Below, one piece after another: positions 1 through 64,000 of a stretch of 64,000 nt of DNA. This DNA is from Leucobacter chromiireducens subsp. solipictus (lineage in GTDB: Bacteria; Actinomycetota; Actinomycetes; Actinomycetales; Microbacteriaceae): assembly GCF_016758195.1 (NCBI RefSeq), contig NZ_QYAC01000002.1, forward strand, positions 434,001 through 498,000, given 5' to 3'. The notes beneath the pieces were generated by a model. That model ran no database searches. It was not told the origin of the DNA and was given only the letters and a program-made list of their open reading frames with translations. Position 1 is the first letter of the stretch. Every line of letters starts with the position of its first letter. A program made the position numbers and the translations under genes.

Positions 1-1575
1 AGGCGGCGGGTCCGCGGAGACGATCGGGATCGCCGCGGTGGGGAGGTCTGGGTGCCTCGGGAGCGGGGCACGGCGGGTGCTGGTGAGCGCCGTGCCGCTC
101 ATGGGGTGATAGCGCGCGTCGGTGAGCGCGGAGATCACGTGATCGGCGCGCAGCCGAGACCGCAGAATGACGGTGCCCGAATGCGTGAGGGGGGTCGGCG
201 CCTGCCGGGTGAGCTGGAGATGCTGCAGCGAACGGTCCACGAGGAGCGTCTCAGCGAGATCCGGGCGCCCGACCGTGATCCGGGTGCGCCCGTCATCGTC
301 GTCGACCTCGTCGACCACGAGATCCCCGAGACGCTGCGCCCGCGTGGCGAGCACATACTCGAGCGGCTGCGGGATCCCGGTGAGTGAGATCCGTGCGAAG
401 AGTTCGCGGGCGGCGTCGGGGGAGACCCCCTGCTCGATCCCCTCGGCGATGCTTCCGTCGGTGATCCGCCGGGTGGAGGCCACGCCGATCTGCTCGGCGC
501 GCGAGATCGCACTCAAGATCGCTTCGTCGCGGGGGTCGAGCGGGCCCGGCACCACCACAGAGAGATCGGGCTGGACGTAGACGCCGGGCGCCTGTCCCGG
601 GGTCTGCTCGGCGATGAGGCTGCGTGCGGTCGCGAGCTCGCCCGCCCCGAGTGCTGCGGCCGGGGTGCTGAGCCGGCCGCCCACGGTCAGTCCGAGCTGC
701 TCGGCCACGGCAACGAAGGCCGCTGCCGCCTCGACCTCGGCCTCGGGGAGAAGCGGGAAAAAATGAGGGATCGCCGCGGCGCCGGCCGCGAGATCGTTCG
801 GCGTGGCGCGCAGTACGGCGCGCAACGAGGGGGGCGTCGCCCGCATAACAGCCTCACCCAGCACACGCCAGCGCTCGCGGTTATCGCTCGCCAGCCAGGT
901 CGCGGCCGCATCGCCGACAACGAGCAGATGATCGTCGCGCCGGGGCACGGTCAGGCCGGCATGTCCGAGCGCGGTCAGGATGCGCGACACCGAGGTCACG
1001 TCGATGCTCGTCGCATCGGCGAGAGCGCGGAGGGATACGACCGCGACGGTGCCGTTGCGGTTGAGCTTGCCCGGGCGCAGGGCGAGGACGCGGAGGCACT
1101 CGGCGGCCTGCCCCACCGCGGTGAATGCTGGCGAGTACCAGGTATCCGTGTCGCGCGGGGACGCTGCCGGGTCCGCCGCCGGACCGCCACCGGGACGGTC
1201 GGCTTCCTCGGCCATGAGCGCGGCAGGGGCGAGCCCCGCAGCGGCGAGCGTCTCGCTCACGACCGCGGTGACCTCGGGCAGCGCGGCGGGGGCACCGCCA
1301 TCGGTGCCGACGAGACCGCGCGCGGAGAGCGTGGCCACGGTCGCCGCATCGGCGGTGCCGGGCCGCTCCGCGAGGAGTAGGAGCGCGCGGAGCGCCGCGC
1401 GGTCGAGCGGCAGGATGGCGCGGGTGATGGAGTCGCTGCGGAGCAGATCCGTTGCGAGCCCGATCGGATCGGTGATGCTCGCCGCCGCCTGGGGGCGGCG
1501 CTGCGCGACCACACCGCGCAGCGCACTCCGATCCATCTCGGCGATGGCGGAGGCGAGCGCGAGTGTGCCGCTCAT
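1..1575 (-). CDS. Helicase-associated domain protein, C-terminus cut by window edge
   Basis: An open frame runs leftwards from an ATG at 1575 without a stop to base 1, so about 525 codons are visible and the 3' end lies outside. The N-terminus begins MSGTLALASAIAEMDRSALR and the protein is Ala/Arg/Leu rich with winged-helix-like stretches. Its style matches the actinobacterial helicase-conserved-C-terminal/XPB-associated family usually encoded beside an XPB-type DNA repair helicase; that partner would lie left of the window, which I cannot see. No Walker motifs are visible, so it is not a complete helicase by itself. Family placement is from remembered sequence style, moderate certainty; DNA-repair role is inference. 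Confidence 0.7.
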   Translation of the reverse strand, partial: MSGTLALASAIAEMDRSALRGVVAQRRPQAAASITDPIGLATDLLRSDSITRAILPLDRAALRALLLLAERPGTADAATVATLSARGLVGTDGGAPAALPEVTAVVSETLAAAGLAPAALMAEEADRPGGGPAADPAASPRDTDTWYSPAFTAVGQAAECLRVLALRPGKLNRNGTVAVVSLRALADATSIDVTSVSRILTALGHAGLTVPRRDDHLLVVGDAAATWLASDNRERWRVLGEAVMRATPPSLRAVLRATPNDLAAGAAAIPHFFPLLPEAEVEAAAAFVAVAEQLGLTVGGRLSTPAAALGAGELATARSLIAEQTPGQAPGVYVQPDLSVVVPGPLDPRDEAILSAISRAEQIGVASTRRITDGSIAEGIEQGVSPDAARELFARISLTGIPQPLEYVLATRAQRLGDLVVDEVDDDDGRTRITVGRPDLAETLLVDRSLQHLQLTRQAPTPLTHSGTVILRSRLRADHVISALTDARYHPMSGTALTSTRRAPLPRHPDLPTAAIPIVSADPPP

Positions 1576-1588
1576 CGTGACGGCCGCT

Positions 1589-1855
1589 CTACTTCCCGTT
1601 ATTCCGTCGGAACTCGCGCCGACGGCGGGCCTGCGTCAGGATCAGGAGCAAGATCAGGAGGACGAACCCGATCGGCAATCCGATCAGCGAGACGCCGTAG
1701 ACGAAAGGCCAGAGCCCCTCTGCCATGGCCTGGCGGTCGTTCATTCCCACGATGAGGGTGGCAAAGAACGAGAGCAGCGCGACCGCGATGATCGAGAGCG
1801 AACTGATCGCGAGGATCCGCTCCAGAAGTGATGGGGTGCTGGGTTCTGTGGACAT
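1589..1855 (-). CDS. Small two-TM membrane protein of unknown function
   Basis: 88 residues starting MSTEPSTPSLLERI. Two hydrophobic helices are visible (about residues 15-37 and 50-73) followed by a basic tail rich in Arg (QARRRREFRR), giving a likely cytoplasmic C-terminus. I prefer the ATG at 1855 to an ATG three codons upstream because a TAAAAT -10 box (1863-1868, minus strand) sits seven bases before it, the spacing of a leaderless transcript. It ends 13 bases before the helicase-associated gene and probably shares its transcript. Similar short proteins are common in Microbacteriaceae; no function can be assigned. Confidence 0.75.
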   Translation of the reverse strand: MSTEPSTPSLLERILAISSLSIIAVALLSFFATLIVGMNDRQAMAEGLWPFVYGVSLIGLPIGFVLLILLLILTQARRRREFRRNNGK

Positions 1856-1993
1856 CCGCTCCATTTTAGCGCCTTCTGCCTCTCAGTGGGTGGAAGATCG
1901 GGCACTACACTGGTGAGGATATGCGGGTGCGGCAGGCTGCACCGAAGCGCGGTGGGCTGGGTGCGCACCCGCCGAGACGGAAAGGGACGAGGC

Positions 1994-2371
1994 ATGCCGA
2001 ACGGCAAGGTCAGGTTCTACGACGAAGACAAAGGCTTTGGCTTCATTCAGGGCGAAGACGGCGCGCAGGTGTACCTGCACGCGTCGGTGCTTCCTGACGG
2101 CGTCGAGGTGCAGGCGGGCACACGCGTGGAGTACAGCGTGGCGGACGGTCGCCGCGGGCCGCAGGCGTTGTCGGTGCGCGTCCTTGACGCCCCCAAAGCG
2201 GCCAAGCGCAACCGGAAGTCTGCCGACGAGATGGCGATCATCATCGAGGATCTGGTGAAGCTGCTTGACGGGCTGGGGGGACGGCTGAAGAACGGGCAGT
2301 ACCCCGAGCGCGCGCAGTCCCGGCAGGTGGCGGCGATGTTGCGCCGAGTGGCGGATGACTTCGATGCCTGA
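1994..2371 (+). CDS. Cold-shock-domain protein with C-terminal extension
   Basis: 125 residues. The first ~65 form a cold-shock domain: GKVRFYDEDKGFGFI contains the RNP1-like KGFGFI motif, and VYLHASVL corresponds to RNP2. A further ~60-residue charged helical extension is unlike the ~67-residue classical CspA and resembles the longer actinobacterial family that pairs with DUF3027. The start at 1994 is chosen because AGGGACGAGG lies just upstream and the domain begins immediately. Likely a single-strand RNA/DNA chaperone in the cytoplasm. The stop overlaps the next gene by 17 bases, so the two are translationally coupled. Confidence 0.9.
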   Translation: MPNGKVRFYDEDKGFGFIQGEDGAQVYLHASVLPDGVEVQAGTRVEYSVADGRRGPQALSVRVLDAPKAAKRNRKSADEMAIIIEDLVKLLDGLGGRLKNGQYPERAQSRQVAAMLRRVADDFDA

Positions 2372-2987
2372 GGATGTGAACGTGCCGACGCACGACGAAC
2401 TCGGCGCTGATCCCGTGCTGCTCGCGGCCCGGGATCAGGCGCGCGCCGCGCTTGAAGAGATCACCCCGGCCGACACCATCGGTGCCGAGGACGGGCATGA
2501 GGTCCACGAGGCCCACGTGCTCACCCTGTTGTTTGAGTGCCGGCTTCCGGGCTACCCCGGGTGGCGGTGGGCCGCGACGCTCGCACGCGTCGATGAGACC
2601 GCCGCGGTGACCGTCCTCGAGGTTGAACTGCTGCCCGGGCCGGGGGCCGTGACGGCACCGGAGTGGGTGCCGTGGTCCGAGCGCCTCGCGCAGTATCGGG
2701 AAACGCAGGCGCGTCAGGCGCAAGAAGACAGCGCGGCGGACGCCGCGGCGGCTGCGGAGCTCGGCGATGAGGACGACGACGAGCTGATGGACAACGACTA
2801 CAACGATTTCGACGATGAGCTCGACGGCGTTGACATCGATGAGCTCAGTGCCCACGATGACGACGATGTGGACGAGGATTCGGACGAGGATCGCACCGAT
2901 GAGTCCGACGAGACGGAACTCTTCGACGACGATCCCGACGACCTCGATGATGACACGGACGACGAAGACGGCGACGACCGCCAGTAG
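2355..2987 (+). CDS. DUF3027 family protein with long acidic tail
   Basis: 210 residues, starting within the end of the cold-shock gene. Residues 10-115 form a compact domain (EVHEAHVLTLLFECRLPGYP, then the Trp-containing GWRWAATLARVDE) that I recognise as DUF3027, a family regularly found next to this type of cold-shock gene. From about residue 125 to the end the protein is almost entirely Asp/Glu (DEDDDELMDN and similar), presumably disordered. An ATG at 2364 is an alternative start. Function unknown; pairing with a nucleic-acid chaperone suggests a role in RNA metabolism, which is inference. Confidence 0.85.
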   Translation: MTSMPEDVNVPTHDELGADPVLLAARDQARAALEEITPADTIGAEDGHEVHEAHVLTLLFECRLPGYPGWRWAATLARVDETAAVTVLEVELLPGPGAVTAPEWVPWSERLAQYRETQARQAQEDSAADAAAAAELGDEDDDELMDNDYNDFDDELDGVDIDELSAHDDDDVDEDSDEDRTDESDETELFDDDPDDLDDDTDDEDGDDRQ

Positions 2988-2994
2988 TCACACC

Positions 2995-3033
2995 AACACC
3001 AACGGCCCGGACTCCGGGCCGTTGGTGTTTTTC
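2995..3033 (+). terminator. Intrinsic terminator after cold-shock/DUF3027 operon
   Basis: Inverted repeat with 17-base arms at 2995-3011 and 3013-3029 (core AACGGCCCGGA / TCCGGGCCGTT; a real loop would use the central GGACTCC), followed by a run of T. It lies directly after the DUF3027 stop. Confidence 0.9.
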
Positions 3034-3184
3034 TGTGCGTACCCATTTGGGGACACAAGATACGTAGTTTTCCCGGATCCCACCTCCACACCGGATTCAT
3101 AGCCTATTCCCGGGGCGGGGAACGTACACGGAATCTCAGCTGATTGCCGTGCGTCCCCGCGATTTTCTGGGGATGGGGAACGCA

Positions 3185-6100
3185 ATGAGGCACGCGGAAT
3201 TTCGCGACCGCAGACTGCATCAGCGCAGTCGAAGAGCACTGGGGGGACCGCGCGTGAGCGTGCCCGCCGCCACAGCGGTGCTCGCGATGGGACTCTTCGG
3301 CGCGGTGCCCGCGTGGGCGGCACCGGCCACCGCGCCGGGTGACGCGGGGACGCCCGCGCCGGCCGGACTGAGCTGGCGTGCCGAGGATGCCACGAGCACC
3401 CTGCAGGCGGGACTCTCGTTCGAGGTGCGGGCCGCACAGGACGCCACCTCCGCGGCGACCGGGCTCCCGCCCGTGACCGCGCGTATCGTGGACAACGGGG
3501 GACAGCCGGGCGATGCAGGTATCGATCTGGACCCGACTCCCGGAGCCTTCGCCGTTGACACGCTGGTGGATCAGAACGATCCAGCTCGAAGCCACACGAT
3601 TACGCCGGGCGAGACGCTGCAGCTCCGGGTCGTAGCGACGTCCGAGGGACCCGCGGCCGACTCGGCGTGGCAGAGCGTTGTTGCGCCAGCAACGAGCGAC
3701 GACGCGGTTCCCGTGGTCACGATTGACCCGGCCGCCGTGGCCCCCGAGGTCCCCGAACAGCCCGGCGTGCCCGCAGAGCCCGCAGCGCCTGTCGACCCCG
3801 CAGCGCCGGCTCCCGAGGAAGATCCCGCTCCCGAGGTCAACCCGGCCCCCGAAGCTCCGACGATTCCCGAGACCACGGCACCGCCCGCCGCGAAGCCGAG
3901 CCCGCAGCGCGCGGACGTGGCGGCCCGTGCGACGCCGACCGCGCGGATCATCGTCAAGACCGGCGGCGACCGGACCGGGACGACCGGCGTCACGCCGCTG
4001 GCCGGGGTGACGCTGCTGCTCAAGAACGACAACGGGAGCTGGTTTACTCCCGCGCCGACAGCCACGAGGCCCGACGGGGTGAGCGGCGATGGCGCCGGCT
4101 GGGCACGCTGCGTCTCCGACTCAAATGGCGAGTGCATCTTCGAGGTGCCGGACACGGAACGCAACGGCGCGAACCGGGACAAGCGGCTCTGGGTGGTACC
4201 CGCCGCGAGCAGCGCGCCGAGCGGCTGGTTCGCGAACGCGTCGCTGCGCACCGGCGGTGCCAGCGGCGGCACCGCAACCACGTATCAGTTCCGGCTGGGC
4301 AGCCAACTCCGTGCCGACGCGACCTACCGCTCCGGCCAGGACTTTATGACCGCGCCCGACAATTCCACGGAGACCTCCTCCGGGGGCACCTGGGCGGTGT
4401 CCCGGAATAACCCGCAGCTGCCGCAGAGCTGTGGCATCGACGTGGCCCTCGTGCTGGACCGCTCCGGTTCGGTGGGCACGTCAATGCCGAATCTCAAGGC
4501 GGCGGCCGACAACTTTGTGAACGCGCTCGTGGGGACCCAATCGCGCATGGCGCTGTTCTCCTTCGCCGGAAACTCGCCCGAGACCGGGGCTCCGAACTAC
4601 CCGGCGCTCACGCCCGTATCCACACAGGCGCAAGCCAACACGTTCAAGACCCGCTACGCGGGGCTCCAGCCCTCGGGCGGAACCAACTGGGACCGCGGGA
4701 TCGGGGTGGCGGCGGAGGCCTCCGCCACGAACCCCACGCCCTACGACGTGACCGTGGTGATCACGGACGGCAACCCCACGTTCTATGGGCCGGGCACCTC
4801 CGGCCCCGGCAGCAGCACCCGGCTCATCGAGACGGAGAACGGCGTCTTCTCCGCGAACGCGTTGAAAGCGACAGGTTCCCGGATCATCGCCTTCGGTGTG
4901 GGCAGCGGCGTCACCGACGCGAATAGCGCGCTCAACCTCAGCGCAATCTCGGGCCCGACGAAGGGCAGCGACTACTATCAGACCTCCAACTATGAGGCTG
5001 CGGGGCAGGCGCTCCGTGCGCTCGCGCTCGGCAACTGCGCCGGGCAGCTCACGGTCACCAAGATGATCGTCCCGGACTCGGCACCGGCCGGATCCATCGC
5101 CGGCGCCCAGCCGGCAGGTGCCGGCTGGGAGTTCACAGTCGCGAACCCCGGATCCGGGGCGACCCTGCCGAACCCGCCCGTGCGGACCACGGAGGACGAC
5201 GGTACCGGGACGATCGCCTTCCCGTTCACCTTCACGCCGACGACCCGCAGCGCCGAGGTCACCGTGACCGAGACCCAACAGCCCGGGTACACCCTGCAGC
5301 CCGTGAACGGGCAGAACGCGGTGTGCACCAACCTGAACACTGGGACGCGAACGGTACCGAGCGGAAACCCCACGAACGGGGTGCGCGTGGCAGTCCCCAA
5401 CGGGGAAACGATCAACTGCATCGTGTACAACCGGGCCCCGAGCCGGGCGGCGACCGTGCAGGTCGATAAGGTCTGGAAGATCCAGGACGCCTCGGGCACG
5501 AATCTGGGAACGTACCGCCAGCCGGGTGACGAGTCCGAGCTCCCCGCGGGGCTGAGCGGCCAGCTTTCGCTGAGCGGGCCCGGCGCGGCAGGATCGACGC
5601 CGCAGGACTGGGGCACGCCGCGCGCCGGGTACACGACCGGAGCAACCGTCGGGATCGATGAGCGGGTCACGATCGATGCCGCGCTCGTGCCCGGGTGCAC
5701 CCTGACCTCGAACACGCTGACGAAGCGCGGTGCGGCGAGCGCCGCGGACCCGCTGCCCGCTTCGGCGACGCTCACGCCGGGGGCCAACACCTTCGAGATC
5801 ACGAACGTCGTGACCTGCGTCTCGCAGCTCACCCTGCTGAAGACCGTCGAAGATGGAACGGCGAGCCCAGCGAACTGGAAGCTCACCGCGGACCCGGGTC
5901 AGGGCGGCACCCCGTTCACCGTGTCCGGTGCCACGACCCGATCCGCAGCCAACACGTTCGGCGTCACCCCGGACCAGGGCTACGCGCTGTCCGAGGCCGC
6001 GAGCGATCCGAGCGCACCACTGTCCTACCTGCTGAACCGCGTCGAACGGTGCGAACCGCAGCCGGGGAACCCCGGTGCCTGCACCTGGGTGGCGATCGAC

Positions 6101-6304
6101 GAAAGCGCGCCCGTCACGGTCGGGCTCGGGCAGCACGGAATCTACCGCTTTGTGAATCGCCCGGCACCCGCCCTCCAGGTTCCGCTGACCGGCGGCCTCA
6201 GCTCCGACGCGCTCGGCATCGCCGGCGCGAGCCTCGCGGCTCTCGCGCTGCTCGTCGGCGGCCTGAGCTGGTCGCGCCGCCGCCGCGCCGAAACGAGCGC
6301 CTGA
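3185..6304 (+). CDS. VWA-domain pilus tip adhesin with SpaA-like domains and VPLTG sorting signal
   Basis: 1039 residues. Order seen: basic N-terminus and signal peptide ending near VPAWAAP (about residue 45), a Pro/Ala/Glu-rich linker (around 185-240), a carboxypeptidase-regulatory-like stretch, then a von Willebrand A domain (about 415-610) with MIDAS elements DRSGS (~425), Thr in GGTNWD (~499) and Asp in VVITDGN (~527). Three prealbumin/SpaA-like domains start near 620, 758 and 882. The C-terminus has VPLTGG at 999, a TM helix and an RRRR tail, a sortase signal with Val in place of Leu. ATG at 3185 is preferred because GGGGAA precedes it; a GTG at 3149 is possible. Predicted tip adhesin of the pilus built by the next two genes; ligand unknown. 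Confidence 0.88.
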   Translation: MRHAEFRDRRLHQRSRRALGGPRVSVPAATAVLAMGLFGAVPAWAAPATAPGDAGTPAPAGLSWRAEDATSTLQAGLSFEVRAAQDATSAATGLPPVTARIVDNGGQPGDAGIDLDPTPGAFAVDTLVDQNDPARSHTITPGETLQLRVVATSEGPAADSAWQSVVAPATSDDAVPVVTIDPAAVAPEVPEQPGVPAEPAAPVDPAAPAPEEDPAPEVNPAPEAPTIPETTAPPAAKPSPQRADVAARATPTARIIVKTGGDRTGTTGVTPLAGVTLLLKNDNGSWFTPAPTATRPDGVSGDGAGWARCVSDSNGECIFEVPDTERNGANRDKRLWVVPAASSAPSGWFANASLRTGGASGGTATTYQFRLGSQLRADATYRSGQDFMTAPDNSTETSSGGTWAVSRNNPQLPQSCGIDVALVLDRSGSVGTSMPNLKAAADNFVNALVGTQSRMALFSFAGNSPETGAPNYPALTPVSTQAQANTFKTRYAGLQPSGGTNWDRGIGVAAEASATNPTPYDVTVVITDGNPTFYGPGTSGPGSSTRLIETENGVFSANALKATGSRIIAFGVGSGVTDANSALNLSAISGPTKGSDYYQTSNYEAAGQALRALALGNCAGQLTVTKMIVPDSAPAGSIAGAQPAGAGWEFTVANPGSGATLPNPPVRTTEDDGTGTIAFPFTFTPTTRSAEVTVTETQQPGYTLQPVNGQNAVCTNLNTGTRTVPSGNPTNGVRVAVPNGETINCIVYNRAPSRAATVQVDKVWKIQDASGTNLGTYRQPGDESELPAGLSGQLSLSGPGAAGSTPQDWGTPRAGYTTGATVGIDERVTIDAALVPGCTLTSNTLTKRGAASAADPLPASATLTPGANTFEITNVVTCVSQLTLLKTVEDGTASPANWKLTADPGQGGTPFTVSGATTRSAANTFGVTPDQGYALSEAASDPSAPLSYLLNRVERCEPQPGNPGACTWVAIDESAPVTVGLGQHGIYRFVNRPAPALQVPLTGGLSSDALGIAGASLAALALLVGGLSWSRRRRAETSA

Positions 6305-6405
6305 TGCGCGCCCCACTGACCCGGAGACTCGCCCCGCGCGCGCGTCTCCTGCCGTTCCGAAACCCGGAACGCGCCACCACGCACCACCAAGAGAGGACCC
6401 CCACC

Positions 6406-7935
6406 ATGAGTCACACCGGATACGGGAGAAGCCCCAAGCGCGTTATCGGCGCGCTTGCGGCGGCAGCCATCGCACTGCTCGGTGCTGTCGCCGCGAGCTC
6501 GCCGGCCATGGCCGCGCCGAGCTTCGGCGGGATCGACCCTGACGCCTCAGGCTCGATCATCGTCCACAAGCACGAGCACCAGAGTGGCACGAGCCCGGTC
6601 ACCCAGAATCCGGACGGATCCGGCCCCGCGATCCCCAGCCCGGGGATCAAGGACGTACAGTTCACCGCCGCCCCGCTCCTCAAGGACGGTCAGCCGGTGG
6701 ACCTGAGCGACCCCGCTGCCTGGGACGCGCTGGAAGATCTGCAGCCCGGCGCCGAGTGCACCGCGCCGGCCGGGTACACGCTGGGCACCGCGCTGCCGAC
6801 CGTCACGACCGACGCCAACGGCGAGGCCACGATCCCCGCCACCGTCGGCGTCTACGTGGTCTGCGAGACCGCCGCGCCCGCGACGGTGGTGGACCGTGCG
6901 GCCCCCTTCATCGTGACGATCCCGTACCCGTATGAGGACGGCTGGCTGTACGACGTCAACGTGTACCCGAAGAACGGCATCACGGGCATCACGAAGACCG
7001 TGAACACCCCGACCGGGCTCGGCCTCGGCAGCATCGTCGAGTTCCCCGTGAGCGCGCAGATCCCCGCGCTCGCCGCCGGGCGCAGCCTGACGAGCTTCAC
7101 CGTGTCGGACACGCTCGATCCTCGCCTCACCCCGACCGGTGCCTCGTTCGGCGTGCAGGGTGGCGTGAAGACCGTCACGGTGGACGGCACCGAGGTTCCC
7201 GCGGAGAACTACACCGTGTCCGTGACCGGACAGACCATCGACGTCTCCTTCACCGCGACGCCGGGCCTCCCATGGCTTGCCACCCGATCCGGCAAGAGTG
7301 TGGTGGTGACCTTCCAGGGCACCGTCACCTCGCTCGGCAACGGCTCGATCGTGAACGAGGCGACCAGCTTCGTGAACGATCCGGATCGGAACAACGGCAT
7401 CACCTCGAACCCCGTCACCACCAACTGGGGCGACGTGCTCATCGAGAAGGTGAACGCCCGGACCCCTGGCGATACGCTCGCCGGCGCAAAATTCGAGGTG
7501 TACGCCGCGGCTGAGCCCTACGCCGCTGACTGCTCGGCGGCGACGCCGACCGGCGCTGCGATTGCGGTCTCGGGTGAGACGGTGTTCACCACCGGTGCCA
7601 ACGGCCGCGTCACCATCGCGGGCCTCTTCGTGAGCGACAGCAGCAACGCGCCGGAGAACGCCGCGCAGCGCTGCTACGTGCTGAAGGAGACCGCGGCACC
7701 CGCGGGCTACGTCACGCCGACCGGCGATGCCGCCTTCACCCCGGTCGCGGTCAAGACCGGCGTCTCGGCTGAGCTGGACGTCACGGTCAAGAACGTTCAG
7801 CAGAACGTGCCCGGCCTGCCGCTGACCGGCTCCTCCGGGGCCCTGATGCTCTCCGTCGCGGGCGGCGCACTGCTCATCGCAGCCGCGGGCACCGCGATTC
7901 TGCTCTCTCGCCGCCGCACGGCCGGCGCAGAGTAA
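6406..7935 (+). CDS. LPXTG-anchored major (backbone) pilin, SpaA/FimA type
   Basis: 509 residues. Signal peptide to about residue 38 (ends SSPAMAAP). WLYDVNVYPKNG carries the pilin motif, with Lys189 of YPKN the expected acceptor in sortase-made inter-subunit isopeptide bonds. CYVLKETAAPAGY is a classic E-box (Glu428). LPLTG at 471-475 is followed by a TM helix and RRR tail. GAGAGGA at 6391-6397 fixes the start. About 100 bases separate it from the tip gene and hold two short hairpins (GGAGAC/GTCTCC and GTTCC/GGAAC). Family membership is clear from motifs; it is the covalent polymer subunit of the pilus shaft. Confidence 0.95.
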   Translation: MSHTGYGRSPKRVIGALAAAAIALLGAVAASSPAMAAPSFGGIDPDASGSIIVHKHEHQSGTSPVTQNPDGSGPAIPSPGIKDVQFTAAPLLKDGQPVDLSDPAAWDALEDLQPGAECTAPAGYTLGTALPTVTTDANGEATIPATVGVYVVCETAAPATVVDRAAPFIVTIPYPYEDGWLYDVNVYPKNGITGITKTVNTPTGLGLGSIVEFPVSAQIPALAAGRSLTSFTVSDTLDPRLTPTGASFGVQGGVKTVTVDGTEVPAENYTVSVTGQTIDVSFTATPGLPWLATRSGKSVVVTFQGTVTSLGNGSIVNEATSFVNDPDRNNGITSNPVTTNWGDVLIEKVNARTPGDTLAGAKFEVYAAAEPYAADCSAATPTGAAIAVSGETVFTTGANGRVTIAGLFVSDSSNAPENAAQRCYVLKETAAPAGYVTPTGDAAFTPVAVKTGVSAELDVTVKNVQQNVPGLPLTGSSGALMLSVAGGALLIAAAGTAILLSRRRTAGAE

Positions 7936-8002
7936 CAGCTGGGTGGGTGAGTAGCGCGTCCCCCCGTAGCGCTCACCCATCCTCCACAAAAAGGGAGATA
8001 CG

Positions 8003-9007
8003 GTGACGAACTCACAGACCCTGGTCACGCCACCCCAGCCTGATCACGCGGCAGAACGTGCAGTCTCGGATCCGCCGTCTCCCGGGACACCGGGCTCGGC
8101 CCGCCGATGGCGGCGGCCGAGCCCGGTGGTCATCCTCGTCGCGCTCCTCGCCCTCGCGGGCGTGGTGCTGCTCCAGCTTCCCAGCATCGCCACCTGGTTC
8201 TCGCAGCGGGACTACTCCCAGGAGATCATGGGCCTGAACCGTGAAAGCTCAAGCGCGGATGAAGCACGGCGTCAGACGGCCCTTGCCGCAGCTCGGGCAT
8301 ACAACGAACAACTCACCGGGGCCGCAGTGGTCGCCGCGGGGCAGCGAATCCCGCAGGCCGTGGAAAGCTCGGCCGACGAGGAGTACACGCGGCTGCTGGC
8401 GGCCGACAGCACGGGCCTGATGGCGCGCATCAAGATCCCATCGATTGACGTCGACCTGCCGATCTACCACGGCACGAGCGACGACGTCCTCGAACAGGGT
8501 GTGGGGCACCTCGAGGGCACGGCATTGCCGGTCGGCGGCCCCACCACGCACACCGTGCTCACCGCGCACCGCGGCCTCGCGAAGGCCGCGCTCTTCGACA
8601 ACCTCGATCAGGTGCAGGAGGGGGACACCTTCACCGTGGAGACGTGGGGTGAGGTGCTCACCTACCGGGTGACCGAGACGCAGGTGGTGAAACCCGATGA
8701 GACGCAGTCGCTCTACCCCGTCCTGGGGGAGGACCTCGCGACCCTCGTGACCTGCACCCCGCTCGGGATCAACACCCACCGGATCCTGGTCACGGGGGAG
8801 CGGGTCACCCCGACGCCGATCGGCGATCTGAACGCCGCCGGGGAAGATCCGACCGTCCCCGGGTTCCCGTGGTGGGCCGTATGGTCCGCGCTCGCGCTGA
8901 CCGGGATCACCGGCTATGTCGTGGCGTCGTGCCGGGTGCGTACGCGCGCGAGCGATGCGGGCCGCGCGAAGCGGCGGCCCGCACACGCCGCGGGTGATCC
9001 GGCCTAG
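8003..9007 (+). CDS. Class C (pilin-polymerising) sortase
   Basis: 334 residues: basic N-terminus, TM helix (about 45-65), catalytic sortase domain, second TM near 290-310 and a basic tail, the topology of class C sortases. Catalytic residues are visible: His189 in LTAHRG, Cys251 in TLVTCTP, Arg260 in NTHRILV. LPIYHGTSDDVLEQGVGHL is a class C signature. I do not see the usual Asp-Pro-aromatic lid motif between residues 70 and 135. GTG start with AGGGAG just upstream (7993-7998). Gene order tip-backbone-sortase matches Actinomyces fimQ-fimP-srtC1 style loci. It should join pilin subunits through Lys189 of the backbone pilin. Confidence 0.93.
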   Translation: MTNSQTLVTPPQPDHAAERAVSDPPSPGTPGSARRWRRPSPVVILVALLALAGVVLLQLPSIATWFSQRDYSQEIMGLNRESSSADEARRQTALAAARAYNEQLTGAAVVAAGQRIPQAVESSADEEYTRLLAADSTGLMARIKIPSIDVDLPIYHGTSDDVLEQGVGHLEGTALPVGGPTTHTVLTAHRGLAKAALFDNLDQVQEGDTFTVETWGEVLTYRVTETQVVKPDETQSLYPVLGEDLATLVTCTPLGINTHRILVTGERVTPTPIGDLNAAGEDPTVPGFPWWAVWSALALTGITGYVVASCRVRTRASDAGRAKRRPAHAAGDPA

Positions 9008-10122
9008 ACCAGGCGCTCGAGCACGTAGTCGATCGCGCCCGTCAGGGTACGTACGTCCTCGGGATCGATCGCGGTGAAGGTCGCGATACGCAGCTGGTTG
9101 CGGCCGAGCTTGCGGTACGGCTCCGTGTCCACGATGCCGTTCGCGCGCAGCGCGGCCGAGATCGCGGCGGCGTCGACGCTGTCGTCGAAGTCGATGGTGA
9201 CAACGACCTGCGAACGGTGTTCCGGGTTCGCAACGAACGGGGTCGCGACGGGGGTGCGCTCGGCCCAGTCGTACAGCACCTGCGAGGACTCTGCGGTGCG
9301 GGCCGACGCCCAGGCGAGACCGCCCTGCCCGTTGATCCAGCGCAGCTGCTCGTCCATCATCGCGATCGTCGCGAGTGCCGGGGTGTTCAGCGTCTGGTTC
9401 TTGCGGGAGTTCTCGATCGCCCCGGCCAGGTTCAGCGATTCGGGGATATACCGACCCGACGACGTGACGCGCTCGATCCGCTCGATCGCGGCGGGAGAGA
9501 CGAGGGCAAACCAGAGGCCGCCGTCCGAGGCGAAGTTCTTCTGCGGGGAGAAGTAGTAGACGTCCGCCTCGTTCGCGTCGAAGTCGATGCCACCGGCCGC
9601 GCTCGTCGCGTCGACGACCGTCAACGCACCGGCGTCGCCCGCCACGCGGACCACGGGTGCCATGACCCCCGTGGACGTCTCGTTGTGGGGGTAGGCGTAC
9701 ACGTCGACCCCGGCAACGGCCTCGGCCTGCGAGCGCGATCCGGCATCCGCGCTCCGAATATCCGGGGCCTCCAGGAAGGGGGCGGCGCCGGTCGCCTTGC
9801 CGAACTTCGCGCCGAACTCGCCGAACGCGAGGTGCTGGCTGCGGCGTTCCACGAGCGAGTGCGCTGCGGAATCCCAGAACGTGGTCGCGCCGCCGTTGGC
9901 GAGCAGGATCTCGTAGCCCTCGGGGGCGCGGAACAGCTCCGCAAGGCCGGCGCGGACGCTGCCGACCAGGTCCTTCACCGGTGCCTGGCGGTGGGAGGTT
10001 CCCAGCACGCTCGGCTGCAGGGACGCGAGGAAGGTGAGCTGCTCGTCGCGGACCTTCGAGGGGCCGCAACCGAAGCGTCCATCGGCGGGCAGGAGGGCAG
10101 CGGGGAGTGAGATATCGGCCAT
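9004..10122 (-). CDS. serC: Phosphoserine transaminase
   Basis: 372 residues, PLP-dependent class V aminotransferase fold. FSPQKNFASDGG contains the Schiff-base lysine, and GPSKVRDEQL plus LGTSHRQAPVKDLV are typical of the actinobacterial SerC branch. It converts 3-phosphohydroxypyruvate and glutamate to phosphoserine in serine biosynthesis, cytoplasmic. The minus-strand start ATG at 10122 has TAGAAT six bases upstream (10129-10134), consistent with leaderless transcription. It converges on the sortase gene, with stops overlapping by four bases, and is divergent from the DtxR-family gene. Confidence 0.95.
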   Translation of the reverse strand: MADISLPAALLPADGRFGCGPSKVRDEQLTFLASLQPSVLGTSHRQAPVKDLVGSVRAGLAELFRAPEGYEILLANGGATTFWDSAAHSLVERRSQHLAFGEFGAKFGKATGAAPFLEAPDIRSADAGSRSQAEAVAGVDVYAYPHNETSTGVMAPVVRVAGDAGALTVVDATSAAGGIDFDANEADVYYFSPQKNFASDGGLWFALVSPAAIERIERVTSSGRYIPESLNLAGAIENSRKNQTLNTPALATIAMMDEQLRWINGQGGLAWASARTAESSQVLYDWAERTPVATPFVANPEHRSQVVVTIDFDDSVDAAAISAALRANGIVDTEPYRKLGRNQLRIATFTAIDPEDVRTLTGAIDYVLERLV

Positions 10123-10199
10123 AGCGAGATTCTACCGGGCGTGGGAACGACCCAGGGTCATGCCCTAAGCTGGAATCTGGGCTAACGAGAGGATTGCTG

Positions 10200-10892
10200 A
10201 TGACAGATCTGATCGATACGACGGAAATGTACCTGCGGACGATCCTGGAGCTCGAAGAGGAAGGGATTGTGCCGCTGCGCGCGCGCATTTCTGAGCGGCT
10301 CGGCCACTCGGGTCCCACGGTCTCACAGACGGTCGGGCGCATGGAGCGCGACGGGCTTGTCGTGGTCACCGACGACCGCCGCCTCGAACTCACCGAGACC
10401 GGGCGCACCAAGGCGGTGCGCGTCATGCGGAAGCACCGCATCGCCGAACGGCTGCTCGCCGATGTGATCGGCCTGGAGTGGGCGTATGTGCACGAAGAAG
10501 CGTGCCGCTGGGAGCACGTGATGAGCGAGCGCGTCGAGCGCAAGCTGCTCGGGATGCTCGGCAACCCGACGGAGTCGCCCTACGGCAACCCCATTCCCGG
10601 GCTCGAGGAGCTCGGGTCCACGCGCGCCGGGTCCTTCCAGACCGGGGTGAGCGGCCTCACGGAGCTGCTGATCGAGCCCGAGGTCACCATGACCGCGCGG
10701 ATCCGCCGGCTCGCGGAGCCGCTGCAGGTCGATCCGGAGCTGCTGGATCAGCTCGCGGACGCCGGTGTCGTGCCCGGCAACAAGGCTTCCTTCGTTCGAC
10801 GCGGGCACACCGTGCACGTCGAGGTCGAAGGATCACATGAAGCGATCGACCTCCCCGCCGAGGTCGCCGCGCACATTTTCGTCTCACAGTAG
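10200..10892 (+). CDS. DtxR/IdeR-family metal-dependent transcriptional regulator
   Basis: 230 residues starting MTDLIDTTEMYLRTILELEE, the conserved opening of DtxR/IdeR. An N-terminal winged helix (recognition segment SGPTVSQTVGRMERDGLV) is followed by the dimerisation/metal domain with EEACRWEHVMSERVERKL, which holds the Cys, Glu and His used in metal binding, and a C-terminal SH3-like domain (from about 150; KASFVRRGHTVHVEVEG). The full three-domain length fits the iron-responsive IdeR/DtxR type rather than short MntR. ATG at 10200 has GAGAGG seven bases upstream. Expected to repress iron-acquisition genes with Fe(II); no operator was identified here. Confidence 0.92.
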   Translation: MTDLIDTTEMYLRTILELEEEGIVPLRARISERLGHSGPTVSQTVGRMERDGLVVVTDDRRLELTETGRTKAVRVMRKHRIAERLLADVIGLEWAYVHEEACRWEHVMSERVERKLLGMLGNPTESPYGNPIPGLEELGSTRAGSFQTGVSGLTELLIEPEVTMTARIRRLAEPLQVDPELLDQLADAGVVPGNKASFVRRGHTVHVEVEGSHEAIDLPAEVAAHIFVSQ

Positions 10893-10981
10893 AGCGAGTG
10901 CCCGCGTGAGCGGGTATGGCTCCGCGGAGTCGATGGTATTAAGCGTGCCCAATTCCGGGCTGCTACCACAGGAGTTGATAG

Positions 10982-12349
<1,368 letters not shown>

Positions 12350-12363
12350 GCCGCGGAGCCGGG

Positions 12364-12424
12364 AACCGGGCCGGTCATTTTGCTTCACGTGAAGCAAAAC
12401 GACCGGCCCGGTTTGGTGTTTTTC
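12364..12424 (+). terminator. Strong nested-palindrome terminator after gdhA
   Basis: Fifty-base near-perfect palindrome (12364-12413): 13-base outer arms (AACCGGGCCGGTC / GACCGGCCCGGTT), one mismatched pair and an inner 22-base palindrome centred on CACGTG, then a GT-rich/T5 run to 12424. It sits just after the gdhA stop. Confidence 0.9.
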
Positions 12425-12561
12425 CGAGTCGTGGACAGGGTTTCTGAGAGCTTCGTGACCTGAGCGTGACATTCCCGTAATCATCGGTTACTCTTGAACG
12501 GTCGCGTCCCGGAAGGGGTGCACACGATGACCACCAACCAAGGTAGAGGCAGATTATTCTC

Positions 12562-13317
12562 GTGAATCAGAACCCCAGCACGGCGGTCGCGGTTGCGAAC
12601 GACGCTGCGAAGCCCGCACGTTCGCAGGCCAAGCGCATCGGACAGATGGCTGGAGCTGCCGCACTGAGCCTCGGACTGGTCGGCGCTTTCGGGCTTCCCG
12701 CCTACGCCGTCGCGCCGACGGTCGAGGGCGCGCCTGACGCGGACATCACGCAGCAGCAGCTCGTCACCCCGATGACGGACGTCCAGATTTCCCCGGTCGT
12801 GTCCCTCGATGGCGAGGTCGGCGCGGACATCCTTGAGCAGGAGCGCAAGGAGAAGGAAAAGGAAGAGAAGGCTGCCGCCGCTGCGGCCGCTCAGCTCGCC
12901 GCAGGCCAGAACGCTGCGTCGGCAGCGACGGCCACCGCCGGTCCCGCGGGCAAGAGCTCGGCAGACGTCCCCGCCGGTGTCGGCGCTGAGGGCCTCGTCG
13001 CCGCAGCGCTCGCGCAGGTCGGCGTCTCGCAGGACTGCACCGACCTGGTCCAGAACGCACTCGCGGGCATCGGCCTCACCGAGCGCCGCGACATGGGCGG
13101 CTACGACCACGGCGTCTCCGACTTCTACCGCTACGGCACCCCGGTGACCGACGGCAACTACGCCCCCGGTGACATCCTCATCTGGGCCGGCGCACCGCAC
13201 GTCGCGATCTACATCGGCAACGGCCAGGCCGTGCACGGTGGCTGGGGCGGCAACCAGACGGTGGTCAACACTTACGCTTCCCCGAGCGCGACGCCCGACG
13301 TCGTCCGCCTCGGCTAA
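12562..13317 (+). CDS. Secreted NlpC/P60-like (CHAP-like) cell-wall hydrolase
   Basis: 251 residues. A signal peptide ends near PAYAVAP (about residue 48), then a helical stretch rich in Lys/Glu and Ala (QERKEKEKEEKAAAA, a likely coiled coil or wall-spanning linker at 90-115), then a C-terminal papain-like domain. Cys159 in SQDCTDLV and His213 in APHVAIYIGNG fit the Cys-His pair of NlpC/P60 or CHAP amidases, and GDILIWAG precedes the His as in those families. GTG start; the best ribosome site, AGAGG, is rather far (about 12 bases). Probable peptidoglycan hydrolase acting outside the membrane; exact bond cleaved unknown. Confidence 0.85.
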   Translation: MNQNPSTAVAVANDAAKPARSQAKRIGQMAGAAALSLGLVGAFGLPAYAVAPTVEGAPDADITQQQLVTPMTDVQISPVVSLDGEVGADILEQERKEKEKEEKAAAAAAAQLAAGQNAASAATATAGPAGKSSADVPAGVGAEGLVAAALAQVGVSQDCTDLVQNALAGIGLTERRDMGGYDHGVSDFYRYGTPVTDGNYAPGDILIWAGAPHVAIYIGNGQAVHGGWGGNQTVVNTYASPSATPDVVRLG

Positions 13318-13328
13318 GAGCTTTCACC

Positions 13329-13369
13329 CAGAACGAGCGGGACTTCGGTCCCGCTCGTTCTGCGTTTCC
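13329..13369 (+). terminator. Intrinsic terminator after the NlpC/P60-like gene
   Basis: Perfect 15-bp stem (CAGAACGAGCGGGAC with its complement at 13348-13362) closed by a TTCG tetraloop, followed by CGTTTCC. Confidence 0.92.
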
Positions 13370-13451
13370 GGGCTGCGCCTGCGGCGCCGAACGCGCCGTG
13401 CACGGTGGCCCCGGTGCGCTAGACTCCCAAAGGTCGCCTTCCCGCGATCCC

Positions 13452-13524
13452 GCCCTGGTAGCTCAGTGGATAGAGCACTTCTCTCCTAAAGAAGGTGTCG
13501 GAGGTTCGATTCCTCTCCAGGGCA
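13452..13524 (+). tRNA. tRNA-Arg (anticodon CCT)
   Basis: 73-base cloverleaf. Acceptor GCCCTGG pairs with CCAGGGC; D-arm GCTCAGTGGATAGAGC; anticodon stem CTTCT/AGAAG with loop CTCCTAA giving CCT; T-arm with GGTTCGATTCC. CCA is not encoded. Reads AGG codons. Confidence 0.97.
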
Positions 13525-13615
13525 CAACAGCTCCCGCCCCGGTGCTTTCCTCGGTCACCACCCGCCGCGGACCGCAGCTTCGGGCATCCCCGGGAAGGTC
13601 GGTTGGGGCGCATGT

Positions 13616-13680
13616 GCGCACACACCTGGGCCCCGCCGTTCGCCACCGTAGTGGCGAGCGACGGGGCCCAGGTGTGCGCG
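13616..13680. terminator. Large bipartite hairpin between tRNA-Arg and the DUF892 gene
   Basis: Outer arms pair CACACCTGGGCCCCG (with a two-base bulge on one side) to CGGGGCCCAGGTGTG; inner stem TCGCCAC / GTGGCGA with loop CGTA. It lies just outside the convergent DUF892 stop. There is no clear T-run, so the terminator role is inference from position. Confidence 0.5.
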
Positions 13681-13684
13681 AGTG

Positions 13685-14173
13685 CTAGCTTGAGCTGAGC
13701 ATCTCCTGCAGGGTGGTGCGCAGCTCCTCGCTCGTGTGCACCTCCTGGTCGAGGTTCGCGGAGAGGAGCTTGCCGGACTCCGCCGCGCCGAGCGCTTCTG
13801 CGTGCATGATCAGCCCGGTGTAACTCGCGATCTCGAAGTGCTCGTTTCCCAGCGCGCTCATGAGCGCGATCTGGTTGTGGAGCTTCGGATCGGCTTTCTC
13901 GAGCAGGCTTGCCGCCTGTGTCTTGATCCCGGTCGTCGCCTGCGACGGGGCCGTCGTCGCCTCGTAGCCCAGATCCTTCAGGACCCGCTCCAGGTTGTCG
14001 ATCTGCTCCCGGGTCTCGTCGGCGTGGTGGGTGAACAGCTTCTTGATCTTCTGGTCGCGCGCGGCCGCATGCAGATCGTCGAGCGCCTCCAGCGAGTGCT
14101 GCTCCATCATGAGCGCGCTCCGCAGCGCGTAGTGGAACAGCGCTTCGGGGGTGTCGAGTGTGTGCTGAGACAT
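13685..14173 (-). CDS. DUF892 / YciF-like ferritin-fold stress protein
   Basis: 162 residues. Long amphipathic helices with repeated His and Glu residues (MMEQHSLEALDDLH, HHADETREQIDNLERVL, ALGNEHFEIASYTGLI) match the YciE/YciF ferritin-like four-helix family. The start at 14173 is fixed by GGAGGAACAC immediately upstream. Members of this family are stress-induced and possibly bind a di-iron centre; that activity is not proven by sequence. It stands alone between tRNA-Arg and the iron-permease-like gene. Confidence 0.85.
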   Translation of the reverse strand: MSQHTLDTPEALFHYALRSALMMEQHSLEALDDLHAAARDQKIKKLFTHHADETREQIDNLERVLKDLGYEATTAPSQATTGIKTQAASLLEKADPKLHNQIALMSALGNEHFEIASYTGLIMHAEALGAAESGKLLSANLDQEVHTSEELRTTLQEMLSSS

Positions 14174-14335
14174 GTGTTCCTCCAGTTCGTCAGGGACGGG
14201 CGACCGTCCAGGTGCGTCCCTCGGGTCGAGGGAGTGGATCGTGTGCCGTGGCGCATGCCGGGGGCGGTGTGACCCGGGCGTGCGCTCTGCGGTGTCGACG
14301 CGGTGCATCGCACGGCCGCGGGCGGCCGGTAGCGC

Positions 14336-14827
14336 CTAGCCCCCGGCGCGCGGCCCCACGCGCACGGGCGCGCCACGCTCGGCATTCGCATTCGCATTCG
14401 CATTCGCATTCGCATCCGCGTTTGCCGGGCGTACGAGGTTCTTGCTGGTGCTCTCGAGATCCTCGAGGCCCACGGCGGTTCGCAGTTCCTCGGCGTCACG
14501 CGGGTGGCCGTTCGCGGCCATCCAGTCGCTCAGTCCGTCCGCGATGGCGTTGAGCTTGTGTTGCACCGCCTGGTTCGCTCGGGTCTGGCTGTTCTGCAAG
14601 AGCGCGACGGACAAGAAGGTCACGATGGTCGTCAGGGTGTTGATGATGAGCTGCCACGTATCGACGCTGCGAATGAAGATGATCGATGGGGCCCACAGGA
14701 CCACCAAGAGGACGCAGAAGCAAAAGAACCAGGCTCGGCTTGCGAGGCCGGACGCGCGTTCCGCGAACCGATCGAACACACCGATATGGTCTGAGACATC
14801 GCTGGGCAAAACTGCGACACGTGCCAT
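14336..14827 (-). CDS. Low-affinity iron permease-like membrane protein
   Basis: 163 residues. Two TM helices (about 30-50 and 60-80, separated by an RSVDTWQ loop) followed by LLQNSQTRANQAVQHKLNAI, the conserved region of the low-affinity iron permease family (small bacterial homologues of fungal Fet4 N-terminus). The start at 14827 has GAGGGGG seven bases away. The C-terminal tail contains an Ala-Asn dipeptide repeat encoded by a hexanucleotide repeat (14382-14417). Iron transport by these short bacterial proteins is uncertain. Confidence 0.8.
   Translation of the reverse strand: MARVAVLPSDVSDHIGVFDRFAERASGLASRAWFFCFCVLLVVLWAPSIIFIRSVDTWQLIINTLTTIVTFLSVALLQNSQTRANQAVQHKLNAIADGLSDWMAANGHPRDAEELRTAVGLEDLESTSKNLVRPANADANANANANANAERGAPVRVGPRAGG
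14382..14417. repeat. Hexanucleotide tandem repeat (GCATTC) inside the iron-permease-like gene
   Basis: Five perfect GCATTC units plus one changed unit (GCATCC). On the coding (minus) strand this reads GCGAAT, giving alternating Ala-Asn. Unit length is a multiple of three, so copy-number change would alter tail length but not frame. Confidence 0.95.
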
Positions 14828-14975
14828 TCCCATTCCCCCTCATTCGTCTGTACCTTGGGTCGAACCAGCGCGGGTTCCCGCGTGTGTTTCCTCACGGTAC
14901 CGCCGGGAGAATGTCCCGGTGAGGCCCTTGCCGTGGACATTACGATCTGGTAACGGGGTGCGCGCGGTGTCCGCC

Positions 14976-14993
14976 GGGCGCGGGCCCGCGCCC
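14976..14993. promoter_or_regulatory. 18-bp perfect GC palindrome upstream of jetA
   Basis: Two-fold symmetric GGGCGCGGG/CCCGCGCCC, ending 45 bases before the jetA start and just upstream of its predicted promoter. It could be an operator or a terminator for leftward/rightward transcripts; no T-run is present. Confidence 0.35.
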
Positions 14994-15038
14994 CGCCGGC
15001 CGTCAGGTTCGGGAGCCACGCAGCGGTATCCTTGATCG

Positions 15039-16526
15039 GTGACACACTCCCCGGCCGAGGCCGCATATCTGCGCGCCGTTGCAGCGTTCAAGAACCCGAC
15101 GCTGGATCTGCTGCACGGCAGGTACGCCCCCTTTGTCGTCGCCGTGCTCACCCGCATGTTCTCGGCCGAGCGCGCGTCCGTCCCCGTGGCCGACGCCCAC
15201 GTGGAGGTCGGCGCGTTTGTCGAGGAGATACGGGCGGCGGGCGTGGCCACCGAGGATCGCCAGATCCCGGCCGGATCGGGCCGCGAGATCTGCCGCTACT
15301 GGGTGCGGGTCGGCTGGCTGGTGCCTCACATCCACGAGGGCATCGAACTGTACCGGCTGTCCGCGCAGGCGGTCGGCGCGCTCGAGGTGGCGGGCCGTGC
15401 CGGCGGCGGGCGGGCGAAGGTGTCGCGCTCTCGCGTGCGCACCCTGCTGGAATCGGTGGAGCAGCTGACGCAGAGCGCGGAGACCGACCCCGGAAAGCGG
15501 CTCGCGCGGCTCCGCGCGGAGCGGGACGAGATCGACGCGGAGATCGCCCGGCTGGAGCGGGATGAGGTGCCGTTCGAGCCGATCGACGACGACCAGCTGC
15601 TCGAAGACACCGAGAACATCCTGCACCTGTCCCGGGAACTGCCCGCCGACTTCGTGCGCGTCGCGGAGTCGATCAACGCGATGCAGCGCGATGTGATCGC
15701 GGAGCTGCGCCGCGACGAGCGCCCCGCGGGCGAGGTGCTGCGCGAATATCTGCAGCGCGGTGAACACGTCATGGACGCGACCCCCGAGGGCCGCGCGTTT
15801 TCCGGCGCGCTGAAGCTGATCGGCGACCCGGAGCACATCGATCACCTCACCGATCAACTTCAGGGGATCCTCGCCCAGCCCTTCACCCGGCTCATGTCGG
15901 CCGAGCAGCGCGGCGACCTGCGCGCGATCGCGAAGCGCGTGGAACAGGGCGTCCAGGAGGTGCTGAACGCGCAACGGCGCGCCTCCCACGTGATCACGAC
16001 CCAGGTGCGCACGCACGACCCGATCCGGGATCGCGAGGTGGACGATCTGCTCCGCGGCGTCATGGCCGGGCTGCAATCGTGGATGCCGGAATCCAAGGCG
16101 GGCGACCGGGTGGAGCCGTTGCGGAGCCTCCCGACCGGCGGGATCGGTCACCTGCGTCAGTCGCTCAACGATCTGCGGCCGCCGAACCCGCCCGCCCCGC
16201 TGCGCGATGCCGCAGCCGACGCCGAGTTCGTGGACGCGGATACGCGCGCGTGGGGCGGACCCAACTACGGGGACCTCGAGAAATACCTCGCCGGGCTCGA
16301 CTCGGAACGCTTCGACCTCGCCACCGCGTTCGAGGGGATCGCGGCGGACGGCGCGCGCCGCCCCGCCGATCTGCTCGGCCTCCTGGAACTCGCCCACCGC
16401 AACGGCAGCCTGGAGGGGGACACCGTGTCGGTGGTCGAGGCGATTCGCCCGGACGGCACCTCCCGCCGCTTCGCTTTCGCGGCCGTGACCGCGCGCACAC
16501 TGAAGGAAGACGCAGATGTTGACTGA
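15039..16526 (+). CDS. jetA: Wadjet type I protein JetA (DUF3375)
   Basis: 495 residues recognised as DUF3375, the kleisin-like subunit of the Wadjet SMC complex that bridges JetC heads. The N-terminal half is helical with a coiled coil ([19 protein letters not shown], about 150-185); the C-terminal part contains a winged-helix-like segment ([18 protein letters not shown]). Full family length. GTG start with TATCCT at 15027-15032, six bases upstream, and no ribosome site: likely leaderless. Overlaps jetB by 11 bases. Function by family: assembly of the DNA-loop-extruding complex that recognises small circular plasmids. Confidence 0.92.
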
Positions 16527-17286
16527 GCCCGAGACCCCGGCCGTGCCCGACTCGACGCCCGCCCCGGACGCCGCGGCCCCGTTCATCGAGGCCGTGGCGA
16601 TGGAGAACGACCCGGACGGAAGCTTCGCCGGGGACCGCGGCGTGCTCGAGCCGGCGGTGCGCCGCGTGCTCGTGCGGCTGCTCCAGCGCCGCGTGGTGTT
16701 CGCGGACCGCAACGCGGACGAGTGGGCCGTGCTGCTCGACAACCAGCAGGTGATCGAGTCGCGGCTGCACGACCTGTTCGTGCGGCTCATCGTCGACCTC
16801 GAACGCGGGGTCGCGTACAAGCAGCAGGTGCGCTCCGATGAGCTGGACGTGCCCGTGCTGCTGCGCGACGAGTCGTACAATCGCGCCGAAACGCTTGTGC
16901 TCGTGTATCTGCGCACGGTGTACCAGCGCGAGTCAACGGCGGGGGAGCGTGCGGTGTGGGTCGATGTCGAGGACATCGAGCAGACCGTGCTGAGCTACTT
17001 CACCGACGGCGACGGAAGTCCGGCCGCGCGGCAGAAGACGATCAAGAGCGCGCTCGGGCGTCTCCGCCAGGAGGGCATCATCGATGAGGAATCCGAGGGC
17101 CGCTACCGCATCACGCCGCTGATCGAGATCGTGCTGAGCGCGGATCGCCTGCGGGAACTGCTGAGCTGGCTGCGCGAGCAGGTGGCCCCGGACCCGCACG
17201 ATCCCACCTCCGGTCCCACGCCCGAGCCCGCCCGTGACCACGCCGCCGAGCCCCGCCACACCGATCAGGGAGAACCCACCGCATGA
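16516..17286 (+). CDS. jetB: Wadjet type I protein JetB (DUF4194)
   Basis: 256 residues with the DUF4194 core from about 40 to 215: [20 protein letters not shown], then [20 protein letters not shown] and a winged helix near 150-205 ([18 protein letters not shown]). This is the KITE-type dimer subunit of the Wadjet SMC complex. The N-terminal ~35 and C-terminal ~35 residues are Pro/Ala/Glu rich and probably disordered. Start and stop overlap jetA and jetC (ATGA junction at 17283), indicating one coupled operon. Confidence 0.92.
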
Positions 17287-20200
17287 CCATGATCGACACG
17301 CTCTTCGGCATGATTCCCGCGGCCTCGCGCGGGCAGCAGTGGGTAGCGGACGAACTGCGGCTCGTGAACTGGGGTGGCTACGACGGCGCGCACCGGGTGC
17401 GGTTCTCCTCGAACGCGACGCTGCTGTGCGGTGGATCGGGATCCGGCAAGTCGACCCTGATGGACGGCTACATCGCGCTGATGATGCCCCACACGACCCC
17501 GTTCAACGGGGCCTCGAACGGCGGTGTCACGGGCCGGCCGCGCGGCGAGGAGCAGCGCAACATCCTGTCTTACGGTCGCGGCAAGCTCGACGAGTCACGC
17601 ACCGACGAGGGCACCCGGGTGCGCGTGCTGCGCGGCGACGGTGAGGACACCTGGACGGCGCTCGCGATGACCTGGCTGGATCACGACGGCTCGCGCTTCA
17701 CCGCTGTGCGCGCCTGGTACTTCCCGGCGTCCGCCCGCCTGCTTGATGACGCCGTGAAGGTGCGCGCCACGATCGACGGACCCTTCGATCTGAGCGCGCT
17801 GGAGACCGCGGCAGCCCACCGCCTCTCCGACGCCGCGGTGAAGGCCGCGGGACTCGACACCTACGCGACGGACCGCGAGTTCTCGGCGAAAATTCACACG
17901 GTGCTCGGGATCGGGGCGGCCGGGGCCGGGGCGAAGGCCATGAGCCTGCTCGCCCGAATCCAGGCCGGGCAGCAGATCACCACCGTTGACGAGTTGTACA
18001 AGCGGATGGTGCTCGAAGAACCCGACTCGCTCGCGACCGCGGACGCGGTCGTGGGGCACTTCGACGAGCTTGAGAGCACCCGGCAGCGCATGGTGACCGC
18101 GCAGAAGCAGGTCCGGGCGCTCCGGCCCATTCGTGAGATGCGGGAGCGGATCGTGGCGGCCGCGGATCAGCTCCGCCTGCTCGACGAGATCGGCCGTTTC
18201 GGAGATCCCGATTCGCTGGCCGCGCTGTGGCGTGCGAACCGCCGGCTCGCGCTGCTGCGCGAGGTGGAGGCCGAGCTGCAGCAGGAGAAGGGGGCCGCCG
18301 ACGCGGAGGTGCGCGCCCAGCAGGCGCTCGCCGCCGCCGCGGAAGCCGAGCGCGCCGGGCTCGTCGAGGTGCTGCGAAACTCGGGCGGCGACCGCATCGA
18401 GCGGGCGGAGCGTGATCTCGGCCTGGTCGAGACGCGCCTCGAGCAGGCGCGAGCGGCCCGCGAGCGCTTCGCATCGCTCCTGCTCGGGCTCGGGGAGGAG
18501 ATCCCGAATGAGAAGGCCTTCCGCGCGCTCGTGACCCGGGCCCGGGCGGAACTCGCGGATCCGGCGGCGAAATCGGCCGTGCGCGACGCGTACGCGGATG
18601 CGCGGGGCACGACGAACGCGATCCGCGCGGAGTTGACCGGCCTCGAAGCGGAGCATCGCAGCTCGGAGTCACTGCGCGGAAACATCCCGAGCGCCCTGCA
18701 CGAGTCGCGTGAACTGCTGGCGCACGCGGCGGGGCTCTCGGCCGAGGACCTGCCCTTTGTCGGCGAACTTGTCGAGGTGCGCACGGAGTTCGAACCCTGG
18801 CGGGATGCGTTCGGGCTCGCGCTCGGCGGCTTCGCGACCACGCTGCTGATCGACGCCGAGCACCTGCCGCGGTTCCGGGCCGCGATCAACGAGGTGCGGG
18901 TGCCGTCCCGGCTGCGGTACGAGGGGGTGCGGCTCGGCACCGCGGGGAAGCCCCGCCTGGACGCGCAGCAGTTGCCGGGCCGGCTCGACTATCGCGAAGG
19001 CCCGTTCACCGCCTGGCTCCAGGAGCGCCTGGCGGATCAGTTCGGGTTCGTGTGCGTGGATGACGCGACGGCGTTTGCGGAGCATCGCATGGCGCTGAGC
19101 ATCACGGGTCAGATGTCGCAGGGAAGCCGGGGCGCGCACGGTGGGCACGGGCGCAGTTCGGTGCTCGGGTTTTCGAACCAGCGCCGCCTGGCCGAGCTCG
19201 GCGACAAGGTCGCCGACTGCGAGCGACGGTTGCAGGCCGCCGCCGAGGCCGAGCAGGAGGCTGCACGAGCGCTCGACACGATCGATGCGCGGCACACCGC
19301 CTACGGGAAGCTCGTCGAGCTGAGCTGGGAGCAGATCGACGTCGCCGCGGTGGAGCAGGAGCGTGACAACTGGGAGCGGATCGTCGCGGGCCTGGTCGAG
19401 GGGAATCCCGAGATCGAGGACCTGCAGAGCCAGATCGCCGCGCTCAAGACGCAGATCGAGGCGCAGCAGAAGAAGGTGGGCCGGGCGGAGGCCAAGCAGG
19501 AGAGCATCGCGCGGCAGTGGGCGGAGATCACCGACGAGGTGGACGCGGCGCAGCAGTCGGTCGACGAAGCCGAGGATGCGGGCCGCGAACTCGGGGACGC
19601 GCACGCCGCGTATCTGAGCGAGCGGTTCGAGACGCCGGCTACGGGCCGCGCCCGGAACCGGACGGACGCCCTCTCCCGCTTCGACGCGGCGCTCGACACG
19701 GCCGCGAAGCTGCTTCACGAGGACCAGGCCGCCGCGCAGGCGACCCTCGAAGAGCAGCGCGGGCATCTGCGTCGCGCGCTGGAAGGCTTCCTCGAAAGCT
19801 GGCCCAACCCGAATCTGCGGGCCGACCCGGATGCCTCCCTGAAGGACTTCGAACGGATCCTGGCGGAGCTCGAGACGAGCGGCCTGCACGAGCTGGAGGC
19901 CGAGTGGAAGCAGAGCCTCCTGAAGCTCTCGGGCAACGACCTGACGAACCTGGATTCCACGCTGAGCCGCGCGCTGCGCGAGATCAAGGAACGCATCGAA
20001 CCGATCAACCGCATCATGCGGGATCTGCCGTTCTACGATGACGAGCACCGCCTGCAGATCACGCCGCGCGAGACGCAGTCCGAAACGCGGCGGCGCTTCC
20101 GCGCCGAACTCCGGGACGTCCGGGCCCTCATCGCGGGGGCGCAGAGCGACGCCGAGCGCGAGCTCGCCTATGAGCGGATGGCCCGGCTGATCGGCCGGAT

Positions 20201-20639
20201 CCGGCGCACCGCCCCCGACTTCGCCGAACTCGTGGACGTGCGCAACCACGTGCGGGTCAGCGCGGAAAAGGTGCACGCCCAGACCGGACAGCACGCGGCG
20301 CTCTACGATCACATCGGTGAGAAGTCCGGTGGCGAGTCGCAGGAGCTCATCGCCTTCATCGTCGGGGCGGCGCTGCGCTACCAGCTCGGCGATGCGGACG
20401 CCGAGCGCCCGCGCTACGCCCCGGTGTTCCTCGACGAGGCGCTCATCAAGGCGGACGCGCACTTCACGAAGCGCGCGATCGGGGCGTGGCGCGGGCTCGG
20501 GTTCCAGCTCATCATCGGCGCGCCGAACGACAAGTACAGCGCGATCGAGCCCCACGTCGACGTCGAGTACGACATCCTGAAGGACACGCAGGGCCGCTCC
20601 TGGGCGAAGCCGAAGGTGGGTCTCCCCGCGCACCGCTAG
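17283..20639 (+). CDS. jetC: Wadjet type I SMC-like ATPase JetC
   Basis: 1118 residues. Intact Walker [10 protein letters not shown] (Lys56), long coiled-coil arms (about 230-470 and 640-900), a hinge-like globular region near 480-620, ABC signature KSGGES (about 1015) and Walker B APVFLDEA (Asp1051, Glu1052), followed by a D-loop/His-switch region. All ATPase motifs are therefore present. It is the motor of the DNA-loop-extruding complex. Normally jetD (TOPRIM-containing nuclease, DUF3322/DUF2220) follows; here the jetC stop instead overlaps the convergent ftsW-like gene and no jetD is seen in the window. Confidence 0.93.
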
Positions 20640-21844
20640 GTGCGCTCGGGTGGTGCGGCCTCCCGCTCCGCCTGTTCGCGGACGCACGCGAGCACCACGC
20701 CCACGGCCATGAGCGTGGAGATCAGGGAGGTGCCGCCGGCGGAAACAAAGGGGAGTGGCACTCCCAGGACGGGAATGAACCCGAGCACCACGGCCACGTT
20801 CACAGCCATCTGCGCGCTGATCCACGCGGTCGCCCCGCCGAGCACGGCGGTGGCGAAGGGGTCGTCCAGGCGGCCGATCAGGCCGACCAGGGCGAGCGCG
20901 ATGGCGACGAACGCGGCGAGGACCGCCGCGGCCCCGAGCAGCCCCAGCTCTTCCCCGGTGATCGCAAAAATGAAGTCGGTGTCGGCTTCCGGGAGCCAGG
21001 CCCACTTCGCGGTGGAGTTGCCGAGCCCCGCGCCAAAGATCCCGCCGTGCGCCAGCGCCCAGAATCCATTCAGTGACTGCCAGCACATGCCCTGCGCGTG
21101 TTCCGCGTCGGTCAGGCAGTCGATCTCCATGAACTGCACGATCCGGATCACCCGGTTCGGCTTGATCAGCGTCATGACGGCGATGCCTGCGGCGGCAATG
21201 GCCGCGATGGTCACGAGAAACCGAAAGCGCACCCCCGAGAAGTACAGGCAGCCGAACACGAGCGCGGCGATAATCATGAGTGTTCCGAGGTCCCCGCCGA
21301 TCACATTGATGCCCATCGAAAGGGCCACGACGGGGAGGATCGGGATCGCCACGTGCCACCATTCCCGCAAGAGTGGGCGCTTCGCCGCGAGAATCGTGGC
21401 GACCCAGACGAGCAGCACGAACTTCATGAACTCGGCGGGCTGCGCGGAGAGGGGGCCGAGCCGCAACCAGTTGCGGTTCCCGCCGGCCTCGTAGCCCAAC
21501 GGGGTATACACGAGCAGCTGCAGTGTGAGCCCGACGCCGAGCAGCGGCCAGGCGAGTCGCCGAAGCCGCGCGGTCGGGGTGCGGCTCAGCACCAGCAGCA
21601 GCGCGATCCCGACGACCGCGTAGCCGCCCTGCCGGATCAGCCCGGAGAACGGGCTTCCGCCCGCGGCGATCGCGGTGACCTGGCTGGCGGACTGCACCAT
21701 GAGGATGCCGAGCCCCACGAGGAGGCACACCGATGCGAGGAGCACCGTGGTGAGACTCCGGAGAGGACCGGCTTCGGTGGGGACCCCACCGAAGCCGGTC
21801 GGCCGCGCCGCGGGAAGGCGGAGGCGGCTCGACCGAGCTGCCAC
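20636..21844 (-). CDS. SEDS-family peptidoglycan polymerase (FtsW/RodA type)
   Basis: 402 residues with about ten TM helices. GVPLPFVSAGGTSLISTLMAVGVVLAC is in substance the FtsW/RodA/SpoVE signature (conserved PFVSxGGxS), and EADTDFIFAITGEELG the loop with the catalytic Asp seen in SEDS glycosyltransferases. It polymerises lipid II glycan strands at the membrane. It lies outside the division/cell-wall cluster, next to a LytR-CpsA-Psr gene, so it may be an extra paralogue rather than the essential FtsW. GTG start with AGGG upstream. The 5' coding region contains a 35-base palindrome. The stop shares the palindromic CTAG with jetC. Confidence 0.92.
   Translation of the reverse strand: MAARSSRLRLPAARPTGFGGVPTEAGPLRSLTTVLLASVCLLVGLGILMVQSASQVTAIAAGGSPFSGLIRQGGYAVVGIALLLVLSRTPTARLRRLAWPLLGVGLTLQLLVYTPLGYEAGGNRNWLRLGPLSAQPAEFMKFVLLVWVATILAAKRPLLREWWHVAIPILPVVALSMGINVIGGDLGTLMIIAALVFGCLYFSGVRFRFLVTIAAIAAAGIAVMTLIKPNRVIRIVQFMEIDCLTDAEHAQGMCWQSLNGFWALAHGGIFGAGLGNSTAKWAWLPEADTDFIFAITGEELGLLGAAAVLAAFVAIALALVGLIGRLDDPFATAVLGGATAWISAQMAVNVAVVLGFIPVLGVPLPFVSAGGTSLISTLMAVGVVLACVREQAEREAAPPERT
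21766..21800. repeat. 35-base palindrome within the 5' end of the SEDS gene
   Basis: Perfect 17-base arms (GACCGGCTTCGGTGGGG and its complement) around a single A at 21783. It lies 44-78 bases inside the predicted start of the ftsW-like gene, in a variable hydrophilic N-terminus before TM1. Confidence 0.9.
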
Positions 21845-21851
21845 GGTCGCC

Positions 21852-23171
21852 CTAGTTCACACACGGGAGCGATCCCGCAAGGATCGGCTCGTCCCAGGTC
21901 TCGACCACGGCGAAGCCGGGGGCCGGGGGCTCCGGACGATCGACCGGGGCTTCCGCCGGCTCGCCCGCGTCCGGCTCGCCGGCGTCCGGCAGCTCCGCGC
22001 CCGGTTCGCCCGCGCCCGCCTGCGAGCCCGCACCCTCGCCCGAATCTGGATCGCCCCCCGCATCAGGTGCCGCGAAGTACGTTCCCGCGAAGATCGCGGC
22101 GACCACGCCCTGTACCTCATCGAGGTCCACCGTGTTCACCGAGGCCCCGTCGACAAACTCGAAGTCGACGATCGGCAGCGTGACGAACCGGGCCCCGGAC
22201 TTCGAGGCCTCCACGGCGATCCGCAGAAACTCCAGCACGTTGAAGTCCGTGTCGAGCGCGACGTGATTCTGGGTCACGTCGACGAGCGCGGACACGGTTT
22301 TCGGGTTCGTGAGGGTGCTCCGCTGGGTCAGCTCGTGGGCCACGCTCGCGAGAAAGGCCTGCTGGCGGCGCGAGCGGTCGAGATCCGTGAGGTACGGGCC
22401 GTCGAAGCCCGTGTCGCGGCGCTGCCGCACGAAGCTCATGGCCTGCGCCGCATCGAGCTCCTGCACGCCGGCGACGAAGTTCGCCCCGGAATACACGTCC
22501 TCGGTCGCCTGATTCAGGCACACCGTGATCGGGGCAACTGCCTGCGAGATGTAGGCGAAGCCACCCATGGTCATCTCGACGAAGTGGTCGATCCTGACGT
22601 CGCCGAGGAAGTGGGACACGGTTTCGATCTGGGCTTGCCGACCAGCGCTGCGCGCCGCCTGGTACCGCTCGGCATCGCTCATCGATGCGTCGTTCACGAG
22701 CTCGCTCATGCGCTCCTGCATGGCGAGCCCATAGGCCTCCTTGATCTTCGAGTGCGTGATCCCGAGCGGCGCTCCGGCGAGCTCGACGTAGTCGTCGCGG
22801 GGGATCGAGATTCCCACCGTCTGCGAGCGGTCCTCGGGGATGTGCAGCAGCATGAGCACGTTTGCGTTGTAGCCGCCGTCATCCGCGGTGCCCGCGTGGA
22901 GGGCATCGTAGATCTCCTCGGGGAGGGGCTGGCCATTCTGATCGACGCGACTATCCATGCCCATGATCAGGATGTTTTGTTCGCCCGGATCGGTCTCCAG
23001 GTCGTCAACCTGGGGCAACGTGAAGTCTGAGCGGACGATGTTGCTCGTCACGGCGTGGTAGGCGATGGCGATGCCCACCCCCGTGAGGAGGAGCACGCTG
23101 GCGAGGGTAACGGCGAGGGTGGTCATCAGGCGGCGACGCCGCGAACGAGGGGTGCGTGGGGGAGTAAGCAT
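21852..23171 (-). CDS. LytR-CpsA-Psr family wall glycopolymer transferase
   Basis: 439 residues: short basic cytoplasmic N-terminus (SRRRRL), one TM (about 17-37), LCP domain with NILIMGMDSRVD, ISIPRDDYVEL (conserved Arg/Asp), HSKIKEAYG and FVRQRRDTGFDGPYLTDLDRS-type Arg motif, then a C-terminal Gly/Glu/Pro-rich linker and a short tail with a terminal Cys. LCP enzymes transfer lipid-linked glycopolymers to peptidoglycan on the outer membrane face. Start at 23171 chosen because the TM follows directly; upstream in-frame codons are low quality. Eight bases separate it from the SEDS gene, implying co-transcription. Confidence 0.9.
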   Translation of the reverse strand: MLTPPRTPRSRRRRLMTTLAVTLASVLLLTGVGIAIAYHAVTSNIVRSDFTLPQVDDLETDPGEQNILIMGMDSRVDQNGQPLPEEIYDALHAGTADDGGYNANVLMLLHIPEDRSQTVGISIPRDDYVELAGAPLGITHSKIKEAYGLAMQERMSELVNDASMSDAERYQAARSAGRQAQIETVSHFLGDVRIDHFVEMTMGGFAYISQAVAPITVCLNQATEDVYSGANFVAGVQELDAAQAMSFVRQRRDTGFDGPYLTDLDRSRRQQAFLASVAHELTQRSTLTNPKTVSALVDVTQNHVALDTDFNVLEFLRIAVEASKSGARFVTLPIVDFEFVDGASVNTVDLDEVQGVVAAIFAGTYFAAPDAGGDPDSGEGAGSQAGAGEPGAELPDAGEPDAGEPAEAPVDRPEPPAPGFAVVETWDEPILAGSLPCVN

Positions 23172-23279
23172 GGGGGTCCATCCCGTGAGGAGCTGATCGG
23201 AAAAGCCCGCGCACGCGAGACGCCCCCCAAGACTGGGGCGGCGAGGGGCGTGCCGGGCAGCGGTCGAGCGCCGCGGGGC

Positions 23280-23300
23280 ACGGGACACCGGGTGTCCCGT
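23280..23300. promoter_or_regulatory. 21-base palindrome upstream of the LCP gene
   Basis: Perfect 10-base arms ACGGGACACC / GGTGTCCCGT around one G. It lies nine bases beyond the stop of the upstream secreted-protein gene and 109 bases before the LCP start. Could be an operator or a weak transcription stop. Confidence 0.45.
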
Positions 23301-23309
23301 ACGGGGCGC

Positions 23310-23723
23310 TCAGGCCGCGATCAACGGGGGAGTGGTCGGGACCTCGCGGAACGGATCGGGTGGGAGCACGCAGCGCGTGATCCGGTGCAGTTCGCCCGCG
23401 GTCAGTGCGGGGAGCCGGATTTCAAGTGCGGCAATGGCGGAGCCGGGACCGAAGGCGGGTGCCAATACGGTCATGACGCCGTCGGGTTCGTCGATCTCGT
23501 CGACCGGGGCGAACGCTGCCTGTTCGAGCAGAGCGTCGACGTCGGCGTCCTCAAGCGTTTCCTGCTTCGACCGGGACTCATCGAAGCGCAGGGTCAACTG
23601 CGTCGGATCCGGATCGCGCAGCGCGCCCTGGGCCTGCATGATGTCAATCATCCAGAAGCTGGGCATGAACAGGGAAAAAATGATGAGCAGGAGCAGCGGA
23701 ACTCGCAACGATCGTGCGCGCAT
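23310..23723 (-). CDS. Membrane-anchored or secreted protein of unknown function
   Basis: 137 residues starting MRARSLRVPLLLLIIFSLFM: one N-terminal hydrophobic helix that could be a signal anchor, followed by an acidic extracytoplasmic region (QETLEDADVDALLEQAAFAP) and no Cys lipobox. GGGGG four bases before the ATG supports the start. It precedes the LCP gene on the same strand, so a cell-envelope role is a reasonable inference. I do not recognise a family. Confidence 0.65.
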   Translation of the reverse strand: MRARSLRVPLLLLIIFSLFMPSFWMIDIMQAQGALRDPDPTQLTLRFDESRSKQETLEDADVDALLEQAAFAPVDEIDEPDGVMTVLAPAFGPGSAIAALEIRLPALTAGELHRITRCVLPPDPFREVPTTPPLIAA

Positions 23724-23806
23724 GTTGCCCCCTTTCCCGGCCCGTCTGGCTTCCGGGGAGCGATGCTAGCAGGGCAAGCTGGGTGGTGAGGTGGGCCGCG
23801 GCGGCG

Positions 23807-24370
23807 CTACTCGGGCCGCGGGTGCCGCAGCAACTCGGCGCGCTCGCGGAGGAAATCCGCCAGGCTCGGTGCGCCCTCGAGCGGGGCACCCGCACGCCAG
23901 CGCACCCGGATCTCGCCCGCGCTGTAGCCGACGGGAAGCTCCGGATCCGCGAGGAGCTCGGCGAGGCGCGCGTCGGGGAGGATCTCGCTGTCACGCAGCG
24001 GGATCGGTGTGGCATCGAAGTTCACGGGCTCGCCCGCGGGAATGCCGCCCCGCAGCGCCGCCGCCGCGATTTCGCGGCGTTCCTCGCGCGACACAGACTG
24101 GTAGCCGGGACGTCCGCGCTCGGCGGCGCGAGTGGCGCGGCCCGCCGCGTAGAGCCGAGCGTCGGTGCCGAGGAGAACGGTGCCCAGACGCCACGCGGAA
24201 CCGAACTCCTGCATTGTGTCCGGGCGCGCCCAGAGCAAGATCTTGCGTGGCGTCACGACGCGGGCGAGATGCTCGGGCGGGATCCCGGCGGCGGCGAGAC
24301 CCGCGGCGGTGTCCGCGCACGCATCCGTGGCCCGGGAGAGGGCCGCCTCGAAGTCTTGCGCAGCGGTCAC
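23807..24370 (-). CDS. Conserved cytoplasmic protein of unknown function
   Basis: 187 residues, no signal peptide or TM. Contains PPEHLARVVTPRKILLWARP and VGYSAGEIRVRWRAGAPLEG; nothing catalytic is obvious. GTG start at 24370 with TACACT six bases upstream (24377-24382 on this strand), a leaderless arrangement. Divergent from the exporter gene with only 33 bases between start codons. Similar proteins are sometimes labelled glutaminase in databases, which I cannot support from sequence. Confidence 0.65.
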   Translation of the reverse strand: MTAAQDFEAALSRATDACADTAAGLAAAGIPPEHLARVVTPRKILLWARPDTMQEFGSAWRLGTVLLGTDARLYAAGRATRAAERGRPGYQSVSREERREIAAAALRGGIPAGEPVNFDATPIPLRDSEILPDARLAELLADPELPVGYSAGEIRVRWRAGAPLEGAPSLADFLRERAELLRHPRPE

Positions 24371-24376
24371 TCGGAC

Positions 24377-24396
24377 AGTGTATCCGGCACTAGAGT
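24377..24396. promoter_or_regulatory. Back-to-back overlapping -10 boxes of divergent leaderless genes
   Basis: Minus-strand TACACT (24377-24382) serves the start at 24370 and plus-strand TAGAGT (24391-24396) the start at 24404. The boxes are eight bases apart, so each promoter's -35 region falls in or next to the other gene. Confidence 0.6.
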
Positions 24397-24403
24397 TGGT
24401 CTG

Positions 24404-25381
24404 ATGAGCTCATCGTCGACAGCGCAGCATTTCACTCGGTCCGCAACGATTCGCGCCATGCTGCTGGTGCTGGTCGGGTCGCTGGGGATGCAGTTCTCCG
24501 CCGTGATCGCGGTGGGGCTGTTTCCGGCGTTCGGGGTGCTCGGTACGAGTGCGCTCCGCATGGTGATCGCGGCGGTGATCCTCCTCGCGATCTTCCGTCC
24601 CCGGCTGCGCGGGCGCACGCGGCGCGAGTGGGTGGGCATCATCCTCTACGGTGTGGCCATGGCCGCCATGAATGCGTTCCTGTATCTCGCGTTCTCCCGC
24701 CTGCCGCTCGGCATCGCCACCACCATCGACTTCCTCGGACCGTGCATGGTGGCGCTGCTCGCGTCCCGCCGCGCACGCGAGGGCGCGCTCGCCGTCGTGG
24801 CGCTGCTCGGGGTGGCGCTCATCGCCGGCTTCGGCGGGGCGCTCGACCCGCTGGGACTGCTCTTCGCGGCGCTCGCGGGGACGGCTTTCGGGCTGTACAC
24901 CCTGCTCGCGGCGCAGGTCGGCCAGTCCGACGGCGGTCTGCCGAGCGTCGCCCTCTCGGTCACCGTCGCCGCGATCCTGACGCTGCCGTTCTCCGTGCCC
25001 GTCATGCCTCTCGTGCGACCCGAGCACCTGCTCGCGCTGCTGACGTCCGCGGTGCTCGGCACCGCACTGGCGTTTACCGTCGATACGATCGCGGGAAAGC
25101 TGACCTCGGCGCGTGTTCTCGGGGTGTTGTTCGCCTTCGACCCGGTCGTGGGAACGATCCTGGGTGCGCTGTTCCTGAACCAGCTGTTGACGCCGATCGC
25201 GGTGCTCGGCATCGTGCTCGTCGTGGGGGCGGGGGCCGGGATCGTGTGGCTGTCCGGGGGACACGGGCCGGCGGCGGCGCCCGCACCCGAGCCCGAGCCC
25301 GAGCCCGGGCCTGCGTCCGAGCCCACACCAACGCTCGCACCCGAACCCGCGCCCGCCGAGGATCCGCCGCCCACGGCGTAG
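24404..25381 (+). CDS. EamA/DMT-superfamily exporter (RhtA-like)
   Basis: 325 residues with ten TM helices in two EamA repeats (about 15-145 and 155-290). LRMVIAAVILL and FLGPCMVALLASRR resemble the RhtA threonine/homoserine exporter branch. The C-terminal ~35 residues are a Pro/Glu-rich cytoplasmic tail (APAPEPEPEPGP) not usual for the family. ATG with TAGAGT seven bases upstream and no ribosome site: leaderless. The stop TAG forms part of the -10 box of the next gene. Substrate is not determined. Confidence 0.85.
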   Translation: MSSSSTAQHFTRSATIRAMLLVLVGSLGMQFSAVIAVGLFPAFGVLGTSALRMVIAAVILLAIFRPRLRGRTRREWVGIILYGVAMAAMNAFLYLAFSRLPLGIATTIDFLGPCMVALLASRRAREGALAVVALLGVALIAGFGGALDPLGLLFAALAGTAFGLYTLLAAQVGQSDGGLPSVALSVTVAAILTLPFSVPVMPLVRPEHLLALLTSAVLGTALAFTVDTIAGKLTSARVLGVLFAFDPVVGTILGALFLNQLLTPIAVLGIVLVVGAGAGIVWLSGGHGPAAAPAPEPEPEPGPASEPTPTLAPEPAPAEDPPPTA

Positions 25382-25390
25382 GCTGAGAGC

Positions 25391-26101
25391 GTGAGTTCAG
25401 ACGCAGCGCGTGAATCGCTCGAGATCGAGCGCAAGTACGAGGTCGATGTGGCGGCGCAGCTGCCGACGCCAGAGCAATTCCTGGCGGTCGGCTTTGTCGC
25501 CGATCCGGCGGCGACGTTCGGACTCCGGGCGCGCTACTTCGACACCACCGACGAGGAACTGGCCCGGGCTGGCGTCGCGCTGCGCGTGCGTGAGGGCGGA
25601 GCGGACGCCGGATGGCACATCAAGGTGCGACAGCCGGGCGGTGTGCGCGAGCTCCAATGGCCGCTGTCCGAGGAGCTCCCGGACCCGCTGCGCGCGGAAC
25701 TGCGAGCGCTCGTCGGAGACGCGGCCGATCGGGTCGAGCCGCGCGCGACGATGGCCACCGAGCGCACCGTGGTGGTGCTGCGGGACGCCGCCGGGGCGGC
25801 GCGCATCGAGATCGCCGACGATCGCGTGGTCGCCGCGGATCTCGCGGCCGGCGTGCGCCGGGCATGGCGCGAGTGGGAGGCGGAGCTGCTGCCGGGGGCC
25901 GCGGAGGCCGAACTCGATGCGGTGGATCCGGCGCTGCGGGGCGCGGGTGCCGTTCCGTCGGCCAGCCCGGCCAAGATCGCTCGCGCCACAGGGCGGCTCG
26001 TCGGGCTTGCCCGGGCTCGCGGGGCGGACGCGGCGCAGCTCGCGGCCCTCGAAGCGCTTGACGCCGCCGATCAGGCAGCGGCGCGTAGGCTGGACGCATG
26101 A
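25391..26101 (+). CDS. CYTH-domain triphosphate-metabolising protein
   Basis: 236 residues. The N-terminal EIERKYEVD carries the ExExK triphosphate-binding signature, and RYFDTTDEELARAGVALRVR, ERTVVVL and EIADDRVV supply the alternating charged residues lining the CYTH tunnel. These enzymes are inorganic triphosphatases or adenylate/thiamine-triphosphate enzymes; there is no C-terminal CHAD domain, but a ~50-residue helical tail. GTG start with TAGGCT at 25379-25384 six bases upstream (leaderless). Overlaps the next gene by four bases. Confidence 0.9.
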   Translation: MSSDAARESLEIERKYEVDVAAQLPTPEQFLAVGFVADPAATFGLRARYFDTTDEELARAGVALRVREGGADAGWHIKVRQPGGVRELQWPLSEELPDPLRAELRALVGDAADRVEPRATMATERTVVVLRDAAGAARIEIADDRVVAADLAAGVRRAWREWEAELLPGAAEAELDAVDPALRGAGAVPSASPAKIARATGRLVGLARARGADAAQLAALEALDAADQAAARRLDA

Positions 26102-26322
26102 GTAAGCGAGCGAAATCCGGCGGGCCGCAGGGCGGTCGTGGCGCGGGCAAGACCCCGGAGCCCTCACCGAAGGCGCGGCGGAAGCAGATCATTGTCGGCC
26201 TCATCATGGGTGCCGTGATGGGCCTCGTCATTAGCGCGATCAGCCAGTTCTGGCTGTGGCTGCCCGCGGGCCTGGCGGTGGGCCTCGCGGCCGGGGCGAT
26301 CATGAAGCCGCCGGCGGAGTAG
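26098..26322 (+). CDS. Small two-TM membrane protein
   Basis: 74 residues: a basic, Gly/Lys-rich N-terminus followed by two hydrophobic segments (about 31-48 and 51-67) with glycine-rich GLIMGAVMGLVISAIS and GLAVGLAAGAIM. ATG overlaps the CYTH stop and also has its own TAGGCT six bases upstream (26086-26091), so it may be both coupled and independently transcribed. Function unknown. Confidence 0.75.
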   Translation: MSKRAKSGGPQGGRGAGKTPEPSPKARRKQIIVGLIMGAVMGLVISAISQFWLWLPAGLAVGLAAGAIMKPPAE

Positions 26323-26418
26323 CGCCTCGCGGTGGCGCGGTGCCCTGGGCGGTGAGCGGGGGCGCTGCGTCCTGCCCGGACCGGGGCGGTGAGGTGCCGA
26401 TCCTGCACTCTGACACAA

Positions 26419-26445
26419 GCCCATGTCAATGGCGTTGACATGGGC
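26419..26445. promoter_or_regulatory. 27-bp operator-like palindrome overlapping a -35 box
   Basis: Perfect 11-base arms GCCCATGTCAA / TTGACATGGGC with five-base centre TGGCG. The right arm includes TTGACA (26435-26440), a consensus -35, with a possible TGAAAT -10 at 26459-26464. It ends 58 bases before the FAD oxidoreductase start. A repressor binding here would block RNA polymerase; the regulator is not encoded adjacent. Confidence 0.75.
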
Positions 26446-26503
26446 ATTTACATCCGCGTGAAATTGTGCGAGGATCGAGCAGGACATCGAAGACGAGGAC
26501 CCC

Positions 26504-27925
26504 ATGCACCCCACTATTTTTGAAACCAACCGCCCGGCGGCGAAGATCGTCGAGGATGCGCTCGCCGACACGAAGCTCGAGTGCTTCTGGATCGACGACG
26601 TGGCCGGCACCGCGGCCACCTACCCGCCGCTCGCCGGCGACACTCGGGTCGACGACGCCGTGGTCGGCGGCGGCTACGCCGGGCTCTGGACCGCGATCAA
26701 GCTCAAGACCGAGCACCCCGAACGCCGCGTCGTGTTGCTCGAGGCGATGCGCATCGGCTGGGCGGCATCCGGCCGCAACGGCGGCTTCTGCGAGGCGAGC
26801 ATCACGCACGGTGAGCCGAACGCCGAGGCGCGCTGGCCCGAAGAGACCGGCACGCTGCGCCGCCTCGGCTACGAAAACCTCGACGCGATGGAAGCGTTCA
26901 TCGCGGAGCATGAGCTCGACGTCGACTTCGAACGCACGGGGCAACTGTCCGTGGCAAACGCGCCGCACCAGGTCGCGTGGCTCGGGGAGAGCGACGATCC
27001 CTCGGTGGTCACCCTGAACGCCGCCGAAGTGCAGGATCGCATCGCCTCGCCCACCTTCCTCGGCGGCGAGTTCTCCCCGCACGAGAACGCCAACCTGCAC
27101 CCGGCAAAGCTTGCGGCGGAGCTCGCACGGCACGCCGCCAGCATCGGCGTCGAGATCCACGAGCAGACCCCCGTGAAGCGGCTCGACGGCGGCGCGGACA
27201 CCCCGATCCAGCTCGGCACCGAGCGCGGCACCGTCACCGCTGAGCGCGTCGCGCTGTGCACGAACGTGTTCCCGTCGCTCCTCAAGCGCTACCGCTTCCA
27301 CACGGTCCCGGTGTATGACTACGTCCTGATGACGGAGCCGCTGAGCGATGAGCAGCTCGCCTCCATCGGGTGGTCGGGGCGCGAGGGGCTCGCCGACATG
27401 GCGAACCAGTTCCACTACTCGCGACTCACGAAGGACAACCGGATCCTCTGGGGCGGCTACGACGCGGTGTACTTCGCGGGCGGCAAGATCCGGCCCGAGC
27501 ACGAAGACCGGATGGAAAGCCACCGGAAGCTCGCGAGCCACTTCTTTACGACCTTCCCGCAGCTCGCGGGGGTGAAATTCACGCACCGCTGGGCGGGCGT
27601 GATCGACACGAGCACGCGCTTCTGCGCGTTCTTCGGCCAGGCGCACGGGGGCCGCGTGCAGTACGTCGCCGGGTTCACGGGGCTCGGGGTGGGGGCCACA
27701 CACTTCGCCGCCGACGTCATCGTCGATCGGCTCGAGGGTCGCGTGACCGAGCGGACCGAGCTGAAGATGGTGCAGGACGTGCCGCTGCCGTTCCCGCCGG
27801 AGCCCGCCGCGTCGATCGGCATCAACCTGACCCGCTGGGCGATGGATCGCGCCGATCACAACGAGGGCAAGCGCAACCTGCTCCTCAAGACGCTCGACGC
27901 ACTCGGCCTGGGGTTCGACTCGTGA
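26504..27925 (+). CDS. FAD-dependent amine/amino-acid oxidoreductase (DAO family)
   Basis: 473 residues. N-terminal FAD-binding motif VVGGGYAGLWTAIKL (about 53-67), GWAASGRNGGFCEAS typical of gamma-glutamylputrescine oxidase/PuuB-like DAO enzymes, and C-terminal FTGLGVGATHFAADV that closes the FAD site. It should oxidise an amine with FAD in the cytoplasm; the true substrate is unknown. The last bases overlap the cupin gene (GTGA), so both are coupled. A strong palindromic operator lies upstream, suggesting substrate-induced expression. Confidence 0.88.
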   Translation: MHPTIFETNRPAAKIVEDALADTKLECFWIDDVAGTAATYPPLAGDTRVDDAVVGGGYAGLWTAIKLKTEHPERRVVLLEAMRIGWAASGRNGGFCEASITHGEPNAEARWPEETGTLRRLGYENLDAMEAFIAEHELDVDFERTGQLSVANAPHQVAWLGESDDPSVVTLNAAEVQDRIASPTFLGGEFSPHENANLHPAKLAAELARHAASIGVEIHEQTPVKRLDGGADTPIQLGTERGTVTAERVALCTNVFPSLLKRYRFHTVPVYDYVLMTEPLSDEQLASIGWSGREGLADMANQFHYSRLTKDNRILWGGYDAVYFAGGKIRPEHEDRMESHRKLASHFFTTFPQLAGVKFTHRWAGVIDTSTRFCAFFGQAHGGRVQYVAGFTGLGVGATHFAADVIVDRLEGRVTERTELKMVQDVPLPFPPEPAASIGINLTRWAMDRADHNEGKRNLLLKTLDALGLGFDS

Positions 27926-28314
27926 GCGGCGCACAGCTGCCCGAGGGGGCGAACCACGCCGTCCGCGCGGTCACGGCCGACGTCGCGCTTGAGGCGGTCC
28001 CGGCCGCCGACGTCGTGTCCGGCTCGCCCGTCCAGGGAGTGCTCGAACTCGGGCAGATCGCCGGCGCGGAGGCCGGGGTCTGGGAACTGCGCGGCGGCAC
28101 GGTGACCGACACCGAGGTCGATGAACTGTTCATCGTGCTCTCGGGCGGGGCAACGATCGAGCTCCTGCACGAGCCCGGGCGCGACGCCGCTGCGGGGGAG
28201 GCCCCTCGCGTGGTCGAGGTCGGCCCGGGAGACGCGATGCGGCTGGTCGCGGGCACCCGCACCCGCTGGACCGTCGCGGACCACATCCGCAAGATCTACA
28301 TCGCCGAGGCGTAG
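27922..28314 (+). CDS. Cupin-domain protein (DUF861-like)
   Basis: 130 residues. A single small beta-barrel cupin: GVWELRGGTVTDTEVDELFIVLSGGATIEL and later VVEVGPGDAMRLVAG are the two cupin motifs; RTRWTVADHIRKIYIA ends it as in the Cupin_3/DUF861 group. GTG start overlapping the oxidoreductase stop. Probably helps process the product of the oxidase or senses the substrate; that is inference from coupling. Confidence 0.85.
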   Translation: MSGAQLPEGANHAVRAVTADVALEAVPAADVVSGSPVQGVLELGQIAGAEAGVWELRGGTVTDTEVDELFIVLSGGATIELLHEPGRDAAAGEAPRVVEVGPGDAMRLVAGTRTRWTVADHIRKIYIAEA

Positions 28315-28335
28315 CGCGCCGGCGCACGGCACCCT

Positions 28336-28407
28336 AACCGAGGCTTTTTCCCGAGACTGAGCCAAATTCCGCGGAGTTTGGCTCAGTCTCGGGAAAAAGC
28401 CTCGGTT
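28336..28407. terminator. 72-bp near-perfect palindrome after the oxidase-cupin operon
   Basis: Arms of 31 bases at 28336-28366 and 28377-28407 match exactly; one T/G pair and a central TCCGCGGA extend it to a 36-pair cruciform. T5 and A5 runs are inside the arms (CTTTTTC / GAAAAAG). Likely a bidirectional transcription terminator, though unusually long. Confidence 0.8.
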
Positions 28408-28530
28408 GAGGTGTGCCTGGACCGGGCCTCGCGCGAAGCTGAGCGTTCCCTGTAAGATAATCGCTTGGTCGCGCGCCTTCGGGGCGGACGCGCAGCACAT
28501 TCGGACCGCTCGCCCCCTGAAGGAGCCCCC

Positions 28531-29895
28531 ATGGCCCTGCCCTGGAAACTGCACGGCGACGGCAAGCACGTCGCGCCCGACGCGATCGTGCTCCCCGAGG
28601 AGCGCCTGAGCTGGGGCCGGACCTTCGGCTTCGGCGCGCAGCACGTCGTCGCCATGTTCGGCGCGACGTTCCTCGTCCCGCTGATCACGGGCTTCAGCCC
28701 CACCGCCACGCTCTTCTTCTCCGGGCTCGGCACGATCCTGTTCCTACTGCTGACCGGGAATCGGCTCCCGAGCTACCTGGGCTCGTCGTTCGCGTTCATC
28801 GCGCCGATCATGGCAGCAACCGCGGGCGGCGACGATCTCGGCCGGGCGTCCTTCGGGATCCTCGCCATCGGCGTGCTCATGGCAATCGTCGGCCTCGTGG
28901 TGCACCGCTTCGGCACGGGCTGGATCAACGCGCTCATGCCGCCCGTCGTCATGGGTGCGATCGTCGCCCTGATCGGCTTCAACCTGGCACCCGCCGTCCG
29001 GAACAACTGGACGGGCAACCCGGCCGCGAACCCCGAGGTCGATCAGGCGCTGTCCTCCTGGGTCGCGCTGGCAACGCTCATCGCGATCCTGCTCATCACG
29101 GTCCTGTTCCGGGGCCTGATCGGACGCCTGTCGATCGTGCTGGGCATGGCCGTCGGGTACGTGATCGCCGTGATCGCCGGCCTTGTTGACTTCACCGCGG
29201 TCTCCGAGGCCGACTGGGTGGGGCTGCCCGCGTTCCACGCCGTCGGCAACCCCTTCGCCGATCCCTCGCTCTGGGGGCTGCTGCCCGCGTTCCTCCCGGT
29301 CGTGCTCGTGCTCATCGCCGAGAACGTCGGTCACGTGAAGAGCGTCGGCCTCATGGTGAACCGCGACCTCGACGGGGTCACGGGACGCGCCCTCCTCGCG
29401 GACGGCCTCTCGACGATGCTCGCCGGCTTCGGCGGCGGATCCGGCACCACCACCTACGGCGAGAACATCGGCGTGATGGCCGCCACGCGCGTCTACTCGA
29501 CCGCGGCGTACTGGATCGCGGGCGGCATCGCGGTGCTGCTGAGCTTCTCCCCGAAGGTCGGCGCGGTCATCTTCTCGGTCCCGCCGGCCGTGCTCGGCGG
29601 CGTGACGGTGGCGCTGTACGGCCTGATCGGCCTGATCGGCGTGAAGATCTGGATCGACAACAAGGTCGACTTCTCCAAGCCGATCAACCAGTTCTCGGCG
29701 GCCGTGCCGCTGATCGTCGGCATCGCGGACTTCACGATCCAGTTCGGCTCGGTCGTCTTCAACGGCATCGCGCTGGGCACGATCGCCGCGATCGGCGTCT
29801 ACCACCTGATGCGCGTCCTCGCGAAGGCGCGCGGCGGCGAGATGCAGATGGTGGATCCGGTGGTCACCGCCCCCGCCGAAGAGACGACGCCCTAA
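28531..29895 (+). CDS. Uracil/xanthine (NCS2/NAT family) permease
   Basis: 454 residues with about 14 TM segments. LIAENVGHVKSVGLM and GGSGTTTYGENIGVMAATRV are the NAT signature regions; FGATFLVPLITGFSPTATLF is typical of the TM1-2 region of UraA-like proteins. Full length for the family. ATG with AGGAG seven bases upstream. It imports nucleobases with protons. It follows the FAD oxidase-cupin pair but beyond the 72-bp palindrome, with its own possible TAAGAT box near 28456, so it is probably a separate transcript. Confidence 0.92.
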   Translation: MALPWKLHGDGKHVAPDAIVLPEERLSWGRTFGFGAQHVVAMFGATFLVPLITGFSPTATLFFSGLGTILFLLLTGNRLPSYLGSSFAFIAPIMAATAGGDDLGRASFGILAIGVLMAIVGLVVHRFGTGWINALMPPVVMGAIVALIGFNLAPAVRNNWTGNPAANPEVDQALSSWVALATLIAILLITVLFRGLIGRLSIVLGMAVGYVIAVIAGLVDFTAVSEADWVGLPAFHAVGNPFADPSLWGLLPAFLPVVLVLIAENVGHVKSVGLMVNRDLDGVTGRALLADGLSTMLAGFGGGSGTTTYGENIGVMAATRVYSTAAYWIAGGIAVLLSFSPKVGAVIFSVPPAVLGGVTVALYGLIGLIGVKIWIDNKVDFSKPINQFSAAVPLIVGIADFTIQFGSVVFNGIALGTIAAIGVYHLMRVLAKARGGEMQMVDPVVTAPAEETTP

Positions 29896-29985
29896 CCCGG
29901 TAAAGCCCTGAGAAACCGTCACCCCGGCGCGCGAAACTCCGCCGGGGTTACGGTCGATTCCGCATGCACCGCTTAGGGTGGCGGT

Positions 29986-32900
29986 GTGTGGAGTGTAGAG
30001 CGGCGACGACGTCCGGAGACGGACCAGGTCGCGAATGATGCGGAGGGCGTCACCGCCGAGGCGGTGATCCCCGCTACCGAGGGTGCCCCGGTACCCGCCC
30101 CCGAGTCGAACACTCAGCCGAAGGAAGACTTGACGACGCAACTCACCGGTCCCGTGTCTCTCGTCGACGCCTACGCCGACGAGCACGCCGATTGGCGGCG
30201 CGAGGCCGCGAGTATCGGTGGCCGCAACCCGATGCTGCACTTCGACGACAGCCCGGCGAACCGGATCGAACTGTCGACGACGCACCCGGGCGGCCTGCCC
30301 CAGTTCATCACGGGCAACAAGATCCTGCTCTCCGCCCTGATCCGCGACGATCTGGCGCTGCGCCACGCCCGCGTGGCTGCGGGCCGGGTCACCGACAAAG
30401 CGATCGAGATGCGCACGGTGCGGGGCCTGGAAACGGTCCACCTCGGCGTCGGTATCGCGAAGTGGACGTTCGAGGGCGAGGAATTCTGCGCCCCCGTGCT
30501 GCTGCGCCCGCTCGCGATCCGCCGTTACGGCCGCGATTTCGAGCTGAAGCTCAAGCAGTTCCCGGTCGTCAACGGTGAGCTGATCCGAGTCCTGAATGAG
30601 CAGTTCGGGATCACGCTCGACGCTCGCAGCCTCGTAGAACTCTCGCAGTCCGAGGGCGTGTTCAAGCCGCAGCCCGTGATCGACCGCGTGCGGCAAATGG
30701 TGGCGGGCGTCTCCGGGTTCGTGGTGCAGCCCCGGCTCGTGGTCTCCTCCTTCCACAGCGTTTCCCAGGGCATGGTGGACGCGGTGAAGGAGCTCGATTC
30801 CCCGATCCTCGCGGCCCTCTGCGGGAGTGAGCCCGCGCGTGAACAGCTCGCGGCGGCCTACCGGCCCGTGAGCGCGACCCCCGCCGACGAGCGCTCTCCC
30901 GATGTGGACCGCTACCTGTACGACGCGGATGCCGAGCAGGACGACGTGCTCGCGCAGATCGACGCCGGGCACTCCCTCGTGGTGCACGCCCTCCCCGGGA
31001 CGGGCGGCACGCAGACCGTGGTCAACGCGATCGGCAGCCTGGTCCGCGAGGGGAAGCGGGTGCTCGTGGTGTCGCCGCGGCGCGCCACGCTCGACGGGAT
31101 CACGCACCGCCTGACGCGGGCCGGCCTCGCCGGGCTCTCCGTGTCGCCGCGCCGCCTGCGCCGCACCCTCGTCGAATCGATCAGTCGCAACGAGAACGCC
31201 CGCGCCGAGCAGCTGGGCGAGGTCGATGCCGCGCTGATCCGGCTCCGCGGGGTCCTGAGCGACTACCGCGGTGCCCTCTCCGGCACCGACGAGCGCTTCG
31301 GGGTGTCGCCGCTCGACGCGCTCCGCCGGCTGACCCAGCTGGCGCTGGGGGAGCGGCCGCCGAGCACGACGGTGCGCCTCGACGATCAGGCGCTCGGCCA
31401 GCTCACGCTTGACCGGAGCTCGATGGCGGAGGCCCTCACCGAGGTCGCCCGGCTCGGACAGTTCCAGTATGGCCCCGAGGACTCACCCTGGTACGGAGTG
31501 AGCTTCCACACGACCGAGGAGGCGCGCACCGCCTACGGTCTCGCCGTGGACCTCGCCGAATCGCAGCTGCCGCGCTTGATCTCGATGGCTAATGAGGTCA
31601 TCGGCCAGACCTCGATGCGCCCCTACGAGACGATCGCGGAACTGGGCGTGTACCTCCGCCTGCTCATGGGGATCCGGGACACGCTCGACCGCTTCACGCC
31701 CGCCGTCTACGACCGCTCGCTCACCGAGGTGATTGCGGCGCACGCGCCCGGCCGCAGCGGCGAGGAGATGACCGCGGCGAACAAGCGACGGCTGAAGAAG
31801 CTCGCCCGCGAGTACGTGCGCCCCGGCGTGCACATCACCGATATGTATTCGCGCCTGGTGCAGATCCAGCAGCAGCGCGTCCTGTGGCAGCGGTACACGA
31901 CGGTGGTCGGGGCGCGGCCGGAGGTGCCGCTCGGCATCTCGGACGTGGTCGTGGCCTTCCAGTCCGCGTACCAGGATCTTGACGAGCTTGACCGCGTGCT
32001 CGGGGTGGTCGGCGATGCGAACCGCCTGAAGAACCTCACGCTCGGGGCGCTCGCGAGCCGGATCTCGGATCTCGCACGCGAATCCGAGGTGCTGCAGAAC
32101 ATTCAGGAGCGCACCACGATCGTGGAGCGCATGCGCGCCGCGCACCTGGAACCCCTGCTCGACGATCTGTCCGCCCGCCACGTGCCGGCGGAGGACGTGG
32201 CCGCGGAGCTCGAGCTCGCGTGGTGGCAGTCGGTGCTGGAGCGCATGCTGCAGACGAACCCTGCCCTGCTGAGCGCGAACACGGGCGTGATCGAACGGCT
32301 CGAGGCCGATTTCCGCCTCGTGGACGACGCCCACGCGGGCGCGAACGGCGCGCTGCTCGCGGCCAGCCTCGCGGACGCCTGGCGCGTGGCGGTGCTGGAT
32401 CACAAGCAGGAAGCGCTCGCGATGCGTGGCGCACTGCGCCGCTCGGACACAACGGCGACGATGCTCGCTCAGGGGGCCCCGAACCTGCTCGGCGTACTCG
32501 CCCCGGTGTGGACCATGTCGCCGTACGAGGTGGCGCAGCTGCCAGACGGGATGCGCTTCGACACCGTGCTCCTCGTCGACGCGGGCGCGACCACCCTCGT
32601 GGAGAACCTGGGCGCGATCCGGCGTGCACAGCAGGTCGTGGCCTTCGGCGACACGATGACGCAGACTCCCGCGCACTTCGAGGTATCCGTTGGGGCGGCT
32701 GAGCCGGACGCAGCGGACGCCGAGGAGCTGCATCAGCGTTCGGCCTATGCGTTGCTCAGCGACGTGCTCCCCACGCTGACGCTCACCCGCAGCTATCGCG
32801 CCGGCGGCGAGGACCTCACGAACCTGGTCAACTCCCGCTTCTACGGTGGCGCGATCCAGTCCCTGCCGTGGGCCGGGAGTTTCTTGGGCCACTCGAGCCT

Positions 32901-33768
32901 CACCTACGAGTTCGTTCGCGGCGGTCAGGGCCTTCCCGACCCGCAGAGCGGGGCCGTGGAGAGCACGGACGCCGAGGTCGAGCGCGTGGTGCAGCTGGTC
33001 CTCGAACACGCGAGCGAACGCGCAACCGAATCCCTCATGGTGATTACCGCGAGCGAGCGGCACGCGGTGCGCGTGTACCAGGCGGTGCTCCAGGCCTTCT
33101 CGAAGTTCCCGCAGTACCGGGACTTCCTGCTGGGCGAGCGGGCGGAGCCGTTTGCGGTGCTCACCCTGGAGCAGGCCACCGCCCAGAGCCGGGATCGCGT
33201 GATCTTCTCGGTCGGGTTCGGGCGCACCCCGCACGGTCGCGTGCTGTCGAACTTCGGTGGCCTGGGTCGCCCCGGCGGCGAACGGCTGCTCGCCGTGGCC
33301 ATGACCCGCGCCCGGCGCGCCATGACGATCGTGAGCTGCTTTAAGCCGGAGGATCTCGACTCCGTGCGGATCAAGCACGGCGTGGTCGAGCTGGCCGAGC
33401 TGCTCGCGATGGAGCATCCGGAGCCGGAGGCCCCCGCGCTGCCCGCCGAGCGTGACCCGATGATCGGGGAACTCGCCGACCGGATGGAAGCGCTCGGGCT
33501 CACCGTCGCCCTGGACTATCGCGGAGTGATTCCGCTCGCTGCCTCGGCCAACGGCCGGGCCATCGCGGTCGACATCGACCTCGGTGATGGTGCGGAGAGC
33601 CTGCGCGACACGCTTCGCCTGCGCCCCGCCGTGCTGCGGCGACTCGGCTGGCACTACCACCGGGTGCAGAGCTTCGATCTCTTCGCGGACCCGGAAGAGG
33701 CGGCGCGGCGGATCGCGCGGACTCTGGGCCTCGGCGCGGAGCCGGGAAGCGGCGCGGCGCAGGCGTGA
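29986..33768 (+). CDS. Large SF1 helicase-like protein with degenerate NTPase motifs and C-terminal nuclease-like domain
   Basis: 1260 residues. N-terminal ~300 residues are a conserved all-alpha/beta region (SIGGRNPMLHFDDSPANRIE) reminiscent of DUF4011. A UPF1/DNA2-like helicase core follows: LPGTGGTQT (337-344), where the Walker A lysine is Gly341; VLLVDAGATT with Asp865-Ala866 replacing the usual Asp-Glu; GDTMTQTP; and motif VI LLAVAMTRARRAM (about 1100). After ~1150 a small domain with AIAVDID and LRPAVLRRLGWHYHRVQSFDLF resembles the REase-like MTES_1575 family. Start GTG with TAGGGT six bases upstream (leaderless). Loss of ATPase residues argues for a structural or regulatory role; close relatives in Microbacteriaceae seem to share this. 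Confidence 0.82.
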   Translation: MWSVERRRRPETDQVANDAEGVTAEAVIPATEGAPVPAPESNTQPKEDLTTQLTGPVSLVDAYADEHADWRREAASIGGRNPMLHFDDSPANRIELSTTHPGGLPQFITGNKILLSALIRDDLALRHARVAAGRVTDKAIEMRTVRGLETVHLGVGIAKWTFEGEEFCAPVLLRPLAIRRYGRDFELKLKQFPVVNGELIRVLNEQFGITLDARSLVELSQSEGVFKPQPVIDRVRQMVAGVSGFVVQPRLVVSSFHSVSQGMVDAVKELDSPILAALCGSEPAREQLAAAYRPVSATPADERSPDVDRYLYDADAEQDDVLAQIDAGHSLVVHALPGTGGTQTVVNAIGSLVREGKRVLVVSPRRATLDGITHRLTRAGLAGLSVSPRRLRRTLVESISRNENARAEQLGEVDAALIRLRGVLSDYRGALSGTDERFGVSPLDALRRLTQLALGERPPSTTVRLDDQALGQLTLDRSSMAEALTEVARLGQFQYGPEDSPWYGVSFHTTEEARTAYGLAVDLAESQLPRLISMANEVIGQTSMRPYETIAELGVYLRLLMGIRDTLDRFTPAVYDRSLTEVIAAHAPGRSGEEMTAANKRRLKKLAREYVRPGVHITDMYSRLVQIQQQRVLWQRYTTVVGARPEVPLGISDVVVAFQSAYQDLDELDRVLGVVGDANRLKNLTLGALASRISDLARESEVLQNIQERTTIVERMRAAHLEPLLDDLSARHVPAEDVAAELELAWWQSVLERMLQTNPALLSANTGVIERLEADFRLVDDAHAGANGALLAASLADAWRVAVLDHKQEALAMRGALRRSDTTATMLAQGAPNLLGVLAPVWTMSPYEVAQLPDGMRFDTVLLVDAGATTLVENLGAIRRAQQVVAFGDTMTQTPAHFEVSVGAAEPDAADAEELHQRSAYALLSDVLPTLTLTRSYRAGGEDLTNLVNSRFYGGAIQSLPWAGSFLGHSSLTYEFVRGGQGLPDPQSGAVESTDAEVERVVQLVLEHASERATESLMVITASERHAVRVYQAVLQAFSKFPQYRDFLLGERAEPFAVLTLEQATAQSRDRVIFSVGFGRTPHGRVLSNFGGLGRPGGERLLAVAMTRARRAMTIVSCFKPEDLDSVRIKHGVVELAELLAMEHPEPEAPALPAERDPMIGELADRMEALGLTVALDYRGVIPLAASANGRAIAVDIDLGDGAESLRDTLRLRPAVLRRLGWHYHRVQSFDLFADPEEAARRIARTLGLGAEPGSGAAQA

Positions 33769-33974
33769 CCGACGCAGCAGGTCGGCGGCCCCGTCGGGCG
33801 CAGCGGCCCGCCCCGGACGGGGTGGATCCGCGGCCGTCAGAGCACCCGCTCGACGCCCCGGCGCGCGAGGATCGCGCGGAGGGGTGGGGCGACGGGGGAA
33901 CCGCGCCCGGCGGTTCCGCGGAGCGCGCGAACGAGGACCGTCTGCGTCGCGATCGTCCGCCCCACTGGGGCTAG
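33765..33974 (+). CDS. Small basic protein coupled to the helicase-like gene
   Basis: 69 residues, GTG start overlapping the helicase-like stop by four bases (GTGA). Highly charged, Arg/Pro/Asp rich, ending in NEDRLRRDRPPHWG, a C-terminal pattern I recall from short hypothetical proteins of this order. No domain. It is probably real because of the overlap and the tail. Confidence 0.55.
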   Translation: MTDAAGRRPRRAQRPAPDGVDPRPSEHPLDAPAREDRAEGWGDGGTAPGGSAERANEDRLRRDRPPHWG

Positions 33975-33987
33975 CGCCGCCGTCGGG

Positions 33988-34284
33988 TTAGGAGCTCGAC
34001 GAGCTGGAGGACGAGCTCGATCCGGAGCCGCTGGATCCCGAGCTGCTGGATCCAGAGCCGCTGGATCCGGAGCTCGCGGGAACCGACGAGCTCGAAGAAG
34101 AGCCGCCCGAGCGGGAATCCGTGCGGTAGAAGCCGGACCCCTTGAAGGTCACGCCGAGCGAACCGAACACCTTGCGCAGGGTTCCCTCGCACTCGGGGCA
34201 CGTGGTCAGCGCGTCGTCCGTGAACGACTGGTACACGTCAAAGGCGTGGCCGCAATCGGCGCACCGGTAAGCGTAGGTAGGCAC
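33988..34284 (-). CDS. FmdB-family zinc-ribbon protein with serine-rich tail
   Basis: 98 residues. MPTYAYRCADCGHAFDVYQS and TTCPECEGTLRKVF provide two CxxC pairs for one zinc ribbon, and FKGSGFYRTD ends the FmdB domain at about residue 58. The rest is almost only Ser/Gly (40 residues), encoded by short internal repeats. GTG start at 34284; TAAGCT lies eight bases upstream. FmdB proteins are small zinc-ribbon proteins of unclear regulatory role. Ends 14 bases from the small coupled gene on the other strand. Confidence 0.9.
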   Translation of the reverse strand: MPTYAYRCADCGHAFDVYQSFTDDALTTCPECEGTLRKVFGSLGVTFKGSGFYRTDSRSGGSSSSSSVPASSGSSGSGSSSSGSSGSGSSSSSSSSSS

Positions 34285-34295
34285 AATAGCCCAGC

Positions 34296-34889
34296 TTAGC
34301 GGGTCTCTATGGGAAAGCGGCGGATGCCGCCCGGAGTGACGGCCCCGGTGACGGGGACATCGTGCGGATCGCGTGGCAGCCGGGGCAGGATCTCCTCGTC
34401 GAACACCACGGCGTAGACGGGAGGCACCGGATCCAGCGCGGCGAGGCAACGGTCGTAGTAGCCGAGCCCCCACCCGAGCCGCGTTCCGGAGGCATCCACC
34501 GCGCAGGCCGGAATGAGCATGAGGTCCGCCGTCGCGGCCGCTGTGGACGGGAGGCGGGGCCCGACCGGTTCCCGGATCCCGTGTCGCCCAGCCTCGGGGA
34601 TGCGGGTGCTGTGGCGGGCCCACGCGAGGTTCCGGTCCGCCAGGGAGATGGGTAACAGGACCTCCACGTCGTGATCGAGCGCCCACGCCAGAAACTCCGA
34701 CGGATCAGGCTCGCCGGCGGTGGGGAGGTAACAGGTGATTCGGCGCGCGCCCGCCTCGGAGACGAGGGCGATCAGCTGCGCGGACAGGGCGGCGGCCGCC
34801 CGATCTCGGGTCGCCGCGTCGCGGTCTGCGCGGGCGGCGCGCACCGCCGCGCGGACGTGCCGCTTCTGTGCGTCCGCGTCGCGAGCCAT
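34296..34889 (-). CDS. 5-formyltetrahydrofolate cyclo-ligase
   Basis: 197 residues. ARKRHVRAA-type start (AQKRHVRAAVRAARA), ITCYLPTAGEPDPSEFL and GTRLGWGLGYYDRCLA, the last being the signature of the family that binds folate and Mg-ATP. It converts 5-formyl-THF to 5,10-methenyl-THF using ATP, salvaging folate. The ATG at 34889 is preferred because TAGGCT (34896-34901 on this strand) lies six bases upstream; GTG at 34895 is possible. Divergent from galU. Confidence 0.92.
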   Translation of the reverse strand: MARDADAQKRHVRAAVRAARADRDAATRDRAAAALSAQLIALVSEAGARRITCYLPTAGEPDPSEFLAWALDHDVEVLLPISLADRNLAWARHSTRIPEAGRHGIREPVGPRLPSTAAATADLMLIPACAVDASGTRLGWGLGYYDRCLAALDPVPPVYAVVFDEEILPRLPRDPHDVPVTGAVTPGGIRRFPIETR

Positions 34890-34932
34890 GGCCACAGCCT
34901 AGTTGCTACGCAGTGTGCGGGGTGTGCCCAAC

Positions 34933-34961
34933 TTTGCGGAGGCCGCGCGCGATATTAGGCT
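34933..34961 (+). promoter_or_regulatory. Promoter of galU (leaderless)
   Basis: TTTGCG (34933-34938), 17-base spacer, TAGGCT (34956-34961), then seven bases to the galU ATG at 34969. Confidence 0.55.
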
Positions 34962-34968
34962 GGCCTCC

Positions 34969-35895
34969 ATGACTGAATCCCAGCGCGCGCCCCGGCGTGC
35001 CGTTACGAAGGCAGTGGTTCCGGCGGCAGGACTCGGAACGCGCTTCCTCCCGGCGACCAAGGCGATGCCCAAGGAGATGCTCCCGATTGTCGACAAGCCG
35101 GCAATCCAGTACGTCGTCGAAGAGGCGGCGTCGGCCGGCCTCGGTGACGTCCTCATCATCACCGGGCGCAACAAGGACAATCTCGTCAACCACTTCGACA
35201 GCGTTCCCGAGCTCGAGTACTCGCTGGAACGGAAGGGTGACGAGGGGAAGCTGGGCAAGGTCCACGAGGCGAGCGAGCTTGCCGAGGTGTACTTCCTGCG
35301 CCAGGGCCAGCCCCTCGGCCTCGGCCACGCGGTGGGCCGCGCGCGCGGTCACGTCGGCGACGAGTCGTTCGCCGTGCTGCTGGGCGACGACCTCATCGAT
35401 GCGCGTGATTCGCTGCTGGATCGCATGATCGCCGAGCACGACGAACGCGGTGCCACGATCATCGCCCTGATGGAGGTGCCGCAGGAGTCCATCCACCTGT
35501 ATGGCTGCGCCGCCGTCGAGGCGACCGATGATCCCGAAGTGGTCCGCGTGACCGGGCTCGTGGAGAAGCCGGCTGCCGCTGAGGCGCCCTCGAACCTGGC
35601 CGTGATCGGCCGCTACGTGCTGCGCCCCGAGATCTTCGACATCATCGACGATCTCGAGCCCGGCCGCGGCGGAGAGATCCAGCTCACCGACGCCCTGCAC
35701 CACCTGGCCGAGGGGAAGGGCGAGGCCCCCGTCTACGGCGTCATCTTCCGCGGCCGCCGCTACGATACGGGCGACCGCGCCGACTGGATCAAGGCCAACG
35801 TGCTGCTGGGCGTCGACCACCATGAGCTCGGCACGGAGATCTCCGACTGGGTCATCGACTTCGCCGAACAGCTGCGCGCACGCCGCGAGGGATAA
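34969..35895 (+). CDS. galU: UTP--glucose-1-phosphate uridylyltransferase
   Basis: 308 residues. VVPAAGLGTRFLPATKAMPKE is essentially the nucleotide-binding signature, VDKPAIQYVVEEA and FAVLLGDDLID follow, and RGRRYDTGDRADWIKAN closes the active site. It makes UDP-glucose for glycans and wall polymers, which fits the cell-surface genes nearby. ATG at 34969 chosen since the conserved domain begins 13 residues later and a -10 box lies seven bases before it. Upstream in-frame codons have no support. Followed after six bases by the acetyltransferase gene. Confidence 0.95.
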   Translation: MTESQRAPRRAVTKAVVPAAGLGTRFLPATKAMPKEMLPIVDKPAIQYVVEEAASAGLGDVLIITGRNKDNLVNHFDSVPELEYSLERKGDEGKLGKVHEASELAEVYFLRQGQPLGLGHAVGRARGHVGDESFAVLLGDDLIDARDSLLDRMIAEHDERGATIIALMEVPQESIHLYGCAAVEATDDPEVVRVTGLVEKPAAAEAPSNLAVIGRYVLRPEIFDIIDDLEPGRGGEIQLTDALHHLAEGKGEAPVYGVIFRGRRYDTGDRADWIKANVLLGVDHHELGTEISDWVIDFAEQLRARREG

Positions 35896-35901
35896 CCCAC
35901 C

Positions 35902-36519
35902 GTGCCCCTCGGCCGCGCGATCGTGGATCCCGGCCCGCTCACCGCGGGCCGGGTCACGCTCCGCGTGGTGCGGGGCCGCGACGCGGAGCCATTGCGCCAG
36001 CTCCTGCAACGTAATCGTGGGTGGTTGCGCCGTTGGGAAGCCACCCACCCCTCAGGGCGCAGCATCGAACCGGGGTCGGTCTCGATGCGCCCCACCATTC
36101 GCGCGTACCGGCGCCAGCTCACAGCGGGGAGCGGCGTCCCGTTTGTCGTGCTCTACGACGGTGAGGTCGTCGGGCAATTGAGCGTTTCCGAGCTTTCCGG
36201 CGGTGCCCTCCAGTCGTCGCAGATCGGGTACTGGGTGTCCGAGCACGTTGCGGGCCGCGGCATCGCGCCCACGGCGGTCGCACTCGCGATCGATTACCTC
36301 TTCGGGGCGCTCGGCCTGCACCGGGTCGAAATCTGCATCCGTCCCGAAAACGTTGCGTCGCTGCGCGTCGTCGAGAAGCTCGGCCTGCGACCCGAGGGGC
36401 GTCGCGCCGCCTACATTCACATCGACGGTGCCTGGCGGGATCACGAGTGCTTCGTCGCCTTCCGTGGTGAGGGGTCCATGGTGCAACGACTTCACCGCGC
36501 GGGCAACTCACACGGCTAG
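35902..36519 (+). CDS. GNAT acetyltransferase, RimJ/RimL-like
   Basis: 205 residues. Acetyl-CoA binding motif region QIGYWVSEHVAGRGIAPTAV (Q/RxxGxG/A type), NVASLRVVEKLGLRPEGRR and HECFVAF complete the RimJ/L fold. Expected to acetylate protein N-termini, possibly ribosomal. GTG start six bases after galU. The pairing galU-rimJ-like is conserved in actinobacteria. Confidence 0.88.
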   Translation: MPLGRAIVDPGPLTAGRVTLRVVRGRDAEPLRQLLQRNRGWLRRWEATHPSGRSIEPGSVSMRPTIRAYRRQLTAGSGVPFVVLYDGEVVGQLSVSELSGGALQSSQIGYWVSEHVAGRGIAPTAVALAIDYLFGALGLHRVEICIRPENVASLRVVEKLGLRPEGRRAAYIHIDGAWRDHECFVAFRGEGSMVQRLHRAGNSHG

Positions 36520-36636
36520 CGGGCCACAGCGCGCGGTGGCGGACACGCCCGAGCCGTCCACACATGCCCGTCCGGGAATCCATCGCGGCGGCGCGCCGGG
36601 GGACAGGGGCCGCGGCAACGTCGTACAGTGAAGCAC

Positions 36637-37680
36637 ATGACAGGCGGTGTGCTCGGCGGCGGTGTGATCTTTGTGGTCGCGGCGCTCCTGTGGGCCGCCG
36701 TGCTCGTACCGGCATGGACTCGCCGCCGCGAGTTCCGTGCCGCAGAGCGGAACGCGATGCGCCTCCAGCGCACGCTCCGGGTCCTCGCGGAAACGGCTGA
36801 GGTGCCGCAGGAACTCACCATCGAAGCGACGGCCCGCGAGGCACTCGCCCACGAGAAACTCCTGCGCACCGCCCAGCGTCAGCAGGAGGCGGAACGCGCG
36901 GCCGATCTCGCGGAAGCTCGCGCCGCGTCCGTGCGGGCAGAGATCCGCGCCCAGGAGATGCGTCGGCGACAGGCCGCCGCCCAGCGTTCGGCACGGCTCC
37001 GTCGGCCCGCCGCTCGCCGCGTTCGTGCGCTCGCGGCCGCAGCCGCGCTCGTGGGGATCCTCGGCTCCCTCGTCGGGATCGGCCTGCTCCTCGCGGGAAG
37101 CGGTGCCGGCGTGCTGATCTGCTCGGCGTTGATCGCGCTCGCCTCCGCCGGCGGGCTCGTCCTGCTTGCACCCGGTCGAGTTCGCGTGCAGCCCATCCAG
37201 GCGGAGCAGGTTCCCACGACCTCCGCCGCACCCGTCATCGCGTCGCAGGCCGAGCCGGTCGCCACCGGAGAAACCGAGGCCGCCGCCGAGGCGCACGCCG
37301 CCGCTCAGCGGGCCGCTGCGGAACGCATCGAGCGTGCACGCTCCCTGGCCCGCAACCGGGCACAGGATCGGGCGGACCAGGCGCGTCCTCAGGAGAACCA
37401 GCCAGACTCCATGCTGCTCCGTGAAGCGCGCGAACAGGTGGCCCGGGATCGCGCCGGCACTTCGGCGTCCGTCCCTCCCGCCGACGAGGCACCGGCGAGC
37501 CCCGCCGCTGCCCCCGCGCCGCGGGCCCAGGTCAGCGCCCCACGCGCCCCGATGTCCGCCGCCGAGGCGCAGCGCGGTGCCGCAGCCCAGCGACTCCGCG
37601 AGATGGGCGTGATCGGGGACACGAGCGAGGGCCTTCCGGATCTCGACGCGGCGCTGCGTCGCCGGCGCAGCGCCGGATAA
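36637..37680 (+). CDS. Membrane protein with coiled coil, GlpR/Rv0996-like position
   Basis: 347 residues: N-terminal TM (about 5-24, GVIFVVAALLWAAVLVPAW), a charged helical region (60-120, Glu/Arg/Ala, likely coiled coil), a TM pair (about 130-175), then a long Ala/Pro/Arg-rich cytoplasmic tail with a conserved end (AQRLREMGVIGD). Start at 36637 has TACAGT (36624-36629) seven bases upstream, so leaderless. Position after galU and a rimJ-like gene matches mycobacterial Rv0996 and the corynebacterial cell-division membrane receptor GlpR; that identity is inferred from synteny and topology only. Confidence 0.7.
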   Translation: MTGGVLGGGVIFVVAALLWAAVLVPAWTRRREFRAAERNAMRLQRTLRVLAETAEVPQELTIEATAREALAHEKLLRTAQRQQEAERAADLAEARAASVRAEIRAQEMRRRQAAAQRSARLRRPAARRVRALAAAAALVGILGSLVGIGLLLAGSGAGVLICSALIALASAGGLVLLAPGRVRVQPIQAEQVPTTSAAPVIASQAEPVATGETEAAAEAHAAAQRAAAERIERARSLARNRAQDRADQARPQENQPDSMLLREAREQVARDRAGTSASVPPADEAPASPAAAPAPRAQVSAPRAPMSAAEAQRGAAAQRLREMGVIGDTSEGLPDLDAALRRRRSAG

Positions 37681-37749
37681 CTGCCCGGCGCAACTCGCAG
37701 GCCCCAATTTCGCAGGAACCCCACCCGGCTGCTACGCTATTTCCCACCA

Positions 37750-37822
37750 GGGTCTGTGGCGCAGTTGGTAGCGCGTCTCGTTCGCAATGAGAAGGTCAGG
37801 GGTTCGATTCCCCTCAGATCCA
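37750..37822 (+). tRNA. tRNA-Ala (anticodon CGC)
   Basis: 73-base cloverleaf: acceptor GGGTCTG/CAGATCC including the G3:U70 pair that identifies alanine tRNAs, D-arm GCGCAGTTGGTAGCGC, anticodon loop TTCGCAA giving CGC, T-arm GGTTCGATTCC, discriminator A. CCA not encoded. Its 3' 13 bases are the start of a repeated block (see repeat). Confidence 0.96.
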
Positions 37823-38029
37823 CTCCGAAAAGCTCCGCTCGGCGGGGCTTTTCCTCGTTTCGGGGAATCGCTCGGGATGGGGAAACGCTGGCGCGTTTCC
37901 GTTGACCATCCCGGGCCCCTCAGATCCACTCCGAAAAGCTCCGCTCCGCGGGGCTTTTCTTCGTTTCGGGGAATCGCTCGGGATGGGGAAACGCTGGCGC
38001 GTTCGCTGTGAGCAACCGCCGCCCCTCAG
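37810..38029 (+). repeat. 106-bp-period tandem repeat of the tRNA-Ala 3' end and its terminator
   Basis: Copies of 88 bases at 37810-37897 and 37916-38003 differ at two positions; each begins with the tRNA 3' segment CCCCTCAGATCCA and contains the terminator hairpin GAAAAGCTCCGC / GCGGGGCTTTTC. Unrelated 18-base linkers separate them. A third copy begins exactly in register at 38022 but only CCCCTCAG (to 38029) remains. Beyond it the sequence changes character. Confidence 0.9.
37830..37856 (+). terminator. tRNA-Ala terminator (first copy)
   Basis: Stem GAAAAGCTCCGC / GCGGGGCTTTTC with one U-G pair, followed by CTCGTTT. A second copy lies 106 bases downstream. Confidence 0.75.
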
Positions 38030-38198
38030 CGTCAAATATTACGGCGAACATTCGAACCTACCCTCGCGGTGTCGCTGGGGAAGATCTTTGATTGAATCCC
38101 TGGGCTTCGTGGCAAGGACTGTCCGGACCGACGCCGGAGCACACAGGAGCCATCCCCCGCGTCAGCCTGCGTAGACACGTGTGGTCTCACGCAGACTA
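38030..38198. other. AT-richer non-coding stretch at the border of an accessory cluster
   Basis: Together with the repeat block this leaves about 375 bases without a gene between tRNA-Ala and the tetR-like stop. I see no ORF, RNA or mobile-element ends here; TCAAATATTACGG near 38031 marks lower GC than neighbours. Confidence 0.6.
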
Positions 38199-38801
38199 TT
38201 ACGAAGCGCCTGCGTGGGGCTCGAGTGCTGCGAGTATCATGTCGCGAAGCGGAGGGAGCAGTTCGTCATAGCTCGCATGTGCCAGCGGGCCGAGAGCTTC
38301 CGTCGTGTGGAGCATGAACACGCCGATTGCTGTCGCCTGGACGAGTTGTGCGCGGAGTCTGCTGTCGGGTACGTGGGGCGGGATGAGTTCGTGGATAAGG
38401 TCGGCCATCTGGTTGAGGGCGCGGACTCGGGCCTGTTCGGTCTCGGCATTTCCGGATGCGCGCAGCAGCAGGAGGAGAACGTCGCCGCCGGGCAGTCCGG
38501 CTGAGGCATCCGTCACTTCGGACGCGATGATCTCGGCCACCGACGTCGGGCTCGCGGCCACGAGTGCGGGCACCTGTGTGGTCGCGAGGGCTTGGGCCAA
38601 ACACTGTTCGAACAGGCTTTGCTTGGAATTGAAGTAGCGGTTGACAAGTCCCACGCTCACGCCGACGTCGCCAGCGATCTCCCTCAGTGTGGTGTTCACG
38701 TACCCTTGGCGGGCGAATCGGCGTGTCGCGGCCGTGAGTAGATCTCGCTTCGTCGCGTGCGCGTCGCGCGACCGGGGTCGTGTCTGGGAGTGTTCGACCA
38801 T
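38199..38801 (-). CDS. TetR-family transcriptional regulator
   Basis: 200 residues. Residues 14-62 form the TetR helix-turn-helix: KRDLLTAATRRFARQGYVN, LREIAGDVGVSVGLVNRYFN. The remaining ~135 residues are the helical ligand-binding/dimer domain with no recognisable ligand motif. It is followed by the SDR gene in the same direction arrangement (both minus) and lies near a TetR-like palindrome at 39723-39738 that overlaps the promoter of the hydrolase. Likely local repressor of the SDR/hydrolase pair; inference. Confidence 0.9.
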   Translation of the reverse strand: MVEHSQTRPRSRDAHATKRDLLTAATRRFARQGYVNTTLREIAGDVGVSVGLVNRYFNSKQSLFEQCLAQALATTQVPALVAASPTSVAEIIASEVTDASAGLPGGDVLLLLLRASGNAETEQARVRALNQMADLIHELIPPHVPDSRLRAQLVQATAIGVFMLHTTEALGPLAHASYDELLPPLRDMILAALEPHAGAS

Positions 38802-38906
38802 ATCGATCCTTCCGCTTCTCGCTTTCCGCGCCGGTCAGCTTCGAGCGTACCGAAGATACTGCCCGAGCTCCCGCGCGGACGGCATCCTCGGTGCGTCTTG
38901 ACGCCG

Positions 38907-39701
38907 TCATAAGGTTTCGCGGGACTGTTCATACACCGTGGCCTGGGCACCGCCGTCGATGAAGATGGTCTGTCCAGTGATATGCGTGTTCTCCGCGGAG
39001 GCGAGCCAGTCAAGGAGCGCCGCGACGGACTCCGGCTCGGCGGCGCCGTTCAGCGGCATCGGCACGCCTTGGAATGCCGCCGCGCGTCCCTCGGGTGTGG
39101 CGAGTGCGGCGGCCATCATCGGGGTGTTGACGACGCCGGGCGCGATCGCATTCAGGGGGATACCGGCACCCGCCCATTCGTCGGAGATCGACTCCCGCCG
39201 GATCCATTCAGACAGTGCGCGCTTGCTTGTGGCGTAGATGACGGCGATGGCCTGGGGCGCGTCGAGACCCTGCGCGAGCGTGGCCACCCGCTTCGTAGCG
39301 GCTTCCTGGTCCTCCCTGAGGATGGCCTGGAGAAGTTCTTCGTCGAACGGATGCGTCACGGAGAACGAGCTGACGGCGACTGCTCTGGGGGCCGGTGACG
39401 ATACCAGCAGCGGGCGGAGACCGCGCAGGATATCCACGGCGCCGAAGTAGTTCACCTGCACCGTCACGGGACTGGGCAGCGTAACTCCGGCGACCGCGAT
39501 GACGGCGTCCAGTCCCCGAGGCGAGAGCTCACGCACGCGCTCAGGAAGCGTGCGGCGGTCCTCGGCGTTGCCGAGATCCGCGATGATGTCGGCTTCACGC
39601 AGGTCGATGCCGACCACAGTGTCGCCCTGTGCTTCGAGTCGAGCCTTGAGGGCTCTGCCGATTCCGGACGAGGACCCGGTGATTGTCACGTGCCGCGCCA
39701 T
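38907..39701 (-). CDS. Short-chain dehydrogenase/reductase
   Basis: 264 residues. TITGSSSGIGRAL (NAD(P)-binding Gly motif), conserved Ser in VAVSSFSV, and catalytic Tyr-Lys in YATSKRALSEW. The C-terminal HITGQTIFIDGGAQATV is typical of classical SDRs. ATG at 39701 is preferred because GGAGGTCGCG precedes it; an ATG at 39722 is possible. Divergent from the esterase gene across an 80-base AT-rich promoter region. Substrate unknown; pairing with an HSL esterase suggests steroid, terpenoid or ester catabolism. Confidence 0.9.
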   Translation of the reverse strand: MARHVTITGSSSGIGRALKARLEAQGDTVVGIDLREADIIADLGNAEDRRTLPERVRELSPRGLDAVIAVAGVTLPSPVTVQVNYFGAVDILRGLRPLLVSSPAPRAVAVSSFSVTHPFDEELLQAILREDQEAATKRVATLAQGLDAPQAIAVIYATSKRALSEWIRRESISDEWAGAGIPLNAIAPGVVNTPMMAAALATPEGRAAAFQGVPMPLNGAAEPESVAALLDWLASAENTHITGQTIFIDGGAQATVYEQSRETL

Positions 39702-39722
39702 CGCGACCTCCTCAGTAGTCAA

Positions 39723-39762
39723 GTGAACGGCTGTTCACATAGTATGTAAACGTAAATATACA
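39723..39762 (+). promoter_or_regulatory. Esterase promoter with overlapping TetR-like operator
   Basis: -35 TTCACA (39734-39739), 17-base spacer, -10 TATACA (39757-39762), 19 bases before the ATG. Palindrome GTGAAC-GGCT-GTTCAC (39723-39738) overlaps the -35, ideal for repression. The region is noticeably AT rich for this genome. Confidence 0.7.
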
Positions 39763-39781
39763 TGCCGCGGGCCTCCCCAGC

Positions 39782-40750
39782 ATGTCCGCGAACGAGTTGA
39801 TGGAGACAGAAGTGCCCACACCCCTCACGCTCGACGATGTCCACGAAGACCTTCGGCCCATGTACGCGCGGCCCGTCGCGCTGCCCGCGAGTGTGCTCGG
39901 CACCGCGGCCGGCCGCTGGCTGATCAACGCGGCGATGAAGTTCACGTTGCGAGCGGATACCACGGGGGTGTCGATCACGACTCGGCCGACCGGATCGACG
40001 ATGTCCCGCGTCTACCTTCCCACCGAGGGCGTCCGCGGGACCGGGGCGCTGCTGTTCATCCACGGCGGAGGGTTCGTGATTGGGCGGGCTGCGATGAACG
40101 ACGCGTTGTGCTGTGAGATCGTGCGACGACTGGGTATCGCGGTAGTGAGCCCGGACTACCGGCTCGCTCCGAAACACCCGTTCCCCACCCCGGTGGACGA
40201 CTGTCACGAAGCGTGGGAGTGGCTGGTCGCCCACGCCGCCGAACTGGGTGTCGATCCGGAGAGAATCGCCGTCGGAGGGCAGAGCGCCGGGGGTGGGCTG
40301 GCTGCGATGCTCGCTCTGAGGCTGCGAACCGCTGCGCGCGTCCGGCCGTCGGCGCAATGGTTGCTGTGCCCGATGCTCGATGACCGTACGGCGGCGAACC
40401 GCGAGCTCGACGCGCAAGGCCATTTCGGGTGGACCAACCAGAGCAATCGGATCGGCTGGCGGTCCTTCCTCGCCACACCCGCCGGCGGCCCCGCGGTCCC
40501 ACTCGGTGCGGTGCCTTCGCGGGAGACCGAGCTTGAGGGACTGCCACCTACCTGGATCGGGGTCGGATCGATCGACCTTTTCCATGACGAGGACGTCGCG
40601 TATGCCGAGGCCCTGCGCGCCGCCGGCGTCCCGGCCACGGTCGTCGTGGTCCCCGGAGCCCCGCACGGGTTCGAGCTGGCGGGCGCGGAGGCGGCTGTCG
40701 TCCGCAACTACATTGACACGGCGGTCGGCTGGTTGGGTAGCTCGGTGTGA
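39782..40750 (+). CDS. Alpha/beta hydrolase, hormone-sensitive-lipase family esterase
   Basis: 322 residues. Oxyanion motif HGGG in LLFIHGGGFVIG, nucleophile Ser in GGQSAGGGLAA, acid Asp in GSIDLFHDED and His in GAPHGFEL: a complete HSL-type catalytic set. SPDYRLAPKHPFP is also characteristic. The first ~60 residues form a helical cap with no signal peptide, so the enzyme is cytoplasmic. Start at 39782 lacks a clear ribosome site. Probably regulated by the adjacent TetR protein. Confidence 0.92.
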   Translation: MSANELMETEVPTPLTLDDVHEDLRPMYARPVALPASVLGTAAGRWLINAAMKFTLRADTTGVSITTRPTGSTMSRVYLPTEGVRGTGALLFIHGGGFVIGRAAMNDALCCEIVRRLGIAVVSPDYRLAPKHPFPTPVDDCHEAWEWLVAHAAELGVDPERIAVGGQSAGGGLAAMLALRLRTAARVRPSAQWLLCPMLDDRTAANRELDAQGHFGWTNQSNRIGWRSFLATPAGGPAVPLGAVPSRETELEGLPPTWIGVGSIDLFHDEDVAYAEALRAAGVPATVVVVPGAPHGFELAGAEAAVVRNYIDTAVGWLGSSV

Positions 40751-40876
40751 GCACCAAGGAAAGCGGCGGTCCTGGCTCGACACGGGGTGCATCGCCACGA
40801 GCGTCCGAAGCATGAACGTCTGCTACTTCTGCGCGAGTGTCGCGATCATCGGCCGGGCCCGCGATACGTTGGCAAG

Positions 40877-41173
40877 ATGACCGGTCCGAAACGCACTCTC
40901 GCGCAACGCGTACTGCGCCTCGCCGGTGGCGTCTGGTGCGTATTCGGTGTCTTCGTCGCAGCTTCCGCCCTCTCCCTGCGACTCGATGTTGCGCGGAACG
41001 CAGCCTTCGGTGCGGTCGCCGCCGTGATCGGCCTCATTCTGCTGCTGTGGTATCCGCGACGCCATGACCGCACAGCGCTTGCTGTTGGATTCATCGCACT
41101 GTTCCTCGGACTGATATTCATCGCCGCCGCGGCCATCCGTGTGTTCTCGGAAGGCTTCGCCGTATTCGGGTGA
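40877..41173 (+). CDS. Small membrane protein of unknown function
   Basis: 98 residues with three predicted TM segments (about 15-32, 41-58, 70-90) and a basic N-terminus (MTGPKRTLAQRVLRLAGG). ATG at 40877 has TACGTT (40865-40870) six bases upstream and no ribosome site, so leaderless. Lies after the esterase; no recognisable family. Confidence 0.65.
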   Translation: MTGPKRTLAQRVLRLAGGVWCVFGVFVAASALSLRLDVARNAAFGAVAAVIGLILLLWYPRRHDRTALAVGFIALFLGLIFIAAAAIRVFSEGFAVFG

Positions 41174-41535
41174 TCACGGGCGACTGCGCCGAGTCTGCGG
41201 TCGTGCGCAGCCCGGTTCGGTCACCCTGCTCGTCGCCGCGACACATTTCGAGCTCCTGTTTCGGCGATGTTCTCTCTTCGCCCGGCATCGCCACTTTCGG
41301 CCGAGCCGCCGTGCATCCCGCCGAGATGCCAATTGAGCGCCCTCCGCGGACGAGACAGCGAGCGAAATGGCAGTCTCGCGCCCGGGGCCCGGGTGTGCGC
41401 ACGGCGGGGTGAGGGTCGTGACGGGCAATTCCCCGCAGCCCCACCCACCTCTGGCATAAATCTCTTTTTGTGGCTAACATCGCTATGGGGCGATGAAAGC
41501 GAAGCGAAACGATGTTGCGCTGAGAATGAGGAGCA
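41174..41535. other. 362-base intergenic region upstream of the CDF transporter
   Basis: No credible ORF: the open frames here lack ribosome sites and domain-like sequence. Near the right end an imperfect AT-containing segment (ATAAATCTCTTTTTG, 41456-41470) and an inverted repeat CATCGC-TATGGG-GCGATG (41478-41495) may form the CDF promoter/operator. Confidence 0.5.
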
Positions 41536-42552
41536 GTGGAATTGGGACTCGGACAGAATCATGATCACGGGGCGGCGACGGCGGGTCAGGGCGGGGTGCA
41601 GACGGCCACCGGGGCGTATCGACGCCGCCTGAGTATCGTGCTCGGCATCTACGCGGCGATCGTCGTGGCGCAGGCCATCGGCGCGTTCGTGACGAATAGC
41701 CTGGCGCTCATGGCCGAGGCGCTGCACATGACGGTTGACGCGAGCGGGATTCTCATCGCGCTGATCGCGACCTTCCTCGCCACACGGAAAGCCAATACGA
41801 AACGCAGCTACGGCATGATGCGCGCGGAGATCGTCGCCGTGCTGATCAACTGCCTGCTCCTGTTCGGCCTGGGCGGGTTCATCCTCTTCGAAGCGGTCGA
41901 GCGGTGGTTCAACCCCTCGGATGTCGCCGGCGGCGGGGTCATCATCTTCGCCGTGGTGGGCCTGATCGGAGCCAGTACCTCGCTCGTACTCTTGAGTCGA
42001 GGCGCCAAGGAGAGCCTCAACGTGAAGGCGGCGTTCCTGGAAGTGATGAGCGACGGGATCGGGGCGGCTGCCATCATCATCTCCGGAGTCCTCAACCTGC
42101 TCTTCGGCTGGAATCAGGGCGACGCGATTGCGGCCGCGGCTATCGGCGTCATCATCCTGCCACGTGCGTTCATGCTCCTCAAACAGGCCATCAACCTCAT
42201 CATGCAGGGGGTGCCGGCCGACATCGAGCTGCCGGAGGTGCAGCGTGAGATCGAGAACACCCACGGGGTGCAGGATCTCCACAGTCTGCACGTCTGGGGC
42301 CTCACCAGCGGCGTGTCCGTGCTGTCCGCGCACATCGTCCCCGATCCGGAGGTGTCACGCGCGGGCAACGACGGGCGCACGCTCGATGCCCTCACCGAGA
42401 GTATGCGCGAGAAGTTCGGGATCGAGCACTGCACCTTTCAGTTCGAGAGCGCCGAACACCTGGCGCATGAGGGTGCCATGCACCGCGACCTTGCGGGGCT
42501 GACCTCGGCGCCCTCGGTGAGCGGAGGAATGCACGTGGGCCACAGCCACTAG
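41536..42552 (+). CDS. Cation diffusion facilitator (zinc/heavy-metal efflux)
   Basis: 338 residues: His-rich N-terminus (GQNHDHG), six TM helices, HMTVDASGILIALIA and EVMSDGIGAAAIIISG providing the H/D-xxx-D metal sites in TM2 and TM5, a cytoplasmic C-terminal domain (VQDLHSLHVWGLTSG) and a His-rich tail (GMHVGHSH). Exports Zn/Co/Cd-type ions using the proton gradient. GTG at 41536 is close to GAGGAG; a TTG at 41542 has better spacing and may be the true start. The next gene is an ArsR-family regulator, the usual partner. Confidence 0.92.
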   Translation: MELGLGQNHDHGAATAGQGGVQTATGAYRRRLSIVLGIYAAIVVAQAIGAFVTNSLALMAEALHMTVDASGILIALIATFLATRKANTKRSYGMMRAEIVAVLINCLLLFGLGGFILFEAVERWFNPSDVAGGGVIIFAVVGLIGASTSLVLLSRGAKESLNVKAAFLEVMSDGIGAAAIIISGVLNLLFGWNQGDAIAAAAIGVIILPRAFMLLKQAINLIMQGVPADIELPEVQREIENTHGVQDLHSLHVWGLTSGVSVLSAHIVPDPEVSRAGNDGRTLDALTESMREKFGIEHCTFQFESAEHLAHEGAMHRDLAGLTSAPSVSGGMHVGHSH

Positions 42553-42622
42553 GGCTCGCCGGGGCAGCCATCGTGTGGGGCCTGCCCCGGCGGTGCGGCC
42601 CGCGCAGCGTAGGATCGAGGTT

Positions 42623-43021
42623 ATGACGACGAACGCTGAATCGGAGCCGCCGCTCGGGCGTGAACGCGCAGAGCACGTCTCCGCGCTGACCCCCGCTGCG
42701 CACCTGTTCCAGAGCTTCAGCGATCCCTCTCGGCTCGTGATCCTGCAGCACCTGCAGCTCGGCGAGCACCGAGTCGTCGATCTGACTCAGCATCTCGGCC
42801 TCTCGCAGAGCACGGTGTCCAAGCACCTCGCTTCGCTCAAGGACGCGGGCCTCGTCATGTCTCGGCCCGAGGGGCGGGCGTCGGTCTACTCGCTGCGGCA
42901 CACGCCGCAGATCCTCGCCCTGTTCGCCGCGGCAGAGCGACTGCTCGAGCTCACGGGCGACATCGTGCAGCTGTGCCCGGTGCACGGCACGGGCGTCGTC
43001 GCGCAGCCCGACGAAGCGTAG
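42623..43021 (+). CDS. ArsR/SmtB-family metal-sensing repressor
   Basis: 132 residues. FQSFSDPSRLVILQHLQLGE, VVDLTQHLGLSQSTVSKHLA (helix-turn-helix) and MSRPEGRASVYSL (wing) are typical of ArsR. A C-terminal VQLCPVHGTG supplies Cys and His as possible metal ligands in the alpha5/C-tail position. ATG with TAGGAT (42610-42615) seven bases upstream: leaderless. Immediately downstream of the CDF gene, so probably its metal-released repressor. Confidence 0.9.
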   Translation: MTTNAESEPPLGRERAEHVSALTPAAHLFQSFSDPSRLVILQHLQLGEHRVVDLTQHLGLSQSTVSKHLASLKDAGLVMSRPEGRASVYSLRHTPQILALFAAAERLLELTGDIVQLCPVHGTGVVAQPDEA

Positions 43022-43109
43022 GGGACACCCGTACTCAACACCCCGGGCGACACACTGCGCGACGCCGCTCCGGGCCGGCCGAGCCGCCGCGCGCGACTAC
43101 ACTGTGCGG

Positions 43110-43730
43110 GTGACATTTGCGCTCTGGATCTCCCTGCTCACCGCCACGGTGGTCATCAGCCTGACCCCGGGAGCCGGGGCGATCAACACGATGGCCAACT
43201 CCCTCACGGTCGGCTGGCGTCGGTCATTCTGGGGGATCGTCGGCCAACAGCTCGCCCTGCTCGCCCACATCCTGATCGTGGCCGCCGGAGTGGGGGTGCT
43301 CGTCGCGCAGACCCCGGCGCTATTCAACGCGATCCGCTGGCTGGGCGCCGCATACCTCGTGTACCTCGGCGTGCGCATGATCCTCGCTCGGCCCACGCCG
43401 GAGGCCGCCGCGCAGGCACCGACCGAGACGAGGAACTGGGAGCTGTTGCGGCGGGGTTTCTGGGTGAACCTGCTGAATCCGAAGGCGATCGTGTTCTTCC
43501 TGGCGTTCTTGCCGCAGTTCATCCGCCCGGCCGAGCCGCTGCTGCCGCAGTACCTGGTGTTGGTGGCGACCGTGGTGGGCGTCGACGTGATCGTGATGTG
43601 GGGGTTCTTCGCAGCCGCGGCCAAACCGTTCCGACGCTTCGCCGCGACGGTGCGCGGGCAGCGTACGCTCAACACCGTGTTCGGGATCCTCTTTATCGCC
43701 GTGGCAGGTCTGCTGGTGTTCCTGCACTAG
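43110..43730 (+). CDS. LysE-family amino-acid exporter
   Basis: 206 residues with six TM helices. SLTPGAGAINTMANSLTVGWRR is close to the conserved N-terminal signature of the LysE/RhtB family, with NLLNPKAIVFFLAFLPQFI in the middle. GTG at 43110 is preferred: TACACT (43098-43103) lies six bases before it. Exports amino acids such as homoserine or lysine derivatives; specificity unknown. Confidence 0.88.
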   Translation: MTFALWISLLTATVVISLTPGAGAINTMANSLTVGWRRSFWGIVGQQLALLAHILIVAAGVGVLVAQTPALFNAIRWLGAAYLVYLGVRMILARPTPEAAAQAPTETRNWELLRRGFWVNLLNPKAIVFFLAFLPQFIRPAEPLLPQYLVLVATVVGVDVIVMWGFFAAAAKPFRRFAATVRGQRTLNTVFGILFIAVAGLLVFLH

Positions 43731-43817
43731 GGCGTGGCGGGCTCGAGCGGCCGGGGACCCCAGGAATGAGACATCCCCGGCGCGCGATCAGAAGCCGCGC
43801 GCCGAGGACGTGTGCAG

Positions 43818-43890
43818 TAGGCCCCGCCGGGCTCGAACCGGCGACCCGCGGATTAAAAGTCCGATGCTCTACCAACTGAGCTAGAGGCCC
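43818..43890 (-). tRNA. tRNA-Lys (anticodon TTT)
   Basis: Minus-strand 73-base cloverleaf: D-arm GCTCAGTTGGTAGAGC, anticodon stem CGGAC/TTCCG-type with loop CTTTTAA giving TTT, T-arm GCCGGTTCGAGCCCGGC. The acceptor has a terminal G-U pair (GGGCCTC with GGGGCCT). CCA not encoded. It separates the LysE gene from the pst region. Confidence 0.92.
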
Positions 43891-44038
43891 CTACCTCTCT
43901 AATCTATCGTGTTTTCCCGGGCGCTCGGTGCACGCGCCGTTCACGCCCCCGGCGTAGACTCGCGGGGTCCGCCACGACACCTGCCCGAGCATCCGCCTCG
44001 GCACTTCCCACCGCCACGAAACACCCATCAGGAGATCT

Positions 44039-44671
44039 GTGACCCGAGAGTACATGCGCCCCGTTCTGCAGCCCGCGACCCAGTTCGACTGGGTGGTGGG
44101 CGCTGATGAGGCGGGCACCGCGCACCGTGTCGCCCAGGAGACCTCTTGGGCGCTGCTGGATCGTGTGCGCGGTGGTGCCGACCCTGAGGTGGTGGAGCGC
44201 GTCGTGCGTCTCGCGTCCGGGGACGGGCTGCACGACGTCGCGGAGCTTTGGGCCTCGCAGTCGGCGCACGCGCTCGCCGGCGTGCTCTGGCGTCTCTACC
44301 TGCTCCGGCGGGTGGTGGACGCGGACCCGGAGGGGGCCGCGGAGCAGTTCCGACGCGGGGCCGAAGCGGCGGCGGCGACGATCGATCCTGTGGTGGCGGG
44401 GGCCGCGGATCCGGTGTCCCCCGCGGCGATCGGAGAGCTGTGCGACACGATCCTGCGTGGCGTCTTCGCGGGGGACCTGGGAGCTGCGCTGGATCGGGCT
44501 GCGAGCTACTGCCGCGTGATGGCGCTCGGTGCGGCCGAGCTTGCGGACACCCGTGACGACCTCGACGACGCACACGCCGCGGAACTCACGACGCGGGCTC
44601 TGCGCTATTCGACGTTCGCGCACGAGCTCCAGGGCGGGGCCCGGCGCTGGCGAGACGGCACCCTCGCGTAG
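44039..44671 (+). CDS. Conserved actinobacterial protein of unknown function
   Basis: 210 residues, mostly helical: TQFDWVVGADEAGTAHRVAQ, LASGDGLHDVAELWASQSAHALAG, GVLWRLYLLRRVV, TILRGVFAGDLGAALDRAAS and YCRVMALGAAELAD. Several of these patches recur in a Microbacteriaceae/Micrococcales family often misnamed RNA polymerase subunit; it has no RNAP motif. GTG start with AGGAG five bases upstream. Stands alone between tRNA-Lys and the convergent pst genes. Function unknown. Confidence 0.7.
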   Translation: MTREYMRPVLQPATQFDWVVGADEAGTAHRVAQETSWALLDRVRGGADPEVVERVVRLASGDGLHDVAELWASQSAHALAGVLWRLYLLRRVVDADPEGAAEQFRRGAEAAAATIDPVVAGAADPVSPAAIGELCDTILRGVFAGDLGAALDRAASYCRVMALGAAELADTRDDLDDAHAAELTTRALRYSTFAHELQGGARRWRDGTLA

Positions 44672-44852
44672 GGTGCCCCGCCGCGTGCCGCGCCCGGCCC
44701 GAAGCCGCAGTGACCGGGAAAAGCGACTGCGGTACACTGGAGGTGCCGGGCCGCAGTAACCCCGGGCTCCAATTTTCGCCGCTTCGAGCGGCCTTCCGCC
44801 GAGAGGCGTTTCTGCGGCTCGGTATTTCTCTGCCCGGGCGGTGCCGCCGGAT

Positions 44853-45632
44853 CTACCCGAAGCGCCCGGAAACGTAGTCTTCGGTTGCCTGGATCGACGG
44901 CGTCGAGAAGATCGTCGAGGTGTCGTCGTACTCGATGAGCTTGCCCGGCTTGCCGGTGCCGGCGATGTTGAAGAAGGCGGTGCGATCCGACACTCGGGAG
45001 GCCTGCTGCATGTTGTGCGTCACGATCACGATCGTGTACTCCTTCTTCAGCTGGTCGATGAGGTCCTCGATGGCGAGCGTCGAGATCGGATCCAGCGCGG
45101 AGCAGGGCTCGTCCATGAGGAGCACCTCCGGCGACACCGCGATCGCGCGGGCGATGCAGAGACGCTGCTGCTGGCCGCCCGAGAGCCCGGAGCCGGGCTT
45201 ATCGAGGCGATCCTTGACCTCGTTCCAGAGGTTCGCACCGGAGAGCGACTTTTCGACCAGGTCGTCGGCGTCGCCCTTCGACATCTTGCGATTGTTGAGC
45301 TGCACGCCCGCGAGCACGTTCTCACGGATCGACATGGTGGGGAACGGGTTGGGGCGCTGGAACACCATGCCCACCTGACGGCGCACGAGCACCGGGTCGA
45401 CGCCCGCGCCGTACAGGTCCTCACCGTCGAGCAACACTTCGCCCTCGACGCGCGCGCCGGGGATCGCCTCGTGCATGCGGTTCAGCGTGCGGAGGAAGGT
45501 CGACTTGCCACAGCCGGACGGGCCGATGAACGCGGTGACGCTGCGGGGCTCGATGTTCATCGTGACCCCCTCGACTGCGAGGAACTTCGAGTAGTAGACG
45601 TTGAGATCGGAGACCTCGATGCGCTTCGACAT
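44853..45632 (-). CDS. pstB: Phosphate ABC transporter ATP-binding protein
   Basis: 259 residues. Walker [10 protein letters not shown], signature LSGGQQQRL, Walker [14 protein letters not shown] and His-switch [23 protein letters not shown] is the PstB-specific stretch. Energises PstCA-mediated high-affinity phosphate import. Last gene of the pstSCAB unit on the minus strand; no phoU is present in the window. Confidence 0.97.
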
Positions 45633-45672
45633 GCGGTGTGCTTTCCTTTGGCTGCGGGTCTGGGGCGGCGCG

Positions 45673-46785
45673 TTAGCGGCCGAACTTGGGGGAGAACCAC
45701 TTCGCGATGAGGCGGGCGAAGAGGTTGAGGGCCATCACGATCAGGATCAGGAGGAGCGCCGCGGCCCAGGCGCGCTCGAGGAACGCGAAGGCCGGGTTGC
45801 CCTGATTGGCGAACTGCGTGTACACGTACACGGGGAGGGACTGCATGCGGTCGGAGAACAGGTTGTAGTTCATCGAGGCCGTGAAGCCCGCGGTGATCAG
45901 CAGGGGCGCCGTCTCGCCGATGACGCGGGCGATGGAGAGCATGATGCCGGTGGTGATGCCCGCGATCGAGGTCGGGAGTACGATCTTCAGGATCGTGCGC
46001 CACTTCGGTACGCCGAGCGCGTAGGAGGCCTCGCGCAGCTCGTTGGGCACGAGGCGCAGCATTTCTTCGCTCGAGCGGACGACCACCGGGATCATCAGCA
46101 CCGAGAGGGCGACCGCGCCGACGATGCCCATGCGCACGCCGGGGCCGAAGAACACCGCGAACAGGGCGAAGGCGAACAGGCCCGCCACGATCGAGGGAAT
46201 GCCCGTCATCACATCCACGAGGAAGGTGATGAGTTTCGCGAGCCGGCCGCGGCCGTACTCGACGAGGTAGATAGAGGTCATCAGCCCAAGCGGCACCGAG
46301 ATGATGGTCGCGGCGAGCGTGATCATCAGCGTGCCCACCATGGCGTGCAGCGCGCCGCCGCCCTCGCCGGTGACGTTGCGCATCGACGAGCTGAAGAACT
46401 CCATGTCGAAGCGGGCGATGCCGTTGCTGACGACCGTGATGCCGACGGAGATGAGCGGCACCATCGCGAGGAGGAACGCGCCGGTCACCAGCGCGGTGAT
46501 GCAGCGGTCGACCGCCTGTCGGCGGCCCTCGACGAAGCCGGAGAGGAGCGAGATCACGAGCACGTAGGCGATCGCCCCGACGAGGATTGCGCCGACCACC
46601 GAGAACTCGCTTCCGGATGCCGCGGCGAGCAGGGCGAAGAGCGCGAACGCGCCGACCAGGCTGGCGGCCAGGGTGATCCAGGGGGTGCGGCGCGAGAGCC
46701 GGTTCCCGGCGAGGGCGGACCCGGCGTTGACGGGCCGGACGGTGAGTGCCACGGGCGTGCTCCTTGAGGCGTCAGTCTGCAGCAT
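45673..46785 (-). CDS. pstA: Phosphate ABC transporter permease PstA
   Basis: 370 residues, six or more TM helices. [26 protein letters not shown] is the ABC permease EAA loop; [13 protein letters not shown] follows. The N-terminal ~80 residues carry two extra TM helices ahead of the core, longer than E. coli PstA. ATG shares bases with the pstC stop (TAATG at 46783-46787), so translation is coupled. Confidence 0.95.
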
Positions 46786-47723
46786 TAGTTGGCCGCCGAG
46801 AACTCGGCGCGGCGGCTGATGATCCACCGCGCAAGGGCGTTCACCAGGAAGGTGACCACGAAGAGGATGAGGCCGGTCGCGATGAGCACGTTAATGTTCT
46901 CGCCGTAGGCCTCCGGGAACGCGAGCGCGATGTTTGCGGCGATCGTGGAGGGGTTCTCCGAGGTCAGGAGGCGGAAGCTCACGACTCCCGTCGCCGACAG
47001 CACCATCGCCACCGCCATGGTCTCGCCGAGCGCGCGGCCGAGGCCGAGCATTGCCGCTGAGATGATGCCGGGACGCCCGAAGGGGAGCACCGCGAGTCGG
47101 ATCATTTCCCAGCGGGTCGCGCCGAGCGCGAGCGCCGCCTCCTTGTGGAGGACGGGGGCCTGGAGGAAGATCTCGCGGCAGATCGCGGTCATGATCGGGA
47201 GAATCATCACGGCGAGCACGAGGGCGGCAGTGAGAATCGTGCGGCCCGTGCCGGTGACCACGCCGCCGAAGAGCGGGATCCACCCGAGGTGGTCATTCAG
47301 CCAGGCGTACACGGGCTGGGCCGCCGGGGCGAGCACGCCGATGCCCCAGAGGCCGAACACGACGCTGGGAACGGCCGCGAGGAGATCGACGATGTAGCCC
47401 AGCAGCTGCGCGAGCTGGCGCGGCGCATAGTGGGAGATGAACAGGGCGATCCCGATGGCCAGGGGAAGCGCGAGGGCGAGCGCGAGAGCGGCGGCCCACA
47501 CCGTGCCGAAGACGAGCGGGCCGACGTATGCCCAGAAGTTACTGCTGAGCAGGGATGCGCTGTCCTCCGTCGCCACGAAGGCCGGGAGGCTGCGCACGAT
47601 CAGGAAGATCGCGACGGCGGCGAGTGTGACGAGGATCATGCTGCCGGCAAACACCGCGGACCGCGAGAAGACGCGATCTCCGAGGCTCAGGACCGGTTTG
47701 GAAGGTGCAGAGGCGACAGACAC
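46785..47723 (-). CDS. pstC: Phosphate ABC transporter permease PstC
   Basis: 312 residues, six TM helices. EAALALGATRWEMIRLAVLPFGRPGI is the EAA loop and LGRALGETMAVAMVLS the following conserved helix. Forms the channel with PstA. Separated from pstS by a 15-bp perfect hairpin, which may lower its expression relative to the binding protein. Confidence 0.96.
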   Translation of the reverse strand: MSVASAPSKPVLSLGDRVFSRSAVFAGSMILVTLAAVAIFLIVRSLPAFVATEDSASLLSSNFWAYVGPLVFGTVWAAALALALALPLAIGIALFISHYAPRQLAQLLGYIVDLLAAVPSVVFGLWGIGVLAPAAQPVYAWLNDHLGWIPLFGGVVTGTGRTILTAALVLAVMILPIMTAICREIFLQAPVLHKEAALALGATRWEMIRLAVLPFGRPGIISAAMLGLGRALGETMAVAMVLSATGVVSFRLLTSENPSTIAANIALAFPEAYGENINVLIATGLILFVVTFLVNALARWIISRRAEFSAAN

Positions 47724-47766
47724 TCAGGCTCCTGGTTTGTGGCGGGTGATGGTGGGTGCGGACCCA

Positions 47767-47799
47767 GGTGTGGGGTGCGGGAGACCCGCACCCCACACC
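47767..47799 (-). promoter_or_regulatory. Hairpin between pstS and pstC
   Basis: Perfect 15-base arms GGTGTGGGGTGCGGG and its complement with loop AGA, no T-run. Located just after the pstS stop. Likely an mRNA-stability or partial-termination element giving excess PstS. Confidence 0.7.
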
Positions 47800-47806
47800 G
47801 TCGGGA

Positions 47807-48910
47807 CTAGCTGATGGCGTCGATCGCCGTCTGGACCTTCGACCGCAGGTCCGCGGAGATCGGCGCGGAGCCGGCGGCGTCCGCGGCGACCTTCTGGCCG
47901 TCCTCGCTCACAATGTAGCTGAAGTACTCCTTGACGATCTCGGCGTTTGCCGGATCGGCGTACTCTTCGCAGCCGACGAGGTAGCTCACGAGCACGATCG
48001 GGTAGACCCCGTCGGCGCTGGAGGTGCGGTCGAGCTTGATCGCGAGATCGTTCGCCGTGCGTCCCTCTTCAAGCGGCGAGGCGTCAACGATGGCGGCGGC
48101 GGCCTCAGGGGAGTACGCGACGTACTCGTCGCCGACCTTGATCTCGACGGTGCCGAGCTCGCCCGCGCGGGACGCATCGGCGTAGCCGATGGTTCCGACA
48201 CCGTTGGTGACGGCCTCGACAACGCCGGAGGTGCCCTGCGCACCCTCGCCGCCGAACTCGGTCGGCCACGACTCGATGGAGCCGACGGTCCACTCGCTCG
48301 GCGCCGCCGCGGCGAGGTAGTCGGTGAAGTTGCCGGTGGTGCCCGACTCATCGGAGCGGTGCACGGCGGTGATGTTCAGATCGGGGAGCGTTGCGCCCTC
48401 GTTCTGGGACGCGATCGCGGGATCGTTCCACTTGGTGATCTGGCCCGAGAAGATCTTCGCGACGGTGGGCGCGTCGAGCTTCAGCGAATCGACACCGTCC
48501 ACGTTGAAGATGAGGGCGATCGGGGAGATGTATGCGGGGAACTCGACGATCCCCGTGTCAGCGGCGCAGCTCGCGAACGGGCCGGCAGTGATCTCCTCGG
48601 CCTTGAACGCGCGGTCCGAGCCTGCGAAGGAGCTGGCGCCCTCCTGGAACGTTTCGCGGCCTGCGCCCGAACCGGTCGGGTCGTAGTTCACGGTGACGTC
48701 GGCGTTTGCGGTCTGGAACCCGGCAACCCAGGCTTCCTGGGCGGAGCCCTGCGAGGAAGCGCCGGCGCCCACAAGCTCGCCCGAGAGGGAGGACGTGCTG
48801 CCGCCTTCGGCCGGGGCGGTGCTGCCCGACTCGTTTGCGGCGCAGGAGGTCAGCGTGAGCGCGGCGAGTCCGCCGATGGCCGCGACCTTGGTCAGTGCTG
48901 AGAGCTTCAC
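47807..48910 (-). CDS. pstS: Phosphate-binding lipoprotein PstS
   Basis: 367 residues. Lipoprotein signal ending LTLTSCAAN (Cys about 23), then GSTAPAEGG linker and periplasmic-binding fold with GAGASSQGSAQEAWV, YDPTGSGAGRETF (phosphate loop) and VHRSDESGTTGNFTDYL. Binds phosphate on the outer membrane face for PstCAB. A PHO box with two GTTCACC repeats lies about 90 bases upstream. Confidence 0.97.
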   Translation of the reverse strand: MKLSALTKVAAIGGLAALTLTSCAANESGSTAPAEGGSTSSLSGELVGAGASSQGSAQEAWVAGFQTANADVTVNYDPTGSGAGRETFQEGASSFAGSDRAFKAEEITAGPFASCAADTGIVEFPAYISPIALIFNVDGVDSLKLDAPTVAKIFSGQITKWNDPAIASQNEGATLPDLNITAVHRSDESGTTGNFTDYLAAAAPSEWTVGSIESWPTEFGGEGAQGTSGVVEAVTNGVGTIGYADASRAGELGTVEIKVGDEYVAYSPEAAAAIVDASPLEEGRTANDLAIKLDRTSSADGVYPIVLVSYLVGCEEYADPANAEIVKEYFSYIVSEDGQKVAADAAGSAPISADLRSKVQTAIDAIS

Positions 48911-49241
48911 GTGGGGTGATCCAATCTAAGAGTGGAGTTGAGGTGGCCGTTCCTGGCCACACCACCACGCTAGGTGGGTTGAGTGAAGCGCGGTCTGCCA
49001 GTGGGTGAACAGCGGGTGAACGAGAGGCATCGGGGGTGCTGCGAGTTGGCGCGTGTCGGCACCTCCCCGTCACCCCGGGTTCAGCTGGCGCACCCGGGGC
49101 GTGTGGGCCGGTTCACGAACCCCGAGGAGATTCACGAATTTCGAGGAGATCCGGGGCCGGATCCGGCACCTGGCCGCAGGATCTCCGCGGGAATGCGCGA
49201 CATATCTGCCCGCGTGGGGTCGCACCGCGCGACTCCGCGCC
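48911..49241. other. 331-base intergenic region upstream of pstS
   Basis: Holds the pstS 5' leader, a -10-like TAGCGT (48967-48972, minus strand), the PHO box and a spacer to the convergent-side mutT1 stop. No additional ORF is credible; two short repeats of CGAGGAGAT occur near 49120-49150. Confidence 0.6.
49000..49021 (-). promoter_or_regulatory. PHO box upstream of pstS
   Basis: On the minus strand GTTCACCCGCT is followed directly by GTTCACCCACT: two 11-base direct repeats of GTTCACC as in Streptomyces PhoP boxes. It lies about 30 bases before TAGCGT, a suitable activator position. PhoP control of pst under phosphate limitation is strongly suggested. Confidence 0.85.
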
Positions 49242-50201
49242 TTAGCCCCGGATCAGCTTGAGCGGGTAGCTCTCCACCGCGAGGATCCCGGCGCCGGGGC
49301 GGGTGCGCGAGAAATGGAACACGGAGAACCCCGCGGGCGGCAGCCCGGCCGCTTCGGCCAGGTAGTCGCCCGGGACACTGCCCGTCGCAAGGACGAGTTC
49401 GCGCGCGAGATCCGGCAGCACGGGGCGGTGGCTGCACACCACGGTGCTCTTGCCCCGCGTAATGATCTTCCCCATGAGCCGCCGGGTCGCCGTCAGATCT
49501 CCCGCGTCCCAGAAGTCCTGGCTCAACGCTTCGGACGCGCGGACCCGCTTGCCGAGATGCTCCGCCAGGGGTGCCACCGTGTCGAGGCAGCGCCGGGCCG
49601 TCGAGGAGCGGATCCGTCGCGGGCCGAACGCCTCCAGGATCGGCACGAGCGTCTGGGCTTGTCGCACGCCGTCCGCGGTGAGCTCCCGCAGATGGTCCTC
49701 GGGGGTGTCCGTCCCGCGCGGTTCGGCCTTGGCGTGGCGCAGGAGCGTCACGGCGAAGGTATCGAGCAATTCGTGCTCGGCAAGCCTGAGGAATACGTCG
49801 TAGAGTTCCCGGTCTGCCTTGTAGGTGAGGCGGCGTCGGGCGTCTTCGAGCGGCACCCACTCGAGCGCCTGGACCTCATTGTTCGGGGTGAACGTTGAGG
49901 CGAGGGCGGCGGCGCTCGTGACCTCGGCGGCCCAGTACTGCACGGTCTTCTGCCGGCCGCCGGCGAGCGCGTAGTGGATGGTGCCGAGCATCACGCCGAG
50001 CGTGACCTGGAGCCCGGTTTCCTCGGCCGTCTCGCGTACGGCAGCCTGTGGCATGCTCTCACCGGGGTCGAGCTTGCCCTTCGGGAACGACACATCGCGC
50101 TGCTTGGTGCGGTGGATCAGCAGGACGTGCACCCGCTCGCCGGTCGGGGACGGGACTCGCCGCCAGCAGACCGTGCCGGCGGCGAGGAGTTCGCTACTCA
50201 C
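49242..50201 (-). CDS. mutT1: NUDIX hydrolase fused to histidine phosphatase (MutT1-like)
   Basis: 319 residues. N-terminal Nudix box [20 protein letters not shown] (about 50-70) and C-terminal SixA-like phosphatase with catalytic LLRHAKAE. The same fusion is MutT1 in mycobacteria, which degrades 8-oxo-dGTP/diadenosine polyphosphates. GTG at 50201 overlaps the ppk stop (GTGA), so they are coupled. Upstream extension to 50324 would lie inside ppk and is rejected. Confidence 0.88.
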
Positions 50202-52324
50202 CGAGGACGCCGTGCCCTCGCCTGAGTCCGGTCCGTCATGACGAGATCCTGGAGATCGGGCAGGAGTTCGCCCTCCTCGCTGATGACCCGGCGCTGCCAG
50301 GTGCCGTCGGGGAGCATGCGCCACGACGACACGTCATCGCGGAAGGCGTACTCGAAGAAGCGGTCCACCCGCGCGAGGTGTTCCCGGTCGGTGAGGCGCA
50401 CGAGCACCTCGATGCGGCGGTCGAGGTTGCGGTGCATGAGGTCGGCGCTGCCGATAAACACGTCGCGCTCCCCGCCGTTGGCAAAGGCATAGATCCGGGA
50501 GTGCTCGAGGTAGCGGCCGAGCACGGAGCGCACCTGGATGTTCTCGGATAGGCCGGGCACGCCAGCGCGGATCGAGCAGATGCCGCGCACCCACACCTCG
50601 ATCGGCACCCCCGCCTGGCTTGCGCGGTAGAGGGCGTCGATGATGGCCTCGTCGACCATCGAGTTCGCCTTCAGCTTGATCCCGCTGGGCTTCCCGGCCC
50701 GGGCGGCGTCGGCCTCCCGTTCGATCCGCTCGAGCAGGCCGCTGCGCAGCTGCAGCGGCGCAACGAGTAGGCGGTCGTAGTCGGTTTCGATGGCGTATCC
50801 GGACAGCACGTTGAAGAGCTTCGTGACGTCGCGGCTGACCTCGGGCGACGAGGTGAACAGGCCAAAGTCCTCGTAGATCCGGCTGGTCTTCGGATTGTAA
50901 TTGCCGGTGCCGATGTGGCAGTAGTGGGCGAGCCGCCCACCCTCTTCGCGGATCACCTGGACCAGCTTGCAGTGGGTTTTCAGGCCCACGAGGCCGTACA
51001 CGACGTGGACGCCCGCCTGCTCAAGCTTGCGCGCCCAGGTGATGTTCGCCTCCTCGTCGAAGCGAGCCTTCACCTCGACGAGGGCGAGCACCTGCTTGCC
51101 CGCTTCGGCGGCCTTGATGAGGGCCGCGACGATGGGGCTGTCGCCCGAGGTGCGGTACAGGGTCTGCTTGATGGCCAGCACATCCGGATCGGTGGCGGCC
51201 TGTTCGAGGAACGCCTGCACGCTGGTCGAGAACGACTCGTACGGGTGGTGCACGAGCACTTCGCGCTGCGCGATCGCCGCGAAGGTGTCCGGGGCCTCGC
51301 TCGGGCTATTCGTCCGGAATTGCGGGTGGGTGACGGGGATGTGCGGCTTGAATTTGAGGTCCGGTCGCGGGATCCGCGCGAACGCGAACAGCCCGCTCAG
51401 ATCCAGCGGTGCGGGCAGCGTGTAGACCTGCTCCTCGTCGATGTCGAACTCGCGCACCAGCAACTCGAGCGTCGCGGAATCCATGTCGTCCGAGATCTCG
51501 AGACGGATGGGCGGGCCGAAGCGGCGGCGCAGCAGCTCCTTCTCGAGCGCCTGGATCAGGTTCTCGGTCTCGTCCTCTTCGATCTCCATGTCCTCGTTGC
51601 GCGTCACGCGGAAGACGTGGTGGTCGATCACTTCCATGCCGGGGAACAGCCCATCGAGCTGGTTCGCGATGAGCGCCTCGAGCGGGATGAAGCGGATGTG
51701 CTCCTCGTCCTCACGGCGATCCACGCGGACGTAGCGCGGGATCATCTGGGGCACCTTGAGGCGCGCGAACTCGACCTTCTCGGTGCGTGGGTTGCGGACC
51801 CGGATCGAGAGGTTCAGCGCTCGGCCGGAAATGTAGGGGAACGGGTGGGCCGGATCCACCGCGAGCGGCATGAGCACCGGGTAGACGCGCTGCTCGTAGT
51901 ACTCCGTCAGCACCTCGCGGTCGGCGGCGTCGAGCTCATCCCAGTCGACAATCTTGATGCCGGCTTCGGCGAGCGCGGGCTGCACTTGCTCGCGGAAGCA
52001 GCGGGCGTGCCGCAGCTGCAGCTCGTACGCGGTGCGGTTGATGTCGGCCAGCACGTCGGTGGGGGCGCGGCCTACGTTTGTCGGAAGCGCGAGTCCGGTC
52101 ACGATGCGGCGCTTGAGACCCGCGACGCGCACCATGAAGAATTCGTCGAGGTTCGACGCGAAGATCGCGAGGAAGTTCGACCGTTCCAGCAGCGGCACGG
52201 TGGGGTCTTCCGCCAGTTCGAGCACGCGCTGGTTGAACGCGAGCCAGCTCAGCTCGCGATCGATGTACCGGTCCGCGGGCAGCGGGGCGAGGTCGGTGGC
52301 GGTGACGGGCGTTGCTTCGCTCAT
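50198..52324 (-). CDS. ppk: Polyphosphate kinase 1
   Basis: 708 residues. N-terminal [20 protein letters not shown], catalytic [12 protein letters not shown] with the autophosphorylated His, plus [14 protein letters not shown] and second HKD-like [20 protein letters not shown]. Builds polyphosphate from ATP reversibly. ATG at 52324 overlaps the mshD stop (ATGA). Near the phosphate pst operon, though on a different transcript. Confidence 0.95.
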
Positions 52325-53277
52325 GCGTTCATTCTTGCACTTGCGTCGTCTGTGGCACGCCGCGCCCACTGTCGGCTGCGTGAATCAATGGTGAACCCCG
52401 CGGTTTCGTAGAGCTTCACGGCACGCTCGTTGTCGCCGTCGACGTACAGCGTGACGCCGCGCGGGGAGTGTTCCGCCATTCGCGCGAGCGCCGCGTTCAG
52501 GAGCACCCGGCCGAGACCGCGCCCGGCGGATGCGGGGTCCACGCCGACCGCGTACAGTTCGCTCTCGACGGCCCCGGACGCCGTGTCGCGCACTGTCTTG
52601 ATCCAGGCGGAACCGAGGAGCGAACCGTCGTTGTCCCGGAGCAGCAGCAGATCCTCGGGATCGAACCAGGGCTCCTCGCGGATCAGCGCGAAGTCGGCCT
52701 CGGTGATCCGCCCCTGCTCGGGATGCGTGGCAAAGGCGGCCGCGTTCACGCGGACCCAGTCGGCGGCGTCGCGCGCGGCGTCGAATCGTGAGAGGGCGAG
52801 CGCGGGATCGGTGGCGGCGCGCTCCGGGGCGGTGTGCGGCAGCAGCGCCGGATCGAGCGCCATCCGGAACAGCGAGCGCACCGGAACGAACTGGGCCCCG
52901 AGCAGGAGCGCTTCAGCTGCGGGGTTGTCGCCGTGCGCCCAGGCGCGTAGCTGGACGGGGCGCTCGGCGCTCGCTGCCGCTTCATCTGCGCGGGCGATGA
53001 GCGCTGCGAGGGCGGCGGATCCGACGCCGCGACCGCGCTCCTCGGGGCGCACGACGAGATCGACCTCACCGTCACCGACGATCCCCGCGGCCACGATGCG
53101 TTCACCCACGGGGGATTCGGCAAACAGGGTCAGCTCGCGCTGCCCCTGCGTCACCGCGAGGAGCGCCTGATCCGAAACCGGGTCTTGGCCGTCCGCCGCG
53201 GTGGCGTCGGCGATCAGCGAACGCGCGGCGGTCAGGGCCGCGTCGGGGGCCGCGCTGAGCTGGTGCAGGGTGATCAT
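52321..53277 (-). CDS. mshD: Mycothiol synthase
   Basis: 318 residues, two tandem GNAT domains. The first ends near [16 protein letters not shown]; the second holds [20 protein letters not shown] with the acetyl-CoA motif and [21 protein letters not shown]. It acetylates Cys-GlcN-Ins in the last step of mycothiol synthesis, a strictly actinobacterial pathway. Overlaps glnR and ppk by four bases each side. Next to glnR as in Mycobacterium (Rv0818-Rv0819). Confidence 0.95.
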
Positions 53278-53954
53278 GCGAATGACTCCTCGCTCTCGTT
53301 CTCGGACCGGGCGCGGGCGAAGCCGTAGCCGACGCCGCGCACGGTGCTGATGAGTGCCTCGTGATCGCCGAGTTTGGCACGCAGGCGTCGGACATGCACG
53401 TCGACGGTGCGGGTGCCCCCGAAGTAGTCAGTGCCCCAGACCTCGCTGAGCAGCTGATCCCGGGTGAACACGCGGCCCGGATTCGCTGCGAGAAAGTGCA
53501 GCAACTCGAACTCCTTGTACGTGAGGTCCAGGGGATGCCCGAACAGTCTCGCCGTGAAGTTCGACTCGTCGATCACCACGCCGGCCGAGTGGACCGCCGC
53601 GGGCGGTGCCGCGGATACGGGCTGTTCGAGAAGTCGCAGGCGCACCTCGATCTCGGCGGGGCTCGCGGTGGGCAGCACGAATTCGGCGACGCCCCACTCC
53701 GGGGTCAGCGCGGTGAGGGCGAGCTCGGGCAGGATCACGACGCGTGGGGTGTCGGATCCGGTACTGACGTTCAGGCACGCGGCGCGGGCCCGGCGCGCAT
53801 CGAGGGTGCCGTCGACGAGCAGCGCGTCGAACCGGGCGAGCAGCGTGGGGGTGACGGGGAGCGACAGCGGCGAGGTACGGACGACGTGGGGGAGGAGATC
53901 GAGCGCGGGGAGCGACTCGGCGGGGTCCCGGTCTGTGAGGCAGAGCAGCTCCAT
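53274..53954 (-). CDS. glnR: GlnR-like OmpR-family nitrogen/phosphate regulator
   Basis: 226 residues. Atypical receiver domain (1-120; LLVDGTLDARRARAACLN) lacking a full acidic pocket, then a winged helix: LTYKEFELLHFLAANPGRVF, LLSEVWGTDYFGGTRTVDVHVRRLR and VRGVGYGF. Atypical receiver plus location before mshD identifies the GlnR branch. Controls nitrogen assimilation genes, possibly gdhA here. ATG with GGGAG eight bases upstream; ends by ATGA overlap with mshD. Confidence 0.87.
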   Translation of the reverse strand: MELLCLTDRDPAESLPALDLLPHVVRTSPLSLPVTPTLLARFDALLVDGTLDARRARAACLNVSTGSDTPRVVILPELALTALTPEWGVAEFVLPTASPAEIEVRLRLLEQPVSAAPPAAVHSAGVVIDESNFTARLFGHPLDLTYKEFELLHFLAANPGRVFTRDQLLSEVWGTDYFGGTRTVDVHVRRLRAKLGDHEALISTVRGVGYGFARARSENESEESFA

Positions 53955-54066
53955 TGCCGTGCTCCCTTCCTCGTTTCGTACCGAAGAATACCAGTGTAGG
54001 GCGTGTCGTCGCGGGGTCGCCGGTGAACGTGCCGCCTGATCAGGCCGGGTATGGGAGGATGGCCCC

Positions 54067-54369
54067 GTGACCGACGAGAAGCCCGAAACCGCCCCTGAGA
54101 TGCCTGACGTGCACTCCTGGCACGTCCCGCGTCTCATCATCGCCTGGGCGGTTGCCGCGGTGATCGGGGTGCTGGTGACGCTCTGTGTGCCGACGGAGGA
54201 GCGCTTCTCCTGGCTCGCGTTCGCCATCGGTGCGAGCACCCTCGTCACGTTCGGACTGCAGCTGGGGACCGCGCAGCGGGTCGGCTTTATTACGCGCGTC
54301 GCGTTCAGCGTGGCGGGTTCGGTGCTGGTCATCGCGGTCATCGACATCGTGTGGACGCTCTTCGGCTAG
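54067..54369 (+). CDS. Small membrane protein
   Basis: 100 residues, three TM segments (about 22-41, 48-68, 78-98) after an acidic N-terminus (MTDEKPETAPEMPD). GTG start. No recognised family. Divergent from glnR, with a TATGGG-containing promoter region between. Confidence 0.7.
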   Translation: MTDEKPETAPEMPDVHSWHVPRLIIAWAVAAVIGVLVTLCVPTEERFSWLAFAIGASTLVTFGLQLGTAQRVGFITRVAFSVAGSVLVIAVIDIVWTLFG

Positions 54370-54378
54370 ACTGGTGCC

Positions 54379-54489
54379 ATGCTGCTTGCACTGGAACTCT
54401 TCTTCATCGGCCTCCTGGGCCTCGCGTCCCTGGCGATCGCTTGGGTCTCCGGCACCGTGATCTACAAGCTCTTCAAAGGTCAGCGGTAA
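54379..54489 (+). CDS. 36-residue single-TM microprotein
   Basis: Encodes MLLALELFFIGLL, more hydrophobic residues and the tail VIYKLFKGQR. One TM with a basic cytoplasmic end. TAGACT (54367-54372) overlaps the previous stop and lies six bases before the ATG, so it is leaderless. A tail like this recurs in short hypothetical proteins of Microbacteriaceae, supporting reality. Confidence 0.65.
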   Translation: MLLALELFFIGLLGLASLAIAWVSGTVIYKLFKGQR

Positions 54490-54525
54490 CCCCGAGCTGG
54501 TCTCGCCCGATTCCGCGGTGATGTG

Positions 54526-55659
54526 ATGACTCCCTTCGGTGGGCTTCCCGGGGCTGTGCTGGTCCCTGAGCTTGGTGTGCCCGCGCACTACGGAGAGCCG
54601 CTCGCGGAGCAGCGCGCTCTCGACGCGGGAGCCGCGATCGTGGATCTTTCCCACCGCGGCGTGGTGATCGTCGAGGGCGAGGACCGGCTGAGCTGGCTGC
54701 ACTCGATGACCAGCCAGCGGCTCACGGGTCTCCGCCCGGGAGAGAGCACGGAAACGCTCCTGCTCGACCCGAACGGCCGCATCGAACGCGCGATCCGCCT
54801 CGTGGACGATGGCGAGCGGGCGTGGCTGCTGGTCGACGAAGGCTCCGCTGAACCGCTCGCGGCGTATCTCACCCGCATGCGGTTTGCGCTGCGAGTGGCG
54901 GTCCGTGACGCGTCGGACGAGTACGCGGCGGTGCTCGCGTTCGCCGGGCCGGCGGCCGAACTTCTGCGCGGCGCGGGTCCCGTCGCCGAGTGGCGCGACC
55001 CGTGGGCGGGCGTGCTGCCCGGGGGGATCCAGTACCAGCGCGGCACCGAGCACGCCGGGGCCGAGTGGTCCGCCTCGCAGTTCGTGTTTCCGCGCACAGC
55101 ACTCGAGGGGCTCGCGGAGCGGGTTCGCGCGGGCGAGGTCCGCGCCGCGGGTACGCTCGCACTCGACGCGCTGGAGGTGCGGGCCTGGCGCCCCACCCAG
55201 CACGGCGACGTGGATGATCGTTCGATCCCGCACGAGTTTGACTGGCTCCGCACCTCGGTGCACCTGACGAAGGGCTGCTACCGCGGGCAGGAAACGGTCG
55301 CGAAAGTGCACAACCTGGGACACCCGCCGCGGCGACTCGCACTGCTCCACCTGGATGGCTCGGGCGGCTCGCTGCCCGTGCCCGGCGCGCTCGTGCACCT
55401 CGCCGGCGGCGCGCAGGATCCGGCGGCTCGTCCGGTGGGCCGGGTCACCCGCGCCGCGCTGCACCACGAGTGGGGGGCGATCGCTCTGGTCCTCCTGAAG
55501 CGGTCGGTTCCCGAAGACGCGGAGCTTGAGGTGCGCGGCGGCGAGACGGGCAACGATCCGAACGCGGAGGTCGCCGAGGTCCTCGCCGCAACGCAGGAGG
55601 TCATCGTGCCCGCCGACGCCGGCGCGGCGCGGGATGTCCCGCGACTCAAGCGGCTGTAG
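54526..55659 (+). CDS. ygfZ: YgfZ/GcvT-like folate-binding Fe-S assembly protein
   Basis: 377 residues. N-terminal GcvT-like fold (AIVDLSHRGVVIVEGEDRL) and diagnostic KGCYRGQETVAKVHN, with the conserved Cys of the YgfZ signature KGCYxGQE. It aids maturation of some iron-sulfur enzymes via folate. An alternative GTG is three bases earlier. Follows the microprotein by 36 bases and may be co-transcribed. Confidence 0.9.
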   Translation: MTPFGGLPGAVLVPELGVPAHYGEPLAEQRALDAGAAIVDLSHRGVVIVEGEDRLSWLHSMTSQRLTGLRPGESTETLLLDPNGRIERAIRLVDDGERAWLLVDEGSAEPLAAYLTRMRFALRVAVRDASDEYAAVLAFAGPAAELLRGAGPVAEWRDPWAGVLPGGIQYQRGTEHAGAEWSASQFVFPRTALEGLAERVRAGEVRAAGTLALDALEVRAWRPTQHGDVDDRSIPHEFDWLRTSVHLTKGCYRGQETVAKVHNLGHPPRRLALLHLDGSGGSLPVPGALVHLAGGAQDPAARPVGRVTRAALHHEWGAIALVLLKRSVPEDAELEVRGGETGNDPNAEVAEVLAATQEVIVPADAGAARDVPRLKRL

Positions 55660-55696
55660 CAGCGTCGGGATGGGTGGGGTCGGCTGCCCAGCTGGG

Positions 55697-56926
55697 TCAG
55701 CGGGCCAACGGGAACTCTGCGGCCGCGAGGCGCGCCCCGATCATCCGCGAGGCGAGGCTCCGTGGGGCCACGAGGTCCTGGGGAAGACGGTCACCGAGAC
55801 TCCCTGCGGCACCGATCCCTGAGGTGACGGCCTGGAGCACGCCCAGCACCAGCTGGGGCGCGAAATCGAGGGCGCTGTGTCCGTGCGTGCGAATCGGGAT
55901 GAGGTGCGCCTCTGGCACGAGCGCGGCAATCCGTGTGCTTTCGCTGCGAGGTGTTCGGATATCGCGGTCGCCCGAGAGCAACACCGTGGGCCAGGTGAAG
56001 CGGTCGATCAGCGCGGACAACGGCACACTCGGCGGCGTGAACGGCGAGAAGTTGGCCGCAGTGTTCGCAAAATGGCCCGACTTGGAGAGCTGCGTGTCGA
56101 AGTCTTCCCAGCCATAGCCGAGCTCGCGGAACGCGATTTCGCCGACCAGGTCGAATTCCATCTGAAACGGCACGACCCGGGAAAGCTCCCCGCGTCCCAG
56201 TGTCGCTGCCCAGCGGGTCAAGTTGCGCCCGCGGTGCCCTTCGAGCAGCGACAGGTACCGCGCGACGGCGGCGGGTCCGACGAACTCATGCAGCAGTTGC
56301 AGCGCAAAGCCCAGGCCGTCTTCATGCCCAGGATCCTGCCCCGCGACATGCTGGACCCGCATGGCGAGCGGTGCCGTCTCGCTCACGGACCCCTCCCAGT
56401 AGTGTTCATGCAGCGCGCGGGAGGCCGGTGCGAGGCTGCGCTCATCGAGCATTGCAGAGTCGAGAACCATCGCTGACACACGGTCGGGGTGACCCGCCCC
56501 AAAGCGCTGTGCCACGTAGCTTCCGTACGACGAGCCCGCAATCACTGCGCGGGCGACCCCCTCCGCGTCGAGCACCGCCGCCGCGTCGTCGACCACCGCC
56601 GCGATTCGTAGTGCTGAGCGGGAAAGATCCGCACCGTCGACGCGGCTCCGCGACAGACCCACGCCACGGTGCTCCACCATGATGAGGTCGAGACCCAGGC
56701 GGCTCGCCCGTCGGCGCAAACCCGCATAGGGCACGACCGATCCGAGTCCGGGGCCGCCGGGAAAGACGAGGACCGGGCTCTGCGACGGAGGTCCGGTGCG
56801 GGTGTAGGCGAGACGGAAGCGACCCCCGTCGGGGAGCGCTCGGTCCACGGTGCGGACACGGTGGGCTCGCCGCAGACGTTCGGCCTGCCGGATCCTGCTG
56901 GCCGGGGCAGGAAGCTCGCTGGGCAT
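55697..56926 (-). CDS. Alpha/beta hydrolase, proline-iminopeptidase-like
   Basis: 409 residues. FPGGPGLGSVVPY (oxyanion), GSSYGSYVAQRF (nucleophile Ser), SGDRDIRTP (acid) and THGHSALDF (His) give a full catalytic triad of the prolyl-aminopeptidase/S33 type. The cap is large (about 170-320), as in that family. AGGAGCACC before the ATG at 56926 sets the start. No signal peptide. Confidence 0.9.
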   Translation of the reverse strand: MPSELPAPASRIRQAERLRRAHRVRTVDRALPDGGRFRLAYTRTGPPSQSPVLVFPGGPGLGSVVPYAGLRRRASRLGLDLIMVEHRGVGLSRSRVDGADLSRSALRIAAVVDDAAAVLDAEGVARAVIAGSSYGSYVAQRFGAGHPDRVSAMVLDSAMLDERSLAPASRALHEHYWEGSVSETAPLAMRVQHVAGQDPGHEDGLGFALQLLHEFVGPAAVARYLSLLEGHRGRNLTRWAATLGRGELSRVVPFQMEFDLVGEIAFRELGYGWEDFDTQLSKSGHFANTAANFSPFTPPSVPLSALIDRFTWPTVLLSGDRDIRTPRSESTRIAALVPEAHLIPIRTHGHSALDFAPQLVLGVLQAVTSGIGAAGSLGDRLPQDLVAPRSLASRMIGARLAAAEFPLAR

Positions 56927-57002
56927 GGTGCTCCTGTGCGAATCGGCCGCGACCTCCCGGGGTGCGCGGGGATGATTCCCCCACGACCGGTAGGCTACCA
57001 GC

Positions 57003-57746
57003 ATGACGAACACGCTGATCTTGCTTCGCCACGGACAGAGCGAGTGGAACCAGAAGAACCTCTTTACCGGGTGGGTGGATGTGCGCCTCACCGAGCAGGG
57101 CCGCGGCGAGGCGGTGCGCGCCGGCGAGCAGCTCGCGGCCGCTGGACTGCAGCCTGACGTGCTCCACACCTCGCTCCTGAGCCGCGCCATCCAGACGGCG
57201 AACCTCGCGCTCGACAGCGCGGACCGCCTCTGGATCCCGGTGACGCGCTCGTGGCGGCTGAACGAGCGCCACTACGGCGCGCTGCAGGGGCTCGACAAGG
57301 CTGAGACGCTCGCGAAGTACGGCGAGGAGCAGTTCATGGAGTGGCGGCGCTCGTTCGATACCCCTCCGCCCGCGCTGGATGACGCGAGCGAGTGGTCGCA
57401 GGCGAACGATCCCCGCTACGACGGTATTGACGGTGAGCGTCCCCAGACCGAGTGCCTGAAGGACGTCATCGACCGCCTGGTGCCCTACTGGGAGCAGTCG
57501 ATCCTGCCCGATCTGAACTCGGGGAAGACCGTGCTCGTGACCGCGCACGGAAACTCGCTGCGCGCGCTCGTCAAGCACCTCGACGGCATCTCCGATGCGG
57601 ACATCGCCGGGGTGAACATCCCCACGGGCATGCCGCTCGTCTACCAGATCAACGCGGACGGCACCCCGGCGGCGCCGGGCGAGTACCTCGATCCTGAGGC
57701 CGCGGCGACCGCTGCCGCCGCGGTCGCGGCACAGGGCAAGCACTAG
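57003..57746 (+). CDS. gpmA: 2,3-bisphosphoglycerate-dependent phosphoglycerate mutase
   Basis: 247 residues. [19 protein letters not shown] carries the phosphorylated His; [14 protein letters not shown] and [14 protein letters not shown] complete the active site. A Glu/Ala-rich tail ends it. Interconverts 3- and 2-phosphoglycerate in glycolysis. TAGGCT (56991-56996) six bases before the ATG marks a leaderless transcript. Strong terminator follows. Confidence 0.97.
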
Positions 57747-57764
57747 TCCGAGCCGCCTGTGGGT

Positions 57765-57817
57765 ACGCCAGTGGCCTCGCGGTGAACGTCACCACCGCGA
57801 GGCCACTGGCGTTTCTT
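57765..57817 (+). terminator. Intrinsic terminator after gpmA
   Basis: Perfect 20-bp stem (57765-57784 with 57793-57812; arm starts ACGCCAGTGG) and an eight-base loop, followed by TTCTT. Confidence 0.93.
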
Positions 57818-57902
57818 GGCTCAGCATCCCCGGGTCGGGGAGAGCATGACTCCTGGATAGCGAACTCCTGGCTCGCGCATGGTGGCGCGGCACAAACACT
57901 CG

Positions 57903-57941
57903 AGCGGACCGGAACGCAGCGGTGTGCGTCCGAGTCCGCTC
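57903..57941 (-). terminator. Possible terminator for the DUF3073 gene
   Basis: Inverted repeat GAGCGGAC ... GTCCGCTC with an inner ACGCA/TGCGT stem, just past the DUF3073 stop on the minus strand. No T-run, so weak. Confidence 0.4.
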
Positions 57942-57965
57942 AGGTGGGAGTCGACGGGGACGGGG

Positions 57966-58151
57966 TTAGTCGTCGTCCTTCTCGTCGGTGTTGTACTTCT
58001 CTGCGTACTCGCCCCAGGGGTCTTCGCTCGAGTGCTTCTCGGATTCAGATGCGAGCTCTCGCTCAAGCGCCGAGTAGTTCGTATCGGGGCTGAAATACTT
58101 CAGCTCCCGTGCGACCTTGGTGTGCTTTGCCTTCTGACGGCCGCGCCCCAT
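57966..58151 (-). CDS. DUF3073 family protein
   Basis: 61 residues: MGRGRQKAKHTKVARELKYF, then FSPDTNYSALERELASES and an acidic end (NTDEKDDD). This is the DUF3073 signature of actinobacteria. AAGGGGG seven bases upstream sets the start at 58151. Function unknown; the basic N-terminus may bind RNA or DNA. Confidence 0.92.
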   Translation of the reverse strand: MGRGRQKAKHTKVARELKYFSPDTNYSALERELASESEKHSSEDPWGEYAEKYNTDEKDDD

Positions 58152-58278
58152 GCGTGACCCCCTTACACAGTCGGGCCTCACGCAATATGCGCCGCGAGGC
58201 AGGTACCAATTTATAGACGTATGGTGCAGATTCTAGCATGACCGGCATCAGCGCTTGTCGCCCCGTTACGATGTGTGT

Positions 58279-58917
58279 ATGACTCGCACCGCCCGACGCC
58301 CGCTCCGGATCGTCCTTTTTGTGCTGCTCGGGATCGCGGTGCTCGTCTTGGCTGGCGTCCTCGTGGTGTTGCTCCCGATCCTGACGCACCAGAGTGCTGG
58401 CGGCTCCGGACAGGAGATCCCGACGGGCTATGTTGCGGCAGTGAGCGCTACCGGTGAGGACGGGAGAACGCGGACTCTGAGCGTGGAAACCCCTGATGGC
58501 AAGCCTGCTGAGCTCGATTCGCTGCGTCCCGGAGACACGCTGGTCGTGACCGGCGACGGCTTTGATGCGGGAATCGGCATATATCTTGCCATCTGCGGAA
58601 TTCCGGCCTCCGCAGACGAGAAGCCAGGCCCGTGCCTCGGCGGTGTGCCCGAGGGGGCTGAGGCCGGCGATGCCGGCGCACAGGCGGGACTCTCGAGCGC
58701 GTGGATCACGGACGCGTGGGCGTGGCGCGCGTTCGCCACCCAGGGCTACGCCGATGCCGATCGGGGTACCTTTACCGCCACGCTCACCGTGCCGGATCCG
58801 GTCGTTGACGGCTTCGACTGCCGTGACCAGCGGTGCGCCATCGCAACGCGCGCCGACCACACGGCGGCCAAAGATCGCGTCCAGGACATGCTGCTGCCCG
58901 TCGCGTTCGGCGACTAA
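58279..58917 (+). CDS. Membrane-anchored secreted protein, neocarzinostatin-like fold suspected
   Basis: 212 residues. N-terminal signal anchor (about 10-37, IVLFVLLGIAVLVLAGVLVV). The extracellular part has LRPGDTLVVTGDGFDAGIGI, two Cys pairs (ICGIP/GPCLGG and FDCRDQRCAI) and RADHTAAKDRVQDML near the end, a layout I recall from actinobacterial neocarzinostatin-like/Ig-like surface proteins. ATG with TACGAT (58267-58272) six bases upstream: leaderless. Function unknown. Confidence 0.65.
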   Translation: MTRTARRPLRIVLFVLLGIAVLVLAGVLVVLLPILTHQSAGGSGQEIPTGYVAAVSATGEDGRTRTLSVETPDGKPAELDSLRPGDTLVVTGDGFDAGIGIYLAICGIPASADEKPGPCLGGVPEGAEAGDAGAQAGLSSAWITDAWAWRAFATQGYADADRGTFTATLTVPDPVVDGFDCRDQRCAIATRADHTAAKDRVQDMLLPVAFGD

Positions 58918-58932
58918 GCGGAACGCGCGCAG

Positions 58933-60228
58933 CTACCCCACGAGCGGGGCGATCACGAGCGTGGCGATACTGAAGATCGCCAGGCCCGCCAGAGATCCCA
59001 CCACGGTGCCGTTGATCCGGATGAACTGCAGGTCCTTGCCGACCTGGAGCTCGATCTTCTCGGCCGCCTCGCGGGCGTCCCAGCGCTGCACGGTCTCGCT
59101 GATGACCCCCGCGAGATCGTGGCGGTAGCGGTGCACCAGGTGCTCCACGACCCCCATCACCCACACGTCGATCTTGTACTGCAGCGTCGAATCGCTCACG
59201 AGCTTGCAGCCGAAGTCCTGGGCGGCGCTCACGATTCGCACCCGCAGGTCGCTCGCGGGATCCTCGAGCATCGCGACGAGCGCCGCGCGCGCCGTTTCCC
59301 ACGTGCTTGCCGCGAGCGCCCGGATGCGTGGGCTATCGAACACCTCGTGCTTGAAGCTCTCGAGCTGCTCCTGCAGGCGCTCCTGCTCCTGGAGATCCCG
59401 GGCGAGGTCTCCGAGGAACTTGCCGACCGCGAGCCGGAAGGGGTGCTGGTGATCCGCGGCCACGGTCTGCACAAACCGTACGGCCTCGGCGTGCAGCCTG
59501 GTGTCGACGAAGCGGTCCACGATGCTGGGCACCCAGGACGGCAGCCGCGAGGACACGACCCGGTCGAACGCCTCCGGGTGCTGCACGAGCCAGTCCTCGA
59601 GGCGATCCGCCGCGATGTCGAGCAGCGCCTCGTGATGGCCGCCCTCCAGGAACGACTCGGCTGCGCGCCCGAGCAGCGGACCCCACTCGGGTTCAACGAC
59701 ATGCCGTCGCACCAGCACCTCAATGAGTTCCTGAACGTCGCCGTCGTCGAGGACCGTCAGCGCGCCGAGCCCGGCGCTCGCGACCATCTCTCCGACGCGC
59801 TCCGCGTTCGGCCGCTGCGAGAGCCAGTCGCCGGCCATCCGGGCCCCGCTGACCTGGGAGAGCTTCTCGTGCACCACATCGTCGGCGAGGAAGTTCTCCT
59901 CGACGAAGGCCCCCAAGCCCTCGCCGATCTCGTCCTTCTTGTTGGAGATGAGGTTGGTGTGCGGGATCTTGATGCCCAGCGGATGCCGGAACAGCGCCGT
60001 CACCGCAAACCAGTCCGCGAGCGCGCCCACCATGCCGCCCTCGCTCGCGGCGCGCACATAGCCGAGCCAGGGGTACCGATCCTGCAGCACGAACGACACG
60101 ACGAAGATGACGGCCATCCCGATCAGGAGCCCGACGGCGATGCCCTGCATCCGTCTGAGGTCGCGAAGCCGCGCGAAGTCTGCGGGGGTGACCGCACCCA
60201 GTGTGCGGGCATTTCGTGAGGACGCCAT
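58933..60228 (-). CDS. DUF445 family inner-membrane protein
   Basis: 431 residues. An N-terminal TM helix (about 27-48), then GGMVGALADWFAVTALFRHPLG, the DUF445 hallmark, a long helical region and a C-terminal TM (VGSLAGLAIFSIATLVIAPL). GATAAT (60235-60240 on this strand) six bases before the ATG at 60228 supports this start over an upstream GTG. Homologues include E. coli YjiN; function unknown. Confidence 0.92.
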   Translation of the reverse strand: MASSRNARTLGAVTPADFARLRDLRRMQGIAVGLLIGMAVIFVVSFVLQDRYPWLGYVRAASEGGMVGALADWFAVTALFRHPLGIKIPHTNLISNKKDEIGEGLGAFVEENFLADDVVHEKLSQVSGARMAGDWLSQRPNAERVGEMVASAGLGALTVLDDGDVQELIEVLVRRHVVEPEWGPLLGRAAESFLEGGHHEALLDIAADRLEDWLVQHPEAFDRVVSSRLPSWVPSIVDRFVDTRLHAEAVRFVQTVAADHQHPFRLAVGKFLGDLARDLQEQERLQEQLESFKHEVFDSPRIRALAASTWETARAALVAMLEDPASDLRVRIVSAAQDFGCKLVSDSTLQYKIDVWVMGVVEHLVHRYRHDLAGVISETVQRWDAREAAEKIELQVGKDLQFIRINGTVVGSLAGLAIFSIATLVIAPLVG

Positions 60229-60321
60229 GACGCCATTATCGCTGGTCACGGATGCCTACACTGACGAGTTTGACGAATCGAATGCGTGGTTTGCCGCGGC
60301 AACGTGGGAGAATCAGGACTT

Positions 60322-63300
60322 ATGCACCATCTCACGGCGCTGAGCCTGAAAAATCGTGCCCTGATTGCGCTCGTGACGATCGTCGCGGCGGTCTTCGGCC
60401 TGCTGGGCGTGGGATCGCTCAAGCAGGAACTGATGCCGTCCGTGCAGTTCCCCGCGATCGCGGTGGTGACGAGCTACCCGGGCGCCTCACCCGAGGTCGT
60501 CAACAAGGAAGTGTCGACACCCATCGAGACGGCGCTGCGCGGGGTGCCACAGCTCGAATCCTCGAACGCGACCTCCAGCACGGGTGCGTCGATGGTGCTC
60601 GCACAGTTCACCTACGGGGTGGATATCGCGGCGACGGAGCAGAAAGTGGAGCGCGCGGTCAGCCGGATCTCGCAGCTGCTCCCCGCGGCGGCCGACACCC
60701 AGGTGATGTCGGGCAGCATTGACGATTTCCCGGTGATCCAGATCGCGGTCACCCCCGCGGATGGGCAGACGCCCGAGGAAGCCGCGGCGATCGTCGAGCG
60801 GATCGCGATCGCGGACCTCAGCGACCTCGACGGCGTGCGCGACGCGCAGCTTTCGGGTGCGCGGCCGGACCGGATCACGATCGTCCCGAACTTCGAGGCG
60901 CTCGGTGCGCAGGGAATCGGCGTCCAAGCCATCACCGACACGCTGCAGCAGAGCGGTGTGCTCGTCGCCGCGGGATCCATCACCGAGGGCGAGCAGACCC
61001 TGTCCGTGCAGGCGGGCAGCACGGTCGCCTCCGCCGAAGACATCGCGGCGCTCCCGCTCCCGGTCAGTGCCGAGCAGATGATGGCCCAGCAGGAGGAGCT
61101 TGCCCGGCAGCAGGTCCCGACCCGTCCGGGGGCGCAGCCCGAGGCCGAGCCCGCACCCGCGCTCACCCCGATCACCATCGGGAGCGTGGCCGAGGTGCGG
61201 CTCGAACCGGGCCCGGTGGAGAGCATCTCGCGGGTGGACGGTGCCCCCGCACTCACGATCGCGGTCACGAAGACCTCCGCGGCGAACACCGTTGAGGTGT
61301 CGCACGCGGTGCAGGACCAGCTCGCGGAACTCGAGGATCAGCTCGGCGGGATCACGCTGAACGTGGTGTTCGACCAGGCCCCCTATGTCGAGGACTCGAT
61401 CGAGACCCTCACCACCGAGGGGCTGCTCGGGTTGCTCTTCGCGGTGCTCGTGATCCTCGTGTTCCTGATGTCGGTGCGCGCCACCCTCGTCACGGCGATC
61501 TCGATCCCCACGTCCGTGCTCCTGACCTTCATCGGCCTGAATTTCGCGGACTACACGCTGAACATGCTGACGCTCGGCGCGCTCACCATCTCGATCGGCC
61601 GTGTCGTCGACGACTCGATCGTGGTCGTCGAGAACATCAAGCGGCACCTGGTCTCCGACACCGACCGCGCAGCCACGATCACGATGGCGGTGCGCGAGGT
61701 CGCGGGGGCGATCACGGCCTCCACGATCACGACCGTCGCGGTGTTCCTGCCGATGGCGTTCGTCGCGGGCATGGTCGGCGAACTGTTCCGGCCGTTCGCC
61801 TTCACCGTCACGATCGCGCTCGTCGCCTCGCTCCTGGTGTCCCTCACGATCGTCCCGGTGCTCGCGTACTGGTTCCTGAAGCCGGGGCACGCGCGCCGAC
61901 GGGAGACCGCGGTCGCCGAGGCAGATCCCGCGCAGACGCGTCTGCAGCGCTGGTACCACCCGGTGATCGATTGGACGTTGCGCCGCCCCGCGGTGACGCT
62001 CATGATCGCCGCGCTCGTGTTCGGCGGGACGATCGCCGCGAGTCCGCTGATGAAGACGAACTTCATGGGCGCGGACGAGCAGAACTCCGTCGGCCTCGTG
62101 CAGACCCTCGCGCCGGGCACCAGCCTCGACGCCCAGCTCGCGCAGGCCGAACGCGTTGAGCAGGTGCTCGCCGAGCTGCCCGAGGTCGAGACCGTACAGG
62201 TCACCATTGGCAGCTCGGGCGGCGGCATGGCCGCGATCTTCGGCGGCGGCGGCGACGGTGCCGTGAACTACTCGCTCACGACCGATCCGAACGCGAACCA
62301 GGAGGAGGCGCAGGACGCGATCCGCGCCGCCGTGAACGGCCTCGGCGATGCCGGCGAGTTCTCCCTCGGCCAATCGGGCGGTGGCGTCACCATGTCGAGC
62401 GCCATTGAGGTGGTCGTGAGCGCGCCGGATCAGGACACCCTCGCGACCGCGAGCGATGCGGTTCTCGCTGAGCTCCGCGATCAGGACGGGCTGAAACAGG
62501 TCGAGAGCGACCTGGCGCTGTCCCGCCCGTACCTCGCCATCACCGTCGACCGGGCCGCCGCCGCCGCGGCCGGGCTCACCGAGGCGGGGGTCGCCGGTCA
62601 GGTGGCGCAGCAGATGCAGCCGAACCAGATCGGCCAGATCACCCTGAACTCGACCACCACCTCCGTGTACCTTGCGGACACCGTGGCCCCGACGGACCAG
62701 GCCGGCGTGGCCGCGCTGCCGATCCAGACCGCCGTCGGACCGCAGGCGCTCAGCGCGCTCGCCACCGTCGCCGTCGCTGACGGCCCGGTGACGATCCGGA
62801 CCGAGGACACCGCGCGCGTCGTGACGATCTCGGCGCTGCCGCAGGGCGACGACTTGACCGCGGCGAGTGCGGCCGTGAACCGTGCGCTTGACGCGGTGGA
62901 CCTCCCCGCGGGGGCGAAGGCGACCATCGGCGGCGTGATGTCGCAGCAGGCCGAGGCCTTCGAACAGCTCGGTATCGCGCTGCTCGCCGCCATCCTGATC
63001 GTGTACGTCGTCATGGTGGCAACGTTCCGCAGCCTCCTGCAGCCGCTGCTGCTGCTCATCTCGGTGCCGTTCGCGGCGACGGGGGCGATCCTGCTCCTCA
63101 TCGTGACCGGCATCCCGCTCGGCGTTGCCTCCCTCATCGGCGTGCTCATGCTGATCGGGATCGTGGTGACGAACGCCATCGTGCTCATCGACCTCGTGAA
63201 CCAGTACCGCGACCGCGGGGAACCGCTGAAGGAAGCGGTGACGCACGGCTCCCTGCAGCGTCTGCGTCCGATCGTGATGACCGCGCTCGCGACCATCCTG

Positions 63301-64000
63301 GCGCTCACCCCGATGGCGCTGGGTATTACGGGCAAGGGCGGCTTCATCTCCCAGCCGCTCGCCGTCGTCGTGATCGGTGGCCTGCTGTCCTCGACCGTGC
63401 TCACCCTCGTCGTGTTGCCGACGCTGTACTACGCGGTCGAGCGCCGACGGGAGGGCCGCGGTGGCCCGCGGGATCCGGGGGCCGATCCCGAGCCGAAGCG
63501 TCCACGCGGGCCGCTCCGCCGGCGCGGTGCGGCGCAGGCCGCTGGCACCGCCGGGGCGACCGGCCCGGACGGCCTCGTGCTCGCGGGCAGCGGTCTCGCC
63601 GGGGCGGCGGCACTCGCCGCTGTCGACCACGCGGGTGTCTCGGATGTCGCGGGTGCTGCGGGTGCCGCAGGTGCTGCGGGTGCCACTGGCGTCTCGGATG
63701 TTTCGGGTGTTTCGGGTGCCGGTCACCTCGATGCTGAGAGCGCCGGTGATGTGACGCCGGTGCCTGTCGCCGAGCCCGGGACCGGGCCGGTGGCCGAGAC
63801 GGAGCCGGTGACCGAGGGCGGGGGAGACACCGAACTGGCGGCGGCTGAGCCCGGGACCGAGACGGTCCCAGTGCCGGCCCCCGTGGCCGCGCCCGTGGCC
63901 GCGCCCGTGGCCGCGCCCGTGTCTGCACCCGTGCCTGAGCCAGTGTCTGCACCCGTGCCGATCGTCCTGCCCGAGCCGCGAACGGTGCCGGCCGAGCCCC
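60322..64000 (+). CDS. RND-superfamily efflux permease, 3' end outside window
   Basis: At least 1226 residues visible, no stop before the edge. Two repeats of the RND fold: TM1 near 12-32, TM2-6 about 360-520, TM8-12 about 870-1040. SIGRVVDDSIVVVENIKRHL carries the proton-relay Asp430-Asp431, and the second half repeats GIVVTNAIVLIDLVNQY. This resembles HAE1/AcrB-type permeases; no adaptor gene is in the window. After residue 1040 a tail of Ala/Gly/Val/Pro repeats, over 185 residues long, extends past the edge. Exports hydrophobic compounds or membrane lipids; substrate unknown. Confidence 0.88.
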   Translation, partial: MHHLTALSLKNRALIALVTIVAAVFGLLGVGSLKQELMPSVQFPAIAVVTSYPGASPEVVNKEVSTPIETALRGVPQLESSNATSSTGASMVLAQFTYGVDIAATEQKVERAVSRISQLLPAAADTQVMSGSIDDFPVIQIAVTPADGQTPEEAAAIVERIAIADLSDLDGVRDAQLSGARPDRITIVPNFEALGAQGIGVQAITDTLQQSGVLVAAGSITEGEQTLSVQAGSTVASAEDIAALPLPVSAEQMMAQQEELARQQVPTRPGAQPEAEPAPALTPITIGSVAEVRLEPGPVESISRVDGAPALTIAVTKTSAANTVEVSHAVQDQLAELEDQLGGITLNVVFDQAPYVEDSIETLTTEGLLGLLFAVLVILVFLMSVRATLVTAISIPTSVLLTFIGLNFADYTLNMLTLGALTISIGRVVDDSIVVVENIKRHLVSDTDRAATITMAVREVAGAITASTITTVAVFLPMAFVAGMVGELFRPFAFTVTIALVASLLVSLTIVPVLAYWFLKPGHARRRETAVAEADPAQTRLQRWYHPVIDWTLRRPAVTLMIAALVFGGTIAASPLMKTNFMGADEQNSVGLVQTLAPGTSLDAQLAQAERVEQVLAELPEVETVQVTIGSSGGGMAAIFGGGGDGAVNYSLTTDPNANQEEAQDAIRAAVNGLGDAGEFSLGQSGGGVTMSSAIEVVVSAPDQDTLATASDAVLAELRDQDGLKQVESDLALSRPYLAITVDRAAAAAAGLTEAGVAGQVAQQMQPNQIGQITLNSTTTSVYLADTVAPTDQAGVAALPIQTAVGPQALSALATVAVADGPVTIRTEDTARVVTISALPQGDDLTAASAAVNRALDAVDLPAGAKATIGGVMSQQAEAFEQLGIALLAAILIVYVVMVATFRSLLQPLLLLISVPFAATGAILLLIVTGIPLGVASLIGVLMLIGIVVTNAIVLIDLVNQYRDRGEPLKEAVTHGSLQRLRPIVMTALATILALTPMALGITGKGGFISQPLAVVVIGGLLSSTVLTLVVLPTLYYAVERRREGRGGPRDPGADPEPKRPRGPLRRRGAAQAAGTAGATGPDGLVLAGSGLAGAAALAAVDHAGVSDVAGAAGAAGAAGATGVSDVSGVSGAGHLDAESAGDVTPVPVAEPGTGPVAETEPVTEGGGDTELAAAEPGTETVPVPAPVAAPVAAPVAAPVSAPVPEPVSAPVPIVLPEPRTVPAEP
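63880..63930 (+). repeat. 12-base tandem repeat in the RND tail
   Basis: Units of GCGCCCGTGGCC (Ala-Pro-Val-Ala) repeat about three to four times, with degenerate Ala-Pro-Val copies after. Adjacent bases 63600-63720 hold GGTGCTGCG/GGTGTTTCG-type repeats as well. Confidence 0.85.

What the first reader, a model, noticed from the sequence alone, without database searches (positions are those of the whole stretch)
15039..20639. Type I Wadjet operon jetABC without jetD
jetA (DUF3375), jetB (DUF4194) and jetC (SMC-like ATPase with intact Walker A, signature and Walker B) overlap in one operon, but the TOPRIM nuclease gene jetD, which normally follows, is absent: jetC stops inside the convergent SEDS gene and no remnant lies between. 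JetD cuts plasmid DNA in this family, so either it is encoded elsewhere, replaced by another nuclease, or the complex now works in chromosome or plasmid maintenance without cleavage.
Basis: partly seen in the sequence, partly recalled or inferred. Interest (0 to 1): 0.8.

Follow-up and report, generated by a model that had tools for sequence, protein, structure and literature searches.

The report
Wadjet motor operon without its nuclease
The DNA-looping motor of a bacterial anti-plasmid system is here kept intact without the enzyme that cuts plasmids, and many related actinobacteria carry the same three-gene version, one of them with a half-deleted cutter gene, so it probably handles DNA in some way other than cutting it.

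Summary
The window (genus Leucobacter, judged from named relatives) encodes intact, overlapping jetA (DUF3375), jetB (DUF4194) and jetC; no JetD was found in the window or by PF09983 in the 99.8% complete genome. This is neither a peculiarity of one strain nor an assembly fault. A JetC lineage 55-93% identical occurs in Leucobacter, Microbacterium, Gulosibacter, Corynebacterium and Tessaracoccus, nearly always as jetABC alone. In 398 Microbacteriaceae genomes JetD follows 4 of 18 close jetC genes, 3 of 38 of a second group and 37 of 49 distant ones. JetD bearers of the close lineage are scattered in the tree (one clade rejected, p=0.00014). One locus keeps a JetD whose catalytic core is deleted and frame broken; in one sister pair with 92% identical jetABC only one has JetD. 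Nine pairs within JetD-less groups show purifying selection; no neighbouring family is shared by more than 17 of 80 loci; here the cassette sits in a variable tRNA-Arg site. Best reading: a nuclease-free SMC loop extruder derived from type I Wadjet by recurrent loss of JetD, like what is proposed for Pseudomonas MksBEF. Its function is untested.

The parts
15039..16526 (+). jetA: kleisin, DUF3375, 495 aa
   Evidence: PADLOC JetA1 E 1.4e-205; Pfam PF11855; PDB JetA 8dk1 E 9.5e-15
16516..17286 (+). jetB: KITE, DUF4194/MksE-like, 256 aa, overlaps jetA by 11 bases
   Evidence: PADLOC JetB1 E 2.6e-105; Pfam PF13835 and PF21980; PDB JetB 8as8 E 8.5e-08
17283..20639 (+). jetC: SMC-like ATPase, 1118 aa, overlaps jetB by 4 bases
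   Evidence: PADLOC JetC1 1647 bits; PDB JetC 8as8 E 2.3e-42; motifs conserved in relatives
17430..17456 (+). JetC Walker [10 protein letters not shown] (residues 50-58)
   Evidence: read from the translation; conserved in the alignment
20636..20639 (.). junction jetC / convergent SEDS gene: overlap of 4 bases (CTAG) where jetD would stand
20636..21844 (-). flank: FtsW/RodA (SEDS) family gene
   Evidence: Pfam PF01098; close matches of 65-91% in other Leucobacter genomes, in L238 and L239 near the tRNA-Arg
13452..13525 (+). tRNA-Arg (CCT): other edge of the variable site
   Evidence: ARAGORN
13685..14308 (-). DUF892/ferritin-like gene, other cargo of the site
   Evidence: Pfam; no match in L031, L238 or L239
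14336..14833 (-). low-affinity iron permease family gene, other cargo of the site
   Evidence: Pfam PF04120; no match in L031, L238 or L239

Best explanation
A working, nuclease-free SMC complex (JetA kleisin, JetB KITE, JetC motor) that descends from type I Wadjet by loss of JetD. Inferred mechanism: JetABC dimers bind DNA and extrude loops with ATP as in Wadjet, but having no JetD they compact, tether or sequester DNA instead of cutting it. Shown here: intact genes and motifs, no JetD_C in the genome, scattered presence of JetD in the lineage with one gutted intermediate and one with/without sister pair, purifying selection within JetD-less groups, occurrence of the three-gene form in several genera and neighbourhoods. 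Inferred: that the scatter is loss rather than gain, loop extrusion, and the target. Split on the target: resident replicons or chromosome as for MksBEF about 45%, non-cutting interference with foreign circular DNA about 35%, other about 20%.
For: No JetD_C in the own genome, while three JetDs of the close lineage score 107-110 bits against that model (cut-off 22), so such a JetD should have been found. In the genus the close JetC lineage is in 20 of 54 genomes; 19 of these have no JetD match and the 20th (G015) has one only behind a second, distant jetC. Of the 79 loci, 50 were tested at genome level: 41 of 50 genomes have no JetD match; in 6 of the other 9 a JetD stands behind a second, distant jetC. 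Family: JetD adjacent to 4 of 18 close, 3 of 38 middle, 37 of 49 far JetC places. JetD without TOPRIM core in L045. Sister pair G612/G664. JetD bearers not one clade. dN/dS 0.035-0.241 in nine pairs within JetD-less groups. 72 of 79 loci hold full jetABC. ATPase motifs kept in 84 of 84 full close-lineage JetCs aligned.
Against: No experiment; loop extrusion without JetD is inferred from studied Wadjets. In B. subtilis all four genes are needed to suppress transformation (PMC10586767), and in C. glutamicum mksG deletion has the same plasmid effect as mksB deletion (PMC10123090), so JetABC alone has no known anti-plasmid activity in those hosts. A nuclease of another family acting in trans cannot be excluded. 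Gain of JetD by some members, rather than loss by the rest, would need fewer events on the tree (4 changes). Omega is higher in the G612/G664 pair (JetB 0.306, JetC 0.223), so some relaxation after loss is possible. L103 (Tessaracoccus coleopterorum) has a broken jetC.
Confidence: 0.78

Rival explanations
1. JetABC works with a nuclease in trans (a diverged TOPRIM or unrelated nuclease), so it is still a cutting anti-plasmid system.
For: Some genomes with the close lineage carry a distant jetC followed by JetD elsewhere (G015; G061, G064, G068, G079, G084, G090). Host nucleases exist in every cell (general knowledge).
Against: No JetD_C in the own genome nor in 41 of 50 relatives' genomes. Beside jetABC no other gene family is shared by more than 17 of 80 loci. 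The full-domain JetDs found elsewhere each stand behind their own distant jetC.
Confidence: 0.1
2. Housekeeping chromosome condensin that has replaced or backs up Smc-ScpAB.
For: [quoted passage not shown] PMC7485682).
Against: ScpA is present in 51 of 54 Leucobacter genomes and in 45 of 45 that are at least 90% complete and at most 5% contaminated, the own included (Smc and ScpB were not searched). Patchy: close lineage in 20 of 54 genomes. The cassette sits in many neighbourhoods, and Corynebacterium copies nest among Leucobacter ones.
Confidence: 0.2
3. Decaying remnant of a Wadjet operon on its way out.
For: JetD is gone; one relative has a broken jetC (L103).
Against: Full jetABC in 72 of 79 loci, six of the other seven being cut by contig ends. 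dN/dS well below 1 in nine pairs of JetD-less loci. A clade of JetD-less cassettes spans several genera.
Confidence: 0.05
4. JetD was never part of the ancestor of this lineage; the few JetD bearers gained it.
For: The close-lineage JetC tree needs only 4 changes of state, and JetD bearers are the minority (4 of 18).
Against: Most distant relatives have JetD in the same place behind jetC (37 of 49); JetDs of L109, L121, G664 and the L045 remnant are related to each other (40-53%) more closely than to the distant ones (26-35%) and stand in the same place; L045 shows decay, not gain.
Confidence: 0.15

Closest known systems
Wadjet type I (JetABCD; MksBEFG of Corynebacterium glutamicum; EptABCD of Mycobacterium smegmatis)
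   Same: JetA, JetB and JetC match the type I families, in that order with overlaps; ATPase motifs intact
   Different: JetD, the nuclease that gives the system its output, was not found in locus or genome
MksBEF of Pseudomonas aeruginosa
   Different: The window proteins match Wadjet type I models; MksBEF sequences were not compared directly here. The cassette here is patchy and found in varied neighbourhoods
MukBEF of enterobacteria
   Same: Kleisin/KITE/SMC trio without nuclease (recalled); MukB_N matches JetC weakly, 20.2 bits, below its cut-off of 23
   Different: MukBEF apparently replaced Smc-ScpAB (PMC10586767); here ScpA is still present
Smc5/6 restriction of extrachromosomal DNA in eukaryotes
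   Same: Possible analogue: an SMC complex acting against circular DNA (mentioned in PMC10586767 and PMC7083940)
   Different: Analogy only; nothing tested here

Membership tests
Wadjet type I (JetABCD) | JetA, JetB, JetC of type I in one operon | tested here: met
Wadjet type I (JetABCD) | Intact SMC ATPase motifs | tested here: met
Wadjet type I (JetABCD) | JetD TOPRIM nuclease (PF09983) in operon or genome | tested here: not met
   the model finds JetDs of this lineage at 107-110 bits. PF11795 (JetD's N-terminal domain) was not searched genome-wide
Wadjet type I (JetABCD) | Suppresses small circular plasmids by cleavage | not testable with these tools
   needs a transformation or cleavage assay
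MksBEF-like nuclease-free SMC complex | Kleisin, KITE and MukB-like SMC without nuclease subunit | tested here: met
   MksE model PF21980 at 31.5 bits, cut-off 27
MksBEF-like nuclease-free SMC complex | Coexists with Smc-ScpAB (ScpA taken as marker) | tested here: met
   ScpA in the own genome; Smc and ScpB not searched
MksBEF-like nuclease-free SMC complex | Sequence kinship to Pseudomonas MksBEF | not tested
   no MksBEF sequence was fetched
MksBEF-like nuclease-free SMC complex | Acts in chromosome organisation and segregation | not testable with these tools
   needs Hi-C or mutants

The most novel reading that the evidence does not exclude
JetABC-only is a widespread, horizontally mobile immune or anti-replicon module of actinobacteria that acts on circular DNA by loop extrusion alone (silencing, sequestering or mis-segregating it) without cutting, a bacterial parallel to Smc5/6. 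JetD is lost again and again because cutting is costly while the motor alone still pays.
Probability: 0.3. Interest if true: 0.85.

Novelty: new variant of a known kind. Interest (0 to 1): 0.6.

Why it matters
It has been proposed that MukBEF and MksBEF arose from a Wadjet defence system, MksBEF by loss of its nuclease. Here that step can be looked at in living relatives, including a locus with a gutted JetD and a sister pair differing by JetD, so what a Wadjet motor does without its cutter becomes testable with closely related natural operons. It also warns that genomes scored as 'Wadjet' from JetA/B/C hits alone may have no cutting system.

Tried and rejected
JetD elsewhere in the genome: rejected for PF09983. 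The PF11796 search used the wrong domain (DUF3323, not JetD's DUF3322); its control rang in 0 of 14, and it says nothing. Assembly error: rejected (L031). Conserved substitute partner beside jetABC: none found by clustering called genes of 79 loci and the window; besides JetA/B/C and reversed frames over them the most frequent families in the flanks of up to 8 kb occur in 17, 15 and 13 of 80. A simple GC3-based gene caller was used, so small or badly called genes may be missed. Loss of a JetD-binding JetB motif (IFDR, named in PMC10586767) as a sign of JetD loss: not usable, because the JetB N-termini printed show no IFDR in JetD-bearing or JetD-less members of this lineage, and the PDB alignments do not show it. 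Replacement of Smc-ScpAB: rejected on ScpA. Plasmid or phage carriage of the close lineage: none seen; 15 of 72,556 plasmid records and 1 of 50,697 phage records match JetC, all under 60% identity. Papers with the phrases without/lacking/lack/lacks/absence of JetD or JetD-less: 0 in the held library; Wadjet plus Microbacterium: 1 (listing only, not read).

Full report
Observation. The window carries three overlapping genes on the + strand: jetA 15039-16526, jetB 16516-17286 and jetC 17283-20639. They match PADLOC type I JetA1, JetB1 and JetC1 with 682, 349 and 1647 bits, Pfam DUF3375, DUF4194 and SbcC_Walker_B, and the solved JetA, JetB and JetC chains. JetC ends in a TAG that overlaps the stop of the convergent FtsW/RodA-family gene (frames overlap by 4 bases). 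PF09983 (JetD_C) finds nothing in the window's own genome, 3.54 Mb in 11 contigs, 99.81% complete; its control rings in 1 of 14 genomes, C. glutamicum. Thirteen JetD sequences find nothing significant in the window (best E 0.088). Three JetDs of the close lineage score 107-110 bits with PF09983 against a cut-off of 22 and also carry DUF3322, so the miss is unlikely to be lack of sensitivity. My search for the N-terminal domain used the wrong accession and is uninformative.

Relatives in the genus. In 54 genomes JetC matches are found in 24. By my count of that table 20 genomes, the own included, hold the close lineage (68-100% identity). JetD is found in 4 of 54 (G005, G015, G017, G050), each time directly behind a distant JetC (27-28% identity) and never behind the close one. 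A fifth distant JetC (G034, 25%) lies near a contig end and has no JetD match. Named records that coincide with these genomes are Leucobacter.

Relatives beyond. A scan of species genomes gave 79 loci (the best 80 of 108 candidates were kept), JetC 55-93% identical in the best segment, in Leucobacter, Microbacterium, Gulosibacter, Leifsonia, Corynebacterium, Tessaracoccus and unnamed Actinomycetota. Of the 79, 72 hold a full jetABC by my criteria; of the other seven, six are cut by contig ends and one (L103) is broken. I looked for JetD in up to 4 kb behind jetC (at least 1.2 kb in 73 of 79 loci): only L109 (Leifsonia flava) has an intact JetD and L045 (Microbacterium helvum) a broken one. At genome level I tested 50 of the 79: JetD_C matches in 9 of 50. 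Of these nine, one is L109's own; G068 has the L045 remnant and another JetD; in G061, G064, G068, G079, G084 and G090 a JetD match in a long open frame stands behind a second, distant jetC; G067 and G099 have fragments only. So 41 of 50 have no match at all.

Family-wide pattern. In 398 Microbacteriaceae genomes JetC is found in 98 and JetD in 48. I sorted the 105 JetC places, the own one excluded, by score. Close (about 1500 bits or more): 18, JetD adjacent in 4, no JetD in the genome in 12, elsewhere in 2. Middle (583-644 bits): 38, adjacent 3, none in the genome 31, elsewhere 4. Far (at most 313 bits): 49, adjacent 37, none in the genome 9, elsewhere 3. These searches scored only two candidates per genome, so JetC counts are lower bounds. 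In a sample of 396 genomes of the phylum JetC is in 16 and JetD in 22; by my reading of the coordinates JetD is adjacent to 8 of 17 JetC places other than the own. Ten JetD-less neighbourhoods were read from gene calls (one close, L277; three middle, L273, L274, L276; six far, L278-L283): none of the ten genomes has a JetD_C match, and the next called gene is convergent in six of ten (these genes were not searched against any library).

How JetD went. L045 still has the first ~240 residues of JetD in frame behind jetC, then a stop; the stretch corresponding to the TOPRIM metal-binding core (place of the core recalled from the family) is deleted and the C-terminal end lies in another frame. G612 and G664 are sisters: their jetABC are 91.7% identical over 5.9 kb; the match starts 41 bases before jetA and ends within 50 bases of the end of jetC; apart from four short matches of at most 147 bases the 16 kb regions do not match. 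G664 has an open JetD directly behind (45% to the L121 JetD; PADLOC JetD1), while G612 has no JetD match in its genome. JetD bearers of the close lineage (L109, L121, L184, L193) do not form one clade (AU p 0.00014; quick LG+G4 tree of 62 rows chosen by me, with long-branch warnings). Their JetDs are related (L109-L121 53%, L045 40-44%, against 26-35% to the distant ones) and stand in the same place. That, with the remnant, makes me prefer repeated loss; but the tree needs only 4 changes, repeated loss needs more, no JetD tree was built, and gain is not excluded (added as a rival at 0.15). The clade that holds the window (24 rows, support 84; inner 18-row clade 99, 88-row tree, which left out 7 of the 79 loci; 18 rows at support 100) has no JetD behind jetC in any member. 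It includes four Corynebacterium rows and one Gulosibacter row nested among Leucobacter, so the three-gene form has itself probably moved between families.

Still functional. Synonymous changes far outnumber replacement changes: dN/dS 0.035-0.096 for JetC, 0.050-0.108 for JetA and 0.066-0.241 for JetB in nine pairs from JetD-less groups (Nei-Gojobori; JetA covers only 232-247 codons in two pairs, and the tenth planned pair, JetD-bearing, gave no result). The G612/G664 pair, which straddles the difference in JetD, gives 0.099, 0.306 and 0.223 for JetA, JetB and JetC, higher for JetB and JetC than most others, so some relaxation cannot be excluded; its protein differences lie mostly in linkers and the JetC middle region. 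Walker A, signature and Walker B are preserved in 84 of 84 full close-lineage JetCs aligned (too strict patterns had failed on a Leu-to-Met variant and on L089). Single stops reported inside two JetC matches (G419, G084) lie at the end of an otherwise full frame.

Place in the genome. No neighbour family is conserved around the cassette: besides JetA/B/C and reversed frames over them, the most frequent families in the flanks occur in 17, 15 and 13 of 80 sources. In the window the cassette, with two genes on the other strand (DUF892 and iron permease families), lies in 7.1 kb between tRNA-Arg(CCT) at 13452-13525 and the SEDS gene. In relative G029 (L239) the same tRNA and SEDS genes are about 0.3 kb apart, and in G007 (L238) about 1.2 kb of other DNA fills the site. 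Both genomes carry jetABC elsewhere. Thus the cassette sits in a variable, tRNA-adjacent site. On plasmids and phages no record matches JetC at 60% identity or more.

Interpretation. What is shown: a JetD-free, conserved SMC operon found in several genera and many neighbourhoods. What is known: in canonical systems JetABC senses circular DNA, probably by loop extrusion, and JetD cuts; all four genes are needed in B. subtilis (PMC10586767, passages and section 7 read); deleting mksG has the same plasmid effect as deleting mksB in C. glutamicum (PMC10123090, passages read); MksBEFG of C. glutamicum does not fold the chromosome (PMC7083940, passages read, one from the abstract); P. [quoted passage not shown] PMC7485682, passages read, some from the abstract). 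The window's complex is unlikely to be the main condensin, since ScpA is present in the own genome and in 45 of 45 good genomes of the genus. I therefore take it for a non-cutting loop extruder with an accessory role. Patchiness, transfer and the tRNA site lean to a role against or for mobile DNA; precedent leans to chromosome or replicon handling. I give roughly 45 to 35, with 20 for the rest.

Novelty. A nuclease-free Mks complex is known in Pseudomonas, so this is a new variant of a known kind. I found no paper in the held library that names JetD-less Wadjet (listings, and passages of six papers: PMC10586767, PMC10123090, PMC12287153, PMC10512200, PMC7083940, PMC7485682). Subscription papers are not held, so prior mention there is possible.

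Noticed in passing
L273, L274, L276 (G614, G514, G560): A second JetC group (35-39% identical to the window's), common in Microbacteriaceae, is also mostly without JetD: 3 of 38 places have it adjacent.
   Followed up: partly
L278, L279, L280, L283 (G816, G658, G791, G604); L281, L282 (G141, G464): Distant jetABC operons (JetC mostly 24-32% identical), two of them in another family of the class, also lack a JetD match in the whole genome.
   Followed up: partly
L267 257-3646: Upstream of the JetD-bearing jetABC of G664 lies a large gene (1129 aa) that by its look could be a type I restriction R subunit (recalled, not searched), which would suggest a defence island.
   Followed up: no
L238 about 340-1540: The tRNA-Arg/SEDS site of G007 holds about 1.2 kb of other DNA in place of jetABC (not translated or searched), so the site takes varied cargo.
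   Followed up: no
window 16582-16605 (JetB residues 23-30) and relatives: A short stretch F-[IV]-x-x-x-x-M-E after a variable leader is largely conserved in close-lineage JetB with and without JetD; role unknown.
   Followed up: no
L103 (Tessaracoccus coleopterorum): jetC is split by stops, and a second, distant jet locus with a JetD fragment is also broken.
   Followed up: no
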